Positions 1-37,592 of a stretch of 37,592 nt of DNA are shown here, piece after piece. Position 1 is the first letter of the stretch, and the number at the start of each line of letters is the position of its first letter. A model generated the notes under the pieces. That model was not told the origin of the DNA and made no database searches. It worked only from the letters and a program-made list of their open reading frames with translations. The stretch spans positions 1 through 37,592 of the forward strand of contig CAJXVR010000031.1 in the NCBI GenBank assembly GCA_913061285.1. Reading direction: 5' to 3'. Source of the stretch: an uncultured Verrucomicrobiota bacterium (GTDB lineage Bacteria; Verrucomicrobiota; Verrucomicrobiia; Limisphaerales; AAA164-E04). A program made the translations under genes and the position numbers.

Positions 1-48
1 CGAGATGTAGAGAGGTCTCGTGGGCTCGGAGATGTGTATAAGAGACAG
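1..48. other. Nextera/Illumina P7-side adapter (sequencing artefact)
   Basis: Bases 15-48 match the Nextera Read-2 adapter exactly, ending in the transposon mosaic end AGATGTGTATAAGAGACAG. Bases 1-6 (cgagat) match the end of the Illumina P7 oligo, and bases 7-14 (gtagagag) sit where the 8-base i7 index belongs; from memory this is the Nextera N707 index. This is not genomic DNA. Genuine sequence starts at base 49. Confidence 0.97.
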
Positions 49-774
49 TGTTTGATCTGGCGGCCAAATAAACTTGTGCATCTGCAACTGAAACCTTACC
101 GGAAGGCGATCCTCAATGAGCCGCTCCACCAATGCCTCACGAGACAGCACGGAATGCGTCGACGGAATGACATTCAGTTCATCACTTTGTTGTGCGTTGC
201 TCAAAGGGGCGACACTCGAGAAAAGCAAGGGACAAACCTCGGCGAGCTTGTAACGGAGGATCATCTCCCGAGCCCACTCATAGTCCTCAACGCTGGTGAT
301 AACAAACTTGAGTTCGTCATTGTTCGTTAGGTGGGCCAAGTTTTCCCATCGAACCCGATCTGACTCGCCACTGCTGGGACATTTCAGGTCAACGATTCGA
401 GATACGGATTGATTGATCGGTGAAATATCATGAGCCCCACTAGTTTCGATCAGAACCTTAACCCCATTCTCACACAGGCGATCCATAAGCGGATGCACCA
501 AAGCCTGCAAGAGTGGCTCTCCCCCGGTTATCTCGACAAGCGGGAGTGGGCTACCTGCGGCTGATGCGCTTGGGCTACCTCCGAGTCGTTCCACCTCTGC
601 CACAACTTCGTCAACACTCATTCGGGTGCCGCCACGAAAGGCATAGACGGAGTCACAATAAGAGCAGCGTAGATCGCACCCGCTCAATCGAATAAAGACG
701 CACGGCAATCCAGCCCAAGTGCTTTCACCTTGGATACTATAATAGATTTCCTTTACCAGCAGCGTGGAGGCCAC
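49..774 (-). CDS. queE: 7-carboxy-7-deazaguanine synthase QueE, 3'-truncated at contig end
   Basis: This is a radical-SAM enzyme that converts 6-carboxytetrahydropterin to 7-carboxy-7-deazaguanine on the queuosine/preQ0 pathway in the cytoplasm. My reverse-strand translation begins VASTLLVKEIYYSIQGES. It has the QueE-type CX3CX2C cluster motif (GCDLRCSYCD, C33/C37/C40) and the SAM-binding segment EITGGEPLLQ. It ends FQLQMHKFIWPPDQ, which looks like the usual QueE tail, so only a few residues are probably lost. The ORF track omits it because the frame runs into the adapter without a stop. The start is taken as GTG at 774, since an in-frame TAG lies 12 bp upstream and the next ATG falls after the cluster. 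No good Shine-Dalgarno is visible. It lies 71 bp downstream of the M20 peptidase on the same strand and may share its transcript. Confidence 0.9.
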
Positions 775-845
775 GGCAGGAATCTAGTTTCCCTATCCCT
801 TGAGAGTAAAGGATAGAAGCGGAACGCAAACCAATAGGGAGGGCC

Positions 846-2222
846 CTAGCTAGAGCATTGAGCCAATTCTTGCCAAAGATGAGCACTCATCTCCATTCCT
901 TTGTTGAGGGCGGTGATGCTTACCTTTTCGTTCGGAGAATGAACATTGTCATCAGGTAATCCTAATCCCAACAATAGCGTGTCAGCTTTAAGAATCTCCT
1001 TAAAATCCGTTACAATGGGAATGGATCCGCCTTCACGCATCAGAATCGGAGTCCGACCAAAGGCGCTTTGAAGCGCTCGGGTGGCGGCCTTGGCTTGAGG
1101 TCCATCCGGAGACACCATGTAGGCTTCCCCAGCGTGGCCGGCCTCAAAGGTCAAGCGGACAGACTTCGGACAGTTCTTGACCAGGAATTGTTTGAGCACC
1201 TTGAGCACCTGTTTTGGCTTCTGATTGGGCACGAGGCGGCAAGTCACTTTGGCACTTGCACGTGATGGCACGATTGTCTTACTCCCTTCGCCTTGATAGC
1301 CGCTAGTCAGACCATTGATTTCTAGGGTTGGCCGAGCCGCCCGCTGCTCGACAGCGGTATAGCCCTTTTCACCGAACAGAGCCCTAACGCCCAGTTGCTT
1401 CTTTAAACCCGCCTCAGATTCAGGATAGCGACCCAGTTGAGTTCTCTCAAACTTGCTCAACGATTCAACGCCATCATAAAAGCCAGGAACCACAATCTGC
1501 CCATCAGCCCCTCTCAGTGAGCCCAGAAGCTGACAGAGGACCATCGCCGGATTGTCCACAGCGCCCCCGTAGATTCCCGAATGCAAATCTCGATTGGGCC
1601 CGACAAGATGAATCTCAAAGGCAACTACCCCACGAAGCCCGTACGTCAGGGCCGGATGCTTCAAACTTGGCATGCCATTGTCTGACACAACCACGCCATC
1701 AACTTGAAAATCCGCTTTCTTCGCCTTTAGAAAAGCGCCCAAACTTTCGCTCCCGACCTCCTCTTCGCCTTCTAATAAGAAGGTGACATCACAAGGCAAT
1801 TCTGTCCCAGTCGCAAGGTAGGCTTCAATGGCTTTAAGATGGGCAAAATGCTGTCCCTTATTATCGCTCGATCCACGACCATAGAGCGAATCCCCCTTCA
1901 CCGTTGGGGTAAAAGGGGGTGTATCCCAAAGATCGAACGGCTCAGCGGGCTGAACGTCGTAGTGGCCATAAACGAGGTAATGAGGCTTGTTCTTGGACTT
2001 TGCAGAACGTGTACTTGCCGTCACGATAGGGTTCCCCGGAGTCGCGTGACGTTTGACTTTTAATCCGATGTTGCGGCAGTGCTTTACGAGCCAATCAGAG
2101 GCTAGTTTGAGATCGGATCGATGCTGTGCCTGCGCAGAAACGCTAGGTATGGCCACAAATTCACACAATTCATCAAGGAATCGTGCCTGATTTTCTCGGA
2201 GATAGCTTAAGACTTCGTTCAT
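846..2222 (-). CDS. M20-family metallo-dipeptidase
   Basis: This is a di-zinc exopeptidase of the M20 family (carnosinase/CNDP-like dipeptidases). The protein is 458 residues and full length for the family. The first metal-binding motif is GHYDVQP (H87, D89), the bridging aspartate is in GRGSSDNKG (D120), and the catalytic glutamates are in EGEEEVGS (about 151-155). The lid/dimerisation domain includes a DLHSGIYGG segment, and the C-terminal metal histidine is in DDNVHSPNE. No signal peptide is seen, so it is probably cytoplasmic and acts in peptide or amino-acid recycling. The exact substrate cannot be read from the sequence. It follows the AsmA-like gene after 141 bp and precedes queE on the same strand. 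Confidence 0.9.
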   Translation of the reverse strand: MNEVLSYLRENQARFLDELCEFVAIPSVSAQAQHRSDLKLASDWLVKHCRNIGLKVKRHATPGNPIVTASTRSAKSKNKPHYLVYGHYDVQPAEPFDLWDTPPFTPTVKGDSLYGRGSSDNKGQHFAHLKAIEAYLATGTELPCDVTFLLEGEEEVGSESLGAFLKAKKADFQVDGVVVSDNGMPSLKHPALTYGLRGVVAFEIHLVGPNRDLHSGIYGGAVDNPAMVLCQLLGSLRGADGQIVVPGFYDGVESLSKFERTQLGRYPESEAGLKKQLGVRALFGEKGYTAVEQRAARPTLEINGLTSGYQGEGSKTIVPSRASAKVTCRLVPNQKPKQVLKVLKQFLVKNCPKSVRLTFEAGHAGEAYMVSPDGPQAKAATRALQSAFGRTPILMREGGSIPIVTDFKEILKADTLLLGLGLPDDNVHSPNEKVSITALNKGMEMSAHLWQELAQCSS

Positions 2223-2363
2223 CTATTTATCGGTAATCAATCGGATCTAAGACTAAAAATCAATCTCGTTAGATCCACTGCGTTCACAGAACTCCTCAAA
2301 GCAGCAGTAGAACCTCGCCGGGTGCCTCAGCCCCAAGCGGCTTCAACGGTTGCCCCCCCAAGC

Positions 2364-5300
2364 TCACTTAACTCCCGGTTTCGCCTCAAGCAGCAGTTTC
2401 GCCAACGCCTGCTGATTCACAGCGAAGCGAGGCTTCGTGAGTGTCCCCTGAAGAGACAGAAACGAAGGAATGGACTGGAAGCCCGGATGAGATTCAGAGG
2501 GCAAACTGGATGGCAATCCCGCCGTCTCTGCCAGTTGCTTTTCAAAGAAGACCGACACCGGCAATTGAACCACTGTTGACTCCAGTGTTCCCGCAAGCTT
2601 CAGTTCTCCTGTCGACCTCAATTTCAAGAGAGCGGAATCGAGCGCAAGAGCCTCAACCGCAATCCGATGCTTATCAAGGGAAAGCAAAGCATGAATCCGA
2701 TCAAGGTCGAGAGCGTCAAGCGAAGGGAGCTTGAGAGAGCTTAGAATCGGCGTAAACCACAAGACGGATTCGCCTCTCAAAGAAGGAAAGACAGGATTGT
2801 CTAAGGAGGCTTCGAGCCGCCCTTTCAGAGTCGAATCAGCTTCCGAGCGACGATCCCATAAACCGTCGATTTGCGCTCTTATACTTAGGCGCCCACTTGC
2901 GGCATCTTCAGGATCGCCCAATATCACTTGCTGCCACAGATCAATCGGCACATCAGCAAGATCAAGATCGAGAGAAAGCTCCGTCGTTGGAGACGACGCA
3001 CTCAGGTTCGCTACAGCCCCATGAGCTGAGACCGTTCCTCCATTTATCACCGCATCGAACTTATCGACCAAGATCTTGTCATCTTGAATGGCGGATCTAA
3101 GGACAAGGTTGGTGGCCGCGAGTGCATCGAGATAGAACTCTCCGAGCTCGAGATCCACTGACAAGGGACGATCCTCGAGTTCTCGAAGCACGCCGAAATC
3201 GTCTTTTTGAGATCGGTTAACGAGAGGCTCGGTCTCCAAATTTTTCGCCCAACGAATATAAGAAGACAGATCGAGCTTTTTGGCCCTAACCTCAATAGCT
3301 GAGAGTTGATCACTTTCCGAATTGGGAATCGCTATTTCAAATTCGAGTTCATTTTTGACATCGGAAAACATCTCACCTCTCGATAGCGCCACGAGCCCAT
3401 CTTTCAGAGAAAAGCCGGACTCCGCGAAGACGCCGCTCCCTGAAAGCTCAAGATCAAGCGGAACGGTAGCCGTTCCGTCCGCGGAGAGTCCTTGCCATCG
3501 ATCAATCCCTACCTTGCCCGTAACGCGATTCTCGCCGTCTCGATCAACGGCGATCCTACCTTCGCTCCGCAGCACAGCATCACCGACGTGCTCGCTCGCT
3601 ACATAGCTATTTAAGAACTCCTCAAATAAAAACCGATTGATCCCCGTGGCTCGGAAACGAATGTCACCCGTTTCCGATTCCAAATCGTAATTCCCGCTGA
3701 ATCCCAAAGAGCCCGCCGCTGTGTAGCCCTTAATCGCATTAGCATTCAGGCTCTTCAGAGAAACCGCTGATCCATTCACCTTGCTGTCCAACTGAAACTC
3801 GAAGCGATGATCGTCAAAAACCAAGCCCTGATAGCCCCCAACGAGCTCGGAAAAACTTGCATTCAACGTTAGATCATAAGCCAAGCCTCTATTCTGAATG
3901 CGAAGCATAGCATCCAGATCTCCCTCCGATAGATGCAAGCCCCCGATACCAGAACGCTCTACGAGTTTTGAAACTGGGCCTTGAGCAACAACCTGAAAAC
4001 TATAGTTCCCATCATCAAAGGAATAGGCGGCAACGCCATTACCCTCGAGAAGCACCTGTTCATCGTGCAGCCAAGTGTAATTTAGGTCATGGACACTCAA
4101 TCGCTTCAATTCTTCTACGTGCATATCAAAGCTAAGATCGATATCCGTCACCATCGAACGGCCATCCGGCGTCACCACTGTTAAGTCACGCGCCCCGAGC
4201 GTGATTTCCGAGAGAAACTTTTGCCCGTCTCGCTGGATAGTCGTCGTAGCATCGACAGAAAACGTTCCCGGCGGAAGATCAAGTAGGAAAAAGGTCCCCC
4301 ATGCCTCAGCATCAAAGTGTTTCACCGATAGGTCGAAAACCGGTTCCCTTATCCCCGGCCGAGCATCACCCCAACTGATGATCACAGGCGATCCCAGTTT
4401 GCCTGAAAACCAATTCGTCCCTCGGCTGGCCGCTGTGAACTGCAGCTTTTGAATGAGTAAGGTTTCGTCCGGATGATTATATTGAAACGAGTAGTCTCCA
4501 CGCACTTCCGTCTTGGGGGTCCGTACGTCTTCTTTGATGAGTTCTACGGAGTTCCCCTCGATCTTACCTCGCATCGAAAGCACGCTCCCTCCAAAAGCCC
4601 AGTCCGCCGTTCCCTCCGCTCGTAGCACACTCTCTCCAAAATCGATACCTGAGACCGCACCCATAAGATTGAGCAAAGGGCGGGTTAACGGCGTCGTTTC
4701 GATGTCAACGCGCCCCTCACGTTTTGCTGAATCGTAGGGACCGCTAAAAAGAAGCGACCCCAGTAGTTTGTCGTCCCGGCTGAAGCGTACCCCAGATTGA
4801 TTGATTGTCAGCGGGTCGATCGAGAGGTTTAGTTCGCCGACAGCGGTTTCCAGATCCTCAAAATGCCCGGCCGCATTGACAAAACTCAAAGGAAGCTTGA
4901 TGGAAGCTGTCTTCGGAAACCCTGATTCTCGAAGATTGAGCCTAAACTCACCAAGAGACCGCATCGTAACAAATGATTTCTCGTTGCTTTGAAATCGAGT
5001 TTCCGTTTCCAACGCCACCACGCACTCCTGACCTGGTGCAAACGAATCACAGGTGACACTCGCCACGTTTAATTCAATCATGGTCTCGGGACGTTGTTCC
5101 CACGTAAAGCGAACGAGGCAGTCGTGAACCTTGAGGTCTGTAAGTTCAACGCCCCTCAGTGGTAGCCTTGATTTCGGTTTCCTTTTCGAAAACTTCGCCC
5201 AAAGCGCCCCAAAACCACGTTCTCCCTCCCCGCGGTCGACAACTTCAAGCAGCCCCCCTTCCACTGAGACGGATCGTAACGACAAAGATCCCTTCAACCA

Positions 5301-5624
5301 CGCCAAGAGGTCGAATTTCAAATCGAGACGTCGACATTGAAATAAGGCTTTACCGTCCCGATCAACGATCTTGAGATTCGTTCCCGCCAAACCGTCCGCA
5401 CCAACGAGCTGAAACGAATCCGCGGAAACGATCAGCCCATCAGACGATTCCTCAAATGTCCGGAGCAAACGGCGACCAAAGCTCTCTGTCTGGGTATAGG
5501 CAAGTAGCAATAAAAGCAACAGGCTGGCGGAGGCAAAAACAATGAGAATACGCGAGCGTCGCCGCTTAATGACAGGAACATCAAACTCAGGAGATGCGGG
5601 TTGATGAATAAGCCGATCCGACAT
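2364..5624 (-). CDS. AsmA/TamB-like large envelope protein
   Basis: The protein is 1086 residues. It has a basic cytoplasmic N-terminus, a single membrane segment near residues 25-43 (ILIVFASASLLLLLLLAY), and then a very long beta-rich periplasmic region. This architecture is that of AsmA-like/TamB/YhdP proteins, which bridge inner and outer membrane and are implicated in lipid transport or outer-membrane assembly. The final approximately 180 residues contain AsmA-style segments (SLRGESVLWFTP, LKLRSTGELKLAGTLE, LQGTLTKPRF). It starts 5 bp after the hldD stop on the same strand, so it is almost certainly co-transcribed with LPS heptose synthesis, which fits an outer-membrane role. The family call rests on architecture and motif style; the subfamily is uncertain. 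Confidence 0.72.
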   Translation of the reverse strand: MSDRLIHQPASPEFDVPVIKRRRSRILIVFASASLLLLLLLAYTQTESFGRRLLRTFEESSDGLIVSADSFQLVGADGLAGTNLKIVDRDGKALFQCRRLDLKFDLLAWLKGSLSLRSVSVEGGLLEVVDRGEGERGFGALWAKFSKRKPKSRLPLRGVELTDLKVHDCLVRFTWEQRPETMIELNVASVTCDSFAPGQECVVALETETRFQSNEKSFVTMRSLGEFRLNLRESGFPKTASIKLPLSFVNAAGHFEDLETAVGELNLSIDPLTINQSGVRFSRDDKLLGSLLFSGPYDSAKREGRVDIETTPLTRPLLNLMGAVSGIDFGESVLRAEGTADWAFGGSVLSMRGKIEGNSVELIKEDVRTPKTEVRGDYSFQYNHPDETLLIQKLQFTAASRGTNWFSGKLGSPVIISWGDARPGIREPVFDLSVKHFDAEAWGTFFLLDLPPGTFSVDATTTIQRDGQKFLSEITLGARDLTVVTPDGRSMVTDIDLSFDMHVEELKRLSVHDLNYTWLHDEQVLLEGNGVAAYSFDDGNYSFQVVAQGPVSKLVERSGIGGLHLSEGDLDAMLRIQNRGLAYDLTLNASFSELVGGYQGLVFDDHRFEFQLDSKVNGSAVSLKSLNANAIKGYTAAGSLGFSGNYDLESETGDIRFRATGINRFLFEEFLNSYVASEHVGDAVLRSEGRIAVDRDGENRVTGKVGIDRWQGLSADGTATVPLDLELSGSGVFAESGFSLKDGLVALSRGEMFSDVKNELEFEIAIPNSESDQLSAIEVRAKKLDLSSYIRWAKNLETEPLVNRSQKDDFGVLRELEDRPLSVDLELGEFYLDALAATNLVLRSAIQDDKILVDKFDAVINGGTVSAHGAVANLSASSPTTELSLDLDLADVPIDLWQQVILGDPEDAASGRLSIRAQIDGLWDRRSEADSTLKGRLEASLDNPVFPSLRGESVLWFTPILSSLKLPSLDALDLDRIHALLSLDKHRIAVEALALDSALLKLRSTGELKLAGTLESTVVQLPVSVFFEKQLAETAGLPSSLPSESHPGFQSIPSFLSLQGTLTKPRFAVNQQALAKLLLEAKPGVK

Positions 5625-5629
5625 AAGAA

Positions 5630-6553
5630 CTAAGCTCCCTGCAGCGATCTCACGTAGTCAGCAATGCCCTCTCGAGGTTGCCACGTTGGAGAAAAACCCA
5701 AGTCCCGTTGCGTCCGTGTCATATCCGCCTCAGTATGTGGCTGGTAGAACGAATACGGATTCTCAATGTATTCGGGCTCAAGAGCGGTCCCGAGAGCCTC
5801 GTTTAGTGCTTCAATCACTTCATTGAAAGAAAACGGCACCCCGCTCCCACAATTGTAGACACCGCTTGACGGCGCTTCGACGGCTCGGATCGTAAGATCA
5901 ACCACGTCCTTCACCGACACGAAGTCACGTTTTTGCTCACCGCCCACAAAGACTCGAGGGCGTTTTCCGGCGATCATCTGACAATAGAGTTGGTAAATCA
6001 TACTGGCTGCAGCCAACTTATGGGCTTCGTTCATGCCATAGACATTGAAATACCTTACCCCCACAATTTTCCAAGCTAGGTTGTTCTGGGCATAGGCACG
6101 GGCCAAATTGTCCAACTGAACTTTGCTAAAAGCGTAGATATTGGCAGGAGCCGGAGTCATGTCCTCCTGCATCAAGGTCCGCTCAGTACCATAAGTCGCC
6201 GCTGAAGAAGCGTATACAACCGGCGTTTGATGAATGACGGCATAGTCCAACACCCTCCGAAACCCCTCGACGTTGTCATGCACTTGGAGCTGTTGATCAT
6301 GAATCGTCGTGTCCGTGATCGAGGCCTCATGAAAAATCGCATCAAAAGTAAGGTCTGAAAATTTCTCAGAGAGATCTAGCCGAGACACATCGGCAGAAAC
6401 AAAATCGCCACGGTAGGTTTCCAAATTCTTAAAATCTCCGGACCGGAAATCGTCAACCACCACAATTCGAGCCTCAGGATATTTTCTCTGCAATGCCAAG
6501 ACTAGATTCGATCCAATGAATCCAGCGCCTCCTGTCACCAAAATATTCTTCAT
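5630..6553 (-). CDS. hldD: ADP-L-glycero-D-manno-heptose 6-epimerase
   Basis: This is an NAD(P)-dependent short-chain dehydrogenase/epimerase that makes ADP-L-glycero-D-manno-heptose for the LPS inner core. The 307-residue protein has the Rossmann motif TGGAGFIGSN (residues 7-16), SSAATYG (116-122) and the catalytic pair Y140/K144 in YAFSK, the same positions I recall for E. coli HldD. Family signatures FNVYG, KRDFVSVKDV and the C-terminal YIENPYSFYQPHTEADM are present, which separate it from UDP-glucose 4-epimerases. It indicates a Gram-negative cell with heptose-containing LPS. It heads a minus-strand run with the AsmA-like gene (5 bp gap). Its leader contains a small hairpin next to the start codon. 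Confidence 0.92.
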   Translation of the reverse strand: MKNILVTGGAGFIGSNLVLALQRKYPEARIVVVDDFRSGDFKNLETYRGDFVSADVSRLDLSEKFSDLTFDAIFHEASITDTTIHDQQLQVHDNVEGFRRVLDYAVIHQTPVVYASSAATYGTERTLMQEDMTPAPANIYAFSKVQLDNLARAYAQNNLAWKIVGVRYFNVYGMNEAHKLAAASMIYQLYCQMIAGKRPRVFVGGEQKRDFVSVKDVVDLTIRAVEAPSSGVYNCGSGVPFSFNEVIEALNEALGTALEPEYIENPYSFYQPHTEADMTRTQRDLGFSPTWQPREGIADYVRSLQGA

Positions 6554-6798
6554 TTCGTTGCTGTTAACACAGCAGTGACAAAACCCTACTAGACCACGTC
6601 TCCAAAAGCCATGCCAAACATTCCCGTTTCCTCCATTGGTTCATTTCCTGCTACTGTGAATTTACAAAGAACGATTCTTAAGATTTGCAAGAGATAAAAG
6701 ACAAACTACGGCCCCAGTCTCAAGACCAACGGCAACCGTCCCTTTTTGCGGTCGAAGGTTGTTACCTCCCCCAAAAGCGCCTATCCTGCCCACATTCA
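6554..6798. promoter_or_regulatory. Divergent promoter region hldD / FecR-barrel gene, with start-proximal hairpin
   Basis: This 245-bp region separates two divergent genes and must hold promoters for both. A perfect 6-bp inverted repeat (TGCTGT-TAAC-ACAGCA, 6559-6574) lies 5 bp upstream of the hldD ATG, where an RNA hairpin could affect ribosome access. The ORF track extends the plus-strand gene back to a TTG at 6685. I prefer the ATG at 6799, so the right half would be leader. No convincing -35/-10 pair was identified. Confidence 0.4.
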
Positions 6799-9700
6799 AT
6801 GAAACAAGAAAGCTCAAGGCCCCTAGTTTTCACCCATTTACGTGGCTCATTCCCACGTCTTTGGGCATTTGTGATCGTCTCCTTACTCTTCTGGACCCTC
6901 AATCACAACCAAACAACAGCCGCAGTCCCGGGGGAATCTGAGGACCCAAGCCGCATTCTAACACTCACGGGACGCGTCGAAATCTCACGCAACAACGGAA
7001 CCAATTGGTCCGCCGGAAGGACAAATATGGTTCTCAATATCGGCAATCGAGTCAGGACGGGACGACGCAGCCGAGCCACCATTCAAATGACTGACAAGAG
7101 TGTTCTCCGCGTGAGACAGCTCTCCACCCTTGTCATTCAAGCCCCTCGAACCACCTCAGAGAAGCCAGTACTCGATCTAAAATCCGGCTCCAGCTATTTC
7201 TTCAGTCGTGAAAGTCCCACTGAAGTGAAGTTCCGCACTCCCCTTACCTCGGGAGCCATTCGCGGCACTGAATTTGAGCTCAGTGTCGCAGAGAACGGAG
7301 AAACGGAAGTCACGATGCTCGACGGTGAGGTACAGCTTGAGAATGAATTTGGTGAGGAAACCATCGTAAGCGGCGAAAAAGGCATCGTCACAGCCGGAGC
7401 AAAACCAAGGAAGACTCCAATTATTAACGCTCGAAACGCCATTCAATGGACCCTCTACTATCCGGGTATCCTCAGCATCGAAGACCTTTCCCTCACCGAG
7501 AATGACCGGCTCCTCCTACAATCAAGTCTCACGGCCTACAAACGAGGCGATCTGGTTGGTGCGCTTGAGCAGCTTCCCTCAAACGAAGCCTACACGTCTT
7601 TCTCAGGTCAATTCTTTGCCGCCATCGCCGAATTATCAGCGGGTAACCTTACTCCTTCGGAAACACTCCTCTCAACACCGACCGATGCCCCTTCCGACGC
7701 AGAACTGATCGCAACGCTGCAGGTATTCCTTTCGGCAATCAGAAACCCCGACGACTCCAGACCTATCGCATCTCCCTCAACGGCTAGCCATTGGCTCGCA
7801 CACTCATACCTCAGACAAGCCAAACACGATCTTGACGCCGCCAAGGAAGCCGTCACTGCAAGTTTAGATTTGGCGCCTTCGTTTGGTTTTGCGTGGGTGA
7901 GGCTTGCTGAATTGGAATTCGGGGAGGGCAACCTTCAGGCCGCTGAAGCAGCACTGCTCAAAGCACAAGAACTTTCCCCTGAAAATGCACAGCTCTATAC
8001 CCTTAAAGGGTTTATTGCCCTCGGAGCAGGCGCCACCCGACGAGCTGATGAGTCCTTCATTCAGGCAAGTCAAATTGACGGATCTCTGGGGAGCGCCTGG
8101 CTGGGACGCGGCTTGGTCCACATCAAAGAGGGGCGAAACAAAGAGGGGCGTTTAGCCCTTCAGACAGCGGCGATCCTGGAACCACAACGAGCCCTCTTCC
8201 GCAGTTATCTCGGGAAAGCCTATAGCAATGAACATCTCAACGAGCTTGCCCTACGCGATCTTGACCGCGCACGAACGCTCGATCCCGATGACCCGACAGC
8301 ATGGCTTTACTCATCACTCATTCGGAAAGAACAGAATCAGATCAACGAAGCTGTATCCGATCTCCAGGCGTCTCAGCGTTTGAACGACAATCGAGGTTTG
8401 TTCCGTTCCCGACTTCTCTTGGATCAAGACCAGGCCGTTCGTGCTGCAAACTTGGCTAGCATCTATCGAGACGCGGGAATGACTGAGCTCAGTCGACGCG
8501 AAGCTTCCCGTGCCGTTGATTTCGATATCACCAGTGCTTCAGCGCATCTTTTCCTCGCCAATAGCTACGATACTTTGAGGGACCCCAAACAGCTCAATCT
8601 TCGCTATGAAACGCCCTGGGCGAGCGAGCTTTTTCTTGCCAACCTCCTGGCTCCCGTAGGCGCCGCCCCGCTCTCTCAGAACGTTTCTCAACACGAGTAT
8701 TCTCGCCTCTTCGAACGATCCGGATTTGGTCTCAGTTCAAATACGGAGTATTTTAGCAACGGCGACTGGCAGCAGACAGCCTCCCAATTCGGCACCTTCG
8801 ACGAGCTCAGCTACTCCTTGGACGTCGACTATCGCACCGAACTCGGCCAACGACCGAACAATGATTTCGAACGCTTCTCAGTTTGGGCAAAAGCAAAACT
8901 CAAACTCACGGAACAGGACAGTCTGCTCATCCAAACCGTCTACTCCGACTACGAATCAGGCGATGTGGCACAGTACTATGATCAAAGCACTGCTAGCACA
9001 ACCCAGCGAGTCGAAGAGGTCCAAGAACCGCTCCTCTTCGTCGGCTATCACCGAGAATGGCACCCAGGAAGTCACCCCCTCTTTCTGGCAAGCCGATTCG
9101 ACGACACGCTGACACGAACTGACCCCGCAGCTGTGGTCACCACACTCAACAAGAATGCCGCAGGAACCGTCACCGGCATCACACCACTCCTGTTCGACCT
9201 CGACTACCGCCGTGACCTTGAAGGCTACTCTACTGAATTGCAGCATCTGCTAAAAACTGGTTCCCATTCAGTCGTCGTTGGATCTCGCTACCAATGGGCA
9301 GATGTCGACTCAAGTGCTTCCCTCGGAAGAAGCCCTATAGCCTTCCCCCCAATCTTTGCTAATCCCCCATCCGATCAGTCCTTCGATCAATCTCTCGACC
9401 GTTTCAGCGCCTACGCTTACTACGGTTGGGATATTCTCAGCAATCTTCAGGTATGGGGCGGCGTCAGCTATGATCACTTGGATTTCCCAACAAATAGTGA
9501 GATCCCCCCTCTCACCGACGATCAATCCTCTGAATCACAGGTCTCTCCTAAGCTGGGCTTTCGATTAGAGCCTTGGACTGACTCCAATATCAGAGGCATT
9601 TACACCCAATCCCTTGGTGGTGTGTTTTTCGATAACAGCATCCGACTTGAGCCCACACAATTCGGGGGATTCAATCACGCCTTCCGGAGCATTATTCCCG

Positions 9701-10341
9701 AATCCGTCGTCGGACTTGTTCCTGGAAGCGCCTTCGAATCCTTCGGCATCGCCTGGGACCAACGATTTCCAACTCGCACCTACCTCAGCATTGCAGCAGA
9801 ACTCCTCCGGTCGGATGCGGACCGCACACAAGGCGTCTTTGAGTTCGCCACCCTACCCGCGATTGCGGCGGCAACCGATCAGAGCCTAGAGTTCGAGGAA
9901 CAATCCCTTCAGGTAACGCTCGATCAATTGATCGACGATCAATTTGGCATCGGAGCCTCCTACCGCGTCAGCAGAGCGGAACTCGATCAGGTCCTAAGCG
10001 AGATACCAACCAGCGTCTTGCCAACAGCGAGCCAGGATCTCGAAGGCATTCTCCATCAAGTGCGTCTCTATGCGAGATTCAATCATGAATCAGGATTCTA
10101 TTCGCAAATAGAAAGCCTTTGGTCCCAACAATCCAATCGCGGCTACACACCCAACATTCCAGGTGATGACTTCTGGCAATTCAATGCCTTCGCGGGATAT
10201 CGTTTCTACCAACGTCGCGCACAAGTCCAAGTGGGGATTCTCAACATCGCTGACAAAGACTACCAATTGAACCCCCTGAATCTCTATCAGGAGCTACCTT
10301 GGGAACGAATGTTTGTTGCGAGTTTTCGATTCAATTTCTAG
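6799..10341 (+). CDS. Exported FecR-TPR protein with C-terminal outer-membrane beta-barrel
   Basis: From ATG 6799 the protein has a signal peptide (hydrophobic core LWAFVIVSLLFWTLN, cleavage near TTAA-V). Next comes a FecR-type domain at roughly residues 52-200, with TGRVEISRN, GNRVRTGRRS, TPLTSGAIRGTEFEL and MLDGEVQLEN. About seven TPR repeats follow (about 230-600). A long region rich in alternating aromatic/polar strands (about 640 to the end) terminates in MFVASFRFNF; a final phenylalanine is typical of BAM-inserted barrels. The barrel resembles the TonB-dependent-receptor strand region, but no plug domain or TonB box is visible. FecR domains usually carry signals in the periplasm and TPRs mediate protein contacts. 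The next gene, 61 bp downstream on the same strand, is a CHASE2 adenylate cyclase, which suggests signal relay. The track's TTG start (6685) adds 38 residues that hide the signal peptide, so I reject it. Confidence 0.75.
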   Translation: MKQESSRPLVFTHLRGSFPRLWAFVIVSLLFWTLNHNQTTAAVPGESEDPSRILTLTGRVEISRNNGTNWSAGRTNMVLNIGNRVRTGRRSRATIQMTDKSVLRVRQLSTLVIQAPRTTSEKPVLDLKSGSSYFFSRESPTEVKFRTPLTSGAIRGTEFELSVAENGETEVTMLDGEVQLENEFGEETIVSGEKGIVTAGAKPRKTPIINARNAIQWTLYYPGILSIEDLSLTENDRLLLQSSLTAYKRGDLVGALEQLPSNEAYTSFSGQFFAAIAELSAGNLTPSETLLSTPTDAPSDAELIATLQVFLSAIRNPDDSRPIASPSTASHWLAHSYLRQAKHDLDAAKEAVTASLDLAPSFGFAWVRLAELEFGEGNLQAAEAALLKAQELSPENAQLYTLKGFIALGAGATRRADESFIQASQIDGSLGSAWLGRGLVHIKEGRNKEGRLALQTAAILEPQRALFRSYLGKAYSNEHLNELALRDLDRARTLDPDDPTAWLYSSLIRKEQNQINEAVSDLQASQRLNDNRGLFRSRLLLDQDQAVRAANLASIYRDAGMTELSRREASRAVDFDITSASAHLFLANSYDTLRDPKQLNLRYETPWASELFLANLLAPVGAAPLSQNVSQHEYSRLFERSGFGLSSNTEYFSNGDWQQTASQFGTFDELSYSLDVDYRTELGQRPNNDFERFSVWAKAKLKLTEQDSLLIQTVYSDYESGDVAQYYDQSTASTTQRVEEVQEPLLFVGYHREWHPGSHPLFLASRFDDTLTRTDPAAVVTTLNKNAAGTVTGITPLLFDLDYRRDLEGYSTELQHLLKTGSHSVVVGSRYQWADVDSSASLGRSPIAFPPIFANPPSDQSFDQSLDRFSAYAYYGWDILSNLQVWGGVSYDHLDFPTNSEIPPLTDDQSSESQVSPKLGFRLEPWTDSNIRGIYTQSLGGVFFDNSIRLEPTQFGGFNHAFRSIIPESVVGLVPGSAFESFGIAWDQRFPTRTYLSIAAELLRSDADRTQGVFEFATLPAIAAATDQSLEFEEQSLQVTLDQLIDDQFGIGASYRVSRAELDQVLSEIPTSVLPTASQDLEGILHQVRLYARFNHESGFYSQIESLWSQQSNRGYTPNIPGDDFWQFNAFAGYRFYQRRAQVQVGILNIADKDYQLNPLNLYQELPWERMFVASFRFNF

Positions 10342-10402
10342 AGTCTCGGACGGTCTATCGGCCTCCTAAACACGGCCCAAATCGATACACGAAACGCTGT
10401 CT

Positions 10403-12451
10403 GTGAAACTACGCCAACAATGGCATCAAAACAAAGTTGGCGCCTTCCTTAGCATCTTGCTATCAGTAGGATCTGGACTTTTCTTATGGGATATTGAGTT
10501 CTCGTTTTCCAAGGCTCTCAAGCATATTAGCTATGATCAGCCGTTTCTCACGCGCTCGCAGACAATTCCGGACGACATCATTCTCGTCTACTTGGATGAC
10601 AAATCTCATCAAGACCTTCAGCAACCCTACACGGCCCCCTGGGATCGCACTTGGCATACCAAACTGATTGAACGAGCGACCCAGGAAGGCGCCAAAGCAA
10701 TTATGTTTGATATCGTATTTTCTGATCCCTCCCCGGACGGACCAGCCGTCGACAACGCACTCGCCAAAGCCATTGAAGAAAATGGGAACGTGATCCTCGC
10801 TGCCGATCTAGTTAAATCGGAGCTTGGTGGAGAGTCGGCACACAAATTTCTTGAGGTCGTCACGCCCTACGAACCCTTTGATTTCGCCTGCGCTGATATC
10901 GGATTCTCTTCGCTCAAACTTGATTCAGATCTTACCGTCCGTGAGCACTTCCATATCGATACGAGCAATGAACTTATCGATAGCCTCACCTGGGCCACAG
11001 CACGTCATCTGGGAATAGCTGAGGCACTACAGGATGATAAGCGAACTAAACCACGATGGGTCAATTACTATGGCCCTCCAAGAACCATTCCCTACCTCAG
11101 CTTTTCAGACGTCGTTGGGCAATCGGCTAGAACGGAGAATCTGTTCAAGGACAAAATCGTTTATGTCGGAGCCCACCTTCAAACCTACAATTCGGGAGAA
11201 CGGAAGGACGAATTCGTCAGCCCTTGGTCGGCTTGGGATCTTAGCGGAGACACCTGGCGATTCATTGCTGGAGTCGAAGTACACGCTACGATCCTCCTCA
11301 ATCTCCTGCATAACGAGTGGATCTCCGAGATCCCAAAACGGATTCAACTCGTCTACTTTATCCTATTCGGTGCAATGGTTGGTGGCGGACTCGTCTTTAT
11401 GCGGCCGCTTGCCGCCAGCCTCGCAGCAGTCATCCTTGCCGTGCTGGTCGTCTTGACCGCACATTACCTTCACTGGGTTCACCGTCTTTGGTTCCCGTGG
11501 GCGATTTCAGTCGCGGCCCAGATTCCGATCGCATGGGCATTCACCGTCGCTTTCAATTCCATCAAACTTTACGTCCAAAAACAGCTCTTGGAGCAATCTA
11601 TTCGAGCCTACCTCTCACCCAAACTTGTCAAAGCATTCGCCAGTCGATCTGACGAAAACTTTCTAAAACCCGGGGCAAAAAAGCAGCATCTTTCAATTCT
11701 TTTCAGTGATATCGAAGGGTTCACATCGCTTTCGGAAGGAATGGATTCCAGCGATCTCGCCAATTTGATGAATGGCTATTTCGAAGCAACCGTCAGCAAT
11801 GGGATTCATGCCACGGACGGCACCGTTGTGAAATACATCGGCGATGCCATATTCGCCTTTTGGAATGCTCCAGAGCCACAAAGCGATCATGCCACTCGCG
11901 CCTGCGAAGCAGCAGTCCAAATCCAACTTCAGCCCTACGAATTTAGCGAGAGCAAACCGATCAATACCCGCATCGGAATTCACACTGGAACCGCTGACGT
12001 GGGAAACTTTGGCAGTGCAAACCGGGTCGATTATACGGCTATTGGCGAAAACATAAACCTAGCGGCACGGCTCGAAGGATTGAACAAGTATCTCTCAACG
12101 AGAACGCTCATCTCTATCGAGACAAGAAACGCTGCTGATTCATCAATAGTCACCCGAGACCTCGGTTACTTCCGCCTGAAGGGATTTGAAAGAACGGTCC
12201 AAGTTCTTGAACTGATTGGGGTGGGAGACGAGGTGCGAGACAGCTCACTCGCCTACACAGGAGTCTTTGCTGAAGCGCTCGCAGCATTCCAAAATCGAGA
12301 CTTCTCTGAAGCTCAAGCCAAGTTCACCCAAATACTAGCCCTCAAACCAAACGATGGCCCCTCTATGTTCTACCTCAAACAGATCGACGTCTTACACGTC
12401 ACGCCTCCGGCGGATGATTGGCAGGGAGAGGTCGAACTTGCTGAAAAGTAA
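10403..12451 (+). CDS. CHASE2-domain class III adenylate cyclase
   Basis: This is a membrane cyclase that makes cAMP in response to an extracytoplasmic signal. The 682-residue protein starts at GTG. It has one N-terminal membrane segment (about 13-30), a periplasmic CHASE2 domain (about 45-315, with PDDIILVYLDD and GAKAIMFDIVFSD), three closely spaced membrane segments (about 318-390) and a class III cyclase domain (about 430-600). Metal-binding aspartates are D436 (FSDIEGF) and D481 (GDAIFAF). K477 and D543 occupy the adenine-selecting positions, and N552/R556 are the transition-state residues, so it looks catalytically intact and adenylyl-specific. About 80 residues follow, including a TPR-like stretch (FAEALAAFQNRDFSEAQAKF). 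It lies 61 bp after the FecR-barrel gene, likely in one operon, and converges on hemW with only 39 bp between. Confidence 0.92.
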   Translation: MKLRQQWHQNKVGAFLSILLSVGSGLFLWDIEFSFSKALKHISYDQPFLTRSQTIPDDIILVYLDDKSHQDLQQPYTAPWDRTWHTKLIERATQEGAKAIMFDIVFSDPSPDGPAVDNALAKAIEENGNVILAADLVKSELGGESAHKFLEVVTPYEPFDFACADIGFSSLKLDSDLTVREHFHIDTSNELIDSLTWATARHLGIAEALQDDKRTKPRWVNYYGPPRTIPYLSFSDVVGQSARTENLFKDKIVYVGAHLQTYNSGERKDEFVSPWSAWDLSGDTWRFIAGVEVHATILLNLLHNEWISEIPKRIQLVYFILFGAMVGGGLVFMRPLAASLAAVILAVLVVLTAHYLHWVHRLWFPWAISVAAQIPIAWAFTVAFNSIKLYVQKQLLEQSIRAYLSPKLVKAFASRSDENFLKPGAKKQHLSILFSDIEGFTSLSEGMDSSDLANLMNGYFEATVSNGIHATDGTVVKYIGDAIFAFWNAPEPQSDHATRACEAAVQIQLQPYEFSESKPINTRIGIHTGTADVGNFGSANRVDYTAIGENINLAARLEGLNKYLSTRTLISIETRNAADSSIVTRDLGYFRLKGFERTVQVLELIGVGDEVRDSSLAYTGVFAEALAAFQNRDFSEAQAKFTQILALKPNDGPSMFYLKQIDVLHVTPPADDWQGEVELAEK

Positions 12452-12490
12452 GCGGAGCCGAGAAAAAATCGCTTCGTCACGATAATCCCC

Positions 12491-13639
12491 CTACACCTTC
12501 AATAATTCGGCACCAGCGGCATCGGCGAAGCGGAATCCAGTGCGGGTGAGACGAAAAGTTTCTTCACACCGCTCTCCCCAACCGCAGCCCACGAGTCGAT
12601 CGAGTTCTGCCCCCCAGTGCTCTTGCAAATCAAAGCCTGTCTTGGCTTGAAATTCCAGGAAGTGGATTCCGCGATTCATTCGAAGCGAGAAGGCAGCTGT
12701 TTCGGACGCCTTGGCCAATGGTTCGAGACATTCCCCACCGTCGCGCGGCAATCGCCCTGCTTGTATCGCCTCACAGTATAACTCGGTATTCGACCAGTTC
12801 TGATACCGTTGCCCATCTTGATGCCCGGCCGCCGCGGGGCCCAGAGCAAGGTAATCGCCTCCAACCCAATAGTTTATATTGTGCCGACAGGCATACGAAG
12901 GGAATCCATTCGGATCATTCCCATCGCTTCGGGCAAAATTGGCAATCTCGTATTGGCGATATCCCTTGAGATCGAGAGAACGAACAAGCATCTCATACAT
13001 CTCGCTTGCTAGCGCCTCATCAACGTCAAACTCGCCCGCCTTCATCTGGTCGTATAAGGGCGTATCCTCTTCATAGATCACCTCGTAGCAAGAAAGATGT
13101 TCGCTCCCAAATTCTAGGATTTCATCCAAGGTTTGCTGCCAGATTTCCTTCGTCTGCCCAGGAATGGCAAACATGAGGTCGAGGTTGATATTATCGAAGC
13201 CAGCCTCCCGGAGAGTTTGAAAGGATCGAAACACCATCTCCCGCGAATGGACGCGCCCGAGCCGATCTAACAGCCCCTCATCCAGGGATTGAACCCCCAT
13301 CGAGATTCGATTGACGCCGTTTTCCCGGAAAAGCGCGGCCTTGGCCGCAGAAACGGTGGCGGGATTACACTCAACGGTAAACTCAGAAACCGAGGTCCAC
13401 CCTACCTCTTGGAACGCATCAAAAATTCGAGCCCACTGCCCAAGGGTCAAGAGAGACGGCGTTCCGCCGCCAAAGAAAACGGTTCTGGGTTGGGCTTGGA
13501 TCGCCTGACGCCGGATATCGATCAAAAGGGCAGCAACGTATCGCTCAATACGAGCCCCGTCAGTTCCCTCGGAATAAAAAGCGCAATACTCGCACTTTTT
13601 CGCACAGAAAGGGACGTGGATATAGACTGAACTGACCAC
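12491..13639 (-). CDS. hemW: Radical-SAM heme chaperone HemW
   Basis: The 382-residue protein is of the HemN/HemW radical-SAM group. The cluster motif is CAKKCEYCAF (C12/C16/C19). Residue 21 is phenylalanine where true HemN has a fourth cysteine, which favours HemW, a heme-binding chaperone, over coproporphyrinogen dehydrogenase. Other signatures are VFFGGGTPSLL, MGVQSLDEGLLDRLGR and NLDLMFAIPGQT, plus a C-terminal HemN_C-like domain. The start is GTG at 13639, immediately before the conserved SVYIHVPFC. It lies in a minus-strand run with hemQ, so two heme-related genes are within 2.6 kb. Older databases often mislabel this family as coproporphyrinogen III oxidase. Confidence 0.9.
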   Translation of the reverse strand: MVSSVYIHVPFCAKKCEYCAFYSEGTDGARIERYVAALLIDIRRQAIQAQPRTVFFGGGTPSLLTLGQWARIFDAFQEVGWTSVSEFTVECNPATVSAAKAALFRENGVNRISMGVQSLDEGLLDRLGRVHSREMVFRSFQTLREAGFDNINLDLMFAIPGQTKEIWQQTLDEILEFGSEHLSCYEVIYEEDTPLYDQMKAGEFDVDEALASEMYEMLVRSLDLKGYRQYEIANFARSDGNDPNGFPSYACRHNINYWVGGDYLALGPAAAGHQDGQRYQNWSNTELYCEAIQAGRLPRDGGECLEPLAKASETAAFSLRMNRGIHFLEFQAKTGFDLQEHWGAELDRLVGCGWGERCEETFRLTRTGFRFADAAGAELLKV

Positions 13640-13772
13640 TCAAATAAACCAGAGCTCTCGCCTTTATAATCGCGAAGCAATGCAGCGATCTCAAGTGCAA
13701 CAAAAGGGTCATACACACCCCCTTAGACACATTCAAGGATCGAGCATTACCACCTCGCTCGGAGGACTCACT

Positions 13773-13985
13773 CTATTCGGCGTAATCGCGCTGGACGTTC
13801 TGCGCTTTCAACCCTTTGTCACTTTGAATGATCTCGAAATTCACCATCTCACCTTCATTCAAAGTCTTGAAACCATCCCCACTGATGGCAGAGTGATGGA
13901 CAAAAATATCCGCCCCGGATTCTTCTTGGATGATGAACCCAAATCCCTTCTTATTATCAAACCATTTAACTTTTCCGCTGGCCAT
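13773..13985 (-). CDS. Cold-shock domain protein (CspA family)
   Basis: This is a 70-residue single cold-shock domain that binds single-stranded RNA/DNA and acts as an RNA chaperone. The start MASGKVKWFDNKKGFGFI contains RNP1 (KGFGFI), and RNP2 (IFVHHS) follows at about residues 27-32. Length and ends match the family exactly. A good Shine-Dalgarno (AGGAG, 9-nt spacing) precedes the ATG, unusually clear for this window and consistent with strong expression. It stands alone between hemW and hemQ on the minus strand, with a 244-bp upstream region that can hold its own promoter and leader. Confidence 0.95.
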   Translation of the reverse strand: MASGKVKWFDNKKGFGFIIQEESGADIFVHHSAISGDGFKTLNEGEMVNFEIIQSDKGLKAQNVQRDYAE

Positions 13986-13994
13986 AACACATGT

Positions 13995-13999
13995 CTCCT
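13995..13999 (-). promoter_or_regulatory. Ribosome binding site of the cold-shock gene
   Basis: Reading the minus strand, AGGAG is followed by 9 nt and then ATG of the cold-shock gene. It is one of the few canonical Shine-Dalgarno sites in this window and fixes the start. Confidence 0.7.
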
Positions 14000-14229
14000 G
14001 AATCGGTTGCTGATAAAAATCCTCGCTTGGCTGAGCGATAAACTTGACTACCCGGGAATGTTGAAGGACTACCCGAAAACGACGTAGATAGCATGGATAA
14101 ATAATCTTGTGGATTCGATGTGGAGCCTAGTCGGAACAAACATTTCACGTCAAGCGAATGTTCCATCAGATCCCAAAACCTTCACGCCATCAACTACTTC
14201 GCACGGCCAAAAAAATTTCTTCTCGTCCG

Positions 14230-15045
14230 CTACAGTTTTAGATGCTCCCAAATATCTGGGAGATCCATCCGAAGATTCACATAGAACGGACCAAACTCCC
14301 CAAACCGAGCACTCACTTCATCAAAGCGCATTTCGTAGACGATCTCTTTCAAGGCATCAACTTGATGCGCCATGAGCGTGACTCCCCACTCCCAATCATC
14401 CAAGCCCGTCGAACCGGTAATTAGCTGAGAAATCCTCCCCGCGTAGGTGCGCCCCACCTTCGCATGCCCCGCCATCAATTCCTTGCGAGTATCAAAGTCG
14501 AGCGAATACCAGTTGTCCGCACCGCTTCGCCGCTTGTTCATTGGATAGAACCCCATCACTTCCCAGTCAGGCAGTTCCGGATTCAAGCGGTAGTGTTGGT
14601 ATTCTTTCTGTTTCTGCTTGTAAACATCAAGACGAGCGGCAAATTCCTCGGTCCCTTCTTCGAGATTCTCTTTGCCGATAATCATCCGCTTCAAATCATC
14701 TTCGCTCGTCACGTATTCCGGAAGCTCGGTAACACTCAAGAAACTATAGACAAGATCGATCGCGTCCGGAGGGAAACAAAGCTCCAGTTCCCGATGCAAC
14801 TGACTCAGCTTGACGAGATCATCCGCATAGATCATGAATGCAAGGTCTGCTTTCCCCCCTACATTTACGAAGGGCACGATTCGCGGTTGGCAGGCATTGT
14901 TGTTCGCTGCCAACAGGCCTTCGAGATCCGCCTTCGCGTTCTTCGCCACACCTTCCAATTGATCGTCCCACACTGTCCGATCCACGCGATAGAACAGATG
15001 CATCACGTGAATGCCTTGATCCAATTTTACTTCAGATACTGCCAT
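14230..15045 (-). CDS. hemQ: Coproheme decarboxylase HemQ/ChdC (chlorite dismutase family)
   Basis: The 271-residue protein belongs to the chlorite dismutase-like heme superfamily and matches the HemQ/ChdC branch, which oxidatively decarboxylates coproheme to heme b in the coproporphyrin-dependent pathway. The second half carries FYPMNKRR (with the likely catalytic tyrosine Y167), NWYSL, GHAKVGRTYAG (proximal heme ligand H194), DDWEWGV and VYEMRFDEVSARFGEFG, all close to Firmicute HemQ. The arginine that characterises true chlorite dismutases is not evident. It sits 35 bp after a receiver-like gene and 50 bp after that follows tilS, all on the minus strand, so co-transcription is likely. hemW lies further downstream. 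Confidence 0.9.
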   Translation of the reverse strand: MAVSEVKLDQGIHVMHLFYRVDRTVWDDQLEGVAKNAKADLEGLLAANNNACQPRIVPFVNVGGKADLAFMIYADDLVKLSQLHRELELCFPPDAIDLVYSFLSVTELPEYVTSEDDLKRMIIGKENLEEGTEEFAARLDVYKQKQKEYQHYRLNPELPDWEVMGFYPMNKRRSGADNWYSLDFDTRKELMAGHAKVGRTYAGRISQLITGSTGLDDWEWGVTLMAHQVDALKEIVYEMRFDEVSARFGEFGPFYVNLRMDLPDIWEHLKL

Positions 15046-15080
15046 AAGAAAATTTGCCTACTCACTAGGGCTAAGCCCGA

Positions 15081-15488
15081 TTAAAACTCCAATACGTGAT
15101 CCAACAATGAGGGAAGTTGATCCAAGATAGCTTTCCCGCTCGCCACCATATCAGCTCCGGCTGTTCGAGCCGCTTCTTGCCCCGCTTCATCTTCTGACTC
15201 CGTGAACGCAAGCACCGGAATGTGAGAGGTTTCCGCCTCGCAACGAAGTTTCGAAATCGCACTCGCAACGTCGTGATCGCGTGAATCTAAGTCCACCAAG
15301 ACAACCATTGGCTTCACCCGCAACGCAAGCGCCGCAAGCTTTCTGGAATCGTTCAATACTTCAACCCGATAGGACAGGTCTTCAAGACGATGAACCATCT
15401 GGCTTCCAGGCAAGAGTTTTTCATAACACAGAACCGCGAGAGGCGATGTCATATCCCAATCATTGAGACACGCCCCTCGAAAAATCAA
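15081..15488 (-). CDS. Degenerate response-regulator receiver-like protein
   Basis: This is a stand-alone 135-residue protein with receiver-like fold periodicity. The phospho-acceptor strand VVLVDLD (D66), a switch Thr in VLAFTES (T96) and a GAD turn (111-113) can be seen. The acidic pair normally found after the first strand is absent: the segment reads LAVLCYEKLLPGSQM. The conserved lysine before the last helix is not clearly placed. Without the acidic pair, Mg-dependent phosphorylation is doubtful, so it may be a pseudo-receiver used for protein contacts. It begins 12 bp after tilS and ends 35 bp before hemQ, implying co-expression. An internal start at M13 (15452) is possible. Target unknown. 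Confidence 0.65.
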   Translation of the reverse strand: MIFRGACLNDWDMTSPLAVLCYEKLLPGSQMVHRLEDLSYRVEVLNDSRKLAALALRVKPMVVLVDLDSRDHDVASAISKLRCEAETSHIPVLAFTESEDEAGQEAARTAGADMVASGKAILDQLPSLLDHVLEF

Positions 15489-15500
15489 AAGAAAACCACA

Positions 15501-16925
15501 TCAATTTTTCGGATCACGATTCCAAGTAATTTTCAAGATCGTTTCTGTGGATTTCGTCAGCTTAAAGGCCTCGCTAATTCGCATCCCCTCAACCCAAAAA
15601 AGCGTCCCGCCTGCACTTTCTGCGACCACACGCTCCCGCCGCTCATCTGCTGGCACTTTTTCGTTGGTAAACCAGTCCTGAAGCTTGATTTCTTCCACCC
15701 GTCCTATCGGCTGAAACCGATCTCCTGGTCTCCAGTATCGCAACAAGATTTTCGTCCCAACGGCCCCCGCATCAAAACATTCGTAATCGGGGCTTGATCG
15801 ACGAGCCAAGACTACCGAATTCATTGGCTCAAATTGCCAACTGATTTGCCCGGCCCCAAATCGTTGCTCCCCTTTTTCCGCCCCCAGTTCGATCACACAC
15901 GAGTCGCTTCGAAACCCCTTCGGCGGCAGCGGCACCTCAACAATGTCTCCCAGCTCAGATCTGGCCACACGTCGCCCTTCAGAAGCCATAAAAACGACAT
16001 CTGGCGACCCCGTGCGGAGGCCTTCGATTAATTGAAACTCTGGAACAAGCCCCAGCCCAAGCAAGCCGATGCGAATAATTTCGCGCTGCAAGGCAACGGC
16101 AAGCCCTTCAAACGCCTGCCCTGCCCGATCGGAACTCAGCCATTGCCGTGCTGATTCCGTGACCCAATCATGCTCAGCTCCCAACACATCCATGGTCCGC
16201 TCAACAGTCCTAGAAAGAGACGCTGAGTAGTTGGATTCGATCAGCGGGATAAGCTGGTGGCGCACTCGATTCCGCAATATATCTGAATCGGCATTGCTCT
16301 CATCCTCACGAAATCCCACGCCCTCCTCTCGAGCAAAGGCGAGCAGATCGGATTTCGCTAGCCCCAACAGGGGGCGAATCAAGGTCAGCTCCGGGTTTAC
16401 CGGGGAAGGACTGACCCGCTTCATGCCGCTCATCCCAAGCGATCCAGCCCCCCGCAAGAGCCGGATAAAAAACAATTCAGTCTGATCTCCAGCGTGATGG
16501 GCCAAAAAAACCTTCGAACTCCCGCATTCCTTGGCGACCGACACGAAGAACTGGTGCCGAGCCCTTCGAGCCGCCATTTCGATCGAAACACCGGTTTGCG
16601 ATTCAATCTCACCCAAATCTGCAGAGCCGACTACAATCGGGACCGCCAACCGTTCAGCCACCTCCCGCACGAAGATCTCATCCGCTGCACTCGCTCCCCC
16701 TCTCAGCGCATGGTTATAATGGGCAATTGTAAGATCCCAATCATGGTCCAGGGCCAAGCGGTGCATCACCGTCAACAAGACCATCGAATCCACGCCCCCT
16801 GAAACCGCCACTACCAACGATTCCTGGGAAAAAACGACTTTGGAAGCCACCAATGCCTGCGCCACTGTGTCGATCACCGTCACCGATGGCACCCTTCGGA
16901 TCAAAACCCCATTTGTCAATCGCAT
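15501..16925 (-). CDS. tilS: tRNA(Ile)-lysidine synthetase
   Basis: This is an N-type ATP pyrophosphatase that adds lysine to C34 of the AUA-decoding tRNA-Ile, an essential activity. The 474-residue protein has the PP-loop VSGGVDS (residues 41-47), a downstream HYNHALRGGAS, and AHHAGDQTELFFIRLLRGAG, all typical of TilS. The C-terminal domain contains RYWRPGDRFQPIG and KLQDWFTNEKVP, the substrate-binding TilS_C signature, so it is full length. It heads a minus-strand run (tilS, receiver-like, hemQ). The track start is used, though the true start could be a little downstream since the first 30 residues are not conserved. Confidence 0.93.
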   Translation of the reverse strand: MRLTNGVLIRRVPSVTVIDTVAQALVASKVVFSQESLVVAVSGGVDSMVLLTVMHRLALDHDWDLTIAHYNHALRGGASAADEIFVREVAERLAVPIVVGSADLGEIESQTGVSIEMAARRARHQFFVSVAKECGSSKVFLAHHAGDQTELFFIRLLRGAGSLGMSGMKRVSPSPVNPELTLIRPLLGLAKSDLLAFAREEGVGFREDESNADSDILRNRVRHQLIPLIESNYSASLSRTVERTMDVLGAEHDWVTESARQWLSSDRAGQAFEGLAVALQREIIRIGLLGLGLVPEFQLIEGLRTGSPDVVFMASEGRRVARSELGDIVEVPLPPKGFRSDSCVIELGAEKGEQRFGAGQISWQFEPMNSVVLARRSSPDYECFDAGAVGTKILLRYWRPGDRFQPIGRVEEIKLQDWFTNEKVPADERRERVVAESAGGTLFWVEGMRISEAFKLTKSTETILKITWNRDPKN

Positions 16926-17056
16926 GATGACAATGCAGGGGGGAAACGAAGATCAATTCAGCAAAAAAACCACAGACCCAACAAAAGAGATTGAAAAGCA
17001 TTCGGCACCGTCTAATACTGCTGGCGCTGTTGGTTTTGCCAACGAGCACCATGGTT

Positions 17057-17134
17057 CGGGGTGTAGCGTAGTCTGGCTAGCGCGTCTGCATGGGGTGCAG
17101 AAGGTCGCCGGTTCGAGTCCGGCCATCCCGACCA
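17057..17134 (+). tRNA. tRNA-Pro (anticodon GGG)
   Basis: A full cloverleaf can be drawn. The acceptor stem is CGGGGTG with CATCCCG, with one G-U pair. The anticodon arm is TCTGC-ATGGGGT-GCAGA, which puts GGG at positions 34-36 (17092-17094). The T arm is GCCGG-TTCGAGT-CCGGC, followed by discriminator A and encoded CCA. The length is 78 nt. It reads proline codon CCC (and CCU by wobble). A pyrimidine-rich tract (ttgcttttcttttctt) follows. The minus-strand ORF 16953-17135 is an artefact over this gene. Confidence 0.96.
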
Positions 17135-17201
17135 TTGCTTTTCTTTTCTTCCTACCTCACTGAGGAGACTTCGGTTCAAGAACCCGCGTGAGAAGCAAAC
17201 A

Positions 17202-17227
17202 CGTCCCTTCGGAGCTCGAAAAGGACG
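17202..17227 (-). terminator. Possible terminator hairpin after the collagen-like gene
   Basis: The arms CGTCC/GGACG and TTCG/CGAA form a hairpin with a small internal loop, starting about 6 bp past the stop of the collagen-like gene on the minus strand. Only a weak T-rich tail (TGTTTGCTTCT) follows, so it is a tentative intrinsic terminator. Confidence 0.35.
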
Positions 17228-17233
17228 CTTCGA

Positions 17234-18613
17234 TTATTGAAGCCCTTCTAGTAGAGACAGCGAGGCACCAAAGTAGCGGATTGAAGCCCCACCTCCGAAT
17301 GCCTCAGCAACAACTTTGATCGAATCACCCGCAGTCGTCGTGAGCGGAACGCTAAACCAAGGATTCAGCGGCACAGCAAACGGAGGCCCATAATCAACGG
17401 TAAGGACCGTCACCCCTGCTCTCTCAATATGAAGCGATAGGCGCTCTAAGGTCCCACCGGCCTGGCGCACAAATCCACCGACTGGATTCGTCGAAGGTGG
17501 TCCGAAACTGAGCAAGCCAACCCCTGAATCGGCAGCCGTAATCTCCACCAAGAGTTTTGGAGAATCGCCTCCAAAAATCGTTTTGAATCCATCCGGATGA
17601 TCAGACAGAAAGGTCAACGATCCGGCAGAGCCTTGAGGGCCTACAGGCCCGGCCTCGCCTTGCGGCCCAGTTGGGCCAGCAGGGCCTACAGCTCCATCAG
17701 AACCCGCATCACCTTGTGGCCCGGCGGGCCCGGCAGGACCAGCTTCGCCGGTCGCCCCTGGCAATCCTTGAGGTCCCTGGGGACCAGCCTCGCCTTGCGG
17801 TCCAGTTGGGCCGGCGGGGCCTACAGCTCCATCAGTCCCCGCAACACCCTGGGGTCCGGCAGGACCAGCTTCGCCTGTCGCTCCAGGTAATCCTTGCGGT
17901 CCCTGGGGACCAGCCTCGCCTCGCGGCCCAGTTGGGCCAGCAGGGCCTACAGCTCCATCAGAACCCGCATCACCCTGGGGTCCGGCGGGACCGGCTTCTC
18001 CAGTCGTCCCTGGTAATCCTTGAGGTCCCTGTGGGCCAGACTCGCCTTGCGGCCCAGCTGGGCCGGCGGGGCCAACAGCTCCATCAGAACCGGCATCACC
18101 TTGTGGTCCGGCGGGACCGGTAGGGCCGGCTTCGCCGGTCGTACCGGGAAACCCTCGAAGCCCTCTCCTCCCTCGAGGTCCAGGCGGCCCTACCTCGCCA
18201 AATGTCAATACAAAGGTATCGGCTCGGCCTCTCCCTTTGCCAGTCACCGACAGAAGATAATTCCCTATGAGTTCCTCCGGAGAGAGTGGAAAATCGACGA
18301 TCAGTGAATATTTCTCATCAGCGAACCGCAATACTGGCAACTGTTGCACGTCACCTTCTGGGAGAAACAACGAGACAACAAACTCGTCCGCTCTTGTTTT
18401 GCGGTTCTTGACGAAGTTGATGCCGCCTATGACACCAATGGGCCGTCCCTCAGAATTCGTTTCGAGCACGAAACTGGTTATCACGAGAGGTCGGCCTCCA
18501 ACCGCCTGTTCTTCATCATCGGCGGAAGCGAGCCCAAGAACTAAGCTCGCCCCAATTCCAACTAGCCCCCAAAGACGCAGGGGCCCAAAGGGTTTTAGCC
18601 AACGCAGATTCAT
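17234..18613 (-). CDS. Secreted collagen-like (Gly-X-Y) protein
   Basis: From the ATG at 18613 the protein is 459 residues. It has a signal peptide (core [18 protein letters not shown]), an approximately 100-residue beta-rich N-domain ([12 protein letters not shown] to VLTFGEVG), about 63 uninterrupted Gly-X-Y triplets beginning [10 protein letters not shown], and a 125-residue C-terminal domain ([12 protein letters not shown] to LSLLEGLQ). That last domain could be a trimerising beta-jelly-roll like those capping other bacterial collagens. The triplets are rich in Pro, Gln, Ala, Glu and Asp and are predicted to form a triple helix. The protein is probably exported and surface-exposed or in an appendage. 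The start was chosen because AAGGA lies 9 nt before it, whereas the upstream ATG (18631) lacks a Shine-Dalgarno. No neighbour explains its job. Confidence 0.85.
17618..18190 (-). repeat. Collagen Gly-X-Y region with four tandem 126-135 bp units
   Basis: Residues about 148-338 (full-ORF numbering) are Gly-X-Y triplets. Within them a 42-residue unit beginning G[T/A][14 protein letters not shown] and ending GPQGPQGLP occurs four times. Units 1 and 4 have one extra triplet (45 residues). At DNA level the copies are close enough that recent duplication or copy-number variation is likely, and short-read assembly may have collapsed or expanded units. Confidence 0.9.
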
Positions 18614-18622
18614 CCGATAGGA

Positions 18623-18627
18623 TCCTT
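18623..18627 (-). promoter_or_regulatory. Ribosome binding site deciding the collagen-like gene start
   Basis: On the minus strand AAGGA is followed by 9 nt and the ATG at 18613 (protein [10 protein letters not shown]). This supports 18613 over the upstream ATG at 18631. Confidence 0.55.
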
Positions 18628-18908
18628 TCATTTTCGTCTCAACAATTATCCACTCATCGGGCTAGCGCTAAAGAACGAGGAAAGGAGCGAATCGAGTCCG
18701 ATCTCTGGGAAAATTCTTCCCCTCAATTGATCTCGTGGACTCACTCACTGCCGTTCTTTGCAACAAATGCCCCAAATTACACCATAAAATGGGCTGTTTT
18801 GCCTCAAAGCAGGAAACGTGCACAGGAAGGCGAAGAACTGAGGAAGGCCGAAAGCGGGTTTGGGGGAGGAAAGAACGGTAGACCTCCCCCACCCCAGCTT
18901 CCTAGGGC

Positions 18909-18927
18909 GTCCAGTTAGGGACTGGAC
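18909..18927. repeat. Perfect 7-bp inverted repeat, 5-nt loop
   Basis: GTCCAGT-TAGGG-ACTGGAC lies about 300 bp upstream of the collagen-like gene. There is no T-tract on either side, so it is not an intrinsic terminator; an operator or RNA structure is possible. Confidence 0.5.
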
Positions 18928-19194
18928 ACCTCGACTCTACACCCATACCCGGACACACGCAAGCCCCAGACAACCCTTTTTCAGACATTTTAAGAAGTTT
19001 TTTTCCTATCCCTAAGATCCCACAAAAAATCATATATTCTGAGGTTTTCTCCAGTAGCCCCCACAAATCATCAGACACTTCCCCCCTCTAATACGACTGA
19101 ATTAGGGCGACTACTACCACTCCCTCATACTTGCTTTATACCAAGAAATAAACTTTGCTTGTGGCCTGGGGACGTTTTAGCGGCAACGGCGAGG

Positions 19195-19215
19195 GATGCC
19201 CTTCGCGAAGGCATC
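19195..19215. repeat. Near-perfect palindrome downstream of the methyltransferase gene
   Basis: GATGCC-C-TTCG/CGAA-GGCATC is a 21-nt palindrome with a single bulged C, about 60 bp past the methyltransferase stop codon on the minus strand. No U-run follows, so it is at best a transcript-end stabiliser or a protein-binding site. Confidence 0.5.
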
Positions 19216-19275
19216 ACAACGAACGCAACCGAAAGGTGAAGACGCTCCCAATCTCGCGCCCCCGGTAACTCCCAA

Positions 19276-20349
19276 CTATCGGCGAACGCCCGTCAACACG
19301 CCACAGTGAATCAGTGTCTTGACGGGCCCGGAAACATCCAAGCCAGCCGAATCCATCCAGTGCCGATACTCGCCCGCGCTATAAGCGCGTCCTTCGGTGA
19401 GTGTAAACAAGGCGGCTGAGTAAAGCGCCGTTGCGAGGGGCCCATCAAGACCGTCATTCAGAAAGACGTCATGGATCAGAAGCCGCTTGCCGCTGGCCAG
19501 TATTCCCGCGTAATGCTCAACCAGAGAAGCGCATGCAGGAACATCCCAGTCGTGCAGGATGTTTGAGAGCAGAATCATATCAACTGGTTCCTCAGGTTTG
19601 TAGGTAAACATATCTGCCTCACAGAAAGTGATTCGATCTGACACTCCGTAGTCGACTGCAAATTCTCGGGCTACGTTCAGCACATGAGGAAGATCGACGA
19701 TCGTCGCCTTCACCTGAGGATAGCGTCGCAAAAAACCAATACTGTAGATTCCCGATCCGCCACCGATATCAAGCAGGTGCTCATCGCCAGACAATGGAAC
19801 CTTCTCTGCCAATATTGGCGCGACATTCTTGGCTCGCCCCGACAAGGCCAAAGTAAAATGTCGAGCCAGTGCCTCCTGCTCCATCGCTGATTTGATCCCA
19901 TCACGATAGATAAACGCAGCCCCTTCCCCTTCAATATTGAAGGGCTTATTACTTCTCAAACACTCAACCATGCCCAGAACCCCAGGAGACGTCGCCGCAA
20001 GACCGACGTAATCACCGACGAAGAACTCTTCGCCAGCGACGAGGTGCTCGCGAGCCAAGGCCGTCAGCTCGAATTCACCGGTATCATTGACACAAAGCAA
20101 TCCCATTGCCCGCAGTGCGGTAATTAAAACGGTGGCTGGTCGCTGCTGAAGTTCTAAACGGGTTCGCAAGGTATCAAAGCCAAGCGATTCTTCCTTCAGA
20201 ATTCGAAATAGTCCGAAATGAGCAACCGCCGCGGCCAGCAGCTCTGAACCGTAGCTTCCACGGAAGTGCTCAAAAATCGCTGTAGGATCAGACTGGGGCG
20301 ACTCAAGAGGTTTAACCTGATTTGACTGCATACGTGAGAGCATAACCAC
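19276..20349 (-). CDS. SAM-dependent O-methyltransferase (family 2, COMT-like)
   Basis: The 357-residue protein has an N-terminal winged-helix/dimerisation region (about 25-115; AAVAHFGLFRIL, ALRAMGLLCVNDTGEFELT) and a C-terminal Rossmann methyltransferase domain. SAM binding is at LLDIGGGSGIYS, the acidic residue follows in TIVDLPHVL, and the likely catalytic base lies in NILHDWD. This is the plant-type caffeate/acetylserotonin O-methyltransferase family, which in bacteria methylates phenolic or secondary-metabolite hydroxyls; the substrate is unknown. The track start is a GTG at 20349; the ATG at 20343 is also plausible. It lies 39 bp after the esterase gene on the same strand, probably as its operon partner. 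Confidence 0.82.
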   Translation of the reverse strand: MVMLSRMQSNQVKPLESPQSDPTAIFEHFRGSYGSELLAAAVAHFGLFRILKEESLGFDTLRTRLELQQRPATVLITALRAMGLLCVNDTGEFELTALAREHLVAGEEFFVGDYVGLAATSPGVLGMVECLRSNKPFNIEGEGAAFIYRDGIKSAMEQEALARHFTLALSGRAKNVAPILAEKVPLSGDEHLLDIGGGSGIYSIGFLRRYPQVKATIVDLPHVLNVAREFAVDYGVSDRITFCEADMFTYKPEEPVDMILLSNILHDWDVPACASLVEHYAGILASGKRLLIHDVFLNDGLDGPLATALYSAALFTLTEGRAYSAGEYRHWMDSAGLDVSGPVKTLIHCGVLTGVRR

Positions 20350-20388
20350 TCGCTGAAATTGGCCCAGAGAAACTTCAAGCCTCCCGTA

Positions 20389-21303
20389 TTAATCAGTCTT
20401 GAGCCAACCATTGATCGTCATCCAACGCGCACAGGCATGCGCCCATCCAGTCACTGGCAGTTCTGTCTCACGCAAACCATATCCATGCCCTCCCTCTGAA
20501 TAGAGGTGGAGTTCACAGGGAACATTCGCCTTTTTTAACGCGAGGGCGAGGAGCAAACTATTCTCTGGCCTCACCCGATCATCAAAGGCATGCGCAAAAA
20601 AAACAGGAGGCGTTCCAGCAGTCACGCTAACATCTTCATGCAGGTCTGAGCTATCCTCATTCAACAAACCTCCCGGATAGATCAACGCAGCAAAATTAGG
20701 TCGAAACTCACGAGCGTCAGCCGAATCCCTGGCGTCATACGTCGCTTCTGTCAGAACGGCAGCCATGGCGGCCGTATGGCCCCCAGCTGAAAAGCCGAGA
20801 ACCCCGATCCGGTCTGCAGCCAAGTTCCAGTCTTCAGCGTGAAACCGGGCAAGCCGAATGGCGCGTTGGGCATCTTGAACAGGAGCCAACCAGCGTGGTT
20901 CTTGGTTTCGCGTCGGCACTCGATACTTGAGCACGAGCGCCGTCACCCCAACAGAGTTTAACCACTCGGCTACCTCCGTTCCTTCAAGATCCCACGCGAG
21001 GATGCTCCATCCGCCGCCAGGGCAGACGATAACTGCCGTGCCATTGGCCAAGGCTTTGGAGGGACGATACACATGGACCTGCGGATTACTGACGTTCCCC
21101 AGTTTGATAATTCGCCTTCCGGCAATGAGTTTATCCGTAGGCTTGGTAAAATCCTTCTCCACTCCCTGGTCAATCGGCGGTCCCGGCGGGGTTTCGGTCC
21201 AAAGATCGAGGATCGTTGTCACTTCCCCCGCTTTCGGTGAAAGCGCTAGCGAAACGAACAAACCAACAGTTGCCACTCTCTGCAAAAACTTCATGCCTCC
21301 CAT
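20389..21303 (-). CDS. Exported alpha/beta hydrolase (esterase/lipase, BD-FAE-like)
   Basis: The 304-residue protein has a signal peptide (FLQRVATVGLFVSLALSPKAG) and a complete alpha/beta hydrolase fold. The oxyanion region is VIVCPGGGWS (about 91-100), the nucleophile elbow GFSAGG (S172), the acid is in AFDDRVRPE (about 241-242) and the histidine in EGGHGYGL (H273). It resembles carbohydrate esterases that remove acetyl or feruloyl groups from polysaccharides in Planctomycetes and Verrucomicrobia. The ATG at 21294 (M4) has AGGA about 9 nt upstream and may be the real start. It is followed by the O-methyltransferase and diverges from the DUF4159 gene. Confidence 0.85.
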   Translation of the reverse strand: MGGMKFLQRVATVGLFVSLALSPKAGEVTTILDLWTETPPGPPIDQGVEKDFTKPTDKLIAGRRIIKLGNVSNPQVHVYRPSKALANGTAVIVCPGGGWSILAWDLEGTEVAEWLNSVGVTALVLKYRVPTRNQEPRWLAPVQDAQRAIRLARFHAEDWNLAADRIGVLGFSAGGHTAAMAAVLTEATYDARDSADAREFRPNFAALIYPGGLLNEDSSDLHEDVSVTAGTPPVFFAHAFDDRVRPENSLLLALALKKANVPCELHLYSEGGHGYGLRETELPVTGWAHACARWMTINGWLKTD

Positions 21304-21419
21304 TCCTATCCCAAATCCAAGACGCCGCCAAGATCATCTGTCGTTACCGTTTGCGCTCGTCTAAAATTAAGAAGCTCGGACTGGCAACGCAGAGGGCACA
21401 TCGATATGATCTCAATCTC

Positions 21420-22277
21420 TTGCAATCGAACGCACTCAAGGTATTCGGGAATTCGGCTACGTGGTATTCACTCATCACGGCCGGAATCCTTCTTCTCGTA
21501 CCAAGCATCGAGGCTCAACGATTCGGAAGCGGCAGACGCGCAGCGCAGAGCAACAGAAACGACTATCTCACCTGGGAACACGAATCAGGATTTGAAAGAG
21601 ACGTCTTCACGTTTGTCCGCATCCAATACAACTCTGGCGGCTCCTCCCGCCGAGGCCGAAACTGGGACAATGACTTTCCAGATTGCGATTGGAACTTTTC
21701 CGTGAGACTCCACGAACTTACCTCCCTCAAGGTAGATCCGAACGGAAAGGTCGTACGTCTCACCGATCCCGAGCTCCTCAAACACCCCTTCTGCTACATG
21801 TCGAACGTTGGCAATATGACACTGAGTCAACAGGAAGCCAATTCACTAAACCGCTACCTTCTCAACGGCGGATTCCTCATGGCTGACGATTTCTGGGCCC
21901 CAGCGGCCATGAGAAACGTGCGACAAGAAATGAAACAAGTCTTCCCCAATCGGGAACCGCGGGAGCTCCAAGAGGATCATGAACTCTTCGGGTTTATCTA
22001 TAATCTCGAGGGCGTGCCGCAAGTCCCTAGCATCTTTGCCTGGCAACAAGGACACACGTTCGAATACTGGCATGGGGATCCAGAAGGCGATGAAGGCCCT
22101 CATTTCTGGGGCTACTTCGACGACAAGGGACGTCTGATGGCCCTTTTTTGTCACAACAACGACATCGGTGATGGATGGGAGCGTGAAGGGCAAAACCAAG
22201 AGTATTTTCGACTCTACTCCGAACGAGTTTCTTACCCCCTGGGCATTAATATCATCATGTACGCCCTCACCCATTGA
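21420..22277 (+). CDS. Exported DUF4159 protein
   Basis: The C-terminal 230 residues match DUF4159: FVRIQYNSGG, WDNDFPDCDWNF, RLTDPELLKHPFCYM, YLLNGGFLMADDFWAP, FPNREPRELQEDHELF and HNNDIGDGWERE through YPLGINIIMYALTH. The fold recalls glutamine-amidotransferase-like domains, but the function is unknown to me. A signal peptide (WYSLITAGILLLVPSIEA-Q) indicates export. The track ORF starts at 21216 inside the divergent esterase gene, which is unlikely. I propose the TTG at 21420, which places the signal peptide at the N-terminus, but the start is uncertain. In other bacteria DUF4159 proteins often sit near MoxR/BatA-type or TPR genes; none is here. Confidence 0.8.
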   Translation: MQSNALKVFGNSATWYSLITAGILLLVPSIEAQRFGSGRRAAQSNRNDYLTWEHESGFERDVFTFVRIQYNSGGSSRRGRNWDNDFPDCDWNFSVRLHELTSLKVDPNGKVVRLTDPELLKHPFCYMSNVGNMTLSQQEANSLNRYLLNGGFLMADDFWAPAAMRNVRQEMKQVFPNREPRELQEDHELFGFIYNLEGVPQVPSIFAWQQGHTFEYWHGDPEGDEGPHFWGYFDDKGRLMALFCHNNDIGDGWEREGQNQEYFRLYSERVSYPLGINIIMYALTH

Positions 22278-22426
22278 GCACACTGCCGCCCATAAGCGCT
22301 TCGCGCGCGAAAGCAGCCCTAGCCAGGAAATGACTTCTCATTTCGAACTTCTTTACTCGGAGCAACGGAACGCCTAACCTTTTAACATCACCATTTGAAA
22401 CCAAGGTTTTCACGGAAGATTAAGTC

Positions 22427-23641
22427 ATGATGGGCCAAACAACCAACCGAAGAGATTTTCTCCAATCCCTGATTTATGGGCCAACAGCGTTATTGACTCT
22501 CGGCGCCTTCAACACGGTTCGAACCAGCGCTGCGGCCATCGGCCCAAATGACAAGATCAAAGTGACCAAAGTAGAGACCTTCGTCCTGAGGAACTCTTGG
22601 GTCTTCGTCAAGCTCTCAACCGATGCCGGTATCACCGGATGGGGCGAGATGCTCAAGGACGATGCCAAGGCTTGTGCTGCCGGGGCGCTCGAGGTCGCCG
22701 ACTACCTCGTCGGAAAAGATCCACGCCGCGTAACTCATCATTGGCAAGCAATCCACCGCGGAGCGTTCTATCGCGGCGGCCCCATCAAGACGGCTATCTC
22801 ATCCGGTATTGATCAGGCGCTCTGGGACATCACAGGAAAGTGCTACGGAGTTCCCGTCCATCGACTCATGGGAGGGCCAACCCGGGATCGCGTTCGCGTT
22901 TACGGCAAGGTCGATTCCAGAACGGGAGTGAACGCCATGAAAGTCTCTCCCCGTGGCTCGCGCACTCCATTCAAGCATGCTGAGGGACTCAAGATGATCG
23001 ACGAAGTCACCGAACGTTTTGCAGCCATTCGCGAACGCTACGGACGAGGCGTCGACATCGGCATTGATTTCCATGGCGCGGTTCAGCCAACAACAGCTGC
23101 CTCCCTTGTCAAAGCCCTGGAACCCTATCATCCATGGTTCTACGAAGAGATCGTCCAAGCGCTAAACGTGGATGTCATGGCGGAAATTGCCCGGAAGACC
23201 CATATTCCCATCGCCACCGGCGAACGAATCTTCACGAAGTGGGGCTTCCGAGAGATCATTGAGAAACGAGCCGCAACCATTCTCCAGCCCGACATCTGCT
23301 ATGCAGGTGGGATCACCGAACTGAAAATTATCGCCGGTATGGCGGAGGCCTACTACACCCCCATCGCCCCGCATAACCCCCAGGGTCCCTGTTCCTTGGC
23401 GGCGAGTCTTCAGATCGCCGCTTCGGTGCCCAATTTTCTAGTTCAGGAACGGGGAGACAATGAATACAGCGATCTGCTCGCCAAACCTCTCCCTCCGATG
23501 AAGGACGGCTACCGACCAATCCTGACGGACCCGGGCCTAGGGATCTCAATCGATGAAGAAAAACTCATGGCCCAAGTTGGCGAGCCCAGCGAATACCGCA
23601 CCAGGTATGACAAGGACGACGGCTCCGTAGTCGATTGGTAA
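22427..23641 (+). CDS. dgoD: Tat-exported galactonate dehydratase-like enolase-superfamily enzyme
   Basis: The 404-residue protein belongs to the mandelate racemase/muconate lactonising branch of the enolase superfamily. All D-galactonate dehydratase residues are present with a constant +31 offset from E. coli DgoD as I recall it: D214 and H216 (IDFHG), E240, E266 (GER) and H316 (APHNPQGP). The likely reaction is dehydration of an aldonate to a 2-keto-3-deoxy sugar acid. It has an N-terminal twin-arginine signal (NRRDFLQSLIYGPTALLTLGAF), unusual for an enzyme that is cytosolic in E. coli. The segment after the second ligand is YEEIVQ rather than the common EEPV. No kinase or aldolase of the pathway is adjacent, so the exact substrate is uncertain. 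Confidence 0.82.
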   Translation: MMGQTTNRRDFLQSLIYGPTALLTLGAFNTVRTSAAAIGPNDKIKVTKVETFVLRNSWVFVKLSTDAGITGWGEMLKDDAKACAAGALEVADYLVGKDPRRVTHHWQAIHRGAFYRGGPIKTAISSGIDQALWDITGKCYGVPVHRLMGGPTRDRVRVYGKVDSRTGVNAMKVSPRGSRTPFKHAEGLKMIDEVTERFAAIRERYGRGVDIGIDFHGAVQPTTAASLVKALEPYHPWFYEEIVQALNVDVMAEIARKTHIPIATGERIFTKWGFREIIEKRAATILQPDICYAGGITELKIIAGMAEAYYTPIAPHNPQGPCSLAASLQIAASVPNFLVQERGDNEYSDLLAKPLPPMKDGYRPILTDPGLGISIDEEKLMAQVGEPSEYRTRYDKDDGSVVDW

Positions 23642-23763
23642 ATTGGTAAATCGGTAAGCAACCACCCCACACCTTCCCAAGACCATGAGGCAAGCCATAA
23701 GAGCAAGCCTTCGTGAATCTAAAACCGGGAAGAAAAGGCTCTAGAATAAAACGAGAAGCTCAC

Positions 23764-23799
23764 AAAAAACGCCTCCCTGGAACGAACTCCAAGGAGGCG
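23764..23799 (-). terminator. Intrinsic terminator of the DUF11/OmcB-like gene
   Basis: On the minus strand CGCCTCC-TTGGA-(loop)-TCCA-GGGAGGCG forms a strong hairpin followed directly by TTTTTT. It lies about 27 bp past the stop of the DUF11 gene. Confidence 0.88.
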
Positions 23800-23825
23800 A
23801 TACTCAGCCCACAGGGCAAGCGACT

Positions 23826-25517
23826 CTAATACTGATTCGTCGCTTCCGTTTCTTCAACGGGACGACTGATTTGATCGGTTGTCAGACTCACCTTAAAGCG
23901 AACGTCTTCACGCTCAACGGCCTTGACCTTGACTCTCCACCGAGCCGTTTGCTTCGGTGCCAATGTGGCCAATGGTGCGAAGCGAACCACCCGTGGCTCC
24001 ACCTCGGCACCTTGCGTTGCACCGGTGGCCGAAACAAATTCTTGGGCCGGCTCCATGAAACACTCAATACGGATATTGCTATCAATTGCTGTCCCTTGAT
24101 TGGTGACGGCAATCTCGTAGGTATCGGTGGCTCCTACCTCAATTGGATCTTCAATATCGATGACCTCCAAGAGAACTCCGGGAACACCGCGAATCTCGGT
24201 CTCACACGCTGCTCCTACCGCCTCGACACAGTTCGCTTGCGCTTGCGCTACAAGGCGGAAGTCGCCCCCGGTATCAAAAGTAATCTGCGCACAGACGGTC
24301 TTGTTTTCTCCTGGCGCAACTTGGCCTAAGTTCCAACGGATTCGACCGCCAGAAACACGTCCCCCCTCGGTCACTCCGCGAACGGTTCCGCCTGCTGGAA
24401 TCAAGGCTTCGACCATGGCATTTTCAGCAACCGAATCTCCCGGGTTCGACACGTTATAGCAGACTTCCACCGGTCGTCCGATAAATCGGGCGCTCGGCGC
24501 TTCACAGGTAATCTGAAGCGCTGGCGCACTGACCCGAGTGGTCACTTGTGCCTCGCCCGTTACGCCCTGAGCGGAAGTGGCCTGAACCCGATTGGTAAAA
24601 CTCCCCGTCCGAGCTGCTCGGGCACTGACGTTGACTTCACGAGTTTCTCCTGGCTCCAAGGTTCCGATATCAAAGGAAAGTTGGCGTTGCCCATTCGCGG
24701 AAACCCCTTCATCCATTTCATCGATCAATCGGACACCCGTCAATGTGCTCGAGCCTGAATTCTTAACACCAATAACATAGTTGATAGGATCACAAATCGA
24801 AACTTCGCTAGGACCATTCTTCACGACCTGCAGCGCCGCCTTAACAATCCTAATGGGCTCACAAAGAATCGGACTATAACTCGCCCAGCCACAAGTGGTC
24901 ACGACCCCTTCATCACCGGCAGTGCCTTGGATCCGAATCTTTCGAGATTCATTGCCATCGAGCTTCCCGATTTCCCAAAGCACAATTCCGCCGCTGGTAG
25001 AGGTCGGTTGAGGGTCCGCCTTTTGGATGCGTAGCCCTGACGATGCCTGATCCATCAGTCGAACCATATGGATAGGATGGGGAGTGAGATTCGTCACTCG
25101 ATATTCATAAGAAAAAGCCTGCCCCGCCATCATTTCTGCGGGAACAATCTTCTCCAATAGTAGCCCATCATGGCCTCGCATCCCGGTAGGGAAGGACATC
25201 GATCCGATGACATACTTCAATCCATCGCGCATCACCGTCGAATGAGAAGGGCCAAAACCATTAGCCTGTGCTGGTCTCGCCGCAGTTTCAGGCTGCTCGT
25301 TCTCGACGGCTGCTGCAGGAGCCATATCCGTCCGGACATAAGGAGAGCGTCCGGTGTAGTAATTCCCCCTCGTCTGATCATAAGACGAGCCTCGATTCCG
25401 CCGATCATTGTTGATTGTTTGGGCGGTTATCAGCTCGCTCGTGATAATGGCTACCAACCCCAGGCATAGACTCGCTATCAACGCCGGCTTTCGATTGTTC
25501 ATCAATGGTTTAAACAT
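23826..25517 (-). CDS. DUF11-repeat envelope protein resembling chlamydial OmcB
   Basis: The 563-residue exported protein has a signal peptide (ALIASLCLGLVAIITSELITA), a low-complexity Arg/Asn/Tyr-rich linker (about 35-85), and then four to five DUF11-type Ig-like repeats. Repeat hallmarks are YEYRVTNLTPHPIHMVRLMD, NYVIGVKNSGSSTLTGVRLID, VCYNVSNPGDSVAENAMVEA and YEIAVTNQGTAIDSNIRIE. The order of repeats and the C-terminal end (SLTTDQISRPVEETEATNQY) parallel Chlamydia OmcB, recalled as ending SSDTLTVPVSDTENTHIY. It keeps about nine mature cysteines, several in equivalent places, far fewer than OmcB. A structural role in the periplasm or outer membrane is likely. It stands as a single gene with a strong terminator. 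Confidence 0.8.
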   Translation of the reverse strand: MFKPLMNNRKPALIASLCLGLVAIITSELITAQTINNDRRNRGSSYDQTRGNYYTGRSPYVRTDMAPAAAVENEQPETAARPAQANGFGPSHSTVMRDGLKYVIGSMSFPTGMRGHDGLLLEKIVPAEMMAGQAFSYEYRVTNLTPHPIHMVRLMDQASSGLRIQKADPQPTSTSGGIVLWEIGKLDGNESRKIRIQGTAGDEGVVTTCGWASYSPILCEPIRIVKAALQVVKNGPSEVSICDPINYVIGVKNSGSSTLTGVRLIDEMDEGVSANGQRQLSFDIGTLEPGETREVNVSARAARTGSFTNRVQATSAQGVTGEAQVTTRVSAPALQITCEAPSARFIGRPVEVCYNVSNPGDSVAENAMVEALIPAGGTVRGVTEGGRVSGGRIRWNLGQVAPGENKTVCAQITFDTGGDFRLVAQAQANCVEAVGAACETEIRGVPGVLLEVIDIEDPIEVGATDTYEIAVTNQGTAIDSNIRIECFMEPAQEFVSATGATQGAEVEPRVVRFAPLATLAPKQTARWRVKVKAVEREDVRFKVSLTTDQISRPVEETEATNQY

Positions 25518-25724
25518 AGGTTCTTGTCATTCTCAGATTAAAAACGGGTTCTTACAGCTCCACAGATACACTCCCTATGCCCTAACACATTGGCAATGAG
25601 CTATTTAGGCAGAACCAAAAGACGTAAACCTATCATATCGAAGGGCATGAAAAAAGGAAGTCAGTTCTTCAACGGTGGGACCATCAGAAGTAATATGGAA
25701 GATGCACAACTTTTCCGGCGGGGC

Positions 25725-25757
25725 GTCTAGCGTCGACAATCCAATTCGACGCTAGAC
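25725..25757. repeat. Perfect 12-bp inverted repeat with 9-nt loop
   Basis: GTCTAGCGTCGA-caatccaat-TCGACGCTAGAC. There is no U-run on either side, so it is not a standard terminator. It lies 113 bp upstream of the globin start and about 210 bp upstream of the OmcB-like start. Confidence 0.8.
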
Positions 25758-25802
25758 ACTGACTCGACATCAACCCACCGATAAACGAACAAAAAAGAAG
25801 GC

Positions 25803-25835
25803 TTGATAAAAACATTTATTTTCAATACATGTTTT
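25803..25835 (+). promoter_or_regulatory. Candidate promoter/operator of the globin-cytochrome operon
   Basis: TTGATA (25803-25808) is followed after 17 nt by a weak -10-like TACATG. Overlapping this is a dyad AAAACAT-N13-ATGTTTT (25809-25815 and 25829-25835), the kind of symmetry used by dimeric regulators. This is read from sequence only. Confidence 0.35.
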
Positions 25836-25869
25836 AAATCCAAAGCAAGCCTGAGCAGATCCCGACCCT

Positions 25870-26349
25870 ATGAAAATCATGATGAGAACCTTCCTACTCT
25901 TCCTATTGGCACTCTCCTTTTGCAACACTCACGTCCTTCGAGCCGAAGACACAAAAGCGCGGAAGGTCGATCCTAAGAGCATCTATCACCGTCTCGGAGG
26001 GCAGGCGGCAATTGATGCAGCGGTTGACCTCTTCTATACAAAGGTCTTAGCCGATGAACGCGTGAACCATTTCTTTGAAGACGTGAATATGAAGCGTCAA
26101 ATCAAGCGCCAGAAGGCTTTCTTGAGCGCTGCCTTCGGCGGGCCGACTCCCTACACCGGCAAAACACTTCGTAAGGCTCACGCCGATCTCGATCTCAAGG
26201 AAAGTGACTTCGGAGCGATTGCCGGTCATCTACAAGCAACGCTTACCGAACTGAAGATTGACAAGGAACTCATTCAAGAAGTCATGGCAGTAGCGGCATC
26301 AACCAAGAACGCGGTGCTGAATCGTCCGGAAGCGAAGGCAACCCACTAG
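25870..26349 (+). CDS. Exported truncated haemoglobin (group I-like)
   Basis: The 159-residue protein has a signal peptide (MRTFLLFLLALSFCNTHVLRA, cut near residue 25) and a 2-on-2 globin domain. The start YHRLGGQAAIDAAVDLFYTKVL carries the B9-B10 Phe-Tyr pair (F55/Y56). VNHFFEDVNMKRQIKRQKAFLSAAFGGP follows, and the proximal heme histidine is in KAHADL (H104). Tyr at B10 is typical of O2/NO-reactive truncated haemoglobins, which usually detoxify NO or bind O2. Most are cytosolic; export would put this one in the periplasm, where the next gene (44 bp downstream) encodes a c-type cytochrome that could supply electrons. Lipoprotein anchoring is unlikely because the Cys18 context (LSFC) is not a lipobox. 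Confidence 0.88.
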   Translation: MKIMMRTFLLFLLALSFCNTHVLRAEDTKARKVDPKSIYHRLGGQAAIDAAVDLFYTKVLADERVNHFFEDVNMKRQIKRQKAFLSAAFGGPTPYTGKTLRKAHADLDLKESDFGAIAGHLQATLTELKIDKELIQEVMAVAASTKNAVLNRPEAKATH

Positions 26350-26392
26350 TCAACCCGCCTACGACGCATCGAAACTCAGCGCAATTCTAGCT

Positions 26393-26842
26393 ATGAAACG
26401 TCTTCTCGTTACCGCAGTGCTAGCGTCCATGGTAGGATCCACAGAAACCTCGGCCAATGAGGATATCGACTTCGGCCGCCAGGTTTATCCTATTCTACGG
26501 GATCACTGTCTCCGTTGCCACGGCCCCACCTACACAGATGCCAAGTCCGGACGCCGTAAGAAACCCAAAGGGGGCCTACGTTTGGACACGATCGCGCATA
26601 TCAAGAAGGGCTATGAGAATGACGACGGAGAAACCAAGGCTCTCATAGTCGCGGGAGAACCTCAGAAGAGTCCCCTTTACACCACTACCGCGCTCCCCGC
26701 TGAGCACGATGATATCATGCCAGCCTCGGGAGACCCTCTCAGCAAAGAACAGCAAGCGCTGATTCAACGCTGGATCCGTGAGGGCGCAACGTTTGGACTG
26801 TTCAAGGCCCCCGATTATCTTAACCCCAAAGCGAAAAAGTAG
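26393..26842 (+). CDS. PSCyt1-type cytochrome c protein
   Basis: This 149-residue exported protein carries the planctomycete cytochrome C (PSCyt1, PF07635-like) domain. A short signal sequence (LLVTAVLASMVGSTETSA) precedes FGRQVYPILRDHCLRCHGP, with the heme-binding CLRCH (C39, C42, H43). Conserved GGLRLDT, IVAGEPQKSPLY and DDIMPASGDPLS (possible distal Met) follow, ending in IQRWIREGATF. In Planctomycetes and Verrucomicrobia this domain normally sits at the N-terminus of large PSD1-associated proteins; here it is alone. It follows the exported globin by 44 bp in the same direction, suggesting a periplasmic redox pair. Confidence 0.88.
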   Translation: MKRLLVTAVLASMVGSTETSANEDIDFGRQVYPILRDHCLRCHGPTYTDAKSGRRKKPKGGLRLDTIAHIKKGYENDDGETKALIVAGEPQKSPLYTTTALPAEHDDIMPASGDPLSKEQQALIQRWIREGATFGLFKAPDYLNPKAKK

Positions 26843-26936
26843 TCCCAGGAGATACGTCGCCCGGCCCCCGCAACAAACGCGAACAGCCGAGGGCCTCCTT
26901 CTTGGAAAGCACGGGGCCTCATCGCAAACACGGGCC

Positions 26937-27785
26937 CTACTTGAAGCCCCATGTGGCGAGACACTCCTTTCCGAATCTCTCCTGAAGCTGCAAAACCTGT
27001 TCGGAAAGACTAAGCCCTGATGGGGCTGTCTTTTGTTTGTAGTGCGCCTGCGCATTGGCGACGTAGACAATATCGGAGAGAGACAATTCAGGATCGTCCG
27101 ATTGACTCAGCCGGCTATGGTTGCCGACCGTGTCAACGACGGCTGGAGGCATTTGCCAGCGATGAAGGAAGCGTGCCCCGATGGCTGCGTGGCTCGCGCC
27201 GAACACATGTTCTTCTTTGCCCTCGTCGGTACACTTACCATAGTCGTCTGGAAAGTTCGCCGCCAGGAGAAGCTTCCCGACATCGTGCAGAAGCCCCCCC
27301 GTAAAGGCCGCGCCAATAAGCCGTCGATCTTTGCTTTGTTGTCTCATGAGACCTCGCGAATTCCATGCAACCGTTCGACAGTGACTCAAAAGGCGTGAGA
27401 ACGAAAACCCCAGGCACTTTACCCCCTCCTGGATTCCAAAGACTTCGACCATAAGCACAATCGCCAGCACCTGGTCCCCGCCTAAGAGCATCACCGCATC
27501 AATGGGATCACAGATGGTTCGCGAATAACCAAAGGCGGCGGAATTCACTGTCTTGATCACTTCCACGGTTATTGCTGGATCCGATCCGACGAGCAACCCT
27601 ACTTGCTCGAGAGTTCCGTTTGGATCCCGCAATTCTCCGAGTATCTTGTGATAAACACCCGACTCACTGGGCAAACGGCGCAGCTTCGCAATCAGCTCAT
27701 CAAGCTGATCTCCGGTCATCGGAACTGAATCTTCAATACAAGCGCTCACCAATTTCGTTCTATAAAACGATCCTACGATCCTCAT
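26937..27785 (-). CDS. HDOD-domain signalling protein
   Basis: The 282-residue protein is mostly one HDOD domain, a non-enzymatic relative of HD phosphohydrolases used in signalling and motility or cell-cycle regulation. Typical elements are KLRRLPSESGVYHKILG, VGSDPAITVEVIKTVNSAAFG, DPIDAVMLLGGDQVLAIV, GGLLHDVGKLLLA (H167/D168 kept) and AAIGARFLHRWQMPPAVVDTVGNH. No attached receiver or GGDEF domain is present. An internal ATG (M23) may be the real start. It converges with the PSCyt1 gene and has no obvious operon partner, so its pathway is unknown. Confidence 0.85.
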   Translation of the reverse strand: MRIVGSFYRTKLVSACIEDSVPMTGDQLDELIAKLRRLPSESGVYHKILGELRDPNGTLEQVGLLVGSDPAITVEVIKTVNSAAFGYSRTICDPIDAVMLLGGDQVLAIVLMVEVFGIQEGVKCLGFSFSRLLSHCRTVAWNSRGLMRQQSKDRRLIGAAFTGGLLHDVGKLLLAANFPDDYGKCTDEGKEEHVFGASHAAIGARFLHRWQMPPAVVDTVGNHSRLSQSDDPELSLSDIVYVANAQAHYKQKTAPSGLSLSEQVLQLQERFGKECLATWGFK

Positions 27786-28115
27786 GGGGGTCGATCCAAC
27801 ATTCCCAAGCGATGTGCTCTCTGGGATCAGTGCCCCAGGCCCAGTCTGAGCATGCTTCCCTCAGCAGGATGCCACAATGAGTGTTGGAAGACCGACGCCA
27901 AGGACCAAAGCCCCCGAGACGTCCACCAGTGGGATGATCGGCATATTAGCCTCCCCCCTTTAGCGAAACAGAGACAAAGGCAACCGATATCTGAAGAATG
28001 GGACGCAACGAGTCCTCACACCTCCAAGATTGCCTTTCCCCCGGCAGCCAGTGCAGTATCTGTAAGCCGCCCCTAATCTCGATCTAGTCTAAGAAAATCC
28101 ATCTCGATCAGCACC
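27786..28115. other. Noncoding region between divergent HDOD and esterase genes
   Basis: These 330 bp separate divergent genes. The track ORFs here (27572-27880, 27852-28076) have no domain-like features. I recognise no RNA gene, strong hairpin or clear promoter. Confidence 0.45.
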
Positions 28116-30209
28116 ATGCCCGCGAGTATCAAGCCAGAAGATATCAACCCGCAATCTCCCATGAAAACAGATCAATCGCGTCCGCTCAATCGACGAGCCT
28201 TCATTGGGCAATCAACGGTCGGCGCACTCGGCGTCGCATGGAAAAGTATTCCAGCACGGGGACAAAGCTCTCCGTCAATTCGCCCGCTCAATCGATTCCC
28301 AAGAATGGTTCAAGAGTACTTCGTCGATCGAGTCCGTGCCCTTGACAAGGCTCGCACCGATCGGATCTACCGTCTTTCGACCCGCCAAGAAGCCCAAGCG
28401 TACATCACAGAGGTCCGGCAGAAGATTAGAACTGCCTTTGGGCCCTTTCCTAAGCGGACCCCCTTGAACCCTCGAGTGACACGGACCATCAAGCGAACGA
28501 GCTATCGAATCGAAAACATCATTTTCGAAAGCCGCCCTGGCTTTCCAGTCACGGCCAACCTCTACATCCCGAACCGTCAGAATGGGCAGCATCGTCGATT
28601 TCCCGGGGTCATTGGCACCTGCGGTCACTCAAGAAACGGTAAAGCAGAGAGCGCCTATCAATCCTTCGCACAAGGCCTTGCCAAGCAGGGCTACATGGTT
28701 TTGATCTACGATCCCATTGGACAAGGGGAACGGCTCCAATACCCGAACGACTTGTTTCAGTCTCGCATCGGCGTGGGCGTCGGAGAGCATCTGTATGCAG
28801 GCAACCAACAATTTCTGGTTGGAGAATTCATCGGAACGTGGCGGGCTTGGGACGGAATTAGAGCGCTAGACTACCTCCTTAGCCGAGACGAGCTTGATGC
28901 CAAGCACTTGGGTATCACTGGGAATTCTGGCGGCGGCACGATGACGACGTGGCTCGCCGGACTCGACCAGCGCTACACCATGGCGGCCCCGTCCTGTTTC
29001 GTGACCTCCTTCCGTCGTAACTTGGAAAATGAACTACCCGCCGACACGGAACAATGCCCGCCCCGAGCACTGGCACTCGGGCTCGATCACGAAGATTTCC
29101 TCGTCGCCCTCGCCCCCAATCCGGTTAAAATCCTAGCGAAAGAACGCGATTACTTCGATGTTCGCGGAAGTGAAACAGCACTCAATCGACTCAAACACAT
29201 CTACCGCCTACTCGGAGCAGAATCAAAGATCACCCTCTTTACCGGACCGACGAGACATGGCTATTCAAGAGAGAACCGAGAGGCCATGTACCAATGGTTC
29301 AATCAGGCCACAGAACTTTCCGAGAACGGCACCGAGCCACCAATAGAGCTTGAAACTGACGCAACCCTTCAATGCTCGGCGAAGGGGCAAGTCGCACAGA
29401 TGGGAGCCATCCCGATCCACCACTTCACCCGTGCCCGCTCCGTACAACTAAAAATCGATCGCCCATCCCTCAAGGGAAACGCGCTCAAGGACGCGATAGA
29501 CAAGACCCTTCAATTGAACCCTCAGAGTGAGAGCCTCCGCTTCCGAATCCTTCGACGTCGGGGCAAGCGAAGCTTTCCACGCCCCCATTTCACAACCTAC
29601 GCCATCGAAACGGAACCAGGAATTCACGCCATCGCCTACCTGCTTGGAAACGAAGCCCATGATTCGCGCCCCAAAAAAGGAAGCCAACATGCCACGCTCT
29701 ATATCTCGGATATTTCAAGCGACCAGGAACTGCGGCACGACGATGAAATCCGATCCTTTGCGACAAGCAACTCAGATCCTTTTTATGCCTGTGATGTTCG
29801 AGGTAGCGGCGAGTCGCAACCGGACACCTGCGGAGAGAATTCCTTCCTCGCCCCCTATGGCAGTGACTACTTTTACGCAATCCATGCGATAATGCTCGAC
29901 GATCCCTACCCAGGCCAGAAAACTCGAGATGTCATTCAAGTTCTTCGTTGGCTAAACAGGCAAGGTCACACCGCCATTCACCTCATTGCTCAAGGACGAG
30001 GGTGTATTCCGGCGAGCATCGCGGCCTTGTATTCCCCATCCGTCCAGCGGGTCACCTTAAAAGGCGCACTCACATCGTTTCAATCGATCGCCGAATCTGA
30101 AGATTACACGTGGCCCCTTTCGAGTTTCATTCCCGGCGTTTTAAAATACTACGATCTCCCAGATATCTATGACTCAATCCGGAGCACGCGAGAGCTGAGC
30201 TTAATCTGA
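28116..30209 (+). CDS. Tat-exported double alpha/beta hydrolase (acetylxylan-esterase-like)
   Basis: The 697-residue protein has a twin-arginine signal (NRRAFIGQSTVGALGVAW) and two alpha/beta-hydrolase-like halves. The first (about 100-405) looks active: FPGVIGTCGHSRNGK, YDPIGQGERLQYP, nucleophile elbow GNSGGG (S271) and a histidine in GPTRHGYSRENREAM. It resembles the acetylxylan-esterase/dienelactone-hydrolase-like esterases common in Planctomycetes and Verrucomicrobia. The second half (about 430-690) keeps a DVRGSGES strand, but its elbow reads GQGRGC, lacking the nucleophilic serine, so it is probably a structural or binding domain. The likely role is deacylation of polysaccharides in the periplasm. 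M16 (28161) is an equally good start. Its stop lies 2 bp from that of the convergent symporter gene. Confidence 0.75.
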   Translation: MPASIKPEDINPQSPMKTDQSRPLNRRAFIGQSTVGALGVAWKSIPARGQSSPSIRPLNRFPRMVQEYFVDRVRALDKARTDRIYRLSTRQEAQAYITEVRQKIRTAFGPFPKRTPLNPRVTRTIKRTSYRIENIIFESRPGFPVTANLYIPNRQNGQHRRFPGVIGTCGHSRNGKAESAYQSFAQGLAKQGYMVLIYDPIGQGERLQYPNDLFQSRIGVGVGEHLYAGNQQFLVGEFIGTWRAWDGIRALDYLLSRDELDAKHLGITGNSGGGTMTTWLAGLDQRYTMAAPSCFVTSFRRNLENELPADTEQCPPRALALGLDHEDFLVALAPNPVKILAKERDYFDVRGSETALNRLKHIYRLLGAESKITLFTGPTRHGYSRENREAMYQWFNQATELSENGTEPPIELETDATLQCSAKGQVAQMGAIPIHHFTRARSVQLKIDRPSLKGNALKDAIDKTLQLNPQSESLRFRILRRRGKRSFPRPHFTTYAIETEPGIHAIAYLLGNEAHDSRPKKGSQHATLYISDISSDQELRHDDEIRSFATSNSDPFYACDVRGSGESQPDTCGENSFLAPYGSDYFYAIHAIMLDDPYPGQKTRDVIQVLRWLNRQGHTAIHLIAQGRGCIPASIAALYSPSVQRVTLKGALTSFQSIAESEDYTWPLSSFIPGVLKYYDLPDIYDSIRSTRELSLI

Positions 30210-30211
30210 TG

Positions 30212-32380
30212 CTAGGCGCCGATCGATGCCACCCAAACCGCTAGACCAATAATCGCAAAACAGAGGACAAAGGTTCCCACGAAGCCCAGGATGTCTTTCA
30301 GTCCGGGGCGACAAAATTCGAAATCAGTACCTGGGAAAAGTTTGCGCTTTTCCGAGTGACTTGGATTTTGAAGTGCCATGGCGAGCACGCGTGCATCTTC
30401 CTCTGGCTCAGGAATCACGGGCGTTTTCATCTTTACATAGTAGCGGTCTAGAACGTCTCGACTATTCCGTCGCGTCAGTAGACTCACAACAATCATGACT
30501 AAGAATGGAGCAATGATTTTGGGGGGCAGTTCCATTGTCGCTAACATCGAATCACTCTTAGCCTTCAGGTCGACACCGAGAAGATCGTAGATTAGAAAAT
30601 CGAGATTGAAGTTCCCCTCACCTTGCATCGGCCCAACGTAGGCTTGAGTAAGAACATCTGATTGTCCTGTGGTGGTTCGAGACACTTCTCGAAGCTGCAA
30701 TGAGTCCACGGGTTTCACTCCGGCCGACCAATAGACCGCTCGACCACCAGTTCGATGCACTTGTTGCATCATCTCGCCAAGCCCCAAAGCCTCCGGACGC
30801 GCCCCGAGCTGTCCCAAAGTCCGGGCCCGTTCTTCAGCAGAACCACTCAAAGTAAGACTGGCAATCTGGCTATCCCAGGTGGCTATTTCTGACTGACGCC
30901 GCCGGACGTCGGCTGGCGTTGCCTCCCGCGTGATGGTTGTCGTCACGAGGTGGGTTGCCTGAGAGAATCGCTCACTCCCTTTCAGGGATGGGAGGGCATA
31001 AGGAAGAATCCAAGGTATGATGAAGAAGACGCTCGCGGTAAAGGCGATCGTGACCCAAGCAGCCGTCGTCGTTGCCCGCCTCCAATACATCCCCACCCAA
31101 AAAGGCGCCGCAAACAGCACGGGAACAATCCACGTGAGTTGCAACTGTTGAAACACATCCATCATCGACCATGAGAACACGACCGCACCGATAACCACGA
31201 TCGCCCCAGTGACACGGGCTAGGTTCAAACACTGCTTTTCGGATGCGTTTGAATTGATGAAGGGAAGGTAAACATTTCGAATCAAGAGCCCGGAAGACAC
31301 CAGCATGTAACAGTCAACGGAGCTCATCAAGGCAGCCAAGAGGCAGGCAAGCATCAGCCCCGATAGGCCGGGCATTAGAAGCTCTCTGGAGGCCACGCCC
31401 CAAGCTTTGTCTGGATCGGCGACCACTTCGGGATTGTCGGCAAAAAGTGTCAGAACGATCAAAGCCGTCAGCGCCCACCCAATCGTGCAGAATCGTTTGG
31501 CCAAATTCCCAGACACCAATCCAATGCGAGCATCGGATTCGGATTTTGCCGACCCCCCGCCCGTCGCGATGAAATGGGGTTGAACCACGATACCGATGAG
31601 TGAAATGACCGTGACAGCGACGATTCGGTGAATAGGGAAATCGCTAGCGTTGGCAGATCCGATCAGGGTAAACATCGACACCGGTAGCTGTTCGTGCATG
31701 ATCGCGAAACCATCAAGGATTCCCTGACTCGTCGGATCCCCAAAGCGTTCTACCAAAGCCTGCAACCCGAATGGGACTAATAGTACGGAAAGAAGAATGA
31801 TACAGATCCCCTGCAAGACATCCGTCCAGTAGGCAGCCATTAGTCCGCCGAAGGCCCCATAGAGCACGACGATCACGGCAATGATGGGCACGAGAATATA
31901 TTCCAAGGAAATCACGCTGTCTCCAATGGATACCGAGTCTCCTAAGAGCGGGGCGGCCACTTTGCCGATCGCAGAAAAAAGCATCGACCCATACACCATA
32001 TAGAAGAGAATTCCGAAGGCGGTATAGGCGGCCCCCATACGTTTCGATTCGTATCGTTCAACGAACCAATCCCCCAAAGTCAAGTGTCGCATCCGACGAT
32101 ACCAAACCGCCGTGATCCAATAGAAGGGGGTCACAAAGAGCCAAGACATCGTGCTCCAGATCCCGCTCATCCCACTGGTGAAGCTAGTACGGGCGGTATT
32201 CACCGGATCCGACGATCCCGTTCCTGCCCCGAACGCCGCGAAGGCTTGGATTACCTTCCCAAAGGAACGCCCTCCAAGAAAGTAATCTTCCTGAGCCTTG
32301 ACTCGCCGCATTGCGAGTTGCCCAATGCGTAACATCACGCCGAAATAGGCGACCAAAACTAAATAATCGAGAACGTGCAT
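30212..32380 (-). CDS. Sodium:solute symporter (SSS family)
   Basis: The 722-residue integral membrane protein is of the SSS/SLC5 family. It starts MHVLDYLVLVAYFGVMLRIG, then EDYFLGGRSFGKVIQAFAAFGAGTG, which is the usual SSS TM1-TM2 segment and includes the unwound TM1 that binds substrate and Na+. I count about 12-13 membrane segments. Between the last core segments a soluble insert of about 120 residues (about 475-600; LVTTTITREATPADVRRRQ to LKAKSDSMLAT) makes it longer than the usual 500-600 residues. The substrate cannot be assigned. It converges with the esterase gene (2-bp gap), so the two transcripts must overlap at their 3' ends unless both stop within coding sequence. Confidence 0.88.
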   Translation of the reverse strand: MHVLDYLVLVAYFGVMLRIGQLAMRRVKAQEDYFLGGRSFGKVIQAFAAFGAGTGSSDPVNTARTSFTSGMSGIWSTMSWLFVTPFYWITAVWYRRMRHLTLGDWFVERYESKRMGAAYTAFGILFYMVYGSMLFSAIGKVAAPLLGDSVSIGDSVISLEYILVPIIAVIVVLYGAFGGLMAAYWTDVLQGICIILLSVLLVPFGLQALVERFGDPTSQGILDGFAIMHEQLPVSMFTLIGSANASDFPIHRIVAVTVISLIGIVVQPHFIATGGGSAKSESDARIGLVSGNLAKRFCTIGWALTALIVLTLFADNPEVVADPDKAWGVASRELLMPGLSGLMLACLLAALMSSVDCYMLVSSGLLIRNVYLPFINSNASEKQCLNLARVTGAIVVIGAVVFSWSMMDVFQQLQLTWIVPVLFAAPFWVGMYWRRATTTAAWVTIAFTASVFFIIPWILPYALPSLKGSERFSQATHLVTTTITREATPADVRRRQSEIATWDSQIASLTLSGSAEERARTLGQLGARPEALGLGEMMQQVHRTGGRAVYWSAGVKPVDSLQLREVSRTTTGQSDVLTQAYVGPMQGEGNFNLDFLIYDLLGVDLKAKSDSMLATMELPPKIIAPFLVMIVVSLLTRRNSRDVLDRYYVKMKTPVIPEPEEDARVLAMALQNPSHSEKRKLFPGTDFEFCRPGLKDILGFVGTFVLCFAIIGLAVWVASIGA

Positions 32381-32462
32381 GAGAATCTAGATTATGATAG
32401 CCGAACGGCAGGTCGAAACAACCATCGAACCAAAAGAAAGCAAGCGGCGAGAATGAGGGGCG

Positions 32463-32499
32463 AAAAAAAATCCCGCTCCTTGGAATAAAGGAAGCGGGA
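32463..32499 (-). terminator. Intrinsic terminator of sodA
   Basis: On the minus strand TCCCGCTTCCTT-(tattcc)-AAGGAGCGGGA forms a long GC-rich hairpin followed by TTTTTTTT, 24 bp past the sodA stop codon. Confidence 0.9.
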
Positions 32500-32523
32500 T
32501 AAACTTAATGACTACCGCAGCGA

Positions 32524-33141
32524 TCAGCTCTTGGCGTCGTCAAAATTCTTACTGACCTCGTCCCAATTGACCACGTTCCAGAAAGCCTTCAAGTAGTCGG
32601 GCCGTCGGTTCTGGTATTTTAAATAGTAAGCATGTTCCCAAACATCACAGCCGAGAATCGGTCGCCCCGTTCCCTCAATCACAGGGCTATCTTGATTCGG
32701 CGACGATCCTACCTCTAGTTTGCCGCTCTTGTTGACAAACAGCCAGGCCCATCCACTACCAAAACGAGTGGCGCCCGCCGCTTCGAATTTCTCCTTAAAC
32801 GCCTCGAAGCTGCCGAAGGTCGCATTGATTTCGTCAGCGAGGGCTCCCGTTGGAGTCCCCCCGGCATTAGGGCCTAAGATCGTCCAGAAGAACGAATGAT
32901 TCGCATGTCCCCCACCATTGTTCCTCACGGCTCCGCGAATATCCGCTGGAACAGCGTCTAAATCGCTCAACAACTCACAAATTGATTTGCTTTCTAGCTC
33001 TGGCTTACCTTCAAGGGCTGCGTTCAGCTTCGTAATGTAGGTATTGTGATGCTTTCCATGGTGAATTTCCATGGTCTGAGCATCAATGTGGGGCTCCAAC
33101 GCATCGGTTGCATAGGGAAGTGCAGGTAACTCGTGTGCCAT
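32524..33141 (-). CDS. sodA: Superoxide dismutase, Mn type
   Basis: This enzyme converts superoxide to O2 and H2O2. The 205-residue protein is standard length for Fe/Mn-SOD. Metal ligands are H27 (MEIHHGKHH), H82 ([10 protein letters not shown]), D166 and H170 (CDVWEHAYY). The glutamine at 150 (SSPNQDSP), together with GGG before H82, is the pattern of Mn-dependent rather than Fe-dependent enzymes. No signal peptide is seen, so it is cytoplasmic. It is a single gene with its own strong terminator and a 220-bp upstream region; no Shine-Dalgarno is visible. Confidence 0.95.
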
Positions 33142-33361
33142 ATAACTGGTTTTTCTGATTTTAAAGCGTTCGACTCAACGTTTCCGATTGAGCCACCCAG
33201 CGTACCACATGGGCACCAAACGGCACAAGACCCTAAATCAGACCATTTTTCCAGCGTTTTTGGAGAGCGATCTAGGGCGAAACCCGAGCGACTGAAAAGG
33301 CATCGTCTAGGGGGTAAGGAAGCACCGAAAAGGGAATTTGTCGAAAGATTTGGACTTGGAA

Positions 33362-33823
33362 CTAGAGAGTCTCATCACTCGCCATGCTCTTTTCCTGAAC
33401 CTGTGACTTCTTCTTATAGGCCCGATATTTGTCCCGTTTCTCTCGTCGTTCGCGGTTGTGGCGGAGGAGACTCTCCGCTTGCTCCGCTGAAAGGTGCTTT
33501 GAAATACGGATATCAGACCGATCGATAAGGGCATCCACACGAGCCTCCTGTTCCAATTCTAGTTCATCGTGCTCCTTCAATGCCATCCGTACTAGAGGGC
33601 GAATCTCATATTCCTGACTCTCACTGAGACCTAGAAACTCCACCATCCAAGACATGATTGCATCTTCCTTTGACGTTTCAGGTTTCGATTCAACCGATTC
33701 GCGCTCTTCAGCGGTCCGTTGATGTTTCTCGTGCAGGATCCGTGCACCGACAAAAAATCCAGATACGCCTCCGGTGATGAAGACCAGGGCAACGAGAATG
33801 GCAATACTACTTTTTCCAATCAC
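33362..33823 (-). CDS. Membrane-anchored helical periplasmic protein (Spy/CpxP/CnrX-like)
   Basis: The 153-residue protein has an N-terminal membrane anchor (SIAILVALVFITGGVSGFFVGARIL) and a charged, all-helical periplasmic part. The repeated pattern LGLSESQEYEIRPLV and LSAEQAESLLRHNRERREKRDKY resembles LTxxQ motifs of Spy/CpxP and of the metal sensor CnrX. A His-rich HEKH lies just outside the membrane. It is the third gene of a tight run (sigma factor, small membrane protein, this gene; 2-bp gap), which fits a sensor that modulates an anti-sigma factor, as in CnrYXH. Ligand and partner are inferred only from layout. Confidence 0.65.
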   Translation of the reverse strand: MIGKSSIAILVALVFITGGVSGFFVGARILHEKHQRTAEERESVESKPETSKEDAIMSWMVEFLGLSESQEYEIRPLVRMALKEHDELELEQEARVDALIDRSDIRISKHLSAEQAESLLRHNRERREKRDKYRAYKKKSQVQEKSMASDETL

Positions 33824-33825
33824 AA

Positions 33826-34137
33826 CTATGGCACGTAGAGTTCAGCGGCAGGGAAAGAATGAAGAACGGTCTGTGGCGACCCGTCAGCCTCGAGAGAAGG
33901 TGTGGGGCCAAGATAGTCGTGGTTCAATAGAATACTGATCGCCATGATACCAACGGAGCCCGCGACCGCCCATTTTAGGAAGGCAAGCACGCCGTCGTTC
34001 AGATCACGAGAGAGATCCTGTCGCCAGACACTAAGGACACGCCCCCGTATCACGGGCGACAATTCAAACTCTTCATTCACCTGTGCCTCACGAGCCCAAC
34101 TGAATAGACGGTTCAACCCTTGATTTTGATTCTTCAT
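33826..34137 (-). CDS. Small single-pass membrane protein, putative anti-sigma factor
   Basis: From the ATG at 34137 this gene encodes 103 residues. It has a cytoplasmic N-domain of about 58 residues (MKNQNQGLNRLFSWAREA), one membrane segment (about 60-80, LKWAVAGSVGIMAISILL) and a short periplasmic tail. The ATG overlaps the sigma-factor stop codon as ATGA, so translation is probably coupled. The track version (33826-34227) extends 30 residues into the sigma gene and is less likely. No zinc-binding anti-sigma motif (HxxxCxxC) is seen. The role as anti-sigma factor is inferred from position, topology and size, similar to CnrY. It ends 2 bp before the Spy-like gene. Confidence 0.62.
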   Translation of the reverse strand: MKNQNQGLNRLFSWAREAQVNEEFELSPVIRGRVLSVWRQDLSRDLNDGVLAFLKWAVAGSVGIMAISILLNHDYLGPTPSLEADGSPQTVLHSFPAAELYVP

Positions 34138-34724
34138 CCGTTTTCTGATTCCAACAACTCTTGCCAAAACCGACGCAATTTCTTCTTCGCCCTCATCGCC
34201 CGAACGCGAACGTTGACGCCCGACCAACCGGTAATCTGGGTGATTTCTTTTACCGATTTCTGCTCAAGCTCTCTCAGCTCAATCACTAGGCGATCTTTAG
34301 GATCCAATCGATCCAGCAAGCACCGAAGCAACTCCAAGGATGAGGCCCGCTCATCCGGTAACGCGATACTCTCATCCGCAATCGCTGCATCAATCACTGC
34401 TTGATGCTCTTCCGAAAGATCTGACTTACGGAGTTCTTTCTTTCGTCCCTTCGCCTTGATCAGATGGGTGATACAGGTATTAACCGCGATCCGGGAGACC
34501 CAATGATTAAAGTGCGCCGTCCCCTTAAACTGTCCAAGATTCTTAAAGACCCGAATAAAAATCTCTTGGGCCATGTCCTCCTCTGCAAGCGAAGAGGGAC
34601 ACCGACGCCAGACGATCTTCATAACCAATGGAGTCATATAGTCCAATAGCTGATTCGCAGCATCCTCATCCCCATCTCGAACACGCTCCAAGATTTCAAT
34701 GACATTTAACTCATCGCTATCCAT
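34134..34724 (-). CDS. ECF-type RNA polymerase sigma factor
   Basis: From the ATG at 34724 the protein is 196 residues, standard for ECF sigma factors. Region 2 contains LAEEDMAQEIFIRVFKNLGQF and FNHWVSRIAVNTCITHL; region 4 contains LDPKDRLVIELRELEQKSVKEI followed by the HTH TGWSGVNVRVRAMRAKKKL. The track start (GTG 34775) adds 17 unconserved residues; AAGGA sits close upstream of the ATG. The stop overlaps the next gene (ATGA), and two envelope proteins follow, so activity is probably controlled from the membrane. It lies 79 bp after the AraC regulator on the same strand. Confidence 0.88.
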   Translation of the reverse strand: MDSDELNVIEILERVRDGDEDAANQLLDYMTPLVMKIVWRRCPSSLAEEDMAQEIFIRVFKNLGQFKGTAHFNHWVSRIAVNTCITHLIKAKGRKKELRKSDLSEEHQAVIDAAIADESIALPDERASSLELLRCLLDRLDPKDRLVIELRELEQKSVKEITQITGWSGVNVRVRAMRAKKKLRRFWQELLESENG

Positions 34725-34803
34725 CAGTCCTTGGACAGTGCCGGAGCTGAGACCGATTGATAACACCTGAAACACCCATGAACAACGACGAATAAAGAGC
34801 CCT

Positions 34804-35745
34804 TTATGCTGGCTCGAGTCCCAGAGACCGCCGGCTCACTTGGCGAAATTTCCCAGGAGTCATCTTGGTATTTCGACGAAAATATCGACCAAAGTAAGAA
34901 GCATCCTTGAACGAAAGCGATTGGGCAATATCTGCCACCTGGCGCGTTGTATGAATCAGCTGTCGTTTGGCTTCGAGGATCACTTCACGCTGAATGATCG
35001 CAATCGGAGTGAGCCCCGTCGCGTCTTTCACCAGTTCATGGAGATGACTGGCACTCACCCCCAGCTCTTTGGCATAGCCGGCCACGGTTCGTTCTAATCG
35101 TGGTTCATCGGCAACCAGTCGGATGTATCGTGTCACAAGCGTACTCTGGCCACTGCGAGCCTCTTCCAATCCTTGGGTACTCTGAGAGCCTAGTGCTCGC
35201 CAAAAATGAAGCAATAAGACGATCAGAAATGATCTCAAGGCAGTCACGTAAGCCGGATGTCGCAACTCATACTCATTCTTAATATCCTGAATTATTTTCA
35301 ACGCTCTTTCTGCATCCGCAGACGCCAAGTCATAGCATTGTTGGGGAGAAGATCCGTCAAAGAGCAGCGCCCCTGGCAAGCGATAGGCATTGACTTCATT
35401 GAGTGTCAGAAAGGCTTCAGAGAAGAGAATTTCAAAGCCGCAGTATGCGTCGATGGAATCGATCACGACACGTTGATTAGGCCGGAGAAAGAGCACTGAC
35501 CCTGCCCCCAAGCGATAGGCCTGCGCATCGACAACACATTCGCCCTCCCCTTGGGTAATAAAAATGATTCCGTAGGAAGAAACGCCTGGCCGACCAAGGC
35601 TTGAATCTGGCTTGGCCGCAGCGCATAAACCGGGATGCCGTGCGCTGTGCAACGGCACAGCACTCAAATCAAACTCCAGATTTCCAGTATCTGAGTTCAG
35701 GTCGACGGAGTCCCGAATGGGAGAATCCTTCGTTGAAAACTTCAT
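34804..35745 (-). CDS. AraC-family transcriptional regulator
   Basis: The 313-residue protein has an N-terminal cupin-like ligand domain (about 35-130; SYGIIFITQGEGECVVDAQAYRLGAGSVLFLRPNQRVVI) and a C-terminal double helix-turn-helix AraC domain (about 219-313). The DNA-binding motifs are YAKELGVSASHLHELVKDATGLTPIAII and VADIAQSLSFKDASYFGRYFRRNTKMTPGKFRQ. The cupin suggests a small-molecule effector such as a sugar, but its identity is unknown. It lies between the partial RND pump gene (226 bp away) and the ECF sigma cassette, all on the minus strand, so it might control either. Confidence 0.9.
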   Translation of the reverse strand: MKFSTKDSPIRDSVDLNSDTGNLEFDLSAVPLHSARHPGLCAAAKPDSSLGRPGVSSYGIIFITQGEGECVVDAQAYRLGAGSVLFLRPNQRVVIDSIDAYCGFEILFSEAFLTLNEVNAYRLPGALLFDGSSPQQCYDLASADAERALKIIQDIKNEYELRHPAYVTALRSFLIVLLLHFWRALGSQSTQGLEEARSGQSTLVTRYIRLVADEPRLERTVAGYAKELGVSASHLHELVKDATGLTPIAIIQREVILEAKRQLIHTTRQVADIAQSLSFKDASYFGRYFRRNTKMTPGKFRQVSRRSLGLEPA

Positions 35746-35930
35746 ATCTTTGAACCAAAACGCAGCGCAACATCAGTCATTCAGGGACGACCGTGCCACA
35801 AGCGCGGCTTCAAAGAACAGAGACTAGCAAGGGAGGATGTTTGTTTCATTTAGATCAAACTTTTTTTCCGGCACTGGACTCCTATGGATCAAAGCACTTC
35901 AAAGAACCAATCGCTAAACGATAGGAAACT

Positions 35931-35949
35931 AAAATGTCTCGGACAGACA
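35931..35949 (-). terminator. Weak candidate terminator after the RND gene
   Basis: On the minus strand TGTCT-GTCCG-AGACA is followed by TTTT, about 23 bp past the stop codon of the RND gene. The 5-bp stem is short, so confidence is low. Confidence 0.3.
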
Positions 35950-35971
35950 AAGAAATGTCCCAGGGCAACTC

Positions 35972-37522
35972 CTAGTCTAATGTTCTTCGAAAGGGCCCGA
36001 AATACCAGTCGCGGAAGCGGGTCACAACAAGCCCGAAATCTTGTCCGAGCAATAAGGCACAAGGCACGAGAATCAAAGTAATGCCGGTCGCGAACAAAAC
36101 CCCAAAACCAAGAGAAACTGCCATCGGAATCAAGAATTGTGCCTGAATGGATCGATCCATCAACAATGGGATCAAGCCAACGAAGGTCGTGACGGAAGTA
36201 AGCAAGATCGGACGAAAACGGCGTGCACCAGCCATGAGAACCGAGTCTTTGAGCGACACGCCATCCCGAACCTGCCGATTGACAAAATCGACCAAGACAA
36301 GTGAATCGTTCACCACCACACCAGCCAAGGCCAACATCCCAAAGACGGAAAGATACGAGGGCGTAATCCCCATCACGATATGCCCTAAGAGAGCCCCAAT
36401 AATGCCAAAAGGAACCGCAACCAAAACGTAGAGAGGTTGAATCATTGATTTGAAGGGAATGGCGAGCAGGGCATACAAAGCAAAGAGCAAGGCCACAGAA
36501 CCAACCAAAGTTCGTTTCCGAGACTCGGCGGCTTCAGCAACATACCCGGTAAACTGAAAGGACAGATTAGGATCGTCACGGAGCATGTCTCGAAACACGG
36601 GAGCCACCTCGTTTGCGATGCCGATAATATCTACATTTTCATTGGCCGGCTGGGCACCAATCCGAATCACTTCCGCCCCTGCATTACGTTCAATGAAATA
36701 AGGAGCCTGAACAAACTTCAGATCGGCGACGGTGGATAAAGGCACATCAACACCCGACGGGGCCCTCACTTTCATTCGATCCAAAGTATGCAACGATTCT
36801 CGAGAAGCGCGAGGCAGCCGCACCATCACGCGAATGTCGTCTACGCCACGGAGAATTCGCTGCGCTTCCTCACCGAAAAACGCCTGTCGGATTTGCTGTG
36901 CGAGCGCCTGTTGCGTCATACCCAACTCAATCGCCCGAGGCTTCAAGGTGAACTCGATCTCGCTCTGACCGTATTTCACACTCGCCCAAGCAGAATTGAT
37001 TCCATCAAACGTTTCAAGTTGATCTGCCATCTGCTCGGCAATTTCGTTCTTTCGCTCCGACGAAGGCCCTCGTAGTTCGAGATACAGTGACTCTTCTTCT
37101 CGACCGTCTTCGCTTTGCTCCCCCCCGCTCTGTTCAGGTCGAATCCTAAATGACGTGGCCTCAGGAATCGGCCCAACCAACTCATACCAGCGAGTCGCGA
37201 TCTCACTGTTTCGAGGCCCAGGCTCACTCCGTAGACTCGGAGGAGTGACCTCGACTCCCACGTATCCACGAGACTTGTCAAAACTCCGTGAGACGTAGCT
37301 TGCCCCCGTTACTTTGACAACATTCTCGATTAGAGATTTTCCATTGCCAGGATCAACATACTCCTGCTTCAACTGAGTCGTCGCGGCCAAGATCCGCTCG
37401 ACGTACGCTTCGGTCTTCTCCAGCGTTGTATCATTTGGTAGATCAAGCGATGCGTGAATACGCAGCCGTTCCACGGTTGGCATGGAAACAAAACCCAGTC
37501 GCCCTCCCTGACAGTATCCAGC
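35972..37522 (-). CDS. RND efflux transporter permease subunit, C-terminal half (truncated by contig end)
   Basis: The 516 genuine residues match the C-terminal half of a proton-driven RND (AcrB/CzcA/MdtB-type) inner-membrane pump. The second large periplasmic loop begins at the contig edge (GRLGFVSMPTVERLRIHASL), contains GMTQQALAQQIRQAFFGEEAQR, and is followed by about six membrane helices, including PFGIIGALLGHIVMG, SVFGMLALAGVVVNDSLVLVDF and RFRPILLTSVTTFVGLIPLL. The first half lies off the contig. The first 22 residues of the track ORF are translated adapter and must be removed. The substrate class (drug versus metal) cannot be decided from this half. It precedes an AraC regulator and the ECF sigma cassette on the same strand. 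Confidence 0.92.
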   Translation of the reverse strand, partial: AGYCQGGRLGFVSMPTVERLRIHASLDLPNDTTLEKTEAYVERILAATTQLKQEYVDPGNGKSLIENVVKVTGASYVSRSFDKSRGYVGVEVTPPSLRSEPGPRNSEIATRWYELVGPIPEATSFRIRPEQSGGEQSEDGREEESLYLELRGPSSERKNEIAEQMADQLETFDGINSAWASVKYGQSEIEFTLKPRAIELGMTQQALAQQIRQAFFGEEAQRILRGVDDIRVMVRLPRASRESLHTLDRMKVRAPSGVDVPLSTVADLKFVQAPYFIERNAGAEVIRIGAQPANENVDIIGIANEVAPVFRDMLRDDPNLSFQFTGYVAEAAESRKRTLVGSVALLFALYALLAIPFKSMIQPLYVLVAVPFGIIGALLGHIVMGITPSYLSVFGMLALAGVVVNDSLVLVDFVNRQVRDGVSLKDSVLMAGARRFRPILLTSVTTFVGLIPLLMDRSIQAQFLIPMAVSLGFGVLFATGITLILVPCALLLGQDFGLVVTRFRDWYFGPFRRTLD

Positions 37523-37592
37523 CTGTCTCTTATACACATCTGACGCTGCCGAGCGATCTAGTGTAGATCTCGGTGGTCGCCGTATCATTAAA
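37523..37592. other. Nextera/Illumina P5-side adapter (sequencing artefact)
   Basis: CTGTCTCTTATACACATCTGACGCTGCCGA is the reverse complement of the Nextera Read-1 adapter. It is followed by GCGATCTA (from memory the reverse complement of index S501) and the reverse complement of the P5 oligo (GTGTAGATCTCGGTGGTCGC...). Three bases (CGA) of the adapter are missing before the index. Its minus-strand translation creates the false N-terminus MIRRPPRSTLDRSAASDVYK on the last ORF. Confidence 0.97.

Follow-up and report, generated by a model that had tools for sequence, protein, structure and literature searches.

The window, that is, the whole 37,592-nucleotide stretch of an uncultured Verrucomicrobiota bacterium that was analysed (GCA_913061285.1, CAJXVR010000031.1:1-37592), carries two neighbouring genes on its plus strand, one for an NsrA-type receptor and one for a CHASE2 adenylate cyclase, flanked by genes for a heptose epimerase and HemW. 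The features of the pair are as follows.

6799-10341, plus strand: receptor gene, NsrA-type, 1180 residues (signal peptide, FecR, TPR stack, 22-strand barrel)
7048-7335, plus strand: FecR domain (PF04773; Pfam E = 1.2e-11, and 1.3e-12 in the whole-genome search)
7429-8577, plus strand: TPR/alpha-helical stack (model residues 211-593; TPR families, modelled helices)
8578-8721, plus strand: linker from TPR stack to barrel (model residues 594-641), conserved more than any other segment
8722-10338, plus strand: predicted outer-membrane barrel, 22 strands, TonB-dependent-transporter type, no plug found, C-terminal Phe
10403-12451, plus strand: CHASE2 adenylate cyclase gene, 682 residues, starting 61 bp past the receptor stop codon
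10505-11386, plus strand: CHASE2 domain, predicted periplasmic (PF05226, E = 3.7e-38), flanked by the first membrane helix and the later ones
11681-12184, plus strand: class III nucleotide cyclase domain (Guanylate_cyc PF00211, E = 1.9e-17)
12227-12400, plus strand: short helical C-terminal tail of the cyclase, weakly TPR-like (TPR_2 E = 0.0037, below cut-off; helices 609-666)

The receptor reading frame is open back to a TTG at 6685, upstream of the ATG at 6799 that was chosen in the initial annotation and is the likely start; counted in the frame from 6685, PF04773 covers residues 122-217. Several TPR families also matched the receptor. An AlphaFold2 model built on 26 relatives (pLDDT 82, pTM 0.76) gave a beta-rich FecR part (residues 51-207), then TPR helices stacked over residues 211-593, and from 642 to 1179 a series of 22 strands whose connections are alternately longer and shorter. 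Foldseek searches of the PDB returned TonB-dependent transporters as top matches (OprC, PqqU, FhuA, FpvA and FecA; best E = 2.6e-14, the others to 1e-11). The barrel family TonB_dep_Rec_b-barrel (PF00593) remained below cut-off in the window receptor (E = 0.0022) and was above it in the close relatives L034 (3.8e-13), L010 (2.5e-9) and L023 (1.3e-9). From the modelled strands and the Foldseek matches, the C-terminal part is predicted to be an outer-membrane barrel. Neither the plug (PF07715) nor the STN domain (PF07660) was found in the window receptor by Pfam up to E = 0.1.

The model of the neighbouring cyclase begins with a single membrane helix and CHASE2, continues with three more long hydrophobic helices and the cyclase domain, and ends in the short helical tail. 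An alignment column check found the D, D, K, T, N and R of class III adenylate cyclases, catalytic as well as substrate-specifying, all present. The initial annotation had described a single polypeptide combining FecR, TPR repeats and a receptor-like barrel without a plug, next to a CHASE2 adenylate cyclase. Pfam and AlphaFold2 agree on the former composition, the 22 modelled strands and their Foldseek matches bear out the likeness to receptors, the plug is missing at the HMM level, and the PF05226 and PF00211 matches with intact catalytic residues identify the cyclase. The soluble C-terminal region that it had named as a refuting outcome did not appear in the AlphaFold2 model.

Relation to NsrA-CyaK and other FecR systems

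When the receptor was compared with plasmids by tblastn, rhizobial megaplasmids were matched in FecR parts. On pSymB of Sinorhizobium meliloti 1021, the match lies inside a 1219-residue open reading frame followed immediately by one of 649 residues. The former contains FecR (Pfam E = 2.3e-15) and TPRs, and its C-terminal half aligns with the window family; the latter contains CHASE2 (1.6e-37) and a cyclase domain (2e-20). In strain ml28 (CP140934.1, locus L221; 99.8% identity), the pair carries the annotation nsrA and cyaK, with an overlap of one base. Alignment of the window family with NsrA by hhalign gave a probability of 99.7 (E = 4.3e-26) over columns 38-1156 against NsrA residues 43-1200, and BLASTP gave E = 2e-13 for the FecR part against NsrA and E = 4e-54 for the window cyclase against CyaK. 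PF00593 gave no Pfam match in NsrA.

The two loci thus share FecR, TPR and barrel in identical order at similar length, a CHASE2 adenylate cyclase gene immediately following the receptor gene (10341/10403 in the window) and profile homology across almost the full length of the receptor. They differ in that the window belongs to another phylum, the receptors are only about 22-24% identical, a need for the receptor in signal-dependent cAMP output is known only from S. meliloti, and the verrucomicrobial family has kinase, histidine-kinase and TIR partners too. By its sequence the window locus is another member of the known NsrA-CyaK kind. The discoverers, in the 2018 NsrA study (Garnerone), reportedly placed nsrA directly upstream of cyaK and noted the domain make-up of NsrA. 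The earlier suggestion of a distinctive barrel fusion is not borne out, because NsrA itself, beside cyaK, already has the FecR-TPR-barrel order.

According to PMC7529298, genetic evidence in S. meliloti, a root-nodule bacterium, shows that NsrA and CyaK are both required for the response to a plant-derived signal, the NsrA barrel is placed at residues 600-1200, greater nsrA expression makes the assay more signal-sensitive, and CyaD1 and CyaD2 are also served by NsrA. A summary in PMC13001267 states the same requirement of NsrA and CyaK for the plant signal. Few cases of signalling from the outer membrane to the cell interior of Gram-negative bacteria have been worked out that do not use the TonB-FecR-sigma chain; NsrA-CyaK is one of them, and the window family would bring this type of signalling to a second phylum.

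Three other systems share parts of this arrangement. Campylobacterota clusters combine a FecR outer-membrane protein, a TPR protein and a CHASE2 cyclase, as the window does, but in the passage describing them FecR and TPR are encoded by separate genes, a phosphodiesterase is added and no experiment is reported (PMC9239204). The BiofilmReg operon of Burkholderia similarly encodes a FecR protein beside a CHASE2 protein, with a histidine-kinase output; unlike the window receptor, its FecR protein is a cell-wall-binding LysM protein, as described without TPR or barrel (PMC5192318). The FecA-FecR-FecI system has in common with the window receptor the FecR domain and the TonB-transporter-type barrel, with 22 strands as in FecA-type transporters. 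There, three separate proteins with a plug and an STN domain lead to a sigma factor, whereas the window has one polypeptide, neither of these domains was found, and the output is cAMP. The initial annotation had pointed out this difference in topology; no sigma gene adjoins the window pair. A search of the literature collection consulted found no published verrucomicrobial FecR/CHASE2 or FecR-TPR-barrel system.

Distribution of the pair and its varied outputs

A tblastn search of GTDB genomes returned 28 related loci, all verrucomicrobial. Within the order of the window's genome, 141 of 320 genomes carried a full-length or near full-length receptor (E ≤ 1e-50), and among the matches listed, at most about two per genome, two copies were frequent. 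Across the phylum, the receptor profile mostly matched TPR or FecR regions alone; only matches spanning the whole profile, from the order-level search, were carried forward. For the neighbourhood survey, 147 receptors were reduced to 135 by clustering at 95%, and 128 of these had enough flanking sequence. A CHASE2 gene lay within 2 kb of 85 of the 128 non-redundant receptors, against a chance expectation of about 0.4 (~200-fold enrichment, with the expectation based on about three CHASE2 genes per genome). The adjacency, whose lack in relatives the initial annotation had named as another refuting outcome, is strongly conserved. In the window's genome two CHASE2 genes were found, each adjoining a receptor. 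The median stop-to-stop gap was 4 bp in cyclase and histidine-kinase loci and about 660 bp in kinase loci. Pairing is not obligatory at the gene level, as 37 receptors had no CHASE2 gene within 3.5 kb despite sufficient room. A common alternative neighbour was sought for these and none was found; Ig-domain proteins occurred in ten and a sigma factor in a few. Across the survey, CHASE2 was the sole recurrent receptor neighbour, apart from a sigma factor in one subset.

Local profiles assigned the CHASE2 partners to cyclases (48), Ser/Thr kinases (22), histidine kinases with or without a receiver (11), proteins with a kinase on one side of CHASE2 and a cyclase on the other (3) and a TIR protein (1); 3 further partners were cut off or had no output class. 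Gene order was reversed in the TIR and mixed-output loci, with adjacency retained. The nearest receptor on the tree shared the output class in 77 of 81 cases (35 expected), and the receptor tree requires at least 11 changes of class. Two deep receptor paralogues occur in the window's genome itself: that of the window pair, beside its cyclase, and a second on contig C212, next to a CHASE2 histidine kinase. A genus mate's cyclase-type receptor lies at a distance of 0.47 from the window receptor, four times nearer than the window receptor's own paralogue (2.00).

Receptor and CHASE2 tree distances were correlated (r = 0.76 over 87 pairs; 0 of 2000 permutations as high), also inside output classes (0.83, 0.79 and 0.90). 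In a within-genome control, paralogue pairs agreed in 580 of 761 comparisons, with agreement below half in 3 of 12 genomes (G414, G567 and G572). The agreement is in part due to shared species ancestry; we read it as suggesting matched pairs co-inherited with some exchange, and not as proof of contact.

Next to kinase-type receptors lies a divergent gene whose product is a sigma factor of the ECF family (TIGR02937 at 68.5 bits, cut-off 42.9; sigma-70 region 2, E = 3.8e-13). It was present at 13 of 22 kinase-type loci and at none of the 41 cyclase or histidine-kinase loci with room for it (Fisher p = 5e-8, ignoring relatedness; most cases fall in a single clade, L158 and L132 being exceptions). 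Activation of an adjacent ECF sigma factor by a Ser/Thr kinase is known for the ECF43 type, as in EcfP-PknT and EcfK-PknS (PMC8999054, PMC13147305), and the kinase-type sister loci resemble these in that a membrane Ser/Thr kinase gene has an ECF sigma gene as its neighbour. They differ in that the kinase bears CHASE2 and has a receptor attached, and in that the linked sigma factors read EAQE (by eye) where ECF43 lacks the acidic motif; since the acidic residues are kept, the mechanism may differ from that of ECF43. The contrast with a sigma-factor output drawn in the initial annotation is not absolute for the family, because of these sister loci. Similarly, cAMP was named as the output of the relay, which fits the cyclase of the window pair and represents only one of several outputs in the family.

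Taken together, we lean towards the view that one FecR-TPR-22-strand-barrel architecture in Verrucomicrobiota is matched to CHASE2 proteins that have repeatedly traded one cytoplasmic output for another. These outputs would be a cyclase, a (hybrid) histidine kinase, a Ser/Thr kinase working together with a linked ECF sigma factor, a kinase and a cyclase combined in a single protein, and a TIR domain, while receptor and CHASE2 would make up the constant interface. As the output domain varies, the receptor-CHASE2 step is taken as the constant part and the output as the exchangeable one. A search of the literature collection consulted found no description of output exchange in one such receptor family. 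The apparent novelty lies in the family with its exchanged outputs and not in the architecture. With these natural swaps it can be tested whether the receptor-CHASE2 interface suffices to carry the signal, and the size of the family, well over a hundred receptors matched to CHASE2 partners, gives depth for co-variation analysis and complex modelling of the FecR/TPR-CHASE2 step.

A proposed transenvelope relay and alternative readings

We consider it quite likely that the window pair is a transenvelope relay of the NsrA-CyaK type, from the outer membrane to cAMP. The receptor would span the outer membrane through its 22-strand barrel, leaving TPR and FecR on the periplasmic side. A signal from outside, probably bound at the outer loops of the barrel, would move the FecR/TPR part in the periplasm or alter how far it is exposed, and this part in turn would act on CHASE2 of the inner-membrane cyclase; the reader of the cAMP made would be a cNMP-binding protein, of the CRP type or another. 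Five cNMP-binding proteins were found in the window's genome. Points against the relay are the 37 receptors that lack a CHASE2 neighbour, the share of common ancestry in the tree agreement, the low identity to NsrA and the absence of a PF00593 match there. We infer the direct contact between FecR/TPR and CHASE2, and likewise the ligand and the sign of the effect. The outer-membrane-to-cAMP relay had been proposed in the initial annotation, and it matches what was shown genetically for NsrA-CyaK in S. meliloti (PMC7529298). If so, CHASE2 gains a candidate protein partner instead of a small-molecule ligand.

Conservation among the 135 receptors was highest in the linker (0.685), followed by the TPR stack (0.61), which contains most of the best conserved stretches, the barrel (0.51) and FecR (0.50). 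As groups, outer loops and periplasmic turns were equally conserved (0.52 each), several outer loops being variable (0.08-0.30) and the loop at 940-977 highly conserved (0.70); as a guess, this loop could close the plugless barrel. A TPR stack and linker more conserved than the barrel, and outer loops no more variable as a group than the periplasmic turns, would also suit a passive anchor in the outer membrane or cell wall, or an assembly scaffold, in which TPR and FecR tether the inner-membrane enzyme to the outer membrane, leaving CHASE2 itself to sense a signal in the periplasm. Such a role seems unlikely, as a receptor better explains why overexpression of S. meliloti nsrA raises signal sensitivity and why both genes are needed (PMC7529298).

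It is still less probable that the protein is mainly a transporter or export porin, engaged in TonB-dependent uptake or in TPR-porin polysaccharide export as in PgaA/BcsC, with the cyclase reporting flux. The barrel does resemble those of TonB-dependent transporters, and a weak PgaA match was obtained, confined to the TPR part; against this, neither plug nor STN was found, and CHASE2 is the only recurrent neighbour, with a sigma factor in one subset. The barrels of PgaA and BcsC have 16 strands, against 22 here, and no polysaccharide synthesis genes lie beside the window receptor. Strand number, the lack of a plug and the gene neighbours led us to reject the specific candidates of a PgaA/BcsC export porin and of a FecA-type transporter.

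We give almost no credence to the remaining reading, that the two genes lie together as a relic of the whole lineage or through chance clustering, with no functional link, for which the 37 receptors that lack a CHASE2 neighbour might be cited, as pairing exceeds expectation by the factor given above and survives the changes of output class, reversed gene order and different phyla.

CHASE2 partners with combined, TIR and variant cyclase outputs

In three surveyed receptor loci, CHASE2 was flanked by a Ser/Thr kinase on one side and a nucleotide cyclase on the other within one protein, encoded upstream of the receptor gene:

L180:10531-13809, CHASE2 protein with kinase and cyclase
L175:9018-11813, CHASE2 protein with kinase and cyclase
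L189:10613-13537, CHASE2 protein with kinase and cyclase

A further locus has another output:

L031:4177-5838, CHASE2 protein with C-terminal TIR domain

A gap of 4 bp separates the CHASE2-TIR gene from the receptor gene downstream of it. This arrangement is a single independent case; L130 is the identical locus. TIR activity could here be coupled to an outer-membrane signal. The adenine-selecting lysine was missing from 9 of the 52 cyclase domains (L014, L163, L144, L015, L011, L201, L166, L182 and L180), replaced by D, N, Q or R; because this residue is absent, their substrate or activity may differ.

Additional genes at kinase-type loci

Loci whose CHASE2 partner has Ser/Thr kinase output contained further genes:

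L023:5208-5825, divergent from the receptor gene, ECF sigma factor (counterparts in other kinase-type loci)
L023:9587-10081, L029:9673-10101 and L025:9776-10390, opposite strand, small protein between receptor and CHASE2 kinase

Apart from a few receptors that lack a CHASE2 neighbour, only kinase-type loci were found to have an ECF sigma gene beside the receptor. The small proteins carry an apparent signal peptide (54% identity, L023 versus L029), and a Pfam search with the L021 counterpart gave no match. They are possible ligands or targets.

Second receptor pair and a further window gene

G000:C212:7965-10661, minus, CHASE2 histidine kinase
G000:C212:10819-14418, minus, receptor
Window 2364-5624, minus, AsmA/DUF748-like protein, 1086 residues

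The window's own genome, G000, contains a second receptor/CHASE2 pair (L096, G000:C212:1-14418), in which PAS and histidine kinase domains replace the cyclase. The AsmA/DUF748-like protein matched TIGR04411 (T2SS GspN, Leptospira type) above cut-off.

Follow-up and report, generated by a model that had tools for sequence, protein, structure and literature searches.

A truncated haemoglobin that carries an export signal, and is followed by the gene for a small exported c-type cytochrome, raises the question of what such a pair does in the cell envelope and what controls it. The locus lies in a 37,592-nucleotide stretch of DNA (the window) from the draft genome of an uncultured Verrucomicrobiota bacterium. 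A first-pass annotation had described an exported truncated haemoglobin paired with a PSCyt1 cytochrome. Both open reading frames were confirmed, on the + strand and with 43 bp between the globin and the cytochrome gene. The features of the locus are listed here.

25810–25834, no strand assigned: NsrR-box-like palindrome AAACATTTATTTTCAATACATGTTT; its core, 25814–25830, fits ATGYATTTNAAATRCAT at 15/17 positions
25870–26349, + strand: exported group 1 truncated haemoglobin, 159 aa (Pfam PF01152 Bac_globin, E=1.3e-20; structure matches 1dly and 1idr)
25870–25944, + strand: likely signal peptide of the globin, cleavage after VLRA (hydrophobic N-terminus, judged from sequence)
26035–26037, + strand: Tyr56, TyrB10 of the globin haem pocket (alignment with 1dly; invariant or nearly so in homologues)
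26098–26112, + strand: Gln77 (E7) to Gln81 (E11) of the globin haem pocket (1dly and homologue alignments)
26179–26181, + strand: His104, the proximal HisF8 of the globin (1dly and homologue alignments)
26393–26842, + strand: exported single-haem PSCyt1 cytochrome, 149 aa (Pfam PF07635, 26.4 bits; curated cut-off 22)
26507–26521, + strand: haem c attachment motif CLRCH (from sequence; C39, C42 and H43 invariant)
26717–26719, + strand: Met109, likely second axial ligand of haem c (invariant in 16 relatives)

Elsewhere in the window, 17234–18631 on the − strand encodes a 465-residue protein with many collagen-like repeats (Pfam Collagen, E=2.9e-31).

An exported group 1 globin and its relatives

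The window globin covers positions 1 to 120 of the 121-position Bac_globin profile, which is the full domain. A profile search of the 8.0-Mb draft source genome gave no other Bac_globin match. Among solved structures, those nearest to it are group 1 truncated haemoglobins (1dly, E=1.8e-28), and an AlphaFold model of the protein superposes on 1dly with a TM-score of 0.94 (by target) at 1.0 Å. The haem pocket set Tyr56/Gln77/Gln81/His104 (B10/E7/E11/F8) is intact and conserved across homologue alignments. The protein has the attributes of a group 1 globin: a 2-on-2 fold (in the model), TyrB10, Gln at E7 and E11, and HisF8. It shares this fold and the Tyr/Gln/Gln/His pocket with Mycobacterium tuberculosis HbN and Chlamydomonas LI637. 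To our knowledge, neither of those globins has both a bacterial export signal and a cytochrome gene next to it, and neither has an NsrR box.

The signal peptides annotated on both proteins were borne out when the N-termini were read by eye. In the globin, cleavage would fall between MKIMMRTFLLFLLALSFCNTHVLRA and ED, and the globin domain begins at residue 37. In the cytochrome, cleavage would fall between MKRLLVTAVLASMVGSTETSA and NE. The signal-then-globin layout is common to the exported homologues of the globin. Genome searches and the neighbourhoods of the matches gave a comparison set of 45 distinct homologous loci, 39 judged exported and 6 apparently cytosolic. Export was called by a simple rule (a hydrophobic signal or a lipobox) in 36 loci and by eye in three (L047, L121, L134), whose N-termini are truncated or ambiguous but whose architecture is that of the exported homologues. 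By these calls, export appears to be the rule for the clade of the window globin. Since the loci are related, counts of loci overstate independent support.

Most exported homologues carry an N-terminal CPISGKPxxPxxxVxYEGKxYxF segment, a degenerate YHS-like domain; Pfam scores for YHS are at or just below the cut-off in some relatives, and others give none. The domain is absent from the window globin and from L043, L033 and L124, and these four form a subclade in the tree (support 98/94). The window globin thus differs from the exported YHS-like-globin proteins of Verrucomicrobiota in belonging to a four-member subclade without that domain, while sharing with them the globin clade, export, an NsrR box and linkage to nsrR (see below). 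Exported or lipoprotein YHS-like globins are widespread in Verrucomicrobiota (L004–L016, L034–L041, L117–L134). A literature search, with most subscription journals outside its coverage, found no published description of exported or YHS-fused globins. Other globin loci were seen in the same searches. L026–L031, from the same order, hold a second distinct globin family with lipoprotein-like N-termini and frames of about 240–265 aa. In L021 (1438–3363) and L022 (1471–3363) a globin domain is joined to PAS domains, and L021 also has an MCP signalling domain; both are globin-coupled sensors. L039, a record titled Akkermansia muciniphila, has a globin locus near-identical to those of the Opitutae/Opitutales MAG records L038, L040 and L041, and is probably misnamed.

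Predicted NsrR-type control

The strongest clue to the role of the globin, absent from the first-pass annotation, is the palindrome directly upstream of its start, taken together with the regulators linked to its relatives. The palindrome is a putative NsrR site, for which the published consensus is gATGyAT-N5-ATrCATc (PMC1274295). A scan of the window at up to 3 mismatches returned the palindrome as the single match, with 0.34 expected by chance. A pattern drawn from the window site was then scanned against the 8.0-Mb genome. It occurs at one other place with at most 1 mismatch, and a reversed-pattern control gave 0 matches. This second palindrome lies 166 bp upstream of an nsrR-like gene on contig C311.

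The C311 gene (9117–9551) is the one close nsrR homologue in the source genome and encodes an Rrf2 protein with Asp8 and three cysteines. Among NCBIfam models, NsrR fits this protein best (E=2.3e-45), with a score of 154 bits that falls below the curated cut-off of 182. The contig end near this gene (L063, 9776–9824), which we take to be Illumina Nextera adapter sequence, hides whatever lies beyond the nsrR box. That the window contig and C311 come from one organism is an assumption, since the draft genome is of mixed quality. The genome is roughly 89% complete and measures 8.0 Mb, against 4.8–4.9 Mb in same-genus genomes without the globin, and a mixed assembly is possible. Genome searches of the same-genus genomes found neither the globin nor an nsrR-like gene.

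The box was also scored across all loci with a motif taken from the published consensus and not fitted to the scanned loci. There are 21 strong boxes (score ≥14) in 524 kb. Of these, 17 stand no more than 300 bp upstream of a globin start, an enrichment of about 160-fold; the 17 are spread over 15 loci. Two of the remaining four precede linked nsrR genes (L124, L131) and two lie elsewhere. The L124 box stands before a same-strand nsrR–globin pair. Tested by dinucleotide shuffling, boxes reached p<0.01 in 13 of 36 exported loci. The locus in genome G121, which also has the cytochrome (see below), has a box at 16/17; this draft genome gave no NsrR match at E≤1e-15.

An Rrf2 regulator adjoins the globin in many relatives. 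An nsrR-like gene with Asp8 and three cysteines lies within about 1 kb of the globin in 24 of the 39 exported homologues and in none of the 6 cytosolic ones, and the same residues are found in the homologue of the window genome. In 13 of the 39 exported homologues there is neither a linked nsrR nor a box with a score of at least 13. Of the 26 regulators examined, 25 have Asp8; the remaining one is a different Rrf2 protein that lacks the cysteines (the Rrf2 match in L034 was classed as a different Rrf2 protein). Asp8 is the fourth cluster ligand of NsrR (PMC5411485; PMC10510648), and position 8 of RirA is Asn (PMC10510648). RirA as the regulator is therefore disfavoured. For the L038 regulator, the RirA model scores slightly above the NsrR model.

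At the level of sequence, NO-responsive control of the globin is well supported. The NsrR-type boxes before the globin and the nsrR-like gene, and the nsrR-like genes beside 24 of 39 exported homologues, favour NO detoxification as the likely role of the exported globin. The earlier annotation had offered this role alongside a respiratory one for the globin and cytochrome, and for the latter we found no support.

The adjacent cytochrome

The cytochrome matches the PSCyt1 profile above the curated cut-off (E=1.1e-5) and has one CxxCH motif. A structure search with its model gave no significant match. It resembles the PSCyt1 proteins of Planctomycetota and Verrucomicrobiota in its CxxCH haem c domain and its invariant Met. 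Those proteins usually lie in longer frames of about 450–1200 residues, whereas the window cytochrome stands alone at 149 residues. The first-pass annotation had called an isolated PSCyt1 domain unusual. This agrees with most of the 84 PSCyt1 matches in the source genome, which are in long frames, although a few short stand-alone ones exist.

A full-length orthologue of the cytochrome beside a globin was found only in G121 (L032/L043), a genome of a different family. It has 56% identity and follows the globin there, with order and strand as in the window. The next best matches to the cytochrome are parts of longer frames. In a comparison of the window with the G121 region, the globin–cytochrome pair is the sole conserved stretch, and the other window genes have no match there. 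None of the 43 other loci has a full orthologue beside the globin. Exported CxxCH motifs are 1.7-fold more frequent near these globins than in the flanks (7 in 70.5 kb versus 20 in 333.8 kb). A general globin–cytochrome linkage was rejected on this ratio, which is near background. The neighbourhood survey thus upheld export as a property of the homologues, but PSCyt1 linkage recurred only in G121. Other exported haem proteins occur near some relatives: Tll0287-like proteins in L036 and L037, and a 440-residue CxxCH protein in L035. The L035 region (around 5001–7500) contains nsrR, the exported globin, this CxxCH protein, which has no Pfam match, and then a second, distant truncated globin.

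With linkage confined to G121 and only a 1.7-fold CxxCH excess, a cytochrome relay is a possible lineage-specific addition and not a core component. The electron relay proposed at first pass is plausible in this narrow form, given the ordered pair in G121, and a dedicated cytochrome partner for the globin is plausible in the window lineage. A separate question is whether the globin is an NO-defence gene and the cytochrome a chance neighbour with no shared function. The 84 PSCyt1 matches in the genome, the slight CxxCH excess and the empty count at the 43 other loci all lend weight to chance. Against it stands the G121 locus: a genome of another family keeps a full-length orthologue linked in this order and orientation, and the surroundings are otherwise not conserved. 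We put chance adjacency somewhat short of an even bet. That the cytochrome is the reductant of the globin is, for us, a tentative proposal.

A candidate NO defence in the cell envelope

We consider it probable that the gene pair serves as a defence unit in the cell envelope that responds to NO, since an NsrR-like site lies 5' of an exported globin and a small exported cytochrome lies 3'. In the proposed mechanism, an NsrR repressor would occupy the palindrome at 25810–25834. NO would damage the iron–sulphur cluster of NsrR, and the resulting derepression would lead to synthesis and export of the globin and the cytochrome. The oxy-ferrous globin would most likely convert NO to nitrate, as an NO dioxygenase, outside the inner membrane. 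This would shield the respiratory chain and the cytosol from NO. NAD(P)H reductases cannot reach an exported globin, so its re-reduction would have to come from periplasmic electron carriers. In the window lineage, the adjacent PSCyt1 cytochrome may act as the electron donor.

A similar arrangement is known from Legionella pneumophila, where glbN-lpg2536 (a cyanoglobin and a ferredoxin reductase) is the predicted sole NsrR target (PMC1274295; PMC3820574). Both systems have a group 1 type globin, predicted NsrR control and a redox partner, and NO oxidation has been proposed for the Legionella pair. The partner there is a ferredoxin reductase, whereas the window globin is exported and its neighbour, in the position that the reductase gene would take, encodes an exported c-type cytochrome.

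The pocket residues and the regulation suggest that the globin is likely to carry out NO dioxygenation. Under the same NsrR control, it could instead bind or carry NO, serving as a sink or buffer in the manner of cytochrome c', or take part in NO signalling, without catalytic dioxygenation. The genomic boxes, the nsrR linkage and the 524-kb box scan suit this reading equally. It also draws on an electron donor that is not conserved across the globin family, and on the extra YHS-like domain, of unknown role, in most relatives. However, the pocket matches that of group 1 globins that bind oxygen, HbN among them, and stoichiometric scavenging is inefficient, which makes a non-catalytic role unlikely. 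Quite improbable is a role in respiration, in which the globin would deliver or store oxygen, the cytochrome would be its respiratory partner and the linked Rrf2 regulator would sense iron, redox or cluster status and not NO. For some linked regulators the RirA and NsrR models have similar scores, and the source genome has haem-copper oxidases, but 25 of 26 regulators carry Asp8 where RirA has Asn, the box agrees with the NsrR consensus, and oxidase genes are absent among the neighbours read.

A haem-copper NO reductase was rejected as a candidate, since the roughly 89% complete genome has only three COX1-family matches, with no clear NorB among them: two are strong, and the third is a divergent gene with a CcoO-like gene after it. 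In the divergent gene (L179, 1399–2997; G000:C8), the usual CcoN histidine stretch is presumably missing.

NO dioxygenation by the exported globin remains the reading we favour. Its most specific form is a verrucomicrobial periplasmic NO dioxygenase in which an NsrR-controlled globin takes respiratory electrons from the cytochrome c pool, via a dedicated small cytochrome, and not from NAD(P)H. In all these particulars together it is doubtful. Cytosolic reductases are out of reach for an exported globin, and this globin family therefore makes testable the open question of how single-domain globins are re-reduced. The locus and its relatives would extend NsrR-type control to Verrucomicrobiota, and they point to an NO defence at the level of the envelope, an unusual place for it, in these bacteria.
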